A stretch of DNA of 64,000 nt from Pratylenchus scribneri (Eukaryota > Nematoda > Chromadorea > Rhabditida > Pratylenchidae). This document shows, piece after piece, positions 1-64,000 of the stretch. Below the pieces are notes generated by a model. It had not been told where the DNA came from. It ran no database searches and saw only the letters and a list, made by a program, of their open reading frames with translations. How positions within the stretch are numbered: position 1 is the first letter of the stretch; each line of letters opens with the position of its first letter. A program made the position numbers and the translations under genes. The DNA is taken from NCBI GenBank assembly GCA_030063045.1, contig JAQSEB010000034.1, positions 806,001 to 870,000 of the forward strand, in the 5' to 3' direction.

Positions 1-465
1 AGAACAATTTTCTTGGTTTTTATTTTTAATGGTTGCTTAAAGTCGGTTTTAAACCGGGATTTTTACAAAATCCGGTTTTTTGTTTTTCAAAAATTTCAGT
101 TTTTGATTTCCTCTATTATTTTTTTGTAAAAATTACTACTAAAATTACATCAATTTTGAAGCCGACTAATTCGAACTAATTTTTATATTGGTCCAAAAAT
201 GATTAATTAATTTAAATTAAATGTGAATATTAATGAGCAATTGAGGCTTTATTATTCAAAAGAAGATTAAATTAACAAAAAATTAAATAAATAATTGAAT
301 ATTTGTGTGTGGGTGGTGGGTGCTTAAACAAATAATTTGGTTGTAGAATCAAATTTTGTATATATTGGGGAGAAGAATCAAATTTTGGATATATTTGGGG
401 AGATCGGCATAACATTTTTCATCTTTGATTTGTTTTCAATTTCTTTTGTTTTGTTTGTTTCCCGT
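1..465. other. 3' flank of the PRPS gene, no gene seen
   Basis: AT-rich DNA downstream of the PRPS stop codon. The first ~110 nt are poly-T-rich with repeated ACCGG/CCGGTTTT words that resemble the low-complexity sequence at about 59.05-59.20 kb. No reading frame here has coding character. Confidence 0.5.
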
Positions 466-2793
<2,328 letters not shown>

Positions 2794-4057
2794 TCTAACT
2801 CGAACGTATGAAGATTCGGCAGATTGTGATTTTCCCTCTTCGGCAGATGATGTTGTTGATGAACTTCTTGATGAAGTTGAGGTCGTGGTGGCTGTTGAGG
2901 CCTGAGCCAAATCAATATTAATTTTAATCTCAATTTTTAAATCTACAATTTTTCTGATAATGAATGAATCTGTATGTTAGGAGATTGGAAATTAGCTTAG
3001 ATCTGTGATGATGTACCTATACCTATTCTTGCCAAAATAAGGGTGGTAACTGGTGACTGGTGAGCTAACTTATTAGGTCAACTTTTCTCTACAAATATTA
3101 CCCATTTTTGGGGGGGCTCGTTAGATTATTTACGGGTGGAATAAGAAAAAATATTACAGATTTTTGGAACTTATTGTTGTTGAACAAAATAAATAATCAA
3201 ACAAAAATTAGGCTAAACTTCCATTCTTTGAGAAGTGGGGTCAAAGATCAAAGATGAAAATGAGTAAAATAAAATGGGAAAAGTCATAAAAAATGGATGG
3301 AATTTTGCCCCAAAGAAAAATGTACGGAATTGGATGATGATAAAAATTGTCTGGGAAAGGCCAATTTGATTTGAATAAATAGGAAAGGGCAGGATTGGGA
3401 AATAATGGGGAGAACCAGGTGATTTTTATTAAAATTAAAATTGTGCTGCCTATAATTGCCCGGAAAATTTTTTGTAAAATAAACAAATAAGTAAAACTTA
3501 TACTTTTTGGGCATTATAAATGTAGTTTTGTGATATTATCGGAATTGAATAAGCCCGCTGGAATGCTGGGCGGCCAAAACTGATGATGCAAGGCAGAATT
3601 GTCTCAAATACATTTTATGCTGTACTCAGATTGATTATGTTTTTATCTATCCAAAAAATATTTTCACAGATTAAATTTTAATCTTTTGCTGTTTACTCTT
3701 TAATATTTAACAAAATTTTATACAAATTTATCGATTTTTGAAAAGCTAACAAAGAATTACATAATTTGTGATTGTCAACATTCGGACAAAAATGAGGGAA
3801 TTTGAATTAAGCATAAATTTATTTTGATCCAACAAAAATATTTGCATTCGTTCGTAAATTAACAAATTTTGATTTGGAATATCTTTCAGAGTATTTTTTG
3901 TGATGATTGATTTAAAGGATCGGAGAGCATTTATATTTAAATAACAAGGATATGAAGATAAATTGTGTTGAATGAAGGTGGATTAGAACCATTCAATTTT
4001 ATTTTTTATCAACAAATTAATCATCTTTTGAATCATCCTCCTTTCTAATAAGTATAT
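2794..4057. other. intergenic region between PRPS and the ZNF277-like gene
   Basis: Apart from a possible N-terminal extension of PRPS (to about 2902), nothing coding is apparent. The part next to PRPS must hold its promoter or trans-splice site, and the part near 4.0 kb the 3' end of the ZNF277-like mRNA. Several short open frames on the minus strand around 3.24-3.51 kb are low-complexity and overlap each other. Confidence 0.5.
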
Positions 4058-6983
4058 CTAGCGTAATGATTCCTGAATATCGGCATTTGCCAAAATACTG
4101 TCGGTCAGATCGGGTAAATCCTCGGCGATTACCTGAAAAAATTATTTTTTTAATTTTTTAAATTCAGTTTTTAATGTGTTATTTATTTGTTTAGTCCCTC
4201 CCCTCAGGCATTTTTTGGATTAATTTCTTAAATTATTTCCATAAATTTGAAATATACTAAAAACCCACCCATGGGAGTGCATTCTTCTTCGATTCCTCCA
4301 TCAAATTGCCCAATTCCACAACATTTTTATCTCCATTTCCTCCTCCTTCTTGTCCATCTTTTATCTCCAATCCCTTTGTTTCCTCTTCAAGGCCAATTTC
4401 CTTTTCCAAAAACCAATTTTCGAGCATCCAAAGTAAATGATCCTGTCAATTTTAGTAAAATTAATTTTTCCATTTATAAATTGGTTTACATTTCCAAACA
4501 TTGGAATCAAATTTTCCTCCTTGTCCCATTCGTCCCTCTCTGGTATTTCGGCGAATTTTGTTTCCGCCTCTGGGTCGGCTCGAGTGTTGAATTTCTGAAT
4601 ATTTTATAATTAAGGAATTTTAAAATATTCTTACCCTTTTCCTGACGAAATTCACGAATTTCATGCGTCCATAAGTGTCCAGCTGGAGTTCACGGACATG
4701 GCCAAGCAAATTGAATTTATGATTTTCCAACATATGGGCGTTCAATTCCTCCAGTGTTTCGGCCCCATGGTTGCAGAAAAGGCAAACGGCCATGGCATCG
4801 TCCTCCCCCGTGTTGTCCTCTTGCCATTCATGCCATGACTCTTCCTCCTCTTCTTCATCAGAATCGGCGAATGTTGGCATCGTGTCCTTTAAAAATTTTT
4901 GGGTTTAGAGAATTAATTCTTTTTTGTTTTTCGGGCTCAGAGAATTAATTTTTGAAGGATAAGAATTTTAAAAAAGTTGAAAAAATTATTTGCCACCAAT
5001 GGGAACCGAACTTTCAACCTATAGCGAAAAAACCGATGACTCTACCAATTGCGCTACACAACTCTTGGATAACTTATCAAATTAAGCCTATTTAGTCTTG
5101 ATTAAAAAATAGGAACCAATCCAAATCCTAGATGAGGTTATTAGGTTGGTTCTATAACCCAGAAAAATGTAAGGTTGATAGATAATTTTAACTTAATCCT
5201 CAAATCCATTGGTAAATTTTTAAAGGGGATCAATAAAAAAAAACCTCAAAATCTTCGGCCAACACGTCCAACCATCGTTTGCCCAATTCCAAATAGTTGA
5301 TTATGTAGAACTGGAAATAGACGGAATGTTTTTCATAATTGTTTTCTCTTTTCCTAACCTTATCATAATAATTGTTTTTCGGGTTCACTTCCTTGTGATT
5401 TTTCTTGCGCATATGTTCCATCAATGTGTTCCGATCGGCGAATGTTTTCTCGCAATAAATGCATTCATTACGTGCAATTTTCTCGCGCAAATGTTCAATG
5501 TATTCTGTCACCTTCAAATTGGATTATTTTTCTATTTAAAATTAAAAATTTTTTGTACTTACAAAAACCAAATTGTCGGGTGAGCCCAAATTCAAATGAT
5601 GAATTGTGTAGAGATGATGAACTATTTTTGCTCGATTGCCACGCGCAGTATAACGGCAAAAAATGCATTGCATGCTGAATGTGCATTCCTCGCGTTCTCG
5701 TTGCTGGCAAGCCAATGCTTCTTCTGATAAAAAAAATAGTAAAAATTTAATAATTTATATAAAAATAAACCTAAACGTCGCATTGCCTGGCGCTGTCGGA
5801 TGGAATAATCTAAAAATTAAATAGAAATTATTCAAATTATTTTAACTTACCTTCTTTGACGGTTTCGGTCATTTCAAAGTAATAGTCGACTTTTCCAAAC
5901 AGAAAATGGCCCTCTTCCGGCACAATTTTCGGAAATATTTCGCTGATACTTCGCTTGGTCAATTGTTGACGCCAATATTCAATATAACTAAAAAATATAG
6001 ATGGAATTAAATAACTGGATTAGTTAAATTAAATCTATATTTTAATATTTACCGCTTTAAATCCACAATAATGTCGATTCCATCAATGACAATTTTGTGC
6101 TCGGTGAGTAAATGTGCCGAAAATTCGTTCATCATTTCGGGCAATTGGAAGAATTGCAAACAGCTCAGACACATTGTTGGGCCACCCCAATGCGGTGAAT
6201 AACCAACAGGCGGAATTGTGCCTTTAAAAATTTTGGTTAATAAACCCAAAGTTTTTATATTTCAGTTTAGATAATTAAATTTCAGGTAAGAAAAGAAACC
6301 TGAAAGTGATCGAATGCGACCGCGGGGAATGGCTAAACATGGCTTTTGAAGGGCACGATTCCGAGCAGTGTATTCATCCTCCGATTCGGAAAATGGCTCA
6401 TCAAGTTCCACTGAATAAATTTAAATTATTAAAATTAGTAAACATTGACAAACTATCATCGAAATCGACACTCTCGGCATTTGACATTGAATTTGAACTG
6501 GTTCGAACATCCGCTTAAAATAATATTTAAATGTGAAAATATTTTTTTTCTTTTTTACTTGCTGATTTTCGATGCCTTTCATTCTTCCGTCCTTTCCGTT
6601 CTGTCGTCGTTTCCACATTGGCACCGGCGGTGCCTGAATCGGGTTGATTGGATGCGGTTGTGGACAATGAACGAGTCTTCTTCTGATCTACTCTTCCCGG
6701 CTTCTTCGGTTCCCATCGCATTTTTCCATAATTATTTTGGGTCGTCCAACTTCGTTTGTTTGCAAAATCATTGCGTCTTTCGTTACTGAAGGACCATGCC
6801 GGTCTAGCACCCTGGAAATTGCATATTTTGAGTTTGTTTTGTGTGTATTTTCCTCACGTATTGTTGTTGTCTTTGTTGCGTTGCTGTTGTCGTTTGTTTT
6901 TGAGTTGAAGTGGCACCGTTTTTCACTTTATCATCTTCATTCTCTTTAGCACTGTCCCCAAGATGTTGTTGCTGTTCTTGCAT
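4058..6983 (-). CDS. ZNF277-type C2H2 zinc-finger protein
   Basis: Nuclear zinc-finger protein of the ZNF277 family; the human member binds ribosomal protein uS5 and represses transcription. Exons in minus order: 6983-6858, 6811-6559, 6513-6454, 6410-6300, 6221-6053, 5987-5851, 5809-5771, 5723-5563, 5511-5359, 5310-5245, 4886-4635, 4594-4490, 4442-4269, 4132-4058. A Gln/Thr-rich N-terminus precedes the family signature: CLSCLQFF, CIFCRYTARG, then IARNECIYCEKTFADRNTL, FYIINYLELGKRWLDVL, an acidic stretch, AVCLFCNHGAETLEELNAHM, and KFVNFVRKR. After VNFVRKR the human protein has a further C2H2 finger (CRCYGC...H...H). Here the reading goes directly to KFNTRADPEAETKF and EIPERDEWDKEENL, so that finger is absent or encoded in an unseen exon. 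The start is the first Met of an open Gln-rich exon. Intron 10 carries a tRNA-like relic. Confidence 0.85.
4988..5068 (-). repeat. degenerate tRNA or tRNA-derived repeat
   Basis: Read on the minus strand there is a clear A box (TAGCGCAATTGGTAGAG) and a weaker B-like segment (AAGTTCGGTTCCC) about 35 nt on, but the acceptor and anticodon stems do not pair well. It lies in an intron of the ZNF277-like gene. It is probably a tRNA pseudogene or SINE head. Confidence 0.45.
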
Positions 6984-8371
6984 CTAATCTAAAATAAAAT
7001 GAAAAATTGAATGAATGAATAAACATGTCTAATTTCAGTTAAAAAAATGTGTTTGGGTGAGACGTGAGACTGAAAATGTTTAAAAAACTAAATGGAGTAA
7101 ATTTTGTAACATGTGACCAAAAAAAAAATCCACGCAGCAGTTCAACGACGGAACGGGGCTGCAACTGCAACAGACCAGCTACGGCTGTCAGCTGTCAATA
7201 AAAGAAAATGAAAAAATATCCCAAAAAAAATAAATTTTAAAATTTAAAAAACGATTTTTCAAAAAAAGAAAAAACAGGACTTTTGTTGGACTTGGATTTT
7301 TTGCACTTTCTATTCTTTTTCGGTTTTTGATTTTGGATTACCAATCTAGGTTTTTTTTCTCTTGAATGAAAAAACAATGAAGTGACTTTTTTTTTCATTT
7401 GTTCGGAGAAAACAAGAAGTTATCTACTTAACTTCCAAGTTCCAATATCAACCAACCAATTTTGAACCATTTGCGCAGGAACCAAAAAAAATCCCAGAAA
7501 TTCAGGTTTGTAAAGAGCAAAAAAATTAATGCTAACCGATACATTTTATCCAAAAAAAAATAAAATAAAAACATTTCAAAAATTAGGCAAATGCCAAATT
7601 ATTCAACAACAATCCAATTTTTTATAAAAATATTCTTCCACAACTTTTGGACACTTTTTCCTCATCTAATTCCTTTAAATTCTTCCATCCTCCTACTTCA
7701 CCCGCACAATAAACTAGCTGAATGAATGGCTGCTGATGTTTTATGTGTTGGATGAAATATAGTGAGAGTGACCGCTAGCGCTAGCCCCGTCCGCCCCATC
7801 GGTTCTCGCCCGAGGCGAGGCCACTCACCCTGTCCGTAGAAGACAATATGCACAAGAAATGGCAAATGGGGTTGGTTGGCTATAATTTGCGGCCATCTCT
7901 CCCGTTGCCTCCTATACCACTGCTTTATAATGCTTTTAGCCTCTCTTTCCTCCCATCCATCCCAATCCATACTACTAAAACATGCCCGTCCCCACATTCT
8001 AGCCAGCCAATTTTACAAACTGGCTAGGCAGAGGCTACTATTCCTCTGAGCTCTGACCAGTGAAAACTGGAAAAGGGGGTAAAATTCGATTTCCAATTTA
8101 GTTTTACTACTACGCTTTTGCGCCCAGCCACCCTCACCATCCTTTAATCGCAGAATTACACAACACAATGCACATTATTACATCGCACATCCTTTTTTAC
8201 TTAAACCCATTTAAACATTTTAATAAACCGACTCAATTTAGCAATTGTTATATATTGAATTCATTTTTTTACAATTTTTAACAATTCATCTAATGTTTTC
8301 TGCCATAATTTTGCCTTCCAAAAATGGTGCTACTATTGAATTATTGAACAGTGATGATCAACAACAATAAC
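6984..8371. promoter_or_regulatory. divergent intergenic region between ZNF277-like and Ena/VASP
   Basis: The two genes point away from each other, so this 1.4-kb stretch should contain both promoters. It holds a more GC-rich patch at 7130-7200, poly-A/T runs, and a local palindrome GCTAGCGCTAGC near 7773. Several short open frames on the minus strand (7.70-8.00 kb) have no family resemblance and are judged spurious. Confidence 0.4.
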
Positions 8372-10791
8372 ATGGCTGTAGAGTAATTTTATAATTCTAT
8401 TTTAACAATAATCCATCAGCCATTTTAGCGGTGCGGTGTTGGCTGTTCCGGCGGAAGTGCTTTTCCATGATGGCGCAAATTGGGTTCGACTGGACAATTC
8501 AACGAATGGGTTTGCGTAGTTTTGTGCTTTTAAATAATTGTGATTTTTAGCTCAACCGGCTTATCAACTATCCAATTGATTAAAACCACCCAACAGGACT
8601 CTTTGTTGTACAGAATTGTTGCAATCCGAAACATTGTGAGTATTTTTTGCATTCATTTTAGTTAATAAAATCGATTTATTGGATTATTTACCATTTTGAC
8701 CTTTATTGAAATTCCAGGATAACAAGCGAATCGTTGACCAGACAATATTCCATCGGCTAAAATACAAAGAGGCCACGCCAATGTTCCATCAATGGAGGAA
8801 TGAGCATCGCCAAGTCATTGGACTCAATTTTCCCAAAGAACAAGGTAAAAGGGTCAATTTAATATTTAAATTTGCACTTTATTAAGATGCACGCCATTTT
8901 TATTCCGCTGTTCGGCAAGCATTGGAAATTGTAATAAATTTACAACAGCAACAATATTCCACCTCACAATCAGCACAAAAATCTCAACAAAGTAATAATT
9001 TTTAGTTACTTTTAACCAAAATTCGTAATTTTAAGTTGAAAATGGAACATATCAAGACCCTCAACAATTTCACCAAAACAATTATTCCGCCTATCAACAT
9101 CATCAGCAACAGGAAAATAATATAATTTACGCAACAAATCACGAGAATGCCTACAACAATGATGGCGGAATGATGATGAAAATGGGCGGTGGCGGGGATT
9201 ATGCGGACACAATGAATGGTGGAGGGCAAAGGTTTTTTAATTAAATGTTTATAATAAAGAATTTACACTTTAATTAATAAGGTAGCCCATTCGAATAACA
9301 AATATGGCTAAAGAAGTCAAAATTGACAGAAATTTTCAAGAAGAAAATTCAATTGATTTTCCAAATATCTTTTCAGTTTTCAAATTTTTCCTATTCAACT
9401 TTCGAAACTAGCACATTTTAATTTATAGAAATTAGACTTGAAAAATTTGGATTTGAATGAAAATTTTTAATTTATAATTTTTCAGAGTGACGGAAAGGAA
9501 AGGTCCAAGCATTGCCAACAACATCAATAATGGCCATTCCCAATTCCATGGATCGATTGCTCAACAGCAGCAACAAAATTTGATCAGACGTGCCTCCCAA
9601 GGATCGAATATTAGTTCCAGTACAGGCGGTTGGTTTTTATAATAATTTAATAAAATAAAATCATAAAAATTAAATTTAGGCAGTATTCCCGGCCAATTCC
9701 CAACACCAATTCTCACAACAAATCCACAAATAAATGGCAATTCATCCAGTGAAAACAATTCTATGGGCAATTATGCCCCTCAAACTCCTCCAATTCAACA
9801 GCAGAATGGATTACCGCCAAAACAACAATTTCCTTCGACAATTCACCAACAAAATGCACCACCGCCGCCACCGCCTCCTCCTCCGCCCGAATTGAAAAAT
9901 GCATTAGCCGGCGGAAAACAGCAAAGTTTTGCGGATCAACTTCGGCATGTTCAGCTGAAAAAGAACAACGCCAACAATAATGGTTTGATGAGGAAAAGTT
10001 AAAAAATTATTACAAAATTTTTGGAAATTATTATAGAAATTTTTTATCAAAAAAATCGATAAAATTCACTTTGAACCATAAATAATGTTCAAATTTTCCA
10101 GGCACGGATGCCGAATCAAAATCGTCACTCTCCACAGTGAATGCAAATTCACAACAACAACAAAATGGCGGCGGAATACTAAAAGGCAATCAGGATTTTA
10201 TCAGTGAGCTGGCGGATCGATTGAATAAAAGAAAAATAACAAATGGCGGCGTTGGCGGTCCTTCTTCTACGGGAACAAATGGTAATTTGGATTAATTTTG
10301 TTATTTGGTTAGAATTTTATAAATTTTATACAAAAAAGCAAAATTATTTATTAAAAAAATTTCATTAATTGACTCATTTTTAGGCCCAGTTCCTCCTCCT
10401 CCCCCACCTCCACCAAATATTGCACCGAACACTTCAAAAAATGCAACAACAAATGTTCATTCCACAACAACAAATTGCCATAAAAAGTAATCTATTTAAT
10501 TTTTTATTTTATCATTTATTTTTTATTTTGTGCAGAATTCCAAGTGGCACTTCACTTTCCAGTCAAGAGGATGCCAACGCCAATTCATCAAATAATTCCA
10601 TTGGTAGCAGAAATGTCATCGCTGAACAACAAAATGGCATCGGAACAAGCCGGCTGGTCACAACCGATGATTTGGCCCGGCTAAAAGCGGAATTGGCCAC
10701 AATGTTCGCAGAGGAGTTGAACAAAATGAAAACAGAAATGACCCAAATTGTGCGCACTGAGATTGCCAAACTTATCAATAACCAAAAATAA
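8372..10791 (+). CDS. Ena/VASP family actin regulator (UNC-34-like)
   Basis: Promotes actin filament elongation at leading edges and in axon guidance. Exons: 8372-8382, 8429-8509, 8551-8635, 8718-8844, 8887-8991, 9036-9231, 9486-9628, 9680-9997, 10102-10281, 10384-10486, 10536-10791. The first exon codes only M-A-V plus two bases of an Asp codon; splicing it to 8429 restores the EVH1 domain: VPAEVLFHDGANWVRLDN, GLSTIQL, RIVDQTIFHRLKYKEATPMF, HQWRNEHRQVIGLNFPKEQ. A long Gln/Asn-rich linker follows, then poly-Pro runs (10 Pro at about 9858-9890, more at 10.39 kb) for profilin binding. An EVH2 region contains QSFADQLRHVQLKK and DFISELADRLNKRK (G- and F-actin binding blocks) and ends in a C-terminal coiled coil, LARLKAELATMFAEELNKMK, for tetramerisation. 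All intron phases agree. It is complete in the window. Confidence 0.92.
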
Positions 10792-11194
10792 ATTAATTCT
10801 CTCAACCAAATTTTTCATTATATTTACCCAAATCCACACAATTTTTTTTTTGCCAAATTTGCACAATTTCATGTTTTTACATTACCGATAAAATAAAGGA
10901 AAATTAAAAAAAATTTTTTTTTAAATAGAATAAATTGTGCAAATTCCTCCCTCAAAGCCCAAATATCCCATCATATTTATCATTCATCTCTCCAAATCAC
11001 TAGTTAAAAATGTTTTTTTTCCACCAATTATAATTTGATTGATATTAATATTATACGCAATTAAAAATTGTTTTTATTCGCTTTAAATATTATAATAATA
11101 AAATATGTGAATTAAAATTAAATTAAATGAGGTATTGAGAAAGAAAAAAATAAGAGATCACACCGGGGGTTTCTTCTGTTGGTTCAATATCCTC
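10792..11194. other. convergent 3' ends, no gene seen
   Basis: About 400 nt between the Ena/VASP stop and the stop of the convergent membrane-protein gene. It contains AATAAA-type signals and AT-rich low-complexity sequence, consistent with 3' UTRs on both strands. Confidence 0.5.
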
Positions 11195-14115
11195 TCAATA
11201 ATCCGACTCATCCGGGAAAAGTTCCTTGTCCAATTGTTTTGGATCATTGTCCCACATTCCTCTGGAAAATTTGAATTAAATTATGGGTTGTACTTTTTTT
11301 GGTGAAAAATCATTGAAAATGGCGAAAAGATTGTAACGGTTCAATGGTTTGTCTTAGGCCCCCAAACCCAATACCCAATTGATAGATCTAATCAAGGCGC
11401 ATCGATTGGTATGTAAATTGTAATGGTTTGGTCAAAAATTAAAGTAAACCGTTTAACCATCTTTAGGTAATTGGTTCAAAAGTAAAAATTGGTTAAATTA
11501 AAGTCAAATCATTATCAAACAATGCTTCTTAAAGAGATCTATCGACCAGGTTTAGGGTTTGGGAGTTTAATACAAACCATGAAACGGTATAATAATTTTT
11601 TAAACTATTCTAATTTATTAAATAAATTTTATTAAATGCAAAAAAACGTACAAATATCGCTCCCGCATAAAGCCCAATGCCTTACAGCAAAGGCAGCATC
11701 CAATTGAATAATGAAGAGAAAGCATTGCCCAAAACGTGAACAGTGAGGCATTCCGCAAACAAATGATCCAATAGCAGCCTTGCAAAACACGCCACAGGGT
11801 ATAGGCGGACCAGGAAATGGAAAAAAATGTGTAGAGGATGACCCTGAATGAAGGATTTATTAAAAAGCATTTGGGAATTTATATTTTTATTAAATTTTTA
11901 ATTTGGAAAAAAAATATTGAAAATGGCCAAAAAGATTAAAGCGTGTTTAGCTTTTTATCCTACACTCCCAAAATCCTATATCAAAACCAATATTTAAACG
12001 GTTTAATACCTTTGAACCGAAAAACCAAATAAAATATGGTTTAAACGGTTTAAAACCCTTAAAACCGTTATACTATTTTCACCATTTGAAATATTTTTCA
12101 TCTTAAAACCTTTTTATTCTGCTAATAAATCCTATAATTCTGCCCTTTGCTTATAATAAATAACTTTATTTGTACTTACCTTGCCAAATAAATCCGCATC
12201 GATCCCACAATGATGTTTTTGTGAAGCGATGAACATTTATGCTCGTACAAACAAAGATACTATAAAATTAAAAGGGTAAATTTGAATTTACGGTAAAAAA
12301 AATAAATTTACAAGCCGGGCGAAGGCAATCATCCCAAAAGGCGAAATCATTATGGCAAGGCTGAATAATTTGGATTAAGATTAGGAAAAAATAATTCGAA
12401 CTTGCCTTAAAGCGGTGATTGGCACCAGAAAATTTATTTCTGCAATTGATGAATCCGGCTGAAAATTTGAATTATAATTCAATGTTCAAAAATAACTTAA
12501 ACATACATTTTGAAAAAGAATGGCAACGTATGCGGACAAAATCAACTGAAAATCATAATTTTAATGGGTAGTATTCAATTTTGGGAAAGAAAGTAATAAA
12601 AATGACGTAGATTTTAGCGTAGAGCGGTTCATTGGTTTATCCTTGAACCCCAACAAACCCGCTATCAATCAATAATCTCATCAAGACGCATTGAATGGTA
12701 TAAATTTGTTATGGTTTGGTCAAAATTAAAGGGTATTAAACCGTTTAAACCATCATTGGGTTTTGGTTCAAAGCTAATTTAAAATTGGTTAAACCTAAGC
12801 AGCCAAAACATTTTCAGGTACTCCTGCAGATTGGGGTCTGGAAGAGAAAGGGGGATGGTGGGGGAGGTGACAAGTTCCCTTCAATCAAATTTCCCATCAA
12901 AGTGATGGAGGGAATGGAATCAACGATGGGAAGGGAATCTGAATTGGATAAAAGAATTTTTTTTCTAAATTATTTTATTTGAAATATACAGCCCAATCGA
13001 AATAAATTTATTCATGAAATATTCAGTCCAATTAAAAGAAATTAATTAAAATTATTCGCAAGGATAAATTTCACGAACATGAGACCAAAAATTATAGAAA
13101 ACAATATCACGTGAACCAAAACGTTTTCGCCAAATATATTCAGGGAAACAGGATTTATATAAAGATGAGGATGTGCCATACATTTTCTTTTGGGTCATTT
13201 TCACTTTTTGCCATTGGGATTCTATAGATTAGGTATGAATAGAGGCATCATCGGGTGAAACAAAATTAAGTGAATGATTTATACGTTGATGTGAATAGAG
13301 GGGATTAGGATTTCCCGGGTCACGAATAGCAGAGATGCCTGTAGGATTTCGATTTGGTGGAGGATTTGGATTTGAATAAATTTATTTCGATTGGGCTGTA
13401 TATTTCAAATAAAATAATTTAGAAAAAAAATTCTTTTATCAAATTCAGATTCCCTTCCCATCGTTGATTCCATTCCCTCCATCACTTTGATGGGAAATTT
13501 GATTGAAGGGAACTTGTCACCTCCCCCACCATCCCCCTTTCTCTTCCAGACCCCAATCTGCAGGAGTACCCATTTTCAAATGATTAGTAGGGAACGGATA
13601 GTTATGCATTTAAAAATAGTGAAATATACGTATAAAATATGCACAAAAATGACAAAATATGCATAATATGCGGAAAAAATGCAAAATATGCAAATATGCA
13701 TAAAAATTTGAAAATATGCAAAAATATGCAGTTTAAAAACCATTTTTTTACGTTCAAACATAGTTATAAACACTTTTTATATTCATATTACAGCGATACA
13801 AGTCCAGGAAAAAAATATGTATTTGCATAACTATCCGTTCCCTAATGATTAGTCTCGGGAGAAATCTACACGATTGGATATATGGTTTGGAGGTCTAAGA
13901 CATCATTGAACCGTTACTTATAAACCTTTCGCCATTTTCAATGTTTTCCCTACTTTTAAGTGATAAAAATTTACCGGCAAAGCCAGGAAATCGAAGAGTA
14001 AGAAAAGCAAAGCTCCAAACATTGAATGAATTGTCCCGGAACAGCATTCCCAATCCTCTTCCTTGTCCCGAACATCTTCGTCGTCCGTTATCGGCCAAAA
14101 TACCATTTGAAGCAT
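11195..14115 (-). CDS. multipass membrane protein of unknown family
   Basis: I do not recognise the family. Exons in minus order: 14115-13975, 12545-12507, 12458-12406, 12360-12312, 12259-12180, 11843-11652, 11261-11195. The acidic N-terminus (PITDDEDVRDKEEDWECC) is followed by about four or five hydrophobic segments: GALLFLLFDFLALP, LILSAYVAILFQ, ALSLAIMISPFGMIAFARL, VILYTFFSISWSAYTLW and LFTFWAMLSLHYSIG. A Cys-rich CCLCCKALGFMRERYL, possibly palmitoylated, precedes an acidic tail ending WDNDPKQLDKELFPDESDY. The reading needs a GC-AG intron after VPITAL. Intron 1 (12546-13974) is expanded by two DNA transposons and a repeat. The phases all close, so the model is probably right even though the function is unknown. 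Same-strand neighbours lie 419 nt and 511 nt upstream. Confidence 0.6.
11325..11600. repeat. dispersed repeat, family B
   Basis: Diagnostic words are GGTTTGGTCAAAAATTAAAG, AAACCGTTTAACCAT, GATCTATCGACC and a copy of 'gggtttgggagt'. They recur near 11.9, 12.6, 20.1, 24.2, 33.8 and 53.3 kb, always in introns. Its halves are partly inverted copies of each other, so it is probably a MITE. Confidence 0.5.
11935..12095. repeat. dispersed repeat, family B (partial)
   Basis: Short copy carrying GGTTTAAACGGTTTAAAACC-like words, in an intron of the membrane-protein gene. Confidence 0.4.
12600..12800. repeat. dispersed repeat, family B (partial)
   Basis: Contains AAACCGTTTAAACCATC and GGTTTGGTCAAAATTAAAGG, and lies immediately left of the Merlin-type element. 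Two kinds of mobile DNA therefore cluster in the same intron. Confidence 0.45.
12817..13570 (-). mobile_element. Merlin-type DNA transposon remnant with ~195-nt inverted repeats
   Basis: The element starts GGTACTCCTGCAG and ends in its exact reverse complement. The two arms (about 12817-13011 and 13376-13570) are near-perfect inverted repeats. It is flanked on both sides by the same 8-bp duplication, CATTTTCA (12809-12816 and 13571-13578). GG-starting termini with 8-9 bp duplications are typical of the Merlin/IS1016 superfamily. The ~365-nt core carries the C-terminal end of a transposase on the minus strand, given as a separate entry. It is inserted in intron 1 of the unknown membrane-protein gene. 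Confidence 0.85.
13052..13375 (-). pseudogene. Merlin transposase, C-terminal fragment with internal stop
   Basis: One continuous minus-strand frame reads YSHQRINHSLNFVSPDDA, then IHT-stop-SIESQWQKVK, then CFPEYIWRKRFGSRD and FWSHVREIYPCE before its natural stop at 13052. NHS.NFV, the HT.(x)IES.W block and the [EY].WR+R segment are hallmarks of Merlin/IS1016-like (DDE, ISXO2-like) transposases. The internal TAA lies exactly where family members carry a Gln, so it is a single C-to-T change. The N-terminal part of the enzyme, including most catalytic residues, is deleted, so the copy is not autonomous. Confidence 0.8.
13588..13844. mobile_element. hAT-type MITE, 257 bp
   Basis: Terminal inverted repeats begin TAGGGAACGGATAGTTATGC on both ends (about 21 nt, 13588-13608 and 13824-13844). 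The element is bounded by an exact 8-bp duplication ATGATTAG (13580-13587 and 13845-13852), which is characteristic of hAT elements. The interior is rich in ATGCA/AAAATATGCA words. No transposase is encoded. Its left duplication begins 2 nt after the right duplication of the Merlin element. Confidence 0.8.
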
Positions 14116-14534
14116 TTTTAATTGAAAATTTATGCTTAATTTAACTAATTAAATTCATTTTAATTAGTTTGTTTATTTAATAAATTAAAAATGGAACGGT
14201 TTGGTTTGGATTATTGACAGAACCTTCACAGGTTTTAAACCTCTTTCCTTCAATTTTTAAACCTCTTTCCAATTTAATCCATCCAAAAAATATTTTAAAA
14301 TAATGAAAGAGCAATAAACTCATATGTAAATTTAGTGAACATTTTATTAAATTATTTTTATTAACGACATAATCAAATATAAAGTAAAATAGCGGCGCGA
14401 ATGATGGTGGGGAAGTGTGCGAATTGTGTAAATTTGAAAATATGCGAATATTATTAAAAAAATATCAATCAATATCAAATTGAACAAAATGAAAAAAGTG
14501 GTGATTAACACAGATCATCATTCATTGCTCAAAA

Positions 14535-15989
14535 TCAGTCAATTTGGATGATATCAATTTCATTTGGTTCAATGTTGGAGATGATCTTCGTTGTCTTTGG
14601 TAATGTGAATTTTGGTTTCTTTGGTGTTGAATTTGCAATGTTCGATCCGCCGCCGCCGAATGACAGTTCCTTTCCTTGATAGATAATCGCCGATGCTGAT
14701 GCGGTTGGAGGTGTTGCCATTGCCAGATTGGTGTTAATGGTGTTCCCCGGCAGCATGGCAGTCTGAAAATATTTTGGGAACTTGAATTTGATCCCATTCC
14801 CATTTATGAATTAATATTAATTTTTGGTTTAAATTGTAATTTATTTATTGCATTCTTATATGGTATCTTTAGAAAAGTAAAGGGTTGGACCTTCACTCGA
14901 TATTTCGGAAAATTTTTTGTTAGAATATTCTTTATAGCTCGAGCCAGCTTTAAAGGTTAAGGTTAAACGTAGCTTATATTCTGCCTAAAAACTTTAACCG
15001 TAAGAGCTAAGCTATTCTGCAATAGTAAAAGGGTCCCTCCTTATTTTTATAAATTGCGGACATAAAAAGGAATCCCATTTTTTGCGAAACTTATGCTGAA
15101 GAGGAGTTGCAAAATTATTTGCCGCGGTCATTTTGGAGGTCGATGGTGTTGTAAATGGCTTTTGCGGAGTAAATGGTGGTGTTTTGATGGACGATTGTTT
15201 CCCAGCCAAAGCCGAATTGTTGTTGTTCAATGATGAAGTTTGGAAAGTGACCGGACTTGCGGAAACATTCCCCGCGACCGGAAACTTTCTTTTTCGTTCA
15301 TTCGATACTAAAATCAATGAAATTATTGTGTTTATTTGATCGATTTTTTTAAGCCATAATTGGCAATTAAAAATAAGAATAAAATTGACCTGTTGAAATC
15401 TCCGACATATTGACTATCATCGTTGGTGGATTTTGTTTGACGGCAGCAACGCCTACGTTTTTTGCTTGTTTTGCAAAGAAATCTTGGAACTGTAAATCCA
15501 TGATGAGATGTAAAAATAATATTAGAAAATAAAACCATTGCGGCAATGCCTCTCAAATTTTGGAAATCCACCTCATTTTGATTGTTATTAATTTTGTTCG
15601 GAATTGCGAATTCATTGCAGATTTTATTGTGCAAACGGACCACTTCCTGCAGAGTTCTTCGCTAAACTTTTACATTCAAAAGAATATTCAAATTTCCTAT
15701 AAACCTGTTTTTCGACTTGAGAAATAAGTTCAGTGAAAGAGTCGGCCATTTTTGAAATAATTTTTTGGAAATATTCCTTCTCCTTTTTGCATTTAACGTC
15801 ATGACAAGTCTGCGCATTTATTCGCATATTGATAATCTTAAATTGTTTGTTTGTTTATTTATCTTTAGTTTATTTCAAATGTTTTACCTTTTCCAATTGA
15901 TTCCGGGACAAATGGTTTAAATTAATCCCACTAGCCGCAGTTGATGGCCCATTTGAAGAAGATGCGGCCGAATTGGTTCCGGTGGACAT
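14535..15989 (-). CDS. coiled-coil protein, possibly borealin-like
   Basis: Exons in minus order: 15989-15888, 15836-15705, 15661-15536, 15489-15390, 15307-about 15091, 14762-14535. After a Ser/Ala-rich start (MSTGTNSAASSS) comes a helical region (YFQKIISKMADSFTELISQ, RRTLQEVVRLHNKI, DFQNLRGIAAM), then FFAKQAKNVGVAAVKQ. A basic Ser/Thr/Pro-rich linker (NERKRKFP, PPFTPQKPFTTPSTSK) leads to a short tail with IIYQGKELSFGGG and TPKKPKFTLPK. Order and style recall borealin (helical N-terminus, TP-rich linker, small C-terminal fold). I could not confirm this, and the family is only a suggestion. The donor of the last intron is uncertain: the AA|GTTTCG site near 15091 would put the last exon in a different, also open, frame. 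Confidence 0.45.
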
Positions 15990-16500
15990 TTTTGTTGTTG
16001 GAATTTATAACAATCAATTAACTCGACTCTAAAATTCCACAATTTATATCAGATATTTAGTCTTTTTTAGATTTGGTTGGTTTGGATATTTATATTGGTA
16101 TGATAGATTTTTTATGATGAGATACGTTCAATCGATCATAAAATTTTCAAAAACCAACAAGCACTATGCACTAGGCACTTTATATAAAATAGGTATAAAA
16201 ACTCTTTGCTTAAATCATCAATTTCATGGAATAAAAGGCTAGGAAAGTATCATTCATCATCATCATGAATCATGATTCAAAGATATGAGAATAATTAAAT
16301 AGCAATATGTCCAAACAATTTTATCGCAATACAATAATAAAATAATACACACAATACAACAATGGGGAATACAAATACATATATTTTACAACAAAATATG
16401 GGGATTGGGACAAACAAAACAATATAGAGGTGGAAGGAAGTTTGTCGGTTTAGATTCTTATATTGGTCCAGCACAACTATTCATCTTCATCGGCAGCAGA

Positions 16501-17354
16501 TTAGCATTTTGAGACTTTGATCCGACACTCGGCATTTATGGCGCACCAATATTCCAGCAGAGCTTCCATCGTGGTAAACCTGAAAAAATATTCAATGTGA
16601 AATGGAATAAATTGTTGTGAAGACACTCACCCAATGCAACGCGTTTCTTTCACCGGCTTATCATCTCCATTGAATTTGACGCCACGCCATATGTCTTCTT
16701 TGCCGCTTTCATCCTTGCACGTGTAGCATTTGACTTGGTAATGAGTAATTTTGCCATTGGAACTTCTGCATGCGTACATCAGTGGAATGGCGGTTGGCAA
16801 TTCGTTGATGCGCCTGTTTTGCACACTGGGCATTTGGTAGTAGATCATGAAGTTCCGTTGCTGATATTGGTCAAATTTGAGGGTTGCATGCTATGAATGG
16901 GAGAACAAAAATTAATGTTTTGTTAAAAATTAATTAATTCAATAACCTTCATTGTCATAGATCGGATGTCGAATACCATTGCATCTTCATCAGCGCAGGC
17001 CCTCAATTCACATTGCCGGATCAATTTTGCTTCCTCGATGTCCTCATCAGGGGCCTTTGGTTTGCTTGTGCCGATTCGCATTTGCATCTCCGCTTCGACT
17101 GAATGTGTTCCATCCTTCGGGCGTTTGGGCCAATCAATCTGTGTAAATAAAAATATTAAGTATAGGTTTTTGGAAGGAAATCAACATACCCTGTATTTTT
17201 GACTGTATAGACGGCCGGACTCATTAGATTCAACGCTGTATGTTGGTGGCGAAAGCGATTCCTTCTTTGGGACTGAAAATGAGGAGAAAGCTTGACAATG
17301 GAAAAGTAAATTAATAAATCACCCACCTTTTGTTGGTTCTGGAGTGCGCGACAT
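16501..17354 (-). CDS. small protein with SH2-like C-terminus, unknown function
   Basis: Five clean introns, all phases consistent. Exons in minus order: 17354-17327, 17272-17190, 17138-16947, 16890-16631, 16579-16501. The N-terminus is Ser/Pro-rich with tyrosines (MSRTPEPTK, SPPTYSVESNESG, RLYSQKYRIDWPKRPK). The C-terminal ~110 residues (FMIYYQMPSVQNRRINELP, AIPLMYACRSSNGKITHYQV, VKETRCIGFTTMEALLEYW) follow the strand-helix pattern of nematode SH2-like domains: a buried HY.V strand and a final '.F.T...L..YW' motif. I see no FLVRES arginine, so phosphotyrosine binding is doubtful. It lies upstream of the borealin-like gene on the same strand (511-nt gap) and may share a transcript with it. 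Confidence 0.5.
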
Positions 17355-17680
17355 TCGGACTGGATTGATGGCAGCAATTGGCAGGGAAATTGATATGGAG
17401 ATGTGCAAATCGGGAAATTTTTTGGTAGATTTTTTGGTGGGCATTTGAATTCCAATTCGATTTTCAGCCTTTTTATATGAAATTTGCTAGCTTGCTTTAC
17501 CATTACCTATTTTCTTATCGATCGATAAAAATAAAATTAAGAAAAGCATACTGTACATTATGGCTACAGTAGTATGAGGTATGTATCGATTACCAAAAAA
17601 TAGTGTCTTGTCTCTTGTCTTGTCTACATTGGGGTATGGCACTCAAGAAAAACTATTTAAGCAAGCATTAATTCACAGCA

Positions 17681-18324
17681 ACTCAACGGAAGAAGACAAT
17701 CAACTCAACGGAAGAAGACAATCAACTCATCGGAAGAAGACAATCAACTCATCGGAAGAAGACAATCAACTCAACGGAAGAAGACAATCAACTCATCGGA
17801 AGAAGACAATCAACTCATCGGAAGAAGACAATCAACTCAACGGAAGAAGACAATCAACTCATCGGAAGAAGACAATCAACTCAACGGAAGAAGACAATCA
17901 ACTCATCGGAAGAAGACAATCAACTCAACGGAAGAAGACAATCAACTCATCGGAAGAAGACAATCAACTCATCGGAAGAAGACAATCAACTCAACGGAAG
18001 AAGACAATCAACTCATCGGAAGAAGACAATCAACTCATCGGAAGAAGACAATCAACTCATCGGAAGAAGACAATCAACTCATCGGAAGAAGACAATCAAC
18101 TCATCGGAAGAAGACAATCAACTCATCGGAAGAAGACAATCAACTCATCGGAAGAAGACAATCAACTCATCGGAAGAAGACAATCAACTCATCGGAAGAA
18201 GACAATCAACTCATCGGAAGAAGACAATCAACTCATCGGAAGAAGACAATCAACTCATCGGAAGAAGACAATCAACTCATCGGAAGAAGACAATCAACTC
18301 ATCGGAAGAAGACAATCAACTCAA
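17681..18324. repeat. 22-nt minisatellite, about 29 copies
   Basis: Perfect head-to-tail repeats of a 22-nt unit containing GAAGAAGACAATCAACTC, with A/T variation at only one position. Because 22 is not a multiple of 3, each frame cycles through all three phases and gives the same 22-residue repeat (KKTIN, SSEEDNQLIG, RRQSTH). All three plus-strand frames are free of stops. It ends 16 nt before the start codon of the coiled-coil gene at 18341. Confidence 0.95.
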
Positions 18325-18340
18325 CTGCGCAAATATTCTG

Positions 18341-19034
18341 ATGAGCGACAAACTAATGAAACAGGACAATGATGGCGGCTCACAGAAGGAACATCCAGAA
18401 GAAAAGAAGCAGCAGCGATCCGAATGTTCGTCTTCCAATGTTGGCATGGATTCAAGCAAACTGGCGGAGAAGTTCAACAAATTGGAGGTAAAATTAAGAG
18501 TTCAATTTTCAATGTGTAAATTCCATTTTTTAGGTCGAGTTCGCGTCAATGAGAAGAGAAATAGATGCATTGAAGTTGGAAAATGGCAAACAGAAGCAGC
18601 AACTGGACAAATTGAAAGAAGCAAATGAAGCGTCGAAGCCGGGAACATCTCAAGCCTATTTGGTGAGTAATCATTTATTTATTAAAGACCATGTAAAAAT
18701 TTCCCTTTATTTCAGCAGAAAAGTCCGACAGAACTATTCAATGCCTGCCGCCGTTCTGCTCCGGGAATGAACACTGAAAACCCACCAACGTTGAGGTAAA
18801 AACCCGAATATTAACGCCTAAAATAATTTTTGTATATATTTTAGATATCTCCCAAATAGGCAAATCGACTCTTTGCTATGGATCAATCGCAAACAAACGG
18901 CCAATCCAACGTATCAGTTTGAAAACTTGGAAAATGGACAAAGAACGGATTGCTTCAATACACGCTTTGCTGGAATGTTTGACCAACAAAATATTCAACA
19001 TCGAAATGCGTCTGCCTGCTTCCCCTGGCTATGA
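18341..19034 (+). CDS. coiled-coil protein of unknown function
   Basis: Exons 18341-18487, 18534-18662, 18716-18795, 18845-19034, with consistent phases. The product is about 181 residues: a polar N-terminus (MSDKLMKQDNDGGSQKEHPE), a short coiled coil (KLAEKFNKLEVEFASMRREI, LKLENGKQKQQLDKLKEAN), then PTELFNACRRSAPGMN and RYLPNRQIDSLLWINRKQT, ending near SACFPWL. I recognise no family. The chosen stop is at 19032. In the +1 frame the sequence continues to look coding for another 120 nt (GYEPNLDGFKQLFPGIFGNY, then QPNEEDQVQDYTHIV), so a frameshift, unseen intron or assembly error near the 3' end is possible. The 22-nt minisatellite abuts the 5' side and is open in this frame too, so the start codon is a guess. 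Confidence 0.55.
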
Positions 19035-19152
19035 ACCAAATTTGGATGGCTTCAAGCAACTTTTCCCTGGAATTTTTGGCAACTATCAACCAAATGAAGA
19101 GGATCAAGTGCAGGATTATACACACATTGTCTTTGTTATTGTAAATAATTCA

Positions 19153-19270
19153 TAATTTGCTCATATTCATATTGTATTTTTAATATTTGCTCATATTCAT
19201 ATTGTATTTTTAATATTTGCTCATATTCTTATTGTATTTTTAATATTTGCTCATATTCATATTGTTGTAT
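19153..19270. repeat. 30-nt tandem repeat, about 4 copies
   Basis: Four nearly identical units containing TTTGCTCATATTCATATTG immediately downstream of the coiled-coil gene. Little else is visible between here and the mS25 start at 19500. Confidence 0.85.
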
Positions 19271-19499
19271 TCATTTGTTTTTGTTATTATTGAATTGCTT
19301 CGATAATCGATAAATTATTAAAAAAATGCCATTAAAATTTGTTGTATTTTTCCAGACAAAATGTCGAAAATCCCAGATATTTATTGATTGAATTCACATA
19401 AATTGCAAAAGTTTGAGAGAATACCTAATATAAATTTTTAGCAGATAAGATAACGTCTTAAAAATTGTTAAACCTAACAACAAAACAAAATAAATCAAA

Positions 19500-20664
19500 A
19501 TGCCTTTTATGCGCGGCATGATGCCGCTTCGGCGGACCCTTTTCTTTCTGAGACAGGTTTACTTATTCATATTTAGAAATGTGCAAATAAAAATCAATAT
19601 TTTAGGGCAAAATCAAATTTAGGGATGAAGTGAAGGTAAAATAAATATTTTACTTAAAAAATTGATGATTTCTTCATTAGATTTTCATCATTTCATATCA
19701 TCATCGGCCAAACCCAGCCCAACAAGGCACAAAGGATTTCATTTTTTGGCATTGGGCCCAGTTGATTTTCAAGAATCCGCAAATTCAATTCCTCAAATAT
19801 GATAAAATGAGCGTCAATCCATTTGCTTTGGCTTTCTTGCGTAAGAATAAACTAACAATTTCCTATCTTAAAATTTATTTTTGAGGAGATGGACGGGAAG
19901 TTCCATTCGATTTGGAGTGGAAAACACAAGAAGAAATTGAGCAAATGCTCCTGTCAACTTTGGGGAACACGGCACTGGTACAAAAGAGGGACCATATGGT
20001 CACACTGCTCAAAAACAATCCGGCAGATTTTGGAATCAATTGCAAAAGGGTTTGTGGTGCATTTTGATTAAAGCAAAAACCACAAAGATGGTTCAATGGT
20101 TGTCCTAGACTCCCGAAACCTTTACCCAATCGATGGAACCAATCAAGACCTGTCGATTGATTATGATTTGGTTTAAAAGGTTTAACCAATTTTAAATTGT
20201 TTTTGAACCATCAAACCAAAATGGGTTTAAATGGTTTACCATTAAACCGAAATGGGTCTAAACGGTTTAATACCCTTTAATTGTTTGCCAAACCATAACA
20301 AATTATAAACCACTCATCAGCCTATCTTTATGAGATCTATTTATTGGGTAGCATTAAGGCTTTAGGACAAACCATTAAACCACTAGAATCTTTTCGCCAA
20401 ATTAAATACCACCCATTTATAAAAGTCACAAATTATTTGATCACATCAAATATTTCAATTTTCCCCAAATTTCAGCAATGCATCTGCGAAGTCCAGGGCC
20501 AACATCCGTGCACATCACTGCTGACTGCGCCCAAATATGCCCAAGGAAGTTGGCGGTGGGACCATTCCAACTACAAGGAGAGGCCAACCTATCCAGCCAA
20601 CAAACATTTGGCCGAAATTGAAGAAGCAAATGTTGATAGAGACCATCCTGACTTTTATCCATGA
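19500..20664 (+). CDS. mrps-25: mitochondrial small ribosomal subunit protein mS25 (MRPS25)
   Basis: Component of the mitochondrial 28S ribosomal subunit. Exons 19500-19556, 19606-19635, 19681-19840, 19886-20049, 20476-20664. The start MPFMRGMMPLRRTLFFLRQG matches the MPMKGRFPIRRTLQYLSQG-type beginning of the family. The next conserved blocks are IKFRDEVK, KDFIFWHWAQLIFKNPQIQF and PADFGINCKRQCICEVQGQH, with PC following; the CICEVxGQxPC cysteines are conserved. A C-terminal extension rich in basic and aromatic residues follows. The last intron is enlarged by a family B repeat. Confidence 0.88.
20078..20402. repeat. dispersed repeat, family B (longest copy)
   Basis: About 325 nt with internal inverted symmetry. 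GGTTCAATGGTTGTCCTAGA at the left mirrors the TTTAGGACAAACCATTAAAC region at the right. The centre contains GGTTTAAATGGTTTACC and GGTCTAAACGGTTTAA. It lies in the last intron of the mS25 gene. Confidence 0.6.
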
Positions 20665-20744
20665 ATTAAATAAACACATTTTGTTTTATTGTTTATTTCA
20701 ATTATTAATAAATAAATCAACAAAAAATAAATAAAATTATTCAA

Positions 20745-23700
20745 TTATTTTCTTTTGCTTCCACCAATTTTATCCATCTGTTCCCGTTTCTTCTTTTTGA
20801 ACTCGAAATCATCGGGGCTAAAATTTAATAATTTAATTTTTGGTATTTCCCTCTTCCAAAACGAACCCATATCGGTAGCGTTTTATGGCCTTGGTTGAAG
20901 TATTGGCAATTTCTTCGGTAAATGAAGTCTCTTAAATGTAAAATTTTACATATTTAAAAAAATGTTTATTTACTTTTGGGTTTCCTGTCCTTTTTCTTTT
21001 TGGTGGTTTTCCCGGTCCCATTCATCGATGATTTTTTGTAATCGCCGCCCCCGTCCATTTTGCCCATTTTTTGCTTCTTTTTTTCTTCCCTCTTTCGTCC
21101 TTTTGACATTCTTTGCCGTTTTTTCCCATTCAAATTCGCCGGATTTTTGGCCAATTTAAAATCCTAAAAATTAGAATATTTATTTAAATTGAATTTAATA
21201 ATTTTAACTTGTTTTGTTGGTTTTTTCTTTTCATCCAATATTTTTATTTCCTTCTCTGCCATTTTCAACGTTTTTTCCGCCTTTTGGACTTCCTTTTCAA
21301 ATTTTTCATCTTCCAATGCTTTCGAAATTCTCTCATCCAATTCCGCTTTCTTTTTTATGAACAAATCCACAGTTTCTTAAAATTATATTGTTTTTTTGGC
21401 TAAATATTGATCAAAAACCTGGCGCAATTGTCCGCTTCAACGGCGTTGGGGCATTGTTCTTTTTGGTGGTTTTCAAAATTTCTCTCATCAATTTTCTCTC
21501 CTCTTCGCCAACCAACGAAATTGAACGACCCGCCTTGCCAGCCCTGGCCGTCCTTCCCACTCGATGGATGTACTGTTTGAGAGTTGATGGCATATTCATG
21601 TTGATCACCTTAAAATCAATTAAAAAATTATTTTCATTTTTTAATCGGATAATAATTTGGAGAAATATATTTTGATGAAAATGGTCGAAAACACATTTTA
21701 TTTACCGTTGTAATTTCCTCAACATCCAATCCACGGGCGGCCAAATCCGTTGCGCACAATATTTTCACCTCATTTTGCCGCTTGAATGCGGCCAGTGTTT
21801 CAATTCGTTCGGCCTGGGTCAGAGCCCCGTGCAATTGACCAACTTTGGCGCCCAAAAGCTTCAAAAACATTTGCATTCTCTGACAACCCTGTTTTGTACG
21901 GATGAAAATGATGCAACGATCGGCGAAATTTTGGGTCACGAGGGCTTAAAAATAGAGATATTTATTTGATTTAAATTTCAAATTTTTTACCGGCAACAAT
22001 TGCTTCGCGTTTTGAATCTTCCTTTTTTAATTTAATAAATTATTAAAAAAATTCTTCAAGGAAAAAACCTCTTCTTTGTTACTTTTCTGATCCACACGAA
22101 TTCTAATGAATTCCTGGTGTAAATTCAGTGACATTTCAGTGTTCTCATTGATGAACAATCGAACTGGATTATTCAATGAAAGATTTGCCAAAACTTCGAT
22201 CTAAGAAAATTAATTAAAATTAAATTAAAAATTAAACAAATTGTTGCTAACTTCTTCAGAAATTGTCGCGGAAAATAGCATTGTTTGACGATTCCGGGCA
22301 CATAATTTGATGATTTCTTTCATTTGATCCATGAATTGTTCCTCCAAAATTCGATCCGCTTCATCCAATACTAAAACCTAAAGAGGAAAAAATGTAATTA
22401 AATTGTAATTGTAGTAAAGGATATCAACTTAGCATCGTTTATGATAATTCATAAAGGACAGAACCAATTTTGATGATTTTGATATCAAATTAAAGAGCAG
22501 ACTTTTGGCTATCAAATAATATTAATTTTATTTAAATTGGTTCAGAATTTAGGGAATTATGACAAAAAAAACCATTGAACATTTTGGTAATCCATAGTAA
22601 AGATCATTTTAAACAGTTTTTTGGGACAATTTCTGAACCAATTTAAATAAATTTAATACCTTTTAATAGCCAAAAGTCTGCTCCTTAATTTGATATTAAA
22701 AATCATCACAAATTGGTTTAGTCATTGATGAGTTATTTAAGACCGCGTTATAAGTTATGGTGATTCTAGCAAAAAAATAAATCACCTCAATTTCCGAAAG
22801 TGAAAAGTTCGGCACATTATGCAAATGATCAATCAATCGTCCCGGGGTTGCGATCACCACATCAAGTCCTTGGCGCAATGCGGCCTCTTGTGCCTTTTTG
22901 TCAAGGCCACCTGAAATTTGAATGCATTTTTCTCATATTTTTTTGATCTTTTCAATCACCCAAAAGAATTGATTTTATTAATTTTAATCGGAAAATCCGG
23001 AATAAGAAAAAACCAGATAGTCAAAGTCAACCCCCATAAGCCCAACAACCATCACTTGACGCGTCCGATCGCCTAAAGGAAAAGAATTGGCTTCCCCTCA
23101 AGGGGAAAGTAGTCAAAAAAGTCAGTTGGACGGTCCATCGTCCACTCTCTCTCACTCTACAATCCACAAATCGTGTCCTTACAGCTTCCACTCCTACCAG
23201 TGGGTAGCCCTGCGCATTTTCTTCGCGCACAATCCCACTCTCCCCTTCTCAGACACAAATTTCCTTTTGATCATTTGCAATTTCCTCTCATTCATAGTCA
23301 CATAAATCCATTCTATATTCATTCCCTAAAGCAAGTTTTTTTACTTCACTTTTATACGTATACTTATTATTGCCGCCTGTTTCTTTTCGCATTTATTATA
23401 AGTCGATCATTAAGATTTTTCCTTGATCAGAATTATTTGCGTGTTTATAAACTTAATTTCATTCTCAGACATTGAAATGTGGAGGATGGAAAAGAAGCAG
23501 AAAATAATTACCATTTTATGCATACTTTATGGGATTTGGCATTTTGGCACAAATTGGACGACTACCCTTCTCTCATTTCTCCAATGGGACACTACAGAGA
23601 TTTTGTCCATTGTGGATTTAGCCTATATTCAGGGTAATAATCAAATCTATTTTATCGGTCATAAATGGAATTTTTCTCTTTGGTTTCCTATACTTAATTT

Positions 23701-26700
23701 TGCCTTCAAGTTAAAATCCATTTATTTTTAAAAATTTTCAGCCTTTGGAAGCTTTTGCAATGCGGTAGGCTCATTGGCAATTGGACAGGTGCGCGCAAAT
23801 TGTTACTTTTTATACCATTTTTTCTGATCTCAGATGACCGACACAATTGGCCCAAAAATAATGTTCCTTTTCTCCATTATTTTCACTTCACTCTATTTTA
23901 TTGGACTTGGCCTATGTCGAACATGGTTGACATTTTTCCTGCTCCAAGTCTATCCAATTTATTTATTTTTATTAAATATTTTATCCTATAAAGATTCTCC
24001 GAATTGGCTATCAATTGGATAGTACAGCGGAAATGTATTTGGCCACCGTCACAACGGAAAGGGAACGAACCGGGGCATTGATGATTTTGACCATCCCTCA
24101 GGCAATTTCAATGTTTTTTGCCCCAATTGGTGCGTTCAAATTGGAATATAGACTTTTCCCGAAAATTGGAACAATTCATTTTTTTATGGAAATTTTGGAC
24201 GCGATTTGATGAGATCTATCGTTGGGTAGGGTTTGGGAATCTAGGACAAACCATTCGCTATAATCTTTTCGCCATTTTCAATACCTTTTTCGCCAAATTA
24301 AATACTATACCTTTTTATACGCAAACATTTTTAAGTTGGTAGCAAAATTGCTGCCTACACAACACTTCGCTTCTCGCAAATCACAAATGGCATTGTGATG
24401 GCCGGATTGCTAATCCCATTTGTCCTATTCTTCCTTCCCAGCACCCATTCCATACCCAGATTGGCCACAGCCAAATTGCGGCCACAGGTATTTAGTAAAA
24501 TGGGATTATGATAATTTCCCTAATTATGTACAGGATTATTGGCCAATGTTAAAGCAAAATCAAGCCCTTCGCGAGGGCCTTATATTGCGTGCATTGTTAA
24601 TTGTTTCCTATGTTTGTTATGAATTGATTGCGCGAAATTTTGTCCTTCGTGCCTATATGCACGAGACCAGCGATAATGCTGAAGTGATGATCACTATGGG
24701 GTGAGTAGATATGATCAATGGTTAGGAAAAGAATTGAATTACTATTTAATGCAAACTCATTTGTTCGACACATTTTTTGACCTTTTTTTACCTATTTTGC
24801 CATTTTTAGAGGGAAAACAATGCTATAAAATACCAAAAACTATCATTTTGCTATTTTTCTAGCCTAAAAATTTTCTTCTGACTAATTATTTTACACATTT
24901 TTCAGTGCATCCCTTATCATCACACAATTCGTTATTTTGCCAATTCTACAACGTCATGTAAGCCCAAAAACGCTGCTCCAACTTGCCAGCATTGCTTTAA
25001 TCGCAGCCTATGGGGCCGTAACTATGATCGGTTCCCTGTATGAATATTTGCTGATCACCGCAATTCAAACGGGGGCATATGCGGTTGCCTACGCCGAATC
25101 TTCCACTCAAATAACATGGTGGGAATATGAAAGGGATAAATGCCTAGGGATAACACTAGTAAATAATGTATTTAATTTAGAAATATATTGTAGAATGTAT
25201 AGAAGTGCATAAAGTGATAAACAAGTCCGAAAAAATTATCATCCTCTGAGCGGATTCGAACCCGAGACCTAAATTTGTAAAAGTGAAGGACCCACACCTC
25301 TGAGCCAAACATTTCAATCATTTTTTTGGTGAAATCTTTAGAAATCTTAACCAGCTTAAACTTAACAAATTTTTTTAAGCGCCATTAAAACCAAATATTT
25401 TTTTAGTGCTGTTCAAATCAGTGATTTGGGCAAGGCAACCGGGCTCGCTTCAATGGTCCAATGGACTGCGCATTTTCTCGTCCCCCTCTACACTTCGCAC
25501 TTGGTCGATTCCTGGCACTATACCTATGCATTCTACACAAGTGCCCTAGTGATGCTGGCCACTTTGGCCTATATTACGGTGTATGCCAAAGAGACAAATG
25601 CCAGAATTCGAACCCTCTTACCCAGTCTAATTACGACATAATCCATCAACTCCAACCCACTCAATTTTTATTTTTCACATATTTTGTTTTAATTAACTTT
25701 AAATAATAAAATGTAAACCGACCGGCAGCTAAGCACAATTCAACATTTGTATATTTTGCAAGTCGACGGCTGACTTGAAAAACTTGAATGGCCAGCTCAC
25801 GTGTAGGCACCAATACCAGAACTTTGGTCGTTGATCTGTTCTGCGTTCTGGGTCTAAAATTATGGGGAAAGTAATTATTTGGAATAAGAAAAAGAATAAA
25901 TTTTAAATTAATTGGGATTTTCTATATCGGCCTATCTAAACAAGGTTTCGATTTTCGACATAGAAATAAAATATTAATCAATTTTTTTTAAATTTTAACT
26001 AATCCATTTTTATTAATCCACCCCAAATTTTAATATTAGTCAAAATCAGCTTTAATTAATTGATTAATTAGTTTACTTACTTAAATAAAAGCCTCTCCAA
26101 AATTGGAAGCATAAATGCCGCAGTTTTGCCCGTCCCCGTCGCTGAACATGCACAAATATCTCGTCCAGAAAGTGCCACCGGAATGCATGCTGCCTGAATT
26201 GGTGTTGCCTGCTGAAATCCCGCTTCAAAAACGGCCTATTCGAATTTGAAATTAAATAATTTTTAAAATATTTATTACCTTTAAAATTGGTCGGCTCAAA
26301 TTCAAACCATCAAATGTTTCCAATTTTGGTTGTGAAGAGGGCTTTGCCGGCTTTCGTTGATTTGGCTCATAAAATGGCTGTAATTTTTTATTTGGATGAA
26401 TTTAATCGAAAAAACAATGTCTTACTTTTGTGAATTCTTTCATTTGGTCCTCTTCTTCGTCTGTAATATTTTCTTTTTCTATTCGTTTGTTGGTTTTCTT
26501 CAAAATTTTCTTCTCTTTAATTCCATCATCATCGAAATTAAAATTAAAGTCAGCCCGGAATTCGTCTAGTTCGTCCCGATTTTTGCCAATTTTATTTGTT
26601 CCTTTTTTCATAAATTTCTGAAACAAATTTTTATAAAAACAAATTTAATTGAATGAACCTTCGTCTTTCGCTGTTCATCTTCCTCAATATCTTCAGTAAT

Positions 26701-26754
26701 CGAGTCGTCTCCTTCATCATCATTATTTCGAATTATTGAAGGCGGATAAAGCAT
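20745..26754 (-). CDS. DEAD-box RNA helicase DDX27 (ribosome biogenesis)
   Basis: Nucleolar ATP-dependent helicase for pre-rRNA processing of the large subunit. Exons in minus order: 26754-26659, 26617-26426, 26377-26279, 26235-26081, 25853-25723, 22910-22786, 22377-22252, 22200-22069, 22021-21991, 21944-21706, 21608-21419, 21375-21209, 21163-20974, 20930-20867, 20817-20745. An acidic N-terminus is followed by the complete motif set: [19 protein letters not shown] (Q motif), [11 protein letters not shown] (I), PTREL (Ia), TPGRLIDHL (Ib), [13 protein letters not shown] (II), [10 protein letters not shown] (III), [14 protein letters not shown] (IV), [13 protein letters not shown] (V), [20 protein letters not shown] (VI). 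The basic coiled C-terminal tail, including [19 protein letters not shown], is typical of DDX27. The 2.8-kb intron 25722-22911 contains a whole MFS gene on the other strand. The CDK7 stop codon lies only 172 nt upstream. Confidence 0.95.
22438..22755. repeat. palindromic MITE, family A, copy 2
   Basis: Longest family A copy. The left half carries CAAATTAAAGAGCAGACTTT and GGCTATCAAATAATATTAAT. The right half is its inverse (AATAGCCAAAAGTCTGCTCC). It lies in a DDX27 intron. Confidence 0.75.
23477..25641 (+). CDS. major facilitator superfamily transporter, nested in a DDX27 intron
   Basis: Multipass membrane transporter. Exons 23477-23633, 23742-23788, 23834-23947, 23994-24129, 24336-24487, 24534-24700, 24906-25118, 25407-25641, all phases consistent. 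About 11 hydrophobic segments are visible, for example [84 protein letters not shown], and [20 protein letters not shown] near the end. The general pattern ([30 protein letters not shown]) resembles the SLC22A18/MFSD9/MFSD10 group, but I cannot assign a substrate. An acceptor-like TTCTCAG lies 8 nt before ATG, compatible with trans-splicing. The last intron contains a SINE. It is transcribed opposite to its host gene. Confidence 0.8.
24203..24345. repeat. dispersed repeat, family B (half copy)
   Basis: Contains GATCTATCGTTGGGTAGGGT, AGGACAAACCATTC and TCTTTTCGCCATTTTCAAT, in an intron of the MFS gene. Confidence 0.5.
25236..25315 (-). repeat. tRNA-derived SINE copy
   Basis: Read on the minus strand: GGCTCAGAGGTGTGGGTCC (A-box region), then AAATTTAGGTCTCGGGTTCG, then AATCCGCTCAGAGG. 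Lies in the last intron of the MFS gene. Confidence 0.7.
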
Positions 26755-26926
26755 CAATAAAAAATAAAACAAATAAAAATCAGTGAAAATTATTGAAAAA
26801 TTAAATTATCCCATTTTTGTTCGGAATATTTTTTAAAATAATTTATAAATAAAATATTAATTTTATCTTTTAAAAAAATGGACAAAATTGTGTTGATAAC
26901 AAAATAAAACATAAACAAATAAATAA

Positions 26927-28348
26927 TTAAAATTCCAATCGCCTCCGACTAAATGGCGGTTCCTCTCCATCAAGCACATTTTCTCGGATTGATGTTTGTT
27001 GTTGTTTCCTCTTTCGTCTTCCCGCAGCAACCGGTAATTCTGCGTCATCGCATGCATACGGTTGAGTTTGAAAATATTCCGATTGGAGTGCCTGGGTCGT
27101 CGTCCAACGTCGCAACGGGTCAAATTGGAGACAATGGGCGATCAAAGCGAGCAAATCGGAACTGGCTGCAGGGAAAACCAACTTCAAATCATGGCCAGGT
27201 CCACAATTTTGAATTTGGATATAGTCGGGCAATGCGCTCATCCCCTGAAAATTTAATAAATTTAAATCTAGGACCAAAATTTACCGCCCAATCTTGTTCT
27301 GTTGGCATCCCAAGTACATTGTAAATTTTGACCAGCTGATCAAGATCGGATTCACCTTGGAATATTGGCACCTATAATTTATTTTTCGGTAAAAAATTAT
27401 TTTTATTAACTTACTCTTAGCAGTAATTCAGCAATTATACATCCCATCGCCCAAATATCAATTCCAACACCGTAAGTCCTTGCTCCATACAATAATTCAG
27501 GTGCTCTATACTGCAAATAAAATATTTTTATGTTAAAATTAAATTTCCATACCCATCTTGTGACCACTTGATGAGTGTAAATTCGATTAGGAGAGCCAAA
27601 ATAACGGGCTAAGCCAAAATCAGCTATTTTTATTCTGCCAGCCATGTTCATCAATAAATTATTCGGTTTTAAATCCTAAAATTTTATGTTTATAAAGTTA
27701 TAGTTAAAATTTTTACAAACCCTATGCAAAATGAAATGTTGGTGCAAATGTTCGAGTCCGAAGAAAACTTGCATCAGAATATTTTTGATATGAGAATGTT
27801 GCAAAATTGTAGTCGAATCTTTGATTAAATTCTAAAATATAAAAGAATTTTTATTTTTACCAATCTTTAACAAACTTCTAAATCGGTTTCCATGAAATCA
27901 AAAACTAATTGAATGCTTGTTCGGTGTCCGATCACATCAAGAAGCGAAATAATATTGTCATGGTGAATTTCCTTTAACAATTTTATTTCTCGTATTGCCG
28001 TTCGATTTATGCCATCCCGAGCTTCATGCCTTGAACCGAGTTTAATCTAAAGTTTAAATAATTACAAAAAATAATTAAAATTCATACCTTTTTAATTGCA
28101 ACAATAATTCCTGTTTCCAAATCCTTAAATATTTTGAAAAATTATGGAAGAAGTGTGTGTTTAATTCATTAAATTACCTTTGCTTGATAAACATTAGCAA
28201 ACTAAAATTTTTTAATACTTTAAATAAAAAAAAAAAGATTAAATAAACCTGTCCCTCTCCCAAATGCTTAATTTTCTCATAGCGATTTTTCCTCGCTGCC
28301 TATAAATTATGACAATTTTAAAACTGAAGGAAATATTAAATTTACCAT
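26927..28348 (-). CDS. cdk-7: cyclin-dependent kinase 7 (CDK-activating kinase, TFIIH subunit)
   Basis: Phosphorylates cell-cycle CDKs and the RNA polymerase II C-terminal domain. Exons in minus order: 28348-28346, 28299-28249, 28201-28178, 28123-28088, 28046-27876, 27831-27721, 27675-27553, 27510-27415, 27371-27285, 27244-26927. Exon 1 encodes only the initiator Met. Kinase motifs in order: [49 protein letters not shown] (the CDK7 NRTA.REIKLL helix), [75 protein letters not shown]. The T-loop SPNR and [16 protein letters not shown] with T after VV are CDK7-specific. The basic C-terminus (RRKRKQQQ) looks like a nuclear signal. It is followed on the same strand by DDX27. Confidence 0.95.
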
Positions 28349-29115
28349 AGATATTGATGAAAATGAAAAGTAAAATAATACAAGATTTTGACCTAAGTTA
28401 AGGTAGGGTAGGGTAAAAAAAATGTAAAATTTTTTTACGCAATTGAGCCTCGCGATGTGGCGTCGCGAGCCCTCGAGCGTCGAGTCGAGCGTAAAATTTG
28501 GATATTTTGTCATTTTTTTTATCATACTCTCTTGTTTACTTTCTCTCTTTTACTATTCTATTTCCGCTCGTTCTCTTTCTCTCAGAAAAGCGTAAAATTT
28601 TATCAAAAAGCGTAAAAAATAAAAAAAATTTTACGTTTGTTATGCCAGCCCAAGCGCCAAGCCCAGCCTAGCCTATGCCTATGCCTACCTAACCTAAGTT
28701 TCGGAGAATTATATTGGTTTATTAAAATTTCTTGATTAAAATTTTTTAAAATTTGAAATATAAAATGAGAAAAATTTTTAATGAAAGATCGAGGTGAATG
28801 AATAAAGAAATAAATAAAAAATAGCACGCATTTATTTTTGACAATTTTTTGGACATAGATAAATGAGATGAGAGTGCGGAGAATTCTAGAAGAAAATGAA
28901 TTATAAAACCAAAGTGATGATGATGATGAGCAGAAAATGGTTACCAAATCCAAAATCCCCGTTCTTTGGCGCGAATAAAAATAGTAAAATTCCTAAATTT
29001 AATTTTCCCCTTCTTTCATCAATTTCATGATTTTTTTTTCAAACCTGAAGATTTTAAAATTTAGATAATCAATTATAACAACTCTATTCATTATCACAAA
29101 GAGTAATAATTAGCA
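28349..29115. promoter_or_regulatory. divergent promoter region between CDK7 and the DNAJA-like gene, with GC hairpin
   Basis: The two genes diverge from this 767-nt region. In very AT-rich surroundings, 28440-28490 is a GC-rich island with nested symmetry: CTCGCGA...TCGCGAG and CTCGAGCG...GTCGAGCG. It is bracketed by TTTTTTACGC on the left and GCGTAAAATTT on the right (inverted). Further GCGTAAAA words follow to about 28635. CTCTC/TTTCTC runs lie between. This is likely a core regulatory region, but it could also be the ends of a small element. No J-domain exon is visible in it. Confidence 0.45.
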
Positions 29116-30518
29116 ATGGACGGTTTTCCTGGTAAGATCATTCGTATCATTGGAATTATACAAATATTTTTCTAGGACATGGTGACGAAGGTGATCTATT
29201 TGATATGCTCAATGGTGGCGGGGGCGGCATGCCAGGTTTCATGGGAATGGGAGGCGGTGGTCTACTGAGTCAAATGTTCGGTGGTGGCGGAAGACGCAGA
29301 GCTCGCAAAGGTAAAATTTTATATTGCTCGCATTATGACTTCAAATTATTTAGGAGAAGCAACCGTTCAACCATTGCAAGTTGCATTGGAAGATTTATAC
29401 AAAGGGAAGACTTCAAAATTGCAACTCACCAAAAAGGCATTGTGCAAATCTTGCAATGGGTTTTTAATAATCATTTTATATTAATTTATTTAAATTTTTC
29501 TTTAAAAGACTTGGAGGAAAAGCTGATGCTGTAAAGCGTTGTGATCGTTGTCGTGGCAGTGGTCGGATGTTCATTACTCGGCAAGTTGGACCAGGAATGA
29601 TTCAACAAATGGCAACCCATTGCGACCAATGCCATGGCGAAGGTTTATTTTATATATTACAATGATTAAATATGATAATTATTTATAGGAGAGTCAATCG
29701 ATGAAGCTGGTCGTTGCAAAAGTTGCGAAGGACGAAAGACAGTGCAAGAGAAGAAGATCATCGAAGTGAAAATTGTGCCTGGGATGCGCGAGAATCAAAA
29801 AATTGTTTTCTACGGTGAAGGTGATCAAGAGCCGGGAATCGAGCCAGGCGATGTTGTGCTGATCATCAAAACAAAACCAAATGAATTATTCGAAAGAAAG
29901 GGTGATGATCTCTTCATGAAAAAGTTAATAATCAATTAGTAAACTAATTTAATTACAATTTATTCAGAATTGTCACACTCAAACAAGCATTATGCGGGTT
30001 TACCATGACAATTAAGCATCTTGATGGTGAACATATTGTGATGACCACATCGCCCGGTGAAGTCATTCATCCAGGTGAACAATTATTTAATTTATTATTC
30101 AAATATTTTTAAATGAATATTAAGAATCGATTCGTGGTGCCATTGGGAAGGGAATGCCGAAACACAATACACCGGGAGAATTTGGAAATCTATATATCGT
30201 CTTTGAAGTCAAATTTCCTTCGAATCATTTCTTGAAAAAGGAAGATTTGTATAAGGTTTGGAATTTTTCTTACTAATTCAGAAATTATTGGTTATTTTAC
30301 AGAAATTGGAGTCACTCGTGCCACCTCGACCACCAGCACCGCCAAAATTGTCAGCACTTGTAGAAGTGGACGAAGTCAACCTGTCCGAATTCGACCCTCA
30401 TCGCTATGACCGCCATTCGGGTGGTGCCGGACGACAGGAAGCTTACAATGACAGCGGCAGTGACGATGATATGCCCGGACCGGGAGGAGCACAACATGTC
30501 CAATGTGCGCAGCAGTAA
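29116..30518 (+). CDS. DNAJA1/2-type Hsp40 without a J domain
   Basis: Type I Hsp40 substrate-binding parts only. Exons 29116-29131, 29176-29310, 29354-29459, 29509-29642, 29689-29923, 29968-30074, 30125-30255, 30303-30518. The protein starts MDGFPGHGDEGDLFDMLNGG, i.e. at the G/F-rich linker that normally follows the J domain (LSQMFGGGGRRRARKG). The rest is complete: VQPLQVALEDLYKGKTSKLQ; four zinc repeats CKSCNGLG, CDRCRGSG, CDQCHGEG, CKSCEGRK; C-terminal peptide-binding domains (NELFERKGDDLFM, ALCGFTMTIKHLDGEH, GKGMPKHNTPGEFGNLYIVF). The DNAJA2-like tail has EAYNDSGSDDDMPGPGGAQH and ends CAQQ, a farnesylation-type CaaX box. No HPD-containing exon exists between the divergent CDK7 start and this Met. 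It is the first gene of the five-gene plus-strand cluster. Confidence 0.88.
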
Positions 30519-30809
30519 TGAATGAAAATTGACCGGAATTCGGAAGAAATGCACACTTTTGCGCTGCATTGTGTTCTCGTGATAATCCATTGTTTTTGTC
30601 TACCTATTTTTAAGAACAATCGATTTTATATATTCTACTTTTTTGCTCGTTATTTGATAAAACCAAACATACACAATATTCTCAATGGATAAATTTGGAA
30701 ATAATTTTATTTTTTATTCAATGTTTATTTATTCATAAATACTTTTCAGTATATTTTAAACAAGCCAAATTAATTTTAATTCAGATTTTTAGAGTAAATC
30801 TTCAAGAAA

Positions 30810-33800
30810 ATGAGAATTAAAAAGATTGAAATCGAAGGATTCAAATCATATTCGCAGAGGGAGGTTGTTGACGTTCTTGACCATCAATTCAATGCAATCA
30901 CTGGCCTAAATGGTTCCGGCAAATCGAATATATTGGATGCAATTTGCTTTCTACTTGGCATCACAAATTTATCAAATGTTCGAGCACATTCATTCACGGA
31001 TCTCGTCTATAAACAGGGGCAGGCAGGCATAAATCGTGCAACCGTAACGATCACTTTCGACAACAATGTGCCACCTGAACAACAACCATCCGGGTACAAC
31101 AAATACCGAGAGATTATTGTGAAACGCCAGGTTTGTACAATTTCATTTTTGTGAAATTAAATACTACTAATTAATTATTACAATTTTAAATTAAAGGTGA
31201 TTCTGAACGGTCGCAACACTTACCAAATAAATGGGGTAACCGCAACAAACCAACGTGTGACTGATCTATTCAAAATGGTTGGCATCAATGTGAACAATCC
31301 GCACTTTCTAATTATGCAAGGACGAATAACCAAAGTATTGAATATGAAACCGTTAGAGGTATTTATTTGTTAAAATATACAAATTATATAATTTTATAGA
31401 TACTTTCAATGGTGGAAGAAGCAGCCGGAGTCCGCATGTATGAATGCAAGAAATTGAGTGCAATTAAAACAATTGAAAAGAAGGAGGCCAAACTGGATGA
31501 GATTTCGAGGGTAATTCTCATAAATATGAAAGATATTTATAATCCTATTTTAAGTTACTCGGAGAGGAAATTTTACCTTCTGTCGATAAATTGAAAAAAG
31601 ATCGACAAAATTATTTGGAATATCAACAAATTGAGCGAGAATTGGAATTATGTGAACGGAAATTGCACGCATACGATTATTACAATAGCAAAGTTTGATT
31701 GGTTTATTTAAAATTAATTCATTTTTCAAAAATTCAGTTGCAAGTTCGCGAATTCGCCAAAAAAGTTGATTCAATCCAAGAAGAAATTCAGAGGATGAAC
31801 AGAGAATCGGAGGAAATGGAAGAAAATTTAAAAGCCGAACAAGCGAATTTGCAAAAGATGGAAAAGGCCAAACAAAATGAAATGGGACCGGAGACGAAGA
31901 ATTTGGAAAAAGAATTGAAAGAAGTGCAAAAAGAATTGGCAAAAATTGAATCGGAAAAAGATGGAAAAGAGGTGCCCAAAACATCGTTTTTTAATATTAA
32001 AAAATTTTAAAAGGCTAATTTGGCCGAATTACAAACAGCAATTGATCGGAAAATTAAATCAATCAAAAATGATAATTCGGAGCTGGAAAAGAAGCGAAAG
32101 CAATTGACTCAAACTGAATCGGATTGCGGGAATGAAGAGCAAATTGGGAAGAACGCAGAAGAGGTTGTTGTTCGCGCTAGGCAAAAACTGGAGGCATTGG
32201 CTCGAGGATTGACCACCGATGATGATGGGAATCCGGTGACATTGGAAGCACAACTCATTGGTAAATAAAATTAGCTTTATTATAGAAATGATCACCAGCA
32301 AAATTTGTATTCTGTTTAACAAAAAAAATAGACAATTTCAGCCATGAATTTTAGAATTTACACTTAAATCTTAGAGGATGGATTAGGATTAGATTTTAAC
32401 CAGATTAGTTTTATACAGGATTTTACAAAAAAAACTTATATTAGTTCAGTGGTGTGACCATTCAATTTTGCAAAATTTAGGTCTCAGGTTCGAATCCACT
32501 CCGAGTCTAATAATTTTCCGACCATAAAAATACATTTTTAACGATTTCCTATTGTTTAATTCATTCATTAAATCCATTAGAGATTGTTTGACCAATTTAA
32601 AAATGAAAAATGGCAACTGGTCATCAATAATATATCCAAATCCAAAAAACGAGTTATAAAATAATTTATTTAGCAACTCGTTCCAAATTGGCTGAACGTC
32701 AAACAAATGTGAATAGAGCACAAATGAGGCTGAAAGAACTGACGAAAACAGTTGACCGAAAGAATACTGAATTGCGTCAAATGGCTCGAAAATCCATTGG
32801 GGATGAAGGGGAAAAGAATAAATTGGAAGAGGAAATTAAACGAATTGAGGTTTTTCCCAAATTTAATATTAAATAATCAAAGTTGGCTAATTTCTTAGAA
32901 TGAATTGGGCAAATTGAATTTCGATTCAAATTCACTAAAGCGATTGGAAGAAGAGCAAAGGCAATTGGTCAAAGAAAAGAATCAACTCAGCCAACAAATT
33001 GATTCAACTGAGAAAGAGTAAAAAATTTTTTGTTCAAATTTTAATTACAAAAATATTTTACAGTTATTTCAATTTACAATTCAACTACAAGGATCCCTAT
33101 CCTGGCTTTGATAAAAGCAAAGTGAAAGGGCTGGTTGTGCGTCTGTTCAAGCTGAAAGATCCAAAATTTGCAACTGCGCTGGAAATTGTTGGCGGCGGAA
33201 GAGTAAAAACAAATAAAATTTATTATTAATTTAATCAATAAATTTAAGATTTACAACATTGTAGTGGACAAAGCGGAGACGGCCAAAATTCTTTTGAACA
33301 ACAAATGCCTCCAAAACCGTGTCACATTCTTACCGTTGGACAAAATTGATGGTCGATCGGCAATCACAAATAAACATTTCGAGGAGGCAAAAAAGTTAAT
33401 TGGCGCGGAGAATGTTTATGTGCCCAGTCAACTCATTGATTATGAACCGGAGTTGAAGCCAATTGTTGATTATGTTTTCGGCAATGCTTTGGTATTATTT
33501 TAATTTATTAAAATAATTTATTTGTTTTCAAGATTTGTGAAACCATGGAACAAGCCAAAGTGCTCACCTATGAAAATCAACACGCCTGTCGAACCGTAAC
33601 AATGAGTGGGGAAGATTACAATCCACGGGGCACAATGACTGGTGGCTCTCGAACGGCAAAGGCGTCCGTTTTGAAGTCAATTCATGAATTGTCCGGCAAA
33701 TATGCTCGCGTTGAGGCCATCAACCAGCGATTGGATGAAATCAATGGTAATTTATTTAGTAGAAAATATTAAATTTGGCAAAAAAAAAAATGAATGTGGC

Positions 33801-35998
33801 ATAAAGATGTAATGTTTCACATCAGCTATCTGCTATCCTAGGCTAAAAGATTTGGGGGTCTAGGAAAAACCATTAAACCGTTATAATATTCACATCATTT
33901 TCAATAATTTTTTAACTTTCGCCATTTTCAATTTTTTTTCACTAAATTAATTAAATACTATCAATAGAAAAATAGGAAAATATTTTTTAAATTTTCAGCT
34001 GAATTGGTTACAAAACGACAAATTGGCCTCAAATTTGATGATTTAAACAATAAATTGGTGGAGAGGAAGAAGCGTTTGGATTCAGTGAAAACAAAATTGA
34101 AAATGAGCCCAGTGGAGGTGATCAGAGCCGAAATTGAACAAATGGAACGGGAAATTGCCGAAGGGAATGAATTGATCCAAAATGATCAACCCGAAATTGA
34201 AACATTGACGAAGAAAGTAAAAGCACTGGAAAATCAGCAGAAGGATGGAAATTATCAAGAAAATGAGAAAAAGAGCGCGCAAAAGGAATTGGCGAATGCC
34301 CAAAAAGAGTTGGACAAATTGAAGAACACATTTGCCAATGCCAAAGAAGTGTTGGCGAGTTTAAGGTAATTTTTGAAAATTAAAAATGAATTTAATAATA
34401 ATTCATTTCATTTTTAAGAGAGGAAATTGCATCAATGCAAACTTCAATTCGTGAAGATGAAGAGGAATTGGAAAAAATGTCAAAGCAGAAGGAAGAGAAG
34501 CAAGCGGACTTAAATCAATTCAATGAAAATGTTCGCGAAGCAAATGTAAGGAAATTAATTAAAATTAATAATTAATTTATTTAATATTTTTAAGGAGAGA
34601 GTGAATGCATCTCAACAAAAAATGGACAAATTCAATAAGGAAATTCGACAAAAGGACAAAGCGATCCGAACAAAAATGGCCGAAATTGAAGATATGAAGA
34701 AGAGAAAGCGCCAACTGGAAAATAAACAACAATCGAAGGAAAAAGATGCACAGGAATACGAAAAAAATTCGCATGAATTTGCAAAAAGAGTAAAAATTTT
34801 TTGAAAATATCGATAAAAATTGAGCACTAAATTTTAGGCCCAACAACTAGAAAAAACGCATCGATGGATTGCAGAGGAGAAGAACACATTTGGCAACGCT
34901 GGCGGTGCTTACGATTTTAGCAATTACAATTTTGAAATTGGCAAAAGAGAGGTGGAAACACGCCGTGATCGGACCAAGGAATTGCTTCAAACAGTGAATA
35001 CCAAGTAAGTTGGATGGAATAGATTAATTTAGGTTTAGGGGTAGTTTTTAAGTTGGCTAAGGTTAATGAAAAGATATTACTTAAAAAAAAAACTTTGATA
35101 CATATGTTAAACTTTTCAGTTTTGCAAAATTTAGGTCTCTGGTTCGAACCCACTCAGAGTCCAATAATTTTTTAAAGCATGATACACACTTTTATACATT
35201 CTACCATATATTTCTAGACGAAATACTATTACTTAACCAATAAATAAATTACAAAATTCTAATATAACCTAATTTTAAAAATTTAGAGCAATTAAGCTGT
35301 TGAACACCGCCGAAGAACAATGCCAACAATTGGAAATTAAACATGCTCAAGTAAGAAAAAAAAAAGGAAATTTTTATGAAAATCTGTTTGAATTTTAAGC
35401 TGGCAAAGGATAGAAAACAATTATTGGATTCAATCCAACAGCTGGATGTGAAGAAGAAACGTGAACTTATTGCGGCACACAAACAAATCAGCAATGATTT
35501 TTGTGCAATTTATTCAACACTGTTGCCGGGCGCAAGTGCCGAATTGCTTCCACCGAACGGGGAGGAGAATTGCCTTAATGGATTGGAAGTTCGAGTGGCA
35601 TTTAATGGAAAATATAAGGTTTTTTTTGTGTATTTCTCATTAAATATATTTTTATTTAGGATTCATTGAGCGAATTGTCCGGTGGGCAGCGTTCACTTGT
35701 GGCTCTTTCCCTCATTTTGGCAATGTTGAAATTCAAACCAGCGCCTTTCTACATTCTCGATGAAATCGATGCCGCTTTGGACATGTCGCATACGGAAAAT
35801 ATCGGAAAAATGATCAAAAATCATTTCAGTCAAAGCCAAGTAAGTTTCATAAAAATATCTAATATTTAGAATAATTTTCTTTTTTAGTTTATTGTTGTTT
35901 CGTTGAAACAAGGCTTTTTCGACAATGCAAATGTGGTTTATCGGGTGCAATTCAAGGATGGACGCTCATCGATTACCCGAACCGAAAACAATCATTGA
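30810..35998 (+). CDS. SMC2, condensin ATPase subunit
   Basis: Core subunit of condensin (MIX-1 in C. elegans), acting on chromosomes in mitosis and dosage compensation. Exons: 30810-31130, 31197-31358, 31400-31510, 31555-31692, 31738-31971, 32014-32260, 32674-32849, 32899-33017, 33064-33202, 33249-33491, 33533-33746, 33999-34365, 34419-34545, 34595-34789, 34838-35004, 35287-35350, 35400-35618, 35660-35839, 35888-35998. The N-terminal head [20 protein letters not shown] has a Walker A in [15 protein letters not shown]. The hinge region spans [20 protein letters not shown] to [14 protein letters not shown]. Two long coiled coils flank it. The C-terminal head has the ABC signature [19 protein letters not shown] and Walker [16 protein letters not shown]. 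It ends after [24 protein letters not shown] copies lie in two introns and a family B repeat in a third. Confidence 0.95.
32437..32525 (+). repeat. tRNA-derived SINE copy
   Basis: Best preserved copy: A box TTAGTTCAGTGGTGTGACC, then CAATTTTGCAAAATTTAGG, then B box GGTTCGAATCC, in an SMC2 intron. Confidence 0.75.
33826..33975. repeat. dispersed repeat, family B (half copy)
   Basis: Contains GGGGGTCTAGGAAAAACC, ATTAAACCGTTATAAT and TTCGCCATTTTCAAT, in an SMC2 intron. Confidence 0.5.
35100..35180 (+). repeat. tRNA-derived SINE copy
   Basis: CAGTTTTGCAAAATTTAGG followed by GGTTCGAACCC. It shares the phrase after the B box (ACTCAGAGTCCAATAATTTT) with the 32.5-kb copy. The A-box half is eroded. 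In an SMC2 intron. Confidence 0.65.
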
Positions 35999-36252
35999 GA
36001 TGGCATTATTCCACTTTTATTTATCCAATTTTGATCTCCCACAATATTTTTGAATTATTATCTCATTTTTATTTAATGATGAATTTTTGCCCATCAGCGA
36101 TAATCCAATATTTTTTCTTCTAATTTCACTTATTAAATTATTTAAATTTGTTAAAAATTTACATGAATGTTTTGGTTTTTTTCATCAAATATGAATTATG
36201 ACAATTTTATGTACATTATAATTAATTTTATTTAAGCTATCTTTGACAAAAT

Positions 36253-36896
36253 GATGCGGAGGGGTTCTCGAAAAATATCTGCTGGGTAACATTTTATTTA
36301 TTTAAATAATCTAACTAAATTTATTAGAATGCGTTCACTGGCCAAAACAAAACTCATTCCCAGAGACAACATTGAATTCGGCAAGGTCCGTTGCAATTTG
36401 GCGGCAAAGAAAGTCAGAGTGGAGAAGCAAAAATTGTTCCCGGAAGATCCGGATGCGCCCGTTCAACTTGGATTCAATCCTTACGATTATGTAAATTTTT
36501 TTAAGAATTATTAAATTCAAATTTTCTAATTAAGGCAACCAGAAAATGCCTGCTTTGTGAACTTGGCATCAAATTGGACTACAAAAATGCTCGCCTTCTT
36601 CAACAATTTGTTTCTTCATTCAGTGGACGAGTTTATGAACGCCGTAAGAGAATTGATTATTAAAGGTTTTTGGAAAAATTTTCAGATATAACTGGACTTT
36701 GCAAGAAACAGCACCAAGCATTGCTCGAGACAATTGCAATGAGCAGGTTCAACAAAAATCGAATTAAAGTTTAATGCATTTATTTTGCAGAAGAGCCGGT
36801 TATATGCCAATTTTGGTTAAAGAGCCGAAGTATTTGCGCGATCCTAAACTATTTGATCCGCTGAAACCAATTCGAACACATTCATTTGATGGATAA
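36253..36896 (+). CDS. mitochondrial small ribosomal subunit protein bS18m (MRPS18C-type)
   Basis: Exons 36253-36287, 36328-36490, 36535-36643, 36686-36746, 36791-36896, phases consistent; the product is 157 residues. The S18 core is unmistakable: RKCLLCELGIKLDYKNARLL, QQFVSSFSGRVYERHITGLC, KKQHQALLETIAMSRRAGYM, PILVKEPKYLRDPKLFDP. The HITGLCKKQ and RRAGYMP blocks are the rRNA-binding S18 signature. The N-terminus (MMRRGSRKISAGMRSLAKTK) is basic, as expected of a mitochondrial targeting peptide. It begins 255 nt after the SMC2 stop. Confidence 0.88.
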
Positions 36897-37068
36897 ATTT
36901 GTTACTTTTTTTTCATTTAGTATAAAGTTATTTTATTTAAATTGCTATTTTAAAATTAATTAGTTATGCAAACTATTATTATTTTGCCATATTTAAATTC
37001 GATTTAATTAAATAATTTACATTTTTAATAATTTAAAGCAATAAAATTAACAACAAATTTGAGAATAA

Positions 37069-37854
37069 ATGTCAATGACAATCGCCGATTGTGCCAGTGA
37101 GACAGCCGGTAAGAATTACAATTAAATGATTAATATTCTTCAATTTCCATAAAGCAATGCGCCGCGAACGTCGTCGTCAACGGATATTGCAAAATGGCCA
37201 GGAACGTCTTTCGGCAATTTTATCTGGACCCGAGGGAAATGAAAAACGACAGGCACCATCAATTGAGGGTTATTATGAAAAAGAGGAGGCGGAGGACGGA
37301 GACAAAATTAACAAAGATGGCCAAAGGGTTGACGGTGGTGAGACCAGTTTTGTTCAGGTTTATTGAATTAAATTCTTAAAATATTCTTTTAATATAAATT
37401 TAAGGATGAAATCCAATTTGTTGCGCCCATTTATTGCGAGATGGTCGACCGCCATCGTTTCTGGTTGATGATCACACTGGGCTTTGCGTTCCGCATTGCC
37501 GTCCAAATGGCCATGCTCGAATATGTGTTGCTCACATTCACGGGGATGTTTTGTGCCTGGGAATTGGCGGTGGCCATCCCCCAAAAGCGCCTGCTCAAAA
37601 AGTATCCAAAACATGGTTACCTGGTGAACACTTTGCTCATTTCCGGACTGAACGAACGAATGGTATGAATTTTAAAATAAAGCAAAAAATTTTACATAAT
37701 TTTAAAGGTCATCTGGCTGGGAATTTTACTGGATTTGCTCTGGGAATTTGGCATGGACCTTTGCCTTGTGACATTCTCTTTCCTCTGCACTCATTTGCTC
37801 CTCCAATTGGTCGACGCCATTATGAAGGCTCCTTGCTGTTCGTCGATTGTGTGA
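37069..37854 (+). CDS. GET2/CAMLG-like factor for tail-anchored protein insertion
   Basis: Exons 37069-37108, 37155-37357, 37405-37662, 37708-37854. After a short start the protein carries a basic cluster AMRRERRRQRILQNGQERLS, AIL following. This matches the GET2/CAML N-terminal element (RRRK.L.N...R...I) that recruits the GET3/TRC40 ATPase. An acidic linker (EEAEDGDKINKDGQ) follows, then three hydrophobic segments (FWLMITLGFAFRIAVQMAML, YVLLTFTGMFCAWELAVA, VIWLGILLDLLWEFGMDLCL with VTFSFLCTHLLLQLVDAI). Architecture and order agree with an ER receptor for tail-anchored proteins. Sequence outside the basic motif is divergent, so the assignment rests on motif plus topology. The Met near the start could also be the second one (37075). 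Confidence 0.7.
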
Positions 37855-38217
37855 ATGCGCACGGATCAAGCACAAAATGACCTGTTCAAATGATGGATGG
37901 ATACTCACTCAACTCAACGAAATTATCCGAAATGAAATGACCCACTCCCATGACAATGACATTCCTTTCCTTATTCAAATAGCTCAAATTTACATATTTT
38001 CCTCATTAATTTCTTGCACTTATTTATTTTTTAATCAGTGTTCGCAACTTTGAACCCCCAGACATATATAAATAAATGACTGCATAAATGTTTCAAAATT
38101 AATTTATTCATTTTTAATTATCGTAAAATAAATCGAATTTAATATTTTAATTAATTTCCAATTAATCGTTTTTAATTCATCCGTAAATATTTTAGATAAT
38201 AACACAAAAACAAAACG

Positions 38218-41200
38218 ATGACTAAAAAATCGACAAAAATTGCCGCATATTTGGATGAATATTTGGCCAAATTTCCGGATGCATTGAACATTGATGATCC
38301 AATTGAATTGTCAAATGCTCAAAAATACAAAAGCATTTTGAATGATTGCAATGGGGAGGAGCCAAATTTCTTCCAACAAATTCATCGAAAGAATTTGCTC
38401 TCAGAACGAATTAGGAAACTTTCTTACCGAATTGCCTTTGAACTGGAGAAGGAAAAGTTGCCGACGGAAGAAGATTTAAAGGTTTAATTTGATTAGAAAT
38501 CAGACAAAAAATTAAATTATTTAAGAAATTCGAAGAATTATTGGACCGCGCATCCGAGTCCGAAACTGAAGATGGCGAGCAGAAAGCAATCAAATTCAAC
38601 CAATTTATGGTAACCCAAATTAAGTTTTTATTAAATCACTAAATTTATATGGTTCTTAGGCTCTCCGGAAACGACTTCCAAAACGTCTGATGAATTTTAT
38701 TTTGCCCGCAACATTCTTTCGAGCCCACCAAATTCAACAAAAATCATCAAATCCAAAAATTACCGTTGAGGCACTTCAGGATTATGTCACCAATAAAACT
38801 GCATTTTTCCGTAATCGACTCAACATGGCCAAATATGATGAGGATGGATTGGGCAGTTTGACCAGAGAGGTAGGTCTTATCGCTCATCATTAATAATTTT
38901 CTTTATAATTTTCAGCAATTTTCGGCATATTACCGAAACGAGGTCATCCCCAAAGTCGATGTTCTTCGTGATTTGGAGGTTTTATCAGATTAAATACAAA
39001 TAATAACCAAAAATTGCAGGAAACATTCGAAATTTGCTATATGAACACAGTGGAGACGATGTTCTTCTTCTTCCTTGACCCAAAACACACTGGTCGGATT
39101 CGGATAAACGACGCCATTGTTTGCGGCTTTTTGGAGAATGCATTCGGACTGCAAGTCAACCATGAGGATTTCGAAAATTGGTTAGTGTAAATTTTTTCTA
39201 CAATTTTTGTTAAAATTTCAAACTTTAAGGTTTTCTCCGGAAAAGACACATGAGCAAAATGGCCTCTTCCAAATCTATGATACGGATCAGAAAAACTACT
39301 TGACAATAGATGACTTTCAACGAATTCAAAATGGCGCATTCACTTCCACATTTGTTGAACGTCTCTTCGAAATTCACGTCCATAATGGTGGCAAAATGAT
39401 GTGCTACGAAGAGTTTGTCCAATTCCAAATTGCCTTCAATCATTTGGCGGTTCGCTTTTCTCTTTTAAATCCATTAAAACCAATTCACATTTAGCATCCA
39501 TCCTCGTTGGCCTATTTCTTCAAAATACTCGATGTGGACGGCAATGGATTAATCACCCGGCATGAGCTGTACTATTTCTATGGGGAATTGCGATTGGCCT
39601 ATAATTCTTGGTTCATGGATGGGGCAATGCCGGAATTCGATGATTTTGCCGATCAATTTTTTGACATGGTTAAACCGGTGGACAATGGAAAGTAAGTGGG
39701 AATGGAACATAAAAACAATTTTTTAAATATTAAATATTTTGAATTGGATTTGGATTGCAATTTAGGATTTGGATTTGTAATTGTAAAATTCTGATTTGCG
39801 ATTGTAATTATGAATTCTGATTTGCGATTGTAATTGTAATTCTGATTTGCGATTGTAATTATGAATTCTGATTTGCGATTGTAATTGTAATTCTGATTTG
39901 CGATTGTAATTGTAATTCTGATTTGCGATTGTAATTGTAATTGTGATTTGTAATTGTAATTCTGATTTGCGATTGTAATTGTAATTCTGATTTGCGATTG
40001 TAATTGTAATTCTGATTTGCGATTGTAATTATGAATTCTGATTTGCGATTGTAATTGTAATTCTGATTTGTAATTGTAATTCTGATTTGCGATTGTAATT
40101 GTAATTCTGATTTGTAATTGTAATTCTGATTTGCGATTGTAATTGTAATTCTGATTTGTAATTGTAATTCTGATTTGCGATTGTAATTGTAATTCTGATT
40201 TGTAATTGTAATTCTGATTTGCGATTGTAATTGTAATTCTGATTTGCGATTGTAATTGTAATTCTGATTTGCGATTGTAATTATGAATTCTGATTTGCGA
40301 TTGTAATTATGAATTCTGATTTGCGATTGTAATTGTAATTCTGATTTGCGATTGTAATTATGAATTCTGATTTGCGATTGTAATTGTAATTCTGATTTGT
40401 AATTGTAATTCTGATTTGCGATTGTAATTGTAATTCTGATTTGTAATTGTAATTCTGATTTGCGATTGTAATTGTAATTCTGATTTGCGATTGTAATTGT
40501 AATTCTGATTTGCGATTGTAATTATGAATTCTGATTTGCGATTGTAATTGTAATTCTGATTTGTAATTGTAATTCTGATTTGCGATTGTAATTGTAATTC
40601 TGATTTGCGATTGTAATTATGAATTCTGATTTGCGATTGTAATTATGAATTCTGATTTGCGATTGTAATTGTAATTCTGATTTGCGATTGTAATTATGAA
40701 TTCTGATTTGCGATTGTAATTGTAATTCTGATTTGTAATTGTAGTTCTGATTTGCGATTGTAATTGTAATTCTGATTTGTAATTGTAATTCTGATTTGTG
40801 ATTGTAATTGTAATTCTGATTTGTAATTGTAATTCTGATTTGCGATTGTAATTGTAATTCTGATTTGCGATTGTAATTGTAATTCTGATTTGCGATTGTA
40901 ATTGTAATTCTGATTTGCGATTGTAATTGTAATTCTGATTTGCGATTGTAATTGTAATTCTGATTTGCGATTGTAATTGTAATTCTGATTTGCGATTGTA
41001 ATTACAATTGCGAATTATTTCCTTCCTATTTTCGCCTAACATTGCCACACCTTATATCCCAAAAACATCTTTGTTATTCAGGATAACATTCAATGAACTG
41101 CTCAAATGCAAACAAGGCCATGATTTTGTGCTCTGCCTGATAAGTCATACGGAATTTTATCGCTACGAAACAAGGGACCAGGAAAACGGGGGGCTTGAAC

Positions 41201-41332
41201 AGGTATTTATATTTAATTTTCTCACAATTTTTATCCATTTTGAAGGACTCCGAAATGCCCTCATTCTTCGACGAGGATCCGCCATCATCTTCACAGGATG
41301 AAGCCTTTGAGGAAGGAAGAAAATCTGAATAA
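38218..41332 (+). CDS. PP2A regulatory subunit B'' gamma (PPP2R3C-like), EF-hand protein
   Basis: Regulatory subunit that targets protein phosphatase 2A. Exons 38218-38481, 38526-38609, 38660-38869, 38916-38978, 39019-39180, 39230-39449, 39495-39691, 41082-41202, 41246-41332. Landmarks shared with human PPP2R3C: LLSERIRKLSYRIAFELEKE, MNTVETMFFFFLDPKHTGRI, RINDAIVCGFLENAFGLQV, GLFQIYDTDQKNYLTIDDFQ, ILDVDGNGLITRHELYYFYG (a canonical EF loop DVDGNGLITRHE), FADQFFDMVKPVDNGK. The acidic C-terminus (FFDEDPPSSSQDEAFEEG) is also family-like. Intron 7 is expanded to 1.4 kb by a satellite array. An ATTTTAG acceptor 23 nt before the ATG is compatible with trans-splicing. Confidence 0.9.
39743..41010. 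repeat. intronic satellite, about 1.27 kb
   Basis: Irregular alternation of related units built from TCTGATTTGCGATTGTAAT, TGTAATTC, TGATTTGTAATTG and TTATGAAT. The array fills intron 7 of the PPP2R3C-like gene and is homogeneous in sequence with two or three unit lengths (about 18, 24 and 25 nt). Reverse-strand translation gives only a low-complexity Tyr/Asn repeat and is not a gene. Confidence 0.95.
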
Positions 41333-42015
41333 CCCTCGCACCGATGAATGAAGACGAAAGAAGATTAACAAGCAATATATTGTATTTATTTATTTGTTTC
41401 ATTTGCATAACTCATTCCATGTTTTCAAATATTTTAATTAATTCTACAACAACAATAAATAAATGATAAATCTCAACAGCAGAATATTATTTAAATATTA
41501 TTTTATGCCTAATAAATATCCATGAAGGCATAAGAGGCCCTAATAAATATGCATAAAAGCATGGCCTCGTTATAGCCATATTCTTGAGCACCCCATCAAT
41601 TTTAATGATTACAGCAGCTATAATATTAATATGGGGGAAATTAAGAGGAAAGAAGGAGAATGTCCGAATTAATCTAACTTATTTTTATTGTTTTTAGTTT
41701 AATATGATTTCCTCGAAATGGAGTTGAATTTGAATATCAAAATTTATTAGTGCAAAAAATTTTTTATTCCCAAAAGAACCAAATTAATTAAGACTACATT
41801 TAAATAATAATAATATCGAAAATTATAATATAAAATGATGAAAATGTGTTTTGGAAATGACAAATCACGACACAATTGCGGGAGAATGGAGAATATGTTT
41901 GTGTGATTATAAAAATAAAATTAACATAGAACAGAAATGAAATATAAAAATATTATTTCATCAAAATCATTCCTTCACTCTTTTATCATTGATTGTTGTT
42001 GTTAATCCGCACGAA
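41333..42015. other. convergent 3' flanks, no gene seen
   Basis: 683 nt of AT-rich sequence between two convergent stop codons. A short direct repeat (CCTAATAAATATCCATGAA / CCTAATAAATATGCATAAA) occurs near 41509-41560. No coding frame stands out. Confidence 0.5.
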
Positions 42016-45000
42016 TCAGTATGGACGAGAACGATCGGGGCCACCATATCCGCCACCTCCCCCATAGCCGCGCATTGGTCCGCCACCACCTCCTCCTGGA
42101 ATTTTTAAATTAAATTTTTAATAGGTTAATTTTATTTTTTTATTGGCTTAAAATTAAGTTTTATAACAATAATATTTACCATATGGCCCTTGGGGTGGTC
42201 CTCCTTGATAATATCCGCCACCCATTGGTCCTCCTGGCCCTTCGCCCCCATATCCACCGCCGCCTCCATCTTGTCCTTTTGGAGCCTTGCAGGAATTGCA
42301 TTCACGACGGAAGGCGAAATTGACATTTCCACATCTACAAAAAATTGATTAGAATTAATGAACAAAATGAATGCATACGGGCAAGTCCAGTCCCCTTTGC
42401 GTATTTCCAGGCCCTTTCTTCCACCGCCGCCGCCTTGACGTTCGCCTCCTCTTCCACCACCGCCACGGCCACCTGTGAGAAGATTGGTATTTTGAGGAAT
42501 ATTTGCCAAAAATTTTAATTTTCGCTTACCTCCGTCGCGTCCTGGTGGTCCGCGCCCTCCACCACCTCGACCACCGCCATCACGGCCTCCCCCACCACCG
42601 TAGTCACGACCGCCTCCGCCTCCATATCCTTGAATTATTTTTGTGCAAATTAATATTTAAAAGTGTTAAAGGTAACCTCCTCCTCCACTTCGTCCACCTC
42701 CATCGCGCATTGGACGACCACCGCCACGACTATCACCCCCTCCTCCTCCTTTGTTGCCACTAAATTTGGCCACAGAAATGCTCATAACTCCCTCGCTGCC
42801 AGGAAATGGTTGACCTGAAGTGAAAATATTTAATTTTTATTATTAATTTTGATTTCCCACCAACCATTGTATGTGCTCATGACACGTTGGGCCACTTCTT
42901 CATTGCGGAACGTGATTGTGCATTCGCCCTTTGGTCGACCAGCATCCTTGTAGATTTTGATTTTTGGCCGTCCATCTGGCCCAGATTCAACGTCGCCCTG
43001 CTCCATGCTGAACACATCGTGGATGAATTGTTCGTTGGCACTGAAATATGAATTTATAATATAAAGGATTTTTGGATAGATTTGAGATTTTATTATTAAA
43101 TTTTATTAGAAAATCATTTAATTTTCTATATGTTTAATATCTATATTTAACTAACTCCAAAGGAAGACCCGAAAAGTAGAGAATGTTCTTGCTCTCGTAT
43201 TGTTGATCACCGCCACCGCCATAGCCTCCACCGCCGCCTCCTCCTCGATCATTGCGAGAATATCCACCGCCGCCATCTCTTCCACCTCCGCCCGAACGAC
43301 GATCATTGCCTCCACCTTGAATTTAAAAAAGTATTAAATTAGGAATTAATATTTATTTTTTTACAATTAATTTCAATTAATTTTTGGACTTTGACCAAAT
43401 GTTATTAACCAGTTTAAAATATGTATAAAATATATTCGTAAAAGATGGCAAATTAATTAACATTTTACTTTTTTCATAATATCAAATGTGGTTAATTACT
43501 ATTTGGAGACCAATAGACTCAAACATAAATAATACGTACTCCAATATAAACTCATTAATAAATATACTCCAAAATTCTTTTGAACATTATTATTTTCCCT
43601 AATTTTGTATTGTTCCATTTTTAACCAAATCCACATTGACACCGTTTACCCAACAAAATACCTCTGTAACCAGCCTGACCGCCCGGTCGGTATCCCTCAC
43701 CGCCACCGGGTCTGCAAATCATCGAAATGTAATCAATCATTTAATATGAATGTGGAGGAGGGCTCGGATGAGCCCCCACACCAAGATGGATGGATGGTTC
43801 GTATTTTGTTTGTCTTTTGTGTTTGTCTGAACTCTTTGAACAATTTGTGATCATTTTACCTTTCCACCACAATAACATATTAGTATTTTCCTGTACTGAC
43901 AGACACATTTAGGATGGCGAGATGATGTGGATAAATTGATTGATTAGTGGTGTTATTTTTTTTATTTTCATCCGTAAAATTATAGATTTTAAAGAGAACT
44001 TTACCAAATAAAATCAACCCAAAGGGGGAGGGGGACCCTTCAATTTTGCAACATTTTAAGTCATCGGTACTGGTTTATCATTTTGGAAATACTTTAATAA
44101 GCTAATCCTTAACCCAGCCGTTGCCAAAATAAGCCCAGATTGTAAAATGGAAGTAAAACTTGTTGTGTTTGTGTATAATAAACTCGATTTCTTAACATTT
44201 GGGCCCTCGGCGCTTAACACGATGACCATTGACAAATTATTCAGGCCTAATAACATTTTGAAATTCGGATATTAAACCACCGAACCCCTGACTCATGAGG
44301 ATACGGATATTATTCATTTTTTGATGTACCAAATTTTGATTTAATTTAAAAAATTGCTTGCTCACCCTCGTTCATAAGGTCGACGTCCACCACCGCGATC
44401 ACCTCCTCCACCCCATTGGCCTCCTCCTCCTCCGCCGCCGCCGCCTCCATAACCTCCTCCCGGTCCGCTGCCATAGCCTCCGCCCGGTGGTCCACCGACG
44501 AATGCATTCAATGGTGGAGGGCCTCCTCGTTGTGGTGGTCCGCCGCCTCCTCCAGACCATGCTCCCGGTGGTGGTGGGCGGCCTTGCGCCGCCGGATTTG
44601 GTTGCGATGGAGGGAAAACGGGCGCATTTCTTAAATAAAAATAATTAGAATATTAGCTTTAATTTGTTAATTTTGATTTAAAAAACAGTTCTCTATATGC
44701 AGATTTACGCCCAAAATAAACCTTCAAAATTGTCTCCGCTCAATTCACTAGCAAAAATAACCCACCCATAATATTGGTTTTGTCCATACGGATTTGTTGG
44801 TTGTGGCGGCACCGCACCGGCTCCACCGCCATATTGTTGTGGTGGCATTGCGGGTGCACCGGCACCACCATAATTGCCTGCAATTGGCTGTTGCGCAGAT
44901 TGTCCATAGGCTTGTTGCTGACCAACTTAAGTATAATTTTATGATTGCTATTCCCAAATCTATAAAACCTTGTGGAGGTGGTGCCGGTTGGGAAGCATTA

Positions 45001-45256
45001 GACTGATCAAAATAGGCTCGATATGCTCCACCATTCTTAATCCGAAATTAAATTGATATACAACTTGACCAAAAAACCTCTTGGCCCGGTTGTTGACTTT
45101 GTTGGGGCTGTGCGGCTCGCCCGCCTCCTTGTGCATAATATTGTTGCCAAGCTTCGTATTGTTGCTGTGCCAGCTTCAAAAATTACAATTTTATATCCAT
45201 CGACAATCCAAAAAAACCTGTGGATCATAGGCAGCACCTTGGGCTTGTTGACTCAT
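42016..45256 (-). CDS. FUS/EWS/TAF15-like RNA-binding protein (FUST-1-like)
   Basis: Nuclear RNA-binding protein of the FET family. Exons in minus order: 45256-45218, 45173-45078, 45035-44969, 44925-44766, 44629-44366, 43711-43662, 43315-43156, 43040-42865, 42814-42677, 42628-42530, 42472-42379, 42334-42180, 42095-42016. The N-terminus is a Gln/Tyr/Ala-rich prion-like domain ([20 protein letters not shown]). RGG/glycine repeats follow, then an RRM (RNP2 [33 protein letters not shown]1 region [19 protein letters not shown]), more RGG, one RanBP2-type zinc finger ([20 protein letters not shown], then CKAPKG), and a final Gly-rich tail ending DRSRPY. The RRPY/RPY end resembles the FET proline-tyrosine nuclear localisation signal. 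The finger has only one residue between its first two cysteines, which is unusual. An acceptor (TTTCAG) lies 27 nt upstream of ATG. Confidence 0.9.
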
Positions 45257-45795
45257 TGTTGTATTTGTATTGTTGTAGTTTGCTGAAAAGAATGACTTTT
45301 TCAATATGTTCAGCATCAAAATACTTACCGGGTAATGCTGTAGACAACTCAAATTCAAAAGCAATTCGTTTTTCTCACAATTTATTAATCCAAAATTTAC
45401 TGCTATAAAATTCATTTTATTTAATTATTCGAATGTGGGGGGCAGAGGATTGGGTTTAAATTTTAAAATTGGATTAAACATTTAGTTCCAAGCTTCCAAC
45501 TTCCAACAAAATTAATATATGACATTGATCTCCTAATTTGGTAGTGAAATTCCAATTCCACAGGCACATCACGAAAATCCAACGTCATTCATTCATAAAA
45601 AATCGATAATTTGTGAAAATCAGAACACCAAATATGTAAATTTTTTAAAATAAATTATTATTTTATTCAAGAATTAAATTAAAAATCAGAATAAACAATA
45701 AAACAAACAAATGTGATTTTTATTTGAAGTCAAAATATTTAAATACAACGTTTCAATCATCCCAGTTTTTATCCTTCTTCTTTTGCCTTCATTCA
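45257..45795. other. intergenic region between the FUS-like and zinc-knuckle-SUMO genes
   Basis: 539 nt between two same-strand genes. It holds the 3' UTR of the SUMO-fusion gene and the 5' leader of the FUS-like gene. It may be an intercistronic region of a two-gene operon or a promoter. No coding frame is credible. Confidence 0.45.
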
Positions 45796-46959
45796 TTAGA
45801 GTTGGTCGCTGCCACCCAGCTGCTCTTGGTAGACCTGAAGATGAGAACGAATTGATTAGTTAATTGTGCTCTTGATTGAAAATTTAACATACCTCAATGA
45901 TATCGTCTTCTTCCATTTCCAAGCTTTTGGGAGTGTCCACGTCGTTAATTCGGCGACCATCGAACAGGAAGCGTAGAGAACCGACCTAAAATGATTATTA
46001 TTATTATGAATGTTATTAGCCTTCCCATCCTAAGAATTTACCGAAAAAAACAAACCGTGACTCCAGCGCGTTCTGTGTATGCCTTCTTCAATTTGCCCAT
46101 GCTGGTCCCATATTTCATTCGGAAATGGACTTCATTGGAATCCTGAATTAAAATCATTATAATTCAAGAAAATTCCAAAAAAAATACAAACCTGGCCAAC
46201 CACTTTGAGTTTGATGTATTTCGCCTCCTCCACCGGGTGCCGCGCCTCCTCCTCCACCAGTTGCTGCCCATCCTCATCACCTCCGCCTCCTTGTTCAGTG
46301 CAATTTCGAGCAATGTGTCCTTGTCGGCGGCACAAGTAGCAAACTGAAAATTTGATTTTAATGGAACGCATAATCAAAAATTATTTACAGAGTGGATTGG
46401 GGCATTCCCGCGAGAAATGACCATATTCGCCACAGTTGTGGCATGCTCCTAAATTAACAAATTACTAAGAATATAAAGGTTAAAACATACGATTTGGGCC
46501 ACCGCCTCCGCCTCCAACACCTCTGCCTCCACCACCTCCTCCTCCCAATGGGCAAAATCGAGCAATATGGTCTGGCTGGTTGCAACGATAGCAAACTGAA
46601 AAATTAAGATTTTTAGTGTATTAAGTCCACTAACCTTGGATTTCGCGGCCTTCTGTGCAATCAACAATAGCGTGACCTGGCTGGTGGCATCGGCGGCAGA
46701 CTGAAAATTTGATTTTAATGGAACGCATAATCAAAAATTATTTACGGAGTGGGCTGGGGCATTCACGCGAGAAGTGACCAAATTCGCCACAGTTGCAACA
46801 GAAGCCTAAATTAAAAAAATGATTTAATAAAAAGGATTATTATAAACATACGGTTGCCCATTTGGCAATCCCGCGCTTGATGTCCCGGCTGTCCACAATT
46901 GTAACAATCTTAAGAACAAATTGAATTCAATGTGAATATAATTCCAACTTACTTTGCAT
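45796..46959 (-). CDS. CNBP-like CCHC zinc-knuckle protein fused to SUMO
   Basis: Exons in minus order: 46959-46953, 46908-46852, 46805-46746, 46700-46635, 46595-46491, 46448-46389, 46343-46192, 46142-46056, 45985-45893, 45834-45796; every phase closes. The N-terminal half has six CX2CX4HX4C knuckles: [85 protein letters not shown] Gly/Arg spacer follows knuckle 4. Exon 7 continues from the sixth knuckle through an acidic linker into YIKLKVVGQ, the first strand of SUMO. The rest is a full SUMO nearly identical to C. elegans SMO-1: [57 protein letters not shown], then a four-residue tail SDQL after the di-glycine. There is no in-frame Met between knuckle 6 and SUMO strand 2. Zinc knuckles suggest single-stranded nucleic-acid binding; the GG end suggests it can be matured and conjugated. 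Confidence 0.9.
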
Positions 46960-48747
46960 TTTGATGATGAATTTGGATGATTGATTTTTGTTTTTGTTGT
47001 TGAATTTTCAAATTTAAGTATTGCTGAATAATATTCGTTAAAATAACATGATTAATAAATAAAATTTGATTCGATTATCCAAGCCGACCACCCGCAAAAT
47101 TTTGGGGTTAAATTGGTTTCATTCGATCTCTTATGGTATTTATTGTACGAATTGAGCCTGATTTGTTAAAAGTCAAAACTGTTTTTTTTTCTGCAAAACA
47201 AGGAATTTCTTTTCTGCAAAAAATATTTTCCCTCGAATTCCGATGTCGATTTTCTGCTTGCTGTTTGCGTCTGATTCTGACTTCTGCTTCTGCGTCGGCG
47301 TCGGGAAATACATTTCGCCAATTTTTTTCAGCTACAATATTCCGGTAAACAATTCAAAAATTAAATAACCACCTCTTAAAACTACAGTAAGCTAAACATC
47401 CTATTAACAAGTTGAAGACAGCTCTATGAATTTAATTTGGATTAATTATTACTTTTGATGTAAAAAAGGATGATTTTAAAAATAATTAAACCAGCATGCC
47501 TGTCAGTTCTTGGTTTAATGTGATTTCCGATTTTAAAGCTTTAAGTATTCCTTTTTTTACTCGTTTTCCAATTTATTTTCCTTCCTTTGGAATTCTTTTG
47601 TGCAGAAATCGTGTCTTTCTTGCCGTGGATGGATGGTGTCATAAAGCGGAGACGGCAATTACCAAATTGGGCGATGGAGGAAATAAACATATGGACAAAA
47701 TGCCCTTCCAGCGATAGCCTAGCCTTTGCACATTCCCTTTTTGAAAAGAGTAAAAAAGGAGATTTCTGTTTTTTAGCCTTTAGAAAGGCTTTTCACCCTT
47801 TTCCACTTAAACATGAATCGACAAGAAGCCGGCATTTTTCCTTTCATTTACCAATTTCATTGGCAAAGCCCACCCCATATTTTTGGGAACTTCCCTAATG
47901 TGTGCCTTCTTCCACTGATTGGTGCCCATTTTTCGGCCAAAACATCCCCCAATTTGGGACCCAATTCAAAATCAACCAGGCATAAAGCCGCCGCCAACCA
48001 CCGCCGGATTTGGCACCAATTCCCCCTTTTCCAACTTCCTTCCGGCTCAATTTCCAACTGCTTTTGGCTTTGGTCCATTTCATTGTCTTCATCGACCCCC
48101 TTTTCTTCTGCTGCTCCTCCTCGGCATTTTGGACCACAAAATTCGCCTAAATGCCCCATCACCTTCTTCGATGAATTTGCTGTTTATTTCAAAGGCTTTT
48201 CATCGCCACCAATTTTATTCGCTCAAAAATGCCCTCAATTCCCCTTTTATACTTTTTTGTGCATTGTGCCTAAATTTTTAATGTTTTAGGGCTTATTTTA
48301 GGGGTCAGGATTCTGCACCAAAAGATCATGATTTGGCCAAGTTTTATAGCCTCGAGAAAATGGAAAATTTATCAAAGTTAAGGCAAATTTTACACCTTTG
48401 TAGCAATGGAAAATTTGTAAAATTAATTTGGTCTGGAATGAAATGCCCTGAAGACATTAATCGAATCCATTCTCATTTGCTTCTCCATTTCTTCCATATT
48501 ACCCCAAATTTTTTGTTTTTGAATTGAATTAATTGGATTTGTTAAATCCACTTCCTCCTTAATTGGTAAATGCACATCGGCGGCTCCTTCAAAAATTCAT
48601 TCCCCCAAGCGGGGATTGGATTGAATTTCGTTATCCTCCGCCCACAATTCTCCCTTTTGGCGCATAAGTTTATTGGCACTTTCCCTCAATTCCTTTCGAT
48701 ATAAGCATCCATTTCGTCCCCATCCTTGTCCTTCTTCTTAGTTTCAG
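46960..48747. other. upstream region of the fusion gene and unresolved plus-strand sequence
   Basis: The first part should contain the promoter or trans-splice site of the zinc-knuckle-SUMO gene. From about 47.5 kb on the sequence becomes C/T-rich on the plus strand, and several long overlapping open frames appear on both strands. None shows family motifs or a consistent splice pattern, so I call no gene. Confidence 0.35.
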
Positions 48748-48988
48748 TGCATTTCTCCCCTCTACAATAATTGGCCAAGGAGCACTTTATGTCCTCACTC
48801 GAAATTCCATTCTCGGCACATTTTCCCAGCTAATTCATCCACCAGCCACCGGCGCCTTTCCCACCCATTTCCTCGTTTCGCGCACCAAACAAATTGGCCA
48901 TCCCCTTTTGGCCATTCCCAGCTATAACTCAATTAGTGGACATTCTCCTCTCAATTATTTTCCCATCGACATTTACGAAAGGGGGCAG
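48748..48988 (+). CDS. orphan coding exon, unknown membrane or secreted protein
   Basis: An 80-codon open stretch bounded by a good acceptor (TTTCAG) and a CAG|GTGCTT donor, with coding-like composition: GQGALYVLTRNSILGTFSQL, PPATGAFPTHFLVSRTKQIG, HPLLAIPSYNSISGHSPLNY, FPIDIYERGQ. The layout, a GALYVL.R strand followed by a '.IPSYN...' strand and FPIDIYE, faintly resembles the cadherin-like domain of alpha/epsilon-sarcoglycan, but the resemblance is weak. I could not connect it to other exons. The single-pass membrane exons at 57.6-58.4 kb on the same strand are a possible 3' end. Confidence 0.3.
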
Positions 48989-49293
48989 GTGCTTTTGGTT
49001 GCGCGAATTTTGCCTCAATTCTTTCCACAAATCATTCATTTTTACCTTTTTTCGTTTTACAATTTTTTTTGGGCAAATTTAGCCTCGCCTTCATTCGACC
49101 ATTGGTTTGCCAATTCTTTTATTCACATTGATTTTTAAATTTACTTATTAAAATTAAATAATAGGAGAGACCCATGAATCCAAAGAACGAATCACTTGGA
49201 CCAGAGGTCGTTTTGACGCTGCCAATGTAGCGCCATCTTCAGGATTTAGGGCTATAAGATTAAGGAGGGCTCATAGCATTGGCCTTATTGGGA

Positions 49294-49416
49294 CTACCGT
49301 AAATTCTCTATTAAAAGCACTCTCTTTTATTAGCCCCCTCTTTCTTAGACGATTTCTCTCTAGAAGTTCTCTGAAAATTAATAGCCTCGGGGCCACTTAT
49401 AAAGAATTTACGGGTA
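49294..49416. repeat. short MITE, family D
   Basis: Starts TACCGTAAATTCTCTATTA and ends AGAATTTACGGGTA, an inverted pair, over 123 nt. Related TCTATTA / TAATAGAG words occur near 59.34-59.43 and 60.34-60.47 kb. Confidence 0.6.
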
Positions 49417-49656
49417 TTTAGGCACACGGATTATGAACCCCGGAAATGATTTACTGTCGGCATCAGACCGCCCGGCTCCAAAACGACCCTCACCGTGAAT
49501 CAGAGAGGCCCAAACCAGGCCAAATTCTAGAGGCTTCTTGCCTATATATTTCATATTCAAAATTTACCATTTCAGAGCCATAAAATTTGCTATTAAATTC
49601 AACTCATTAACCAATTCCTCTCTCTACTCTATTCTGCACAATGGGCCACCAATGAA

Positions 49657-52384
49657 ATGCGCATGGATTTGCTTTTTCTATTCCGGCTTTCGACCGCCTA
49701 TTTCTGCCTCCTTTTTATCATATTCCAGCCTCTAGCATTCATCATTGGATCCCCTTTGCCCGAATATCCATTCATCAGGTCATTCATCCAATGAAATTGG
49801 CCAACGACATTTTCGAGTCTTTGTTAGAACTTAGAATAGAACAATTGGAGGCTAGGCTAGGTCCCATTTATTGAGGGCAAATATGGATGAATATGGAAGC
49901 AATAAGGAAAATTGTCCAATTGAAATGGAGGTCTATCGAATGTGTTAGCTTTTTCCATTAAGTATATTAACAGGATAATCTATGTATGGCCAATAAATTT
50001 AGTTCCTGCCAACTTTTCGCCATTTATAATAACTCATAAAGAACTGTACTAATTTTGATGTTTTTGGTATCAAATTAAAGAGCAGACTTTTGGCTATCAA
50101 ATGATATTAATTTTTTTAAATGGTTCAGTAATTGTTAAGTTATAAAGTTTGATTGTTTCCAGCAGTTCCGATTGCCTCCAAAGGAATTTAAGGAAGGAAT
50201 CCAATGATTCCAATGCCCCTTCCATTCACACCCGAATCGAGTGTTCCTTTCATTATCATTTCTATTATATTCCACACCAATCTTTATCCCCAAAATTCGC
50301 AGTTGCTTTTCCTGTGCCTCCGAAGATTACGAGGTTAGTTCGGCTCCTCTGCTGGAAATAATCAAATCGAAAAAAAATATTCAAGTCCATCTTTTTGCGC
50401 GCCAATAGCCCAGCCCTTTTCGGCCGCCCCGTCATTTTTGATCGTCTCTGCGATTCTCGATTGGAATTGGCCTCAATGAGCAGTTCGGCATTGGTACCAT
50501 GCGATTCTACTTGTATTTCCATGCTGGAGCCTCAATACTTTGGCGGTAAGGCAAATCTATGTCTTGGCTCTTGAACTATGTTTTTAGCTTAAATCCCTGA
50601 ATCATATATTCCTTCATTAATACCTTAATTATATATATTAAATCATTTTGGGGGAATGAAATACAATGAATTTGCAGGTGTTCAAAATGAACGTCGCCCA
50701 TTCACATTTGTGCGCGGCTGTGCCAGCGACATTTTCGAGCTGGCCATTGCCTCGGCCGGTCCCGAAGGAGTACCCACTGAAATTGAGGTCCAAGTCCAAA
50801 CTCATTTTATTATCATAATGGGCACATCCTAACCTAATAATCCAAATCTAAGCCATCATTAAGGCTTTTATCTATTTATTAATGGACTCCAATATATTAA
50901 CCGAAGCTAAAACAAAGAAATTAAAAGAAAGCGAATTGAGGCTTTCCATATTTATTAATGGCCGTTATTCAGATTTCACAATAATTATTTTGCATTAATT
51001 TTTGTCTTTAATAACTCCCTCCATCATCCACAGTTTCTGCATCGGACTCAGGCCTGTTTGGAATTGCCCATTAACCAAATTTGGCCACAGTTGGGCACGG
51101 CCAGCGGCTCAACAAAGTTTGAATGAATTTATTAGTAATGCTTTTGAATATTTCTTTGCAGAGAACTTGTGCGGGTCTGCAGCTGCTCGAATAGTACATA
51201 AATAATTCTAATTTTATTATATAAATTGGGATCGAAAATTTAATCAATTCAAATTTAGAATTTGAATTCTCGATAGGGGACAATTTGATTCATCAGTTCA
51301 CACCATAGGCAATTATTTTGACTATAGCTCATCGAGGCAATACTGAATTTGAAAAAATGATATTTCATTTCAAAGCTCAAAGTGCTTTCTACAAATTTGG
51401 CTTTTTTTAATTAAAGAATTCTAGCCTTAATAAAAGTTGCATGCCATTGAATGTAATAAATCCGAATTTTCTGATAGGGTGAGGAAAAGCCGTTTATTTT
51501 AAAAACATTTGTAATTTTCAATAAAAAATAAAGTGGCCACTTTTTAGAGGAAAATTGGGGCTTTCGAATGGTATATAGCCTTCATTGATTGGTTATTGCC
51601 TCGCTGAGTTATATGCAAAAGAATGGATGCCTTCTGCTGCTGAGCTGACTGTATCGTTTGTCGTTTCCTTTTACCAAATGCATTGATTGATGCCTGTGAT
51701 GAGTGAGGGTGGGGTGCATTTGGGCGCCATCACCTACCGTAATAACCAAAAGGAAAGTCACCTTTTCGCATAGCCTAAATGGACCTTCAGGCATCAATCA
51801 ATTCATTTGCTATAAGGTTACGATACAGTAGACATTAAATTCTTTTGGCCAATATCTCAGCGAGGCAATAACCAATTCGGGAAGGGGATATATCGTTGAA
51901 AAGCCCAAAATGTCTTCTATAATTTGGCCTTAATTATTTTTGAAAATCAACTTTATAAAAAGAACTATATGTCTTTGAGTGTAATGAACCCGAATTTTCT
52001 AATTGATGAGTGAGGAAAAGCTGGATTTTTCTATAAATTAATTTATTTTTTCCAAAATTATAAAAGCCACTTTTTAGAAGAGATTTAATGTTTTTGAATG
52101 ATATATCTCTTTCCAAAATTCGTTAATACCTCTCTGATCTATGGCAAAATAATAGCTTTGGGATTTAATCAGCGATATCGTTGAATTGTCCCTCATCAAT
52201 AGGAATTTGAAAGAATAACTAAATTCCACTTATTTTCATTCATTTATTAGATGAGTGCAACATTCACGATGATTTGCAAACAGCGAAATTGAGTGGCGCC
52301 GAAAAGCGAATAATGAAATGGACAAATATTTGGCTAATGGCCATTTTGGCATTGTCATCGATGCTGGCCACCATTTCAAGATGA
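49657..52384 (+). CDS. ODR-2/HOT-like Ly6-domain GPI-anchored protein
   Basis: Small cell-surface protein of the three-finger Ly6 type; the C. elegans ODR-2 family acts in neurons. Exons 49657-49778, 50303-50333, 50386-50545, 50678-50787, 51034-51116, 51162-51193, 52251-52384; phases 2,0,1,0,2,1 agree and give 223 residues. The signal peptide MRMDLLFLFRLSTAYFCLLF continues hydrophobic (IIFQPLAF). The mature domain begins CFSCASEDYESIF. Then: FDRLCDSR, LVPCDSTCISMLEPQYFGG, RRPFTFVRGCASDIF, RTQACLEL, and ELVRVCSCSNNECNIHDD, the typical C-x-C....CN ending of Ly6 domains. A polar stretch and a C-terminal hydrophobic tail (WTNIWLMAILALSSMLATIS) fit a GPI-attachment signal. Ten or more cysteines are placed as in ODR-2-like proteins. 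Intron 6 is filled by an inverted-repeat element. Confidence 0.8.
50021..50150. repeat. palindromic MITE, family A, half copy
   Basis: Left arm only: CATTTATAATAACTCATAAA, CAAATTAAAGAGCAGACTTT, GGCTATCAAATGATATTAAT. In the first intron of the Ly6 gene. Confidence 0.65.
51235..52220. repeat. inverted-repeat element, family C (~1 kb)
   Basis: The left end (TTGAATTCTCGATAGGGGAC) is mirrored by the right end (GTCCCTCATCAATAGG). Inside, two blocks with GAGGCAATA...CCAATTC, TTTATAAAAAGAACTATATG and 'gaatgtaataaatccgaattttct' words are inverted copies of each other. Related blocks occur near 60.0-60.3 and 62.1-62.5 kb. It occupies intron 6 of the Ly6 gene and encodes nothing recognisable. Confidence 0.55.
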
Positions 52385-52549
52385 GCTATTCCACTGTGAT
52401 TACTTTTTCACCTCACAATTTTCCCATAAATATATTCTCCAAAATTCTTTGTATCAATAAAAAGTAAAAGCACTCATTAATTATTTATTTTTATTCATTT
52501 TTTCAATGCTAAAAAGACATAAAGTGATAAAATTTTCGCGCATCATTTT

Positions 52550-55414
52550 TTAGTCTTCATTATTCACAATTTCTTTCCCATTCCTCAACATTTTCTGATA
52601 AATTCCTCCTCCATTTCTATTCACCGATGATGGCATTGTTATTCCACTGTTTCCAATTCCCGTGTATTCTCCACCAGCTGCTGCTGTTGTTGTGCTGGCC
52701 CGCAATAGGCCACTGGCCCAAGTTGTCCGTAAATCGCGAAATTGTTTGGTGAAGAAAAAATAAAGCATTGGATTGGCAAATGAATTCACATTGAAGAGGA
52801 AATTCACAAAATCTTTGGCGAAGACAAAACACTGCAAATTTTGAAGGAATTTTGAATGGGATAATTTCTGTACTGACCGGCTCATTTCCATGTTTACGCA
52901 AATCGACGAATCGAATGATTAGGCCACCTCAAAAATGAATGGGAACAAAAAATATTTAATTGGTCCAAATTGCCATTATTTTTAGGCATAATTAGTTCTC
53001 TTTCCTAATTTGTTTAAATGCCATTCTTTAAACGATTTTGTGCCCAAATTTTCCCTCAATTTCAATTCCGAACCCGTATGGCATAGGAAGAAGAGGAGCA
53101 CAATGGAAATTAGCAGCCAAACCGATCGGCGTTCCTTAGCCATTCGGCGTCGATGATGTGTGGCACCGCCGCCGACGGCCAATTCCCTCAATCGTGCCGA
53201 TGAATGGTGAAGGCCAGAATGCGAATATTCAGGAAGGAAATAAGCAACAGGGGAATCTGCCAAATTGTGGATTCATTTTATTTATTTGTATGATTGATAC
53301 AAAAATTAAAATGTATTAAACCATTTTAACCGTCTTTCAGTTTGTTCAAAACTATGATTAAACTGAAGCCTAATCATTATTAAACGTTGTGTCTCGATGA
53401 GAAGATCTATCGATTGGGCATAAGGTTTAGGGGGTCTAAAAACTAGAACAAACCATTGAATCGCTATAATCTTTTCACAATTTTAAATATGTTTTATTCA
53501 CTATTTTCAGTGTTTTTTCGCCAATTAATATTTCCTTTATTAACTATTATGCCTCAAAACATTAAATAATTTGGCCATTTTTAGGCCTCTTTATTCATAT
53601 CCAAATTGGCACATTTTTGTCAATGAAAACAAACCAAATAAACGCAAACTGGATAGAGCATTTTGTGCATCTGAAAATGAATGGAATTTGGGCATTGTTC
53701 AGGGCCTAACCATGAAACGATATTCCTCATTCTGGGCCAGCACTGATCGTTGATGAATTAATAATGAACGATATTGTTGTTGACCATCGGCAATTGGTAT
53801 TTGGGCAATGGACCATCGAAATTCGAACCAAACCGGCAAATTGAAAAGGAGGGCACAAATGGCAATGAGGAAAAGGGGTAAATGACTGGCCGATTTGGAG
53901 GCTGAAATTGTGGACAATGGGCGAACTATGGCACGATGCCGTTGCAGGGAAATGAAGCATCTGAGTGAGAATATATTGATGGAAATGCTGGAGCTGATGA
54001 GAAAAGGAAAATTCCTAATATTTATCGGATGAATTTCTATTGTTTGATATCAAAACCAGGAGAAAAGAGAGGAATAATTTAAGTGAATAATGCCTTAGGC
54101 GCATTTCACTCGTTGATTAAATGGAAGGGAAAAAGTACTGTACTGGTACTGTCAGCCATAATTGCCTTTAAGAGATTCTTCACCTATCATACCTACATAG
54201 ATAACAATGATTTCTCTCCCTAAAATAGAGGCTACAACAGCAAATATAAACTTTCTTTCCCTAATTTATATCTTCTAAAGCATTTGTGAATTCCAATTTC
54301 CAAATTGCATACGAACATTGTCCAAATTGAGGCACAATTTGCGGCCAACAATCCGCCAGCCAATCCCCCGGTGGCCAAATAAGCAATTTGGGCAACAATT
54401 CCGATGGGGTCCATTTCCAAATGATCATGCAAAGCTGGCAAATAGAGGACCAAAAGGGAGAAAAGCAGCTGGAGAGAATCGCAACAGCAGAGGACAATTA
54501 GGACTGGCACCAATGGATGAGAACGCCTTTGTACGAAAATAAGTGATTTTGATATGTTGTAGTATATTTTGGAAATGGGAAAATTCCTGAATTTACTAGA
54601 TGCTGGGCTAAGTGTCGGCTTCAATATACCGTACAGGAGAAAAAATAGGCTCATTCAACTTTAATATCGTTCAATTTAGTTTGGGAAATTTCAATTTTAA
54701 ACCATTTTTTGAAAGCTGAAACGTTGTCTATCTAAACCCAATCCGGTTTTAGTTTATAAAGTTTTGCCTAAGCCTTATTTTAAGTTTAAAATTGAAACTT
54801 TATAAACAAATCGACCAGGGCCAAATCGCTTGAGTTTATTCGTTTCTACTTTAGTCTAGCGAAATTTCCTAAATTCACCAGCCCAGCATCCAATAAAATT
54901 CCGGAATTTATGATCAATTTCTAATATTTTCTTTAAAATTTTCATTAAAATTACGGTCTGGCTTGTTGTGTTCTCAAAATCGGCGTCAATGAATTTGTTG
55001 TCTGAGTCCTCCCATTCTTTCTTCTGCATCTTTGGTTCTGGCCATTTTCCAAATGACCATTTCCGCTTGATGACAATCTGCTTCTATCTCTTCCATTTCC
55101 ATTCCAATTGGCCTTTTCCCGTTCCGGACTGGCCGTCCTCTCGGAACATGTTTCGGGTGAAAGTTTTCTGCTCGGCGATGCACCGTGGAATGCGGAAATG
55201 GTCGAGGAAAAATAAATGATCACCGTTTTTCTGGTTAAAATGAATTATTCCAAAATCCTATTGAATACAACCTTTGCACAAAAACAATAATGCAAGCAAT
55301 GTTGAGGAATAAGCCGGACAAGCAAATTGCAGGAAGGACGTAAAGGTCGAGGAATTTGCCCAGAGGACGCCAAGGCTCCGTTGAATTACACGATGGGAAG
55401 AAATTGGCGGACAT
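52550..55414 (-). CDS. FMRFamide-receptor-like class A GPCR, with apparent frameshift
   Basis: Exons in minus order: 55414-55272, 55230-54955, 54526-54317, 53960-53711, 53256-53074, 52927-52878, 52831-52550. The N-terminus has an N-glycosylation site (CNSTEPW). TM1 LYVLPAICLSGLFLNIACII; TM2 PVLIVLCCCDSLQLLFSLLV; TM3 GGLLAANCASIWT...CFISLQRHRAIVRP (QRH in place of DRY); TM4 LPLFLIAICALLFNLPVWF; TM5 IPLLLISFLNIRILAFTIHR; TM6 SVWLLISIVLLFFLCHTGG; TM7 FVNFLFNVNSFANPMLYFFF. This matches the FMRFamide/neuropeptide receptor group of nematodes. TM5 and TM6 sit in one exon but in different frames (stop in the TM5 frame near 53190), so the gene needs a 1-nt shift: pseudogene, assembly error or frameshifting. 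The loop between TM1 and TM2 is about 90 residues instead of about 6. Confidence 0.7.
53305..53545. repeat. dispersed repeat, family B
   Basis: Contains TATTAAACCATTTTAACC, GATCTATCGATTGGGCATAA, GGGGGTCTAA and ATTTTCAGTGTTTTTTCGCC, in the intron between TM4 and TM5 exons of the GPCR gene. Confidence 0.5.
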
Positions 55415-57621
55415 TTTCTTTATAAGAATAGGGAATTAAAAGTAATAAACAAATTTGTTGGTTATGTGCAAAGCTTAATAAAATAGCCAAATAGTCCACA
55501 AAGTTTTGCCTCATATGATGAGATTAATTTTTGGGAAGATTTGGTTGACCAAAATCCATTTGGCCCAGTGAATTGGCGCAAACCGCAATGGCCAATCTTA
55601 GGGGGTAAAATTTTAACAAAAATCCACCGAATTTGGCCCAAATAATTTCATTCCAAATTTTCTTATTTTTGAGTTTTATTTTAGGCAGTGTTCCCGTACT
55701 TCCAAGAAAACTTAATCCAATTTTGGGCCATGAAATGGACCACCCCAAAGTGGATTGGGGGAAAGGGGGCCAATCGAATTGATTGGGCACACGGATATGG
55801 AATGAAGCCGATGTGAGTCCAAAAACTCATTTAGGCGGAATGTGATGATGTGGAATTGGATGAAATGGAAAGGCGCCAACCGGCAGCCAGGGGTGTCAAA
55901 AAGCTGGCATTGGCCACAAAAATTCATAAAAAAAATTTGCACTCCTTTTTTTGCTGGAATGGAAGAAAATTTTCAACCAAATTAGCCTTTTGGAAAGAGG
56001 CAAATTGATTTGGTTGAAATGCCCCATGGGCCATTGGAATTTTTTGATGAAGAGAGGAAAAATGATGAGAAGGGGGTGGGGGGGGGGGGTGGTGGGTCGT
56101 AAATTGGCGGCCGACTTAAAAGCACACTTTTCATATTTTTGATGAGGCCAATTAACAAAACAAACATTCCAAAGGGTGGGTGGTGATTGTGGTCTGGGAC
56201 AATGCAAAGAATTATCATCAAACAATGAACATTTCTTCAGAGTCATCGAGAATGATCCTTTCCCTTACGTTTGAAATCGGCATTGGCACTAATCTGGCCT
56301 TCCATGATTGATTTGACCAAATCAATGCTTTTCCTCATCGAATACATATATACTTCAATTAGAGCTAATATAAACTTCTTTTAATAGGCCAAATGAATTG
56401 GCGAAAACATTTAATATCAATTAATTACTCTTCCAAATTCCAATTCATAAATTAATCACACCTCTAAATTCCATTACAAAGAATGTTCATTTCTCAATTT
56501 GCTGATCAATATGAGAACACAAAGAGAAATTATATCACTTTCTCGAACTCTATTTAAACTGTGTCCAGCAATGCATGAAATGAATGGATGATTCATTCAG
56601 CCCCGCGGGGTGAATTCTAGCTTTTTTCCGGTCAATTTCTTTTAAAATTTCGCATCCTATTTCATTTCCATTAATGGCACCTTTTCCATTAAATTTTCCA
56701 CTTTTAATGCGCAAAATTCCCCCATCCAATCCAATCTATTTGATTCCCGATATAAATCCTTTCCCCCATTGGGCCTTCCTCCATTTTTGGCACTTCTCCT
56801 TTGCCCTTACCTCTCAAACATCTTTTTCAAGTCTGGTTTGGTGCCCCCATCCCATATGTAAAATCTCCATTGACGACGACACTTTGTTGCCCCCATTATC
56901 CCATCTTTTTCTTCAATACCCCAGGAAAAGGTGCCAACAAATTTGCCCTCTATGGTTTTTGGTCTCCATTTTTCATTCAATTATTCCTTCAAAAGTAAAT
57001 TCTTTTTTATTCCATTTGCAAACGTTGAACTTTCTTAGCCCTCAATCGCTTATCTCCTCATTTTCATTTCCGGTGCCAAAATGGAGCATCTGAATCCAGC
57101 GAACAAAGTTTTGGCGTCAAAAAAGAAGCCAAAGCAACAAAAGTGGCCATCAAAACACAAACAAAAACATGTTCATGCTATCGCCCATTCCAATCAACAA
57201 ATGCTAAGGCCTCTTAATGGAAGTTGGCGAATTTATTTTAAAAATTTGATGGAAATAGGAAAGTGGAGGATTTGGATTGAATCAGAATTAAAAATTAGAA
57301 TTAAAATTACAATCGCAAATCAGAATTACAATTACAAATCAGAATTACAAATCTTTGTAAAATTATCAAATTTAATAAATATGCAAGCATACTCAAAATG
57401 GAAAATTTAGGTTTATAAATTTGAAGTTTTAGACAAATCTCAATTAAATTTTTACTACCATATTCCATTCAGGAAAATATTACAATTGATAGGCTTTAAT
57501 TTAACCAGAAAATGGTTAAATTTGTTTGCTTACAATTAGCTTAACAAATTTATTCATTCCTATCCAAAAATTCATGAGTGGTCCACATTATCCATTAAAA
57601 TCTTTCTTGGTTTCATTTCAG
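55415..57621. other. intergenic or intronic stretch, no gene resolved
   Basis: 2.2 kb between the GPCR start and the first exon I can support of the plus-strand membrane-protein gene. It includes a 10-G run near 56080, C/T-rich plus-strand sequence at 56.65-57.07 kb with several open frames, and a short array of reversed 39.7-41.0 kb satellite words at 57297-57352. 5' exons of the membrane-protein gene probably lie here but I cannot choose among candidates. Confidence 0.35.
57297..57352. repeat. short relic of the 39.7-41.0 kb satellite, inverted
   Basis: ATTACAATCGCAAATCAGAA and ATTACAATTACAAATCAG are exact reverse complements of the intronic satellite units of the PPP2R3C-like gene. Confidence 0.8.
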
Positions 57622-58351
57622 CGGTGCATTCCTCCCAAAGGCAACACGAATTGGTCACCACCACTTCCCCTTCTCCTCCATTGAATGGGCCAAATCCCAA
57701 TGGTCTTGGTCCCATTCCTCAATTTCATTTGGCGCTGGTCATTTTGGCATTTTTCATTATTGGGCTAGCAATTTTATGCGCTTTTGGCTGTTGCCTTCGC
57801 ACTTTATTACTTCAAAAAAAGGTATGGAATTTGAATGATCAAATAAACACCCCAATATTTGGTAAAGAAGCAACGAAAAAGACGAGAAAAAGCGGCGGAA
57901 GAGGAGGCGGAATTAGGCGAACGCGAACGGCTGGTGTGCATCAATCAGGTAAGAAATATAGCCAATTAAAATTATCGTATTGACAAAAATGGGGAAATTC
58001 ACATTCTCTTCCAAAATTTTGCCTAAGGGTCAAATTGAATGAAAATGATGGAAATGAATCCGACAGAGGGAAATCGTGGAAAATTGGCATTGACCGCGCT
58101 GTTAAAAACATTCAAATAATTTCCAAAAATTTGCTCAGTTTATTGCGCGAAAACAATCTGCTGCCGAAGATGGTGATGGCGGCGAAGACAATTTGGGGGC
58201 AGCCGACAATTTGACATTGAATGGTGGAACGTTGCCTCAAATCAAAGTGACGGAAAGCAACGAGAATCGGGAGGAGGAAATGAATGGAATTAATGAAAAA
58301 GAACAACAAGAATTTGGGCGAAATATTGCCAAGAACCAACCAAATGGATGA
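57622..58351 (+). CDS. 3' exons of a single-pass membrane protein, 5' end unresolved
   Basis: Three exons with good splice sites: 57622-57821, 57868-57948, 58139-58351. The first ends an extracellular stretch (AVHSSQRQHELVTTTSPSPP) and encodes one membrane span, FHLALVILAFFIIGLAILCA, followed by FGCCLRTLLLQKK with juxtamembrane cysteines. The tail is charged: KQRKRREKAAEEEAELGERE, RLVCINQ, QSAAEDGDGGEDNLGAADNL, ending KNQPNG. Orientation is probably type I. I do not recognise the family. The acceptor phase requires a preceding exon ending in phase 1, so this is not a complete gene. Confidence 0.5.
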
Positions 58352-58800
58352 AATGAATTCAGGACAATGAATATTTAGATTTAGTTACGTACTTGTGCAT
58401 ATTAATATTCAGCCTAATAAGATGCAATAAATATAATAATATAATTAAATAAAAATTGTCCATTTGCCTTTTTAAAGGCTAATATCACATTTAGTGATTC
58501 TAAAATAATAAAATTTTTACCTATTAAAAAATGCAAATAAATAAGAGATTTATATTATTATGTAGAATTTAATTTAATTTAATGAGAGAAGGCTACGGTA
58601 TTCCAGAAACAATTCGGATTTTTTGTGTTTCCATCCGGTTAGATTTTTATTTTTAATATTTTTCAATGTTCGCCGAAATTGTTTTAAAATTGACGATGTA
58701 GCCTGATTTTTATACATATTTTATTTCAATAAAAATTGAATAATTTTACACAAATACAAAAAATGCGAATGTTATTCTAAATCCTCGGAATCGGAACCAT
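58352..58800. other. convergent 3' flanks, no gene seen
   Basis: 449 nt of AT-rich sequence with AATAAA-like signals between two convergent stop codons. Confidence 0.5.
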
Positions 58801-59528
58801 TCATCGCCGTTTTCGCCCTCCCAAAAGGCTGCCTAATCCGCCCATTCCCTGTTGACCTCCTCCTCCCATTAATCCGGTTAATGCGCCCAATCCGCCGCCT
58901 CCTTGCTGGCCACCGCCCATCAATGAGCTCAATCCGCCCATTCCACCGGATTGGCCACCACCGCCAGTGAACATTCCCATTCCTTGAAAATTAATTTTTA
59001 TTATTTTATTTATTTAATCTTTTCCTAGCCAACTCTTATAATAGGATGCTCAATGTCGGTTTCGGTTTCAGAAAATCGATGAAATTTAAAACCGAATTTT
59101 TTGGAAAATTTTGCTCCTTAAAACCATAGGAGAAAAAGAAACCGAAAACCGACATTTTTAAAACTGAAAACCAGGTTACACCTGAATGAACCGATTTTGA
59201 CCAGCAGCCCTACTGTTAAATCTACAATAATAATATTAAGAATTAAAGCTCATTTAATATTCATTAGTCGGAGTGAATTATCCTAACAAACAAGTGATAT
59301 GCCCAGAAGGCAGTTTCAATTTTATACTCAATTTCCTCTACCGTAATCGGGGCTATTAATTTTCAAAGACAATCTTGAGGGGGCTCTTAATAGAGACGGG
59401 CTTTTAACAGAGGATTTATGTAATCCTTCTTTACCTTGGCTGAACATTCCCATCAAATCCTGGCCTTGTACCAAAAATGCCGAGGAAATTAAAGCAAAAA
59501 AGAAGGAAATAACGAATAAATTGTGCAT
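58801..59528 (-). CDS. small secreted glycine/methionine-rich protein
   Basis: Two exons, 59528-59435 and 58982-58801, about 91 residues. The N-terminus MHNLFVISFFFALISSAFLV followed by QGQ is a clear signal peptide. The mature part is QDLMGMFSQGMGMFTGGG and then Gly/Leu/Met/Gln repeats (QQGGGGLGALTGLMGGGG, MGGLGSLLGG), ending GGRKRR. The G-R-K-R-R end looks like an amidation plus dibasic processing site, and a Gly-rich secreted precursor could be a neuropeptide-like or antimicrobial-like peptide. A cuticle or eggshell role is equally possible. No family is recognised. The intron contains low-complexity ACCGAAA repeats and a family D relic. Confidence 0.65.
59335..59435. repeat. family D MITE relic
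   Basis: CTCTACCGTAATCGGGGCTA at the left and CTCTTAATAGAG...ACAGAGGATTTATG at the right, in the intron of the glycine-rich gene. Confidence 0.45.
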
Positions 59529-59989
59529 TTTACTGAAGTCAAATTTAGTGAAAAAGTTGAAGGACGAAATTAAAAGAAATGTACTTAATCGCACTTTTTT
59601 GGAGGCCTATAAACTCGAATTATTTTTACCCACCCAGACAGAATATTTACAATGTGTTTATTTGGCCAATTTGACCACAAAAAAGGGCAGTAAAATTTAT
59701 TACAATAAAAAAGATGCTCGAGGCACTTTTCCTTCCTTTCAATTTTTCAATAAATTTCAATTCAAATCAATCATTCCGATTAATTATCCTTGTTGCCGGT
59801 GTTGTTTTCTCCTTTCTTCCTCCTCATCAATTTGGGCCGAAATTGTCGTCATCGCCGTCCTTTGCCCATTTTCCTGTTTTATTTAATGTTATGGCTTTAA
59901 ATAAATTTTGTTCCCTACAATTTGTCTTATTTCCTAATTAAAAAAATAACAAAAAAAGACGAAACAGGACATTTCTCTACCGTCATTTC

Positions 59990-60300
59990 AATACATCAAT
60001 TTATTTTGGCCATATCTCATCAAGGAAGCAACCAATTCTAGGAGGCGATATGCCATTGGAAAGCCAGTCCACTAAAAAGTGGCTTTACTAATTTTTAAAA
60101 TTAAAAAGAATTTCTAAAATAGGTGGTTTTTCCTCAAGAAATTCGAGTTTATTACATTCAAAGACTAATAACATTAAAACGGCAAAATTCATAATAATTT
60201 TATAGCTAATTTTTAGACTACTTTTAGGGCTATAAAATGATATATCGCCTCCTCCTATTGGCCATTGCCTCGTTAAGCTATTAGCAAAACAATTGAATGA
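59990..60300. repeat. family C repeat
   Basis: Contains TCATCAAGGAAGCAACCAATTC, GGCGATATGCCATTGGAAAG, 'gagtttattacattcaaagac', and the inverse words GATATATCGCCTCC and ATTGCCTCGTTAAGC at the right, so it is a palindromic element of about 310 nt. Confidence 0.6.
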
Positions 60301-60340
60301 CTATTGAAAAGTCCCTTACCGCAAAAAGAACCCTTTCATA

Positions 60341-60467
60341 AATACCATATTTTCTCTATTAGAAGCCTAGGGGTTTAAAATTTCAGAGACTCTCAGGGGT
60401 GGGATTTTATTAGAGAGTGGCTGGCCTCTTTCTAGGGAGTGGGCTTCTAATAGAGGAAATTTCTCAC
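60341..60467. repeat. family D MITE relic overlapping the AGMO 3' end
   Basis: TTTTCTCTATTAGAAGCC at the left mirrors GGGCTTCTAATAGAGGAAAT at the right. The in-frame stop of the last AGMO exon read-through falls inside its right arm. Confidence 0.55.
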
Positions 60468-63400
60468 CTTTTTATTGCCATTTTCCCCTCCATTTGCCGC
60501 TGCCACTTTCCTTTGCATTCGTCCATCCCTCCATACATGGAATGCGCTTACGGAAATGTGAATTGCCCAAAAAATGGAGAACAAAGCGAAGAGGGAGCCA
60601 ACAAAAATTCGATTTGGCCGAATTCCATTCGTTTCCAGTACCATTTTTGTAGAATAATAAAGAAGGACACCAATGCAACGGAACAGTTCCAAAAATGGTG
60701 CCCAAGGGCGAATGTCAAAGAAGGCACCAAATGATTGCACTTTTTGGGCAAAATGGAATTTGTTTTTAGTGAAATTGACCCAGACAAACTTGTGCAAATG
60801 AAAAATGCCAATTTTAGGCAAAAATCAAGCCAGTCCAGTTCATCACGGTCATATTCAAAATGAAGGAAAATAGCCAAAAGGAGAAGGAAATGGCCAAACA
60901 AATAGGCATTTTGCCAATTTGGAATGGGCGGATTGTAGAGGATTGGAGGGGATTCGGGTTGGGGAACATCGTGTGCGGAATTGACCAATGAAGCCCAATT
61001 ACAAAATGGACGAATCTTGAGAATTTGAAGGGATTTGAATCGAGAAATAAATTTAAGAGGAATTGGAAGCAATGGGGGACGCCCAAACTTTGGCCCCGTT
61101 TATAATATCCCATCAAGAACTGAAACAATTTTGATGTTTTTAGTACCAAATTAAAGAGTAGACTTTTGGCCATCAATGAAATTAATTTTATTTAAATTAG
61201 TTCAGAAGCGATGGAATTATGACCAAAAATCATTAAATTTCGCTTAAATAACATTTTGAATGGTTTCATGGTCATAATTTTATCAATTCTAAGCCAATCT
61301 CATAATATTAAAATTATTTAATAGCCAAAAGTCTGCTCTTTAATTTGTTACTAAAAACATCGAAATTAGTTCAGTTCTTGATGAGTTATTTCATATTATA
61401 AATAGTGCCATTGGGTCTATCCCGAAGCAATCAATGATGATGGATTACTGTAATGTAAAAATTAGAATTTGAAAATTTTACAAATTAAAAATTTTTTTTC
61501 ATTTCATTGAATTTATTTCACGAAAAAATTTCTAAAATTTTGGAGAGTAATTTTTGTGAATTTTACAAAAAAATTATGCTATAACTTTATTTACTTTCCC
61601 TAAAGACGATACTCCCCCTTTTTCCCTAAAAATTCTTTAAGAAACATACCGGTATGCCGGGAAACCAGCCGGGTGGAAAAAACAATGCCTATAATTTAAT
61701 TAAATTGGCCAATTAAATTAATTTAATATTTTCTCACTTTCAATTTGTCCAATATTCCAGGGAATATTGGCATCCCTTTTTCATCCTTCATTCGCCATTT
61801 GTCCAACAATAATTCCTGTGGCCAATTTTACCCTTTATACATTCAAATTAATCCTCCCAACTTTGAGTGTGTGAAATTGAAGCCACATTTGATTGAATGA
61901 TCGCTCATTTTTGATTAGCCCATAAATTGGCGGATCATTTCGGCGTTCGGCTTCAAATGTGCCAAAAATTCGATCCCAAATGATGAGAACACCTTTGAAT
62001 TGAGGGAATGGGAGGAAATTGGGGGAAATGGATGGATGGCACCTCCAAAATTGCGATCAATACAATATGGGTTACGGCCATGATGAACCTAAAAAAGGAT
62101 GGAATTGATCGATGGCATTGTGGGCATTCATATTGGTTAACATTGGACCATTCTTTTAGCCAAAACTCAACAGGGAAGCAATCAATTCACAGGAAGGCAA
62201 TAGCCCTAAATGTGTCCTCTATAAAGTGGCATTACTAATTTTTTGAAATATTAAAAAATAAGTCCTAATTTTCCTCTAAAAGGTTTCCATTTATTTACTA
62301 AAAATCAAAATTTTTTGTAAAATAAGCCATTTTTTCTCATTAAATTCGGGCTTATTACACTCAGAAACAAGTAAGTTTTTTATCCTGAATTTTATCAAAT
62401 CAAAGAAAGGCAATTTGTAAAGGACATTTAGAGCTTCCAAATTGCGCATCGCCTTCCCAGATTTGTTGTTACCTCGATGTACTTGTCAATGCCAATAATG
62501 TCTACCTAATAAGGAGGGCCTTCCTATTCATCCTACTGTACCCCCACTTTTAGCCTAATCGGCTTACACCCTATCAATCAAATATTGCCTCAATCTATCT
62601 TTTATAAACTCACCCTTTTTCTTTTTCCTCCCTATATGCTTTTTTACCCTTCACATTTTTATCACATTTTCTCGCACAATAAATAAAGAATAATTTAAAT
62701 TCGAGTTCAATTTATCGCTAACTCGTTTATTAGCCATTAGGGACTTAGGCCTCCGGCTATGGCCCGGGGCGAGAGCTTAAGCCCTCCCCTCCCCTCAAAT
62801 CAATTTAATCCTAGATTAGGACTAATAGTGTTATAAACAAAAGAATGGTCCTGCTGAAATCATCTATTGTTTAAAACCCAATTTAAATCATAAAAATGTC
62901 CATTCCAATTCCATTAAAAACCGACCCGATGATGGGATGGAGTATTCAAAACCCATCCAATTGGGCCAAGTGAGCCGAGTAACTGGAAAAATGGAGGAGT
63001 GCATTAATTAAATCCATTTCAAACGAACACTTGTGTGCATCCAAAATTGAAAAATTTCCGAAAAATATCGATGGACAAGGAAAATAGGTGGTGGAATGAA
63101 GAAAGCCTTCAAATTACGAATTAAAAGGATTAAAGGCGGAATGGACCTGTGCAATATCATAAATGGCCAATCCGGCATCCTGTTTAAAAATATTTTGGCA
63201 TAAATTTATGGGGAAGGAATTGCCTGAATGGCAGCTTGGCGAAGGGCCGTTGAAAGATTATAATATTGGCTGGAATGATGAATGGTGTGAAGGCCCCAAA
63301 AGATGCCAGCTTCTACAAAAATGGAGGAGGAAAATATATAAAATTTCGAAGTTGGACATTTTGATGGAATTTTTAGTCAAATTTAATTGGTAATTTATTG

Positions 63401-63990
63401 GTAATTTTTTGCCAAATTTATATGGAAAAGTTGGGGAGAAATCAAAAAAGTGTGAATAGAACAAAAATAAACTCAAAAGATTTTGATGAATTACTAAAAT
63501 TCAAAATATATTTTATTTTTCCGTTGCCCACCGTGAATGGCCCGATGGCCCAAATAATAGGCAAAATCCTGTGTGATGAGACATCTGCAAAACAATAATA
63601 CAACTAAGAAAGAATAATGTGGAAACGACGAACATTGCCCAAGTCCAGGGCGAATCCCAGGGCAATTCAATTATCCGAAAATTTTCCCAAATCCAAATAT
63701 AGCCAAAAATGGCCACTGCACGGCCACCGAATCTACGAAATGGAGGGAAATTCATTATAAAGAGGAATATTTGATGAGGATAAAATCAAGCAATTCTATT
63801 CCTTTTTAGTCGTATATTTTCCTTCTAATAAATTCATTCATTTCCCTAAAATACGGTACTTGAAGCATTGTGAGCACATTCCAGCACAGACAGAAGTGAT
63901 CGAATCGTTCAAAGCGAATCGATCCGAATGACCAGTAAGTGTGAGAAATACAAATTCCGCCGTGATCAATGCCATCCACCAGGCTGAAAC
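60447..63990 (-). CDS. alkylglycerol monooxygenase (AGMO), 5' end beyond the window
   Basis: Tetrahydrobiopterin-dependent di-iron enzyme of the ER that cleaves ether lipids. Exons in minus order: 63990-63860, 63732-63634, 63584-63532, 63312-63224, 63179-63147, 63106-63029, 62982-62926, 62088-62043, 61992-61862, 61015-60790, 60739-60447 (or 60739-60468 if spliced at AAG|GTGAGA). Diagnostic blocks: GYIWIWENFRIIELPWDSPW, then TWAICLITQDFAYYLGHRAI with HEAGIFWGLHTIHHSS, YYNLSTALRQA, FIPPPIFLVHRYFSEIFQFW, LGPIGWVLNTPSHHR, VHHGRNPYCIDRNFGGVLII, WDRIFGTFEAERR. The metal-binding set HRAIHE, HTIHHS and HHRVHH is complete. The C-terminal membrane part (NAYLFGHFLLLLAIFLHFEY, MQSFGAFFDIRPWAPFLELF) is also conserved. 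The intron after ALRQAAIQ starts with GC. The N-terminal exon(s) lie past 64000. Confidence 0.9.
61098..61404. repeat. palindromic MITE, family A, copy 4
   Basis: Left arm GTTTATAATATCCCATCAAG with CAAATTAAAGAGTAGACTTT; right arm is the inverse (AATAGCCAAAAGTCTGCTCT, GATGAGTTATTTCATATTAT). In an intron of the AGMO gene. Confidence 0.75.
62138..62480. repeat. family C repeat
   Basis: Contains CAACAGGGAAGCAATCAATTC, CTATAAAGTGGCATTACTAA, 'cgggcttattacactcagaaac' and, inverted at the right, ATCGCCTTCCCAG and TTACCTCGATGTA. In an AGMO intron. Confidence 0.55.
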
Positions 63991-64000
63991 CTGCACAATT

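Follow-up and report, generated by a model that had tools for sequence, protein, structure and literature searches.

A predicted in-frame fusion of six CCHC zinc knuckles with SUMO, present in two copies in the genome of the nematode Pratylenchus scribneri

Can a complete SUMO be joined in frame to an array of zinc knuckles within one gene, and what might the resulting protein do? CNBP-type knuckle proteins bind RNA or single-stranded DNA, and a sequence-only reading of a locus in Pratylenchus scribneri had placed six such CCHC knuckles in front of a SUMO domain. The locus occupies the minus strand (46959-45796) of the window, i.e. of the whole 64,000-nucleotide stretch analysed here (contig JAQSEB010000034.1 of assembly GCA_030063045.1, positions 806,001 to 870,000; C34 in the following). 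Its ten exons and nine introns, all of the latter with GT-AG borders, give a single open frame of 241 codons plus stop. In the predicted product, six CCHC knuckles are followed by an acidic, Gly-rich linker and finally by SUMO, which ends in LGG followed by SDQL. The individual features, given in the order of transcription, are:

46953..46959, minus strand: exon 1, start codon (MQ); the counterpart on contig C82 is one codon longer
46852..46908, minus strand: exon 2, knuckle 1 (Pfam); a similar CNBP-like exon occurs in locus L053
46746..46805, minus strand: exon 3, knuckle 2 (spliced model, motif count)
46635..46700, minus strand: exon 4, knuckle 3 (spliced model, motif count)
46491..46595, minus strand: exon 5, knuckle 4 and Gly-rich stretch (spliced model, motif count)
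46389..46448, minus strand: exon 6, knuckle 5 (spliced model, motif count)
46192..46343, minus strand: exon 7, the fusion exon, with knuckle 6, the linker ending in EEAK and SUMO strand 1 (YIKLKVVGQ)
46056..46142, minus strand: exon 8, SUMO; an 87-nt exon, same in all eight stand-alone SUMO genes
45893..45985, minus strand: exon 9, SUMO; a 93-nt exon, same in all eight stand-alone SUMO genes
45796..45834, minus strand: exon 10, end of SUMO and stop
45596..45795, minus strand: 200 nt past the stop (3' UTR and slightly beyond), homologous to the stand-alone SUMO genes on contigs C39 and C50

The spliced frame confirmed that knuckle 6, the linker and the first SUMO strand run without interruption through the exon 46343-46192. 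A Pfam scan of the predicted fusion protein returned zf-CCHC with 111.5 bits, five stretches being individually significant, and Rad60-SLD/SUMO (PF11976) with 58.5 bits over residues 162-231, covering positions 1-71 of the 72-position profile. By motif count, CX2CX4HX4C occurs six times in the window copy and six times in a second copy on contig C82, so that the anticipated domain content of six knuckles plus SUMO was recovered. The calculated mass is 26.6 kDa, somewhat below the approximately 28 kDa that had been expected, and the knuckles have a calculated pI of 8.4. Within the segment preceding YIKLK there is one lysine in the C34 copy, adjoining the SUMO core, and none in the C82 copy. By eye, introns 3 (46701-46745) and 6 (46344-46388) of the window copy share every one of their 45 nt, and the knuckles encoded by exons 3 and 6 are much alike; together, this likeness points to part of the array having recently been duplicated internally or altered by gene conversion.

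Strong evidence that the gene is not an artefact comes from elsewhere in the genome, for which 227,248,964 bases on 276 contigs were available. The assembly report describes a HiFi assembly of a diploid genome with 276 contigs, 227.24 Mb and 41.4% duplicated BUSCOs after purging (PMC10138993). At C82:1025068-1026265, the same gene is found with ten exons in phase and 242 residues, in synteny with the window copy and on a different contig. With gaps counted, C34 and C82 show 87-90% identity in the three main stretches that match across locus and flanks. One whole codon in exon 1 is the sole coding length change, while the 5' flank on C82 carries an insertion of roughly 0.9 kb relative to C34. 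The earlier statement that all ten exons keep phase thus holds for both copies, as does the presence of LGG and SDQL at the end of SUMO. Because a second, diverged copy shares the ten-exon frame, chance or assembly error is very unlikely, and that the knuckle-SUMO fusion is a real fused gene can be regarded as nearly certain. The specific alternative that the assembly collapsed two genes into one, already considered in the sequence-only reading, is contradicted by the junction being shared between diverged copies on two contigs of a HiFi assembly (PMC10138993). It is opposed also by searches with the flanks (2.2 kb from below the gene, 2.5 kb from above it), which gave long matches at C34 and C82 only and hence no third copy of the flanks, such as an empty site lacking the fusion; the remaining rows, one in one search and 41 in the other, were at most 126 nt long, and the latter search scored 40 of 71 candidates. 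Such a collapse is therefore given hardly any weight. A separate feature of the two copies is the uneven divergence of exon 7 (46343-46192 compared with C82:1025683-1025834), in which 16 of 152 positions differ, 12 of them within the first 55 nt that encode knuckle 6; introns 6 and 7, unlike this part of the exon, are nearly alike between the copies. The divergence of knuckle 6 may reflect gene conversion in one copy with another knuckle exon as donor, and searches with exon 7 did not find a closer donor for its knuckle 6 sequence.

Given a real gene, its translation as one fused protein is judged probable. The competing possibility is that the locus yields two products and no fused protein accumulates, the knuckles being made as one protein and SUMO as another with a 5' end of its own, provided by trans-splicing or an internal start. 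Nematodes do trans-splice, and exon 7 of the C82 copy has two in-frame methionines in the linker (M149 and M157), so the earlier claim that no in-frame Met separates knuckles and SUMO is correct for the window copy and fails for the other. Against two products, the methionines of the window copy are confined to positions 1, 19, 178, 184 and 222, which leaves none in frame from knuckle 6 until M178 inside the SUMO core; its exon 7 contains no in-frame ATG and two out-of-frame ones, and in the C82 copy four out-of-frame ATGs precede the two linker methionines. Additionally, the ordinary SUMO start region is absent from exon 7. Separate products from this locus are thus considered improbable.

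Whether the fusion is the only SUMO of this nematode was addressed by a genome search with the 81-residue SUMO part, which gave 25 rows. Ten loci account for 20 of these with two exons each (E of 4.1e-11 or better); of the rest, four rows are remote matches with 37-46% identity and the last (E 6.75) is noise. Besides C34 and C82, SUMO loci are located on C39 (two), C50 (two), C42, C20, C46 and C11. The search for a separate SUMO gene, as suggested earlier, thus produced eight, and since these stand-alone genes exist elsewhere in the genome, the fusion is an extra SUMO paralogue. All eight stand-alone SUMOs have a short N-terminal tail and start with MSDA, MADD or MADA. Across the eight 9.5-kb stretches surrounding them, CX2CX4HX4C was matched once, in L039, by a sequence unlike a CNBP knuckle. 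Likewise, the eight nematode SUMOs retrieved among those listed (from Heterodera schachtii, three Meloidogyne, two Ditylenchus and two aphelenchids) are all stand-alone proteins of 92-105 residues. As a side observation, the two stand-alone SUMO genes on C39 (L035/L036) and the two on C50 (L038/L039) are in opposite orientation and about 50 kb apart, an inverted pair which is kept on both contigs.

The SUMO half of the fusion carries traces of its likely parent lineage. When its intron 7 is compared with intron 1 of the stand-alone genes, z is 6.6-10.4 for the four on C39/C50 (0 of 200 shuffles each) and 2.3-3.1 for those on C42, C20, C46 and C11, and the 200 nt following the stop codon give z of 14.1-22.7 and 4.6-9.2 for the same two groups. 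Intron 9 is mixed, C50b being the best match (z 12.4), followed by C20 (7.8) and C46 (6.1), with C39a and C50a below 2; intron 8 matches none of the eight stand-alone SUMO genes. In an unrooted tree of SUMO cores, the fusion copies group together (0.994), and the fusion copies plus the C39/C50 genes are split from the other four (0.986). The 3' end of exon 7, compared with exon 1 of stand-alone SUMO genes, agrees at 28 of 33 positions with C39a, 29 of 33 with C50b, 30 of 33 with C20 and 27 of 29 with C42; this short piece is slightly nearer to C20/C42 than to C50b/C39a, which counts against a clean derivation from C39/C50. On the knuckle side, a CNBP-like exon at C1:3892888 has 82% DNA identity with exon 7 along 62 nt, and an exon of this type in L053 agrees with exon 7 at 39 of 47 positions. 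As the latter match extends through the Gly codons, the join lies within or after the Gly-rich sequence, inside one exon. In the scenario suggested by these homologies, a duplication at the DNA level would have brought a SUMO gene next to a CNBP/HEXBP-like gene, at the exon for its last knuckle. The incoming SUMO gene, with C39/C50 as its probable lineage, would have lacked the 5' UTR and the start codon, and its coding sequence would have become continuous with that of the knuckles at Gly-rich sequence within a single exon. The chimeric origin is indicated by exon, intron and UTR homology, and the order of events and the loss of the SUMO 5' end are its inferred parts. Two other sources were considered for the parts. 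A retroposed SUMO is ruled out by the SUMO introns, which sit at the same exon borders, and by the resemblance of intron 7 and the 3' UTR to C39/C50. Derivation of the knuckles from a retroviral or transposon Gag is not favoured, as knuckles 1-6 lie on six separate CNBP-like exons; among the matches listed, CCHC matches with open frames of at least 300 aa, probably mobile elements, reached 31-55% only. Downstream of the CNBP-like gene in L053, which is located on C2, a histone H2B-like coding sequence with introns appears by eye.

Two copies also allow one to ask whether the frame has been maintained. Over 2359 aligned non-coding sites (441 nt of 5' flank, 431 of intron and 1487 of 3' flank, the last including part of the next gene), C34 and C82 differ by 32 indels, of which 26 have a length that is no multiple of three, while the 723 aligned coding sites contain no frame-shifting indel. 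With all non-coding sequence as reference, a Poisson model predicts 8.0 frame-shifting indels for the whole CDS (P of none 3.5e-4), 5.3 for knuckles plus linker (P 0.005) and 2.7 for the SUMO half (P 0.066). If introns and 3' flank serve as reference (17 in 1918), the corresponding P values for CDS, knuckles plus linker and SUMO are 0.0016, 0.015 and 0.11, and with introns only (8 in 431) they are 1.5e-6, 1.4e-4 and 0.01. This indel test was preferred over comparing dN with the intron rate because the count of intron substitutions between the copies varies with the aligner (8/430 or 22/431). Substitutions give a graded picture, with about 16 (15.5) nonsynonymous among 29 changes in the knuckles (P=0.006), 4 among 7 in the SUMO half (P=0.17) and 5 among 5, i.e. 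none synonymous, in the linker (P 1.0). When the fusion's SUMO half is compared with stand-alone genes, 4 of 15 changes relative to C50b (P 3e-5) and 6 of 17 relative to C39a (P 1.7e-4) are nonsynonymous, the site totals being hand-scaled in both cases. Over 16 pairs, dN/dS between fusion and stand-alone SUMO is 0.08-0.18, compared with 0 to 0.055 over 28 pairs among the stand-alone genes. Hence, the fused SUMO evolves faster than the stand-alone genes, and its still low dN/dS relative to them may include time before the fusion.

On these data, the open frame has been kept, but constraint acting on its SUMO half after the two copies separated is unproven. They bear directly on the view that the locus is a young chimera due to decay, having arisen by accidental duplication and lacking a selected function whether or not it is transcribed. 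Such a fate would fit a gene that is additional to eight stand-alone SUMO genes, whose SUMO half lacks significant constraint between the copies (4/7 nonsynonymous; indel P 0.01-0.11), whose linker changes are all nonsynonymous and whose SUMO has unusual residues at conserved sites. It is harder to reconcile with two copies that have neither a frame-shifting indel nor a stop where 6 to 13 frame-shifting indels would be expected in the CDS, with the constraint on the knuckles, and with the GG, the six intact CCHC motifs and the ten exons in phase that each copy retains. We therefore regard decay as unlikely.

The unusual residues just mentioned are found in a domain that is otherwise ordinary. 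The SUMO core aligns without gaps to human SUMO1 and to 5xqm, which we take to be C. elegans SMO-1, and whole-domain beta-grasp homology is thus evident from alignment and Pfam alike. Both fusion copies depart from C39a at, among other sites, core positions 19, 36 and 68, where they carry M, A and I; all eight stand-alone genes have V, T and V at these sites. In a homologue set of 207 domains (from 120 listed of 227 proteins found), 183 are ungapped at core position 19; of these, 171 have V there and a single one has M. This position aligns with HFKVK of human SUMO1, in strand 2, where the V is presumably V38, beside the SIM groove. As the V-to-M change would therefore sit beside that groove, SIM binding of the fused SUMO may be altered; a literature search on V38 as a SIM-groove residue found nothing relevant. 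In SMO-1, SIM peptides are bound between strand 2 and helix 1 (PMC5646861).

What, then, would such a protein do? Maturation of SUMO by its proteases uncovers the GG in the C-terminal tail (PMC5646861). The N-terminal tail of SMO-1, 14 residues long, is flexible; human E1 and Ubc9 supported conjugation of SMO-1 in vitro, and SENP2 cut SMO-1 chains (PMC5646861). For the fusion, a SUMO protease would trim SDQL only and thereby expose GG, leaving a modifier of 237 residues and 26.2 kDa. Because SUMO is the last domain, maturation leaves the knuckles attached, and the earlier suggestion that a protease might free SUMO from them was rejected as main reading, since SUMO has no C-terminus other than that of the whole protein. 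The whole protein of about 26 kDa could then be activated and conjugated like SUMO; the knuckles need not block this because they are located where SUMO normally has its flexible N-terminal tail. From this free N-terminal side they would, judging by the families involved, bring an RNA- or single-stranded DNA-binding module to the substrate or to SIM-bearing partners. That the fusion is a SUMO paralogue matured at GG and then conjugated whole together with its knuckles is the best reading, to which an even chance is assigned. More tentatively, and at less than even chance, it might act as a nucleic acid-guided modifier, conjugation both marking a protein and tying it to RNA or single-stranded DNA, with the eight ordinary SUMOs doing the routine work.

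A protein of this kind might also remain mainly unconjugated and serve as a non-covalent scaffold, in which the knuckles hold RNA or single-stranded DNA and the SUMO face docks SIM proteins. The SUMO-like domains of Rad60/NIP45, two per protein, degenerate and without a processed GG, are thought to dock SIM proteins in this way without conjugation. The long N-terminal module of the fusion suits such a role, conjugation is not needed for it, and the conjugation end could persist by descent only. A pure docking domain would have no need of the GG and cleavable tail, which both copies keep, and the V-to-M change altered a residue beside the very groove used for docking. The scaffold is accordingly rated an unlikely alternative to whole-protein conjugation.

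Several known systems share features with the fusion. With SUMO/SMO-1 (the Smt3 family) it shares the gapless beta-grasp core and the C-terminal GG with a short removable tail, but it is no small independent protein, as about 160 residues, six CCHC knuckles among them, precede YIKLK in place of the short flexible N-terminal tail. With CNBP/HEXBP it has in common several tandem CX2CX4HX4C knuckles on short exons, which resemble those of CNBP-like genes in this genome, except that the last knuckle exon continues into SUMO instead of the end of the protein. Rad60/NIP45 similarly carry a C-terminal SUMO-like domain on a longer protein, while the fusion has a single, near-canonical SUMO with GG. 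In FUBI-eS30, a modifier is linked in frame to a nucleic acid-associated protein, as in the fusion; there, the modifier is N-terminal and freed by proteolysis. The ubiquitin-ribosomal fusions eS31 and eL40 likewise have the modifier N-terminal and release it by proteolysis (PMC6721733). In contrast to this precursor layout with cleavage at the domain junction, the SUMO reported here is C-terminal, with GG at the protein end, and not releasable in that manner. RBBP6, linked to RNA processing, combines DWNN, one CCHC knuckle and a RING (PMC1360078) and is the nearest architecture found in the literature consulted. RBBP6/Mpe1 thus also pair a CCHC knuckle with a ubiquitin-like domain, yet their DWNN is N-terminal and non-SUMO, the knuckle is single and a RING is present; in the fusion, SUMO is C-terminal, the knuckles are six and the Pfam scan matched neither DWNN nor RING.

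The earlier impression of an undescribed architecture agrees with the searches made. Among the matches listed (the best 120 of 227, 64 of 64 and the best 120 of 964), no protein carries zf-CCHC together with a SUMO or ubiquitin label, in a database that may not hold the predicted proteins of P. scribneri itself, and none of the literature matches listed concerns a knuckle-SUMO protein. SUMO normally finds its partners largely via short SIM contacts. If the preferred reading of conjugation with the knuckles attached is true, fusion of a domain on the free N-terminal side can change the specificity of a modifier, and a SUMO with a nucleic acid-binding arm would be a tool for tethering proteins to RNA. 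Moreover, the likely parent lineages, stand-alone SUMO and CNBP-like, survive in the same genome, which makes the origin and fate of a modifier fusion traceable.

Two observations concern the surroundings of the locus. On the same strand, a gene at 45260-42132 seems to start about 0.5 kb downstream of the fusion; its exons are of low complexity and rich in Gln and Gly, an RRM is weakly matched (21.2 bits against a cut-off of 20.7), and the product presumably resembles the FUS/TAF15 type; the close spacing could mean that both genes form an operon. Further along the minus strand, at 39650-41050, lies a tandem-looking array whose frames read as repeats of LQSQIRITITIANQNYNYNRKSE and which looks like a satellite.
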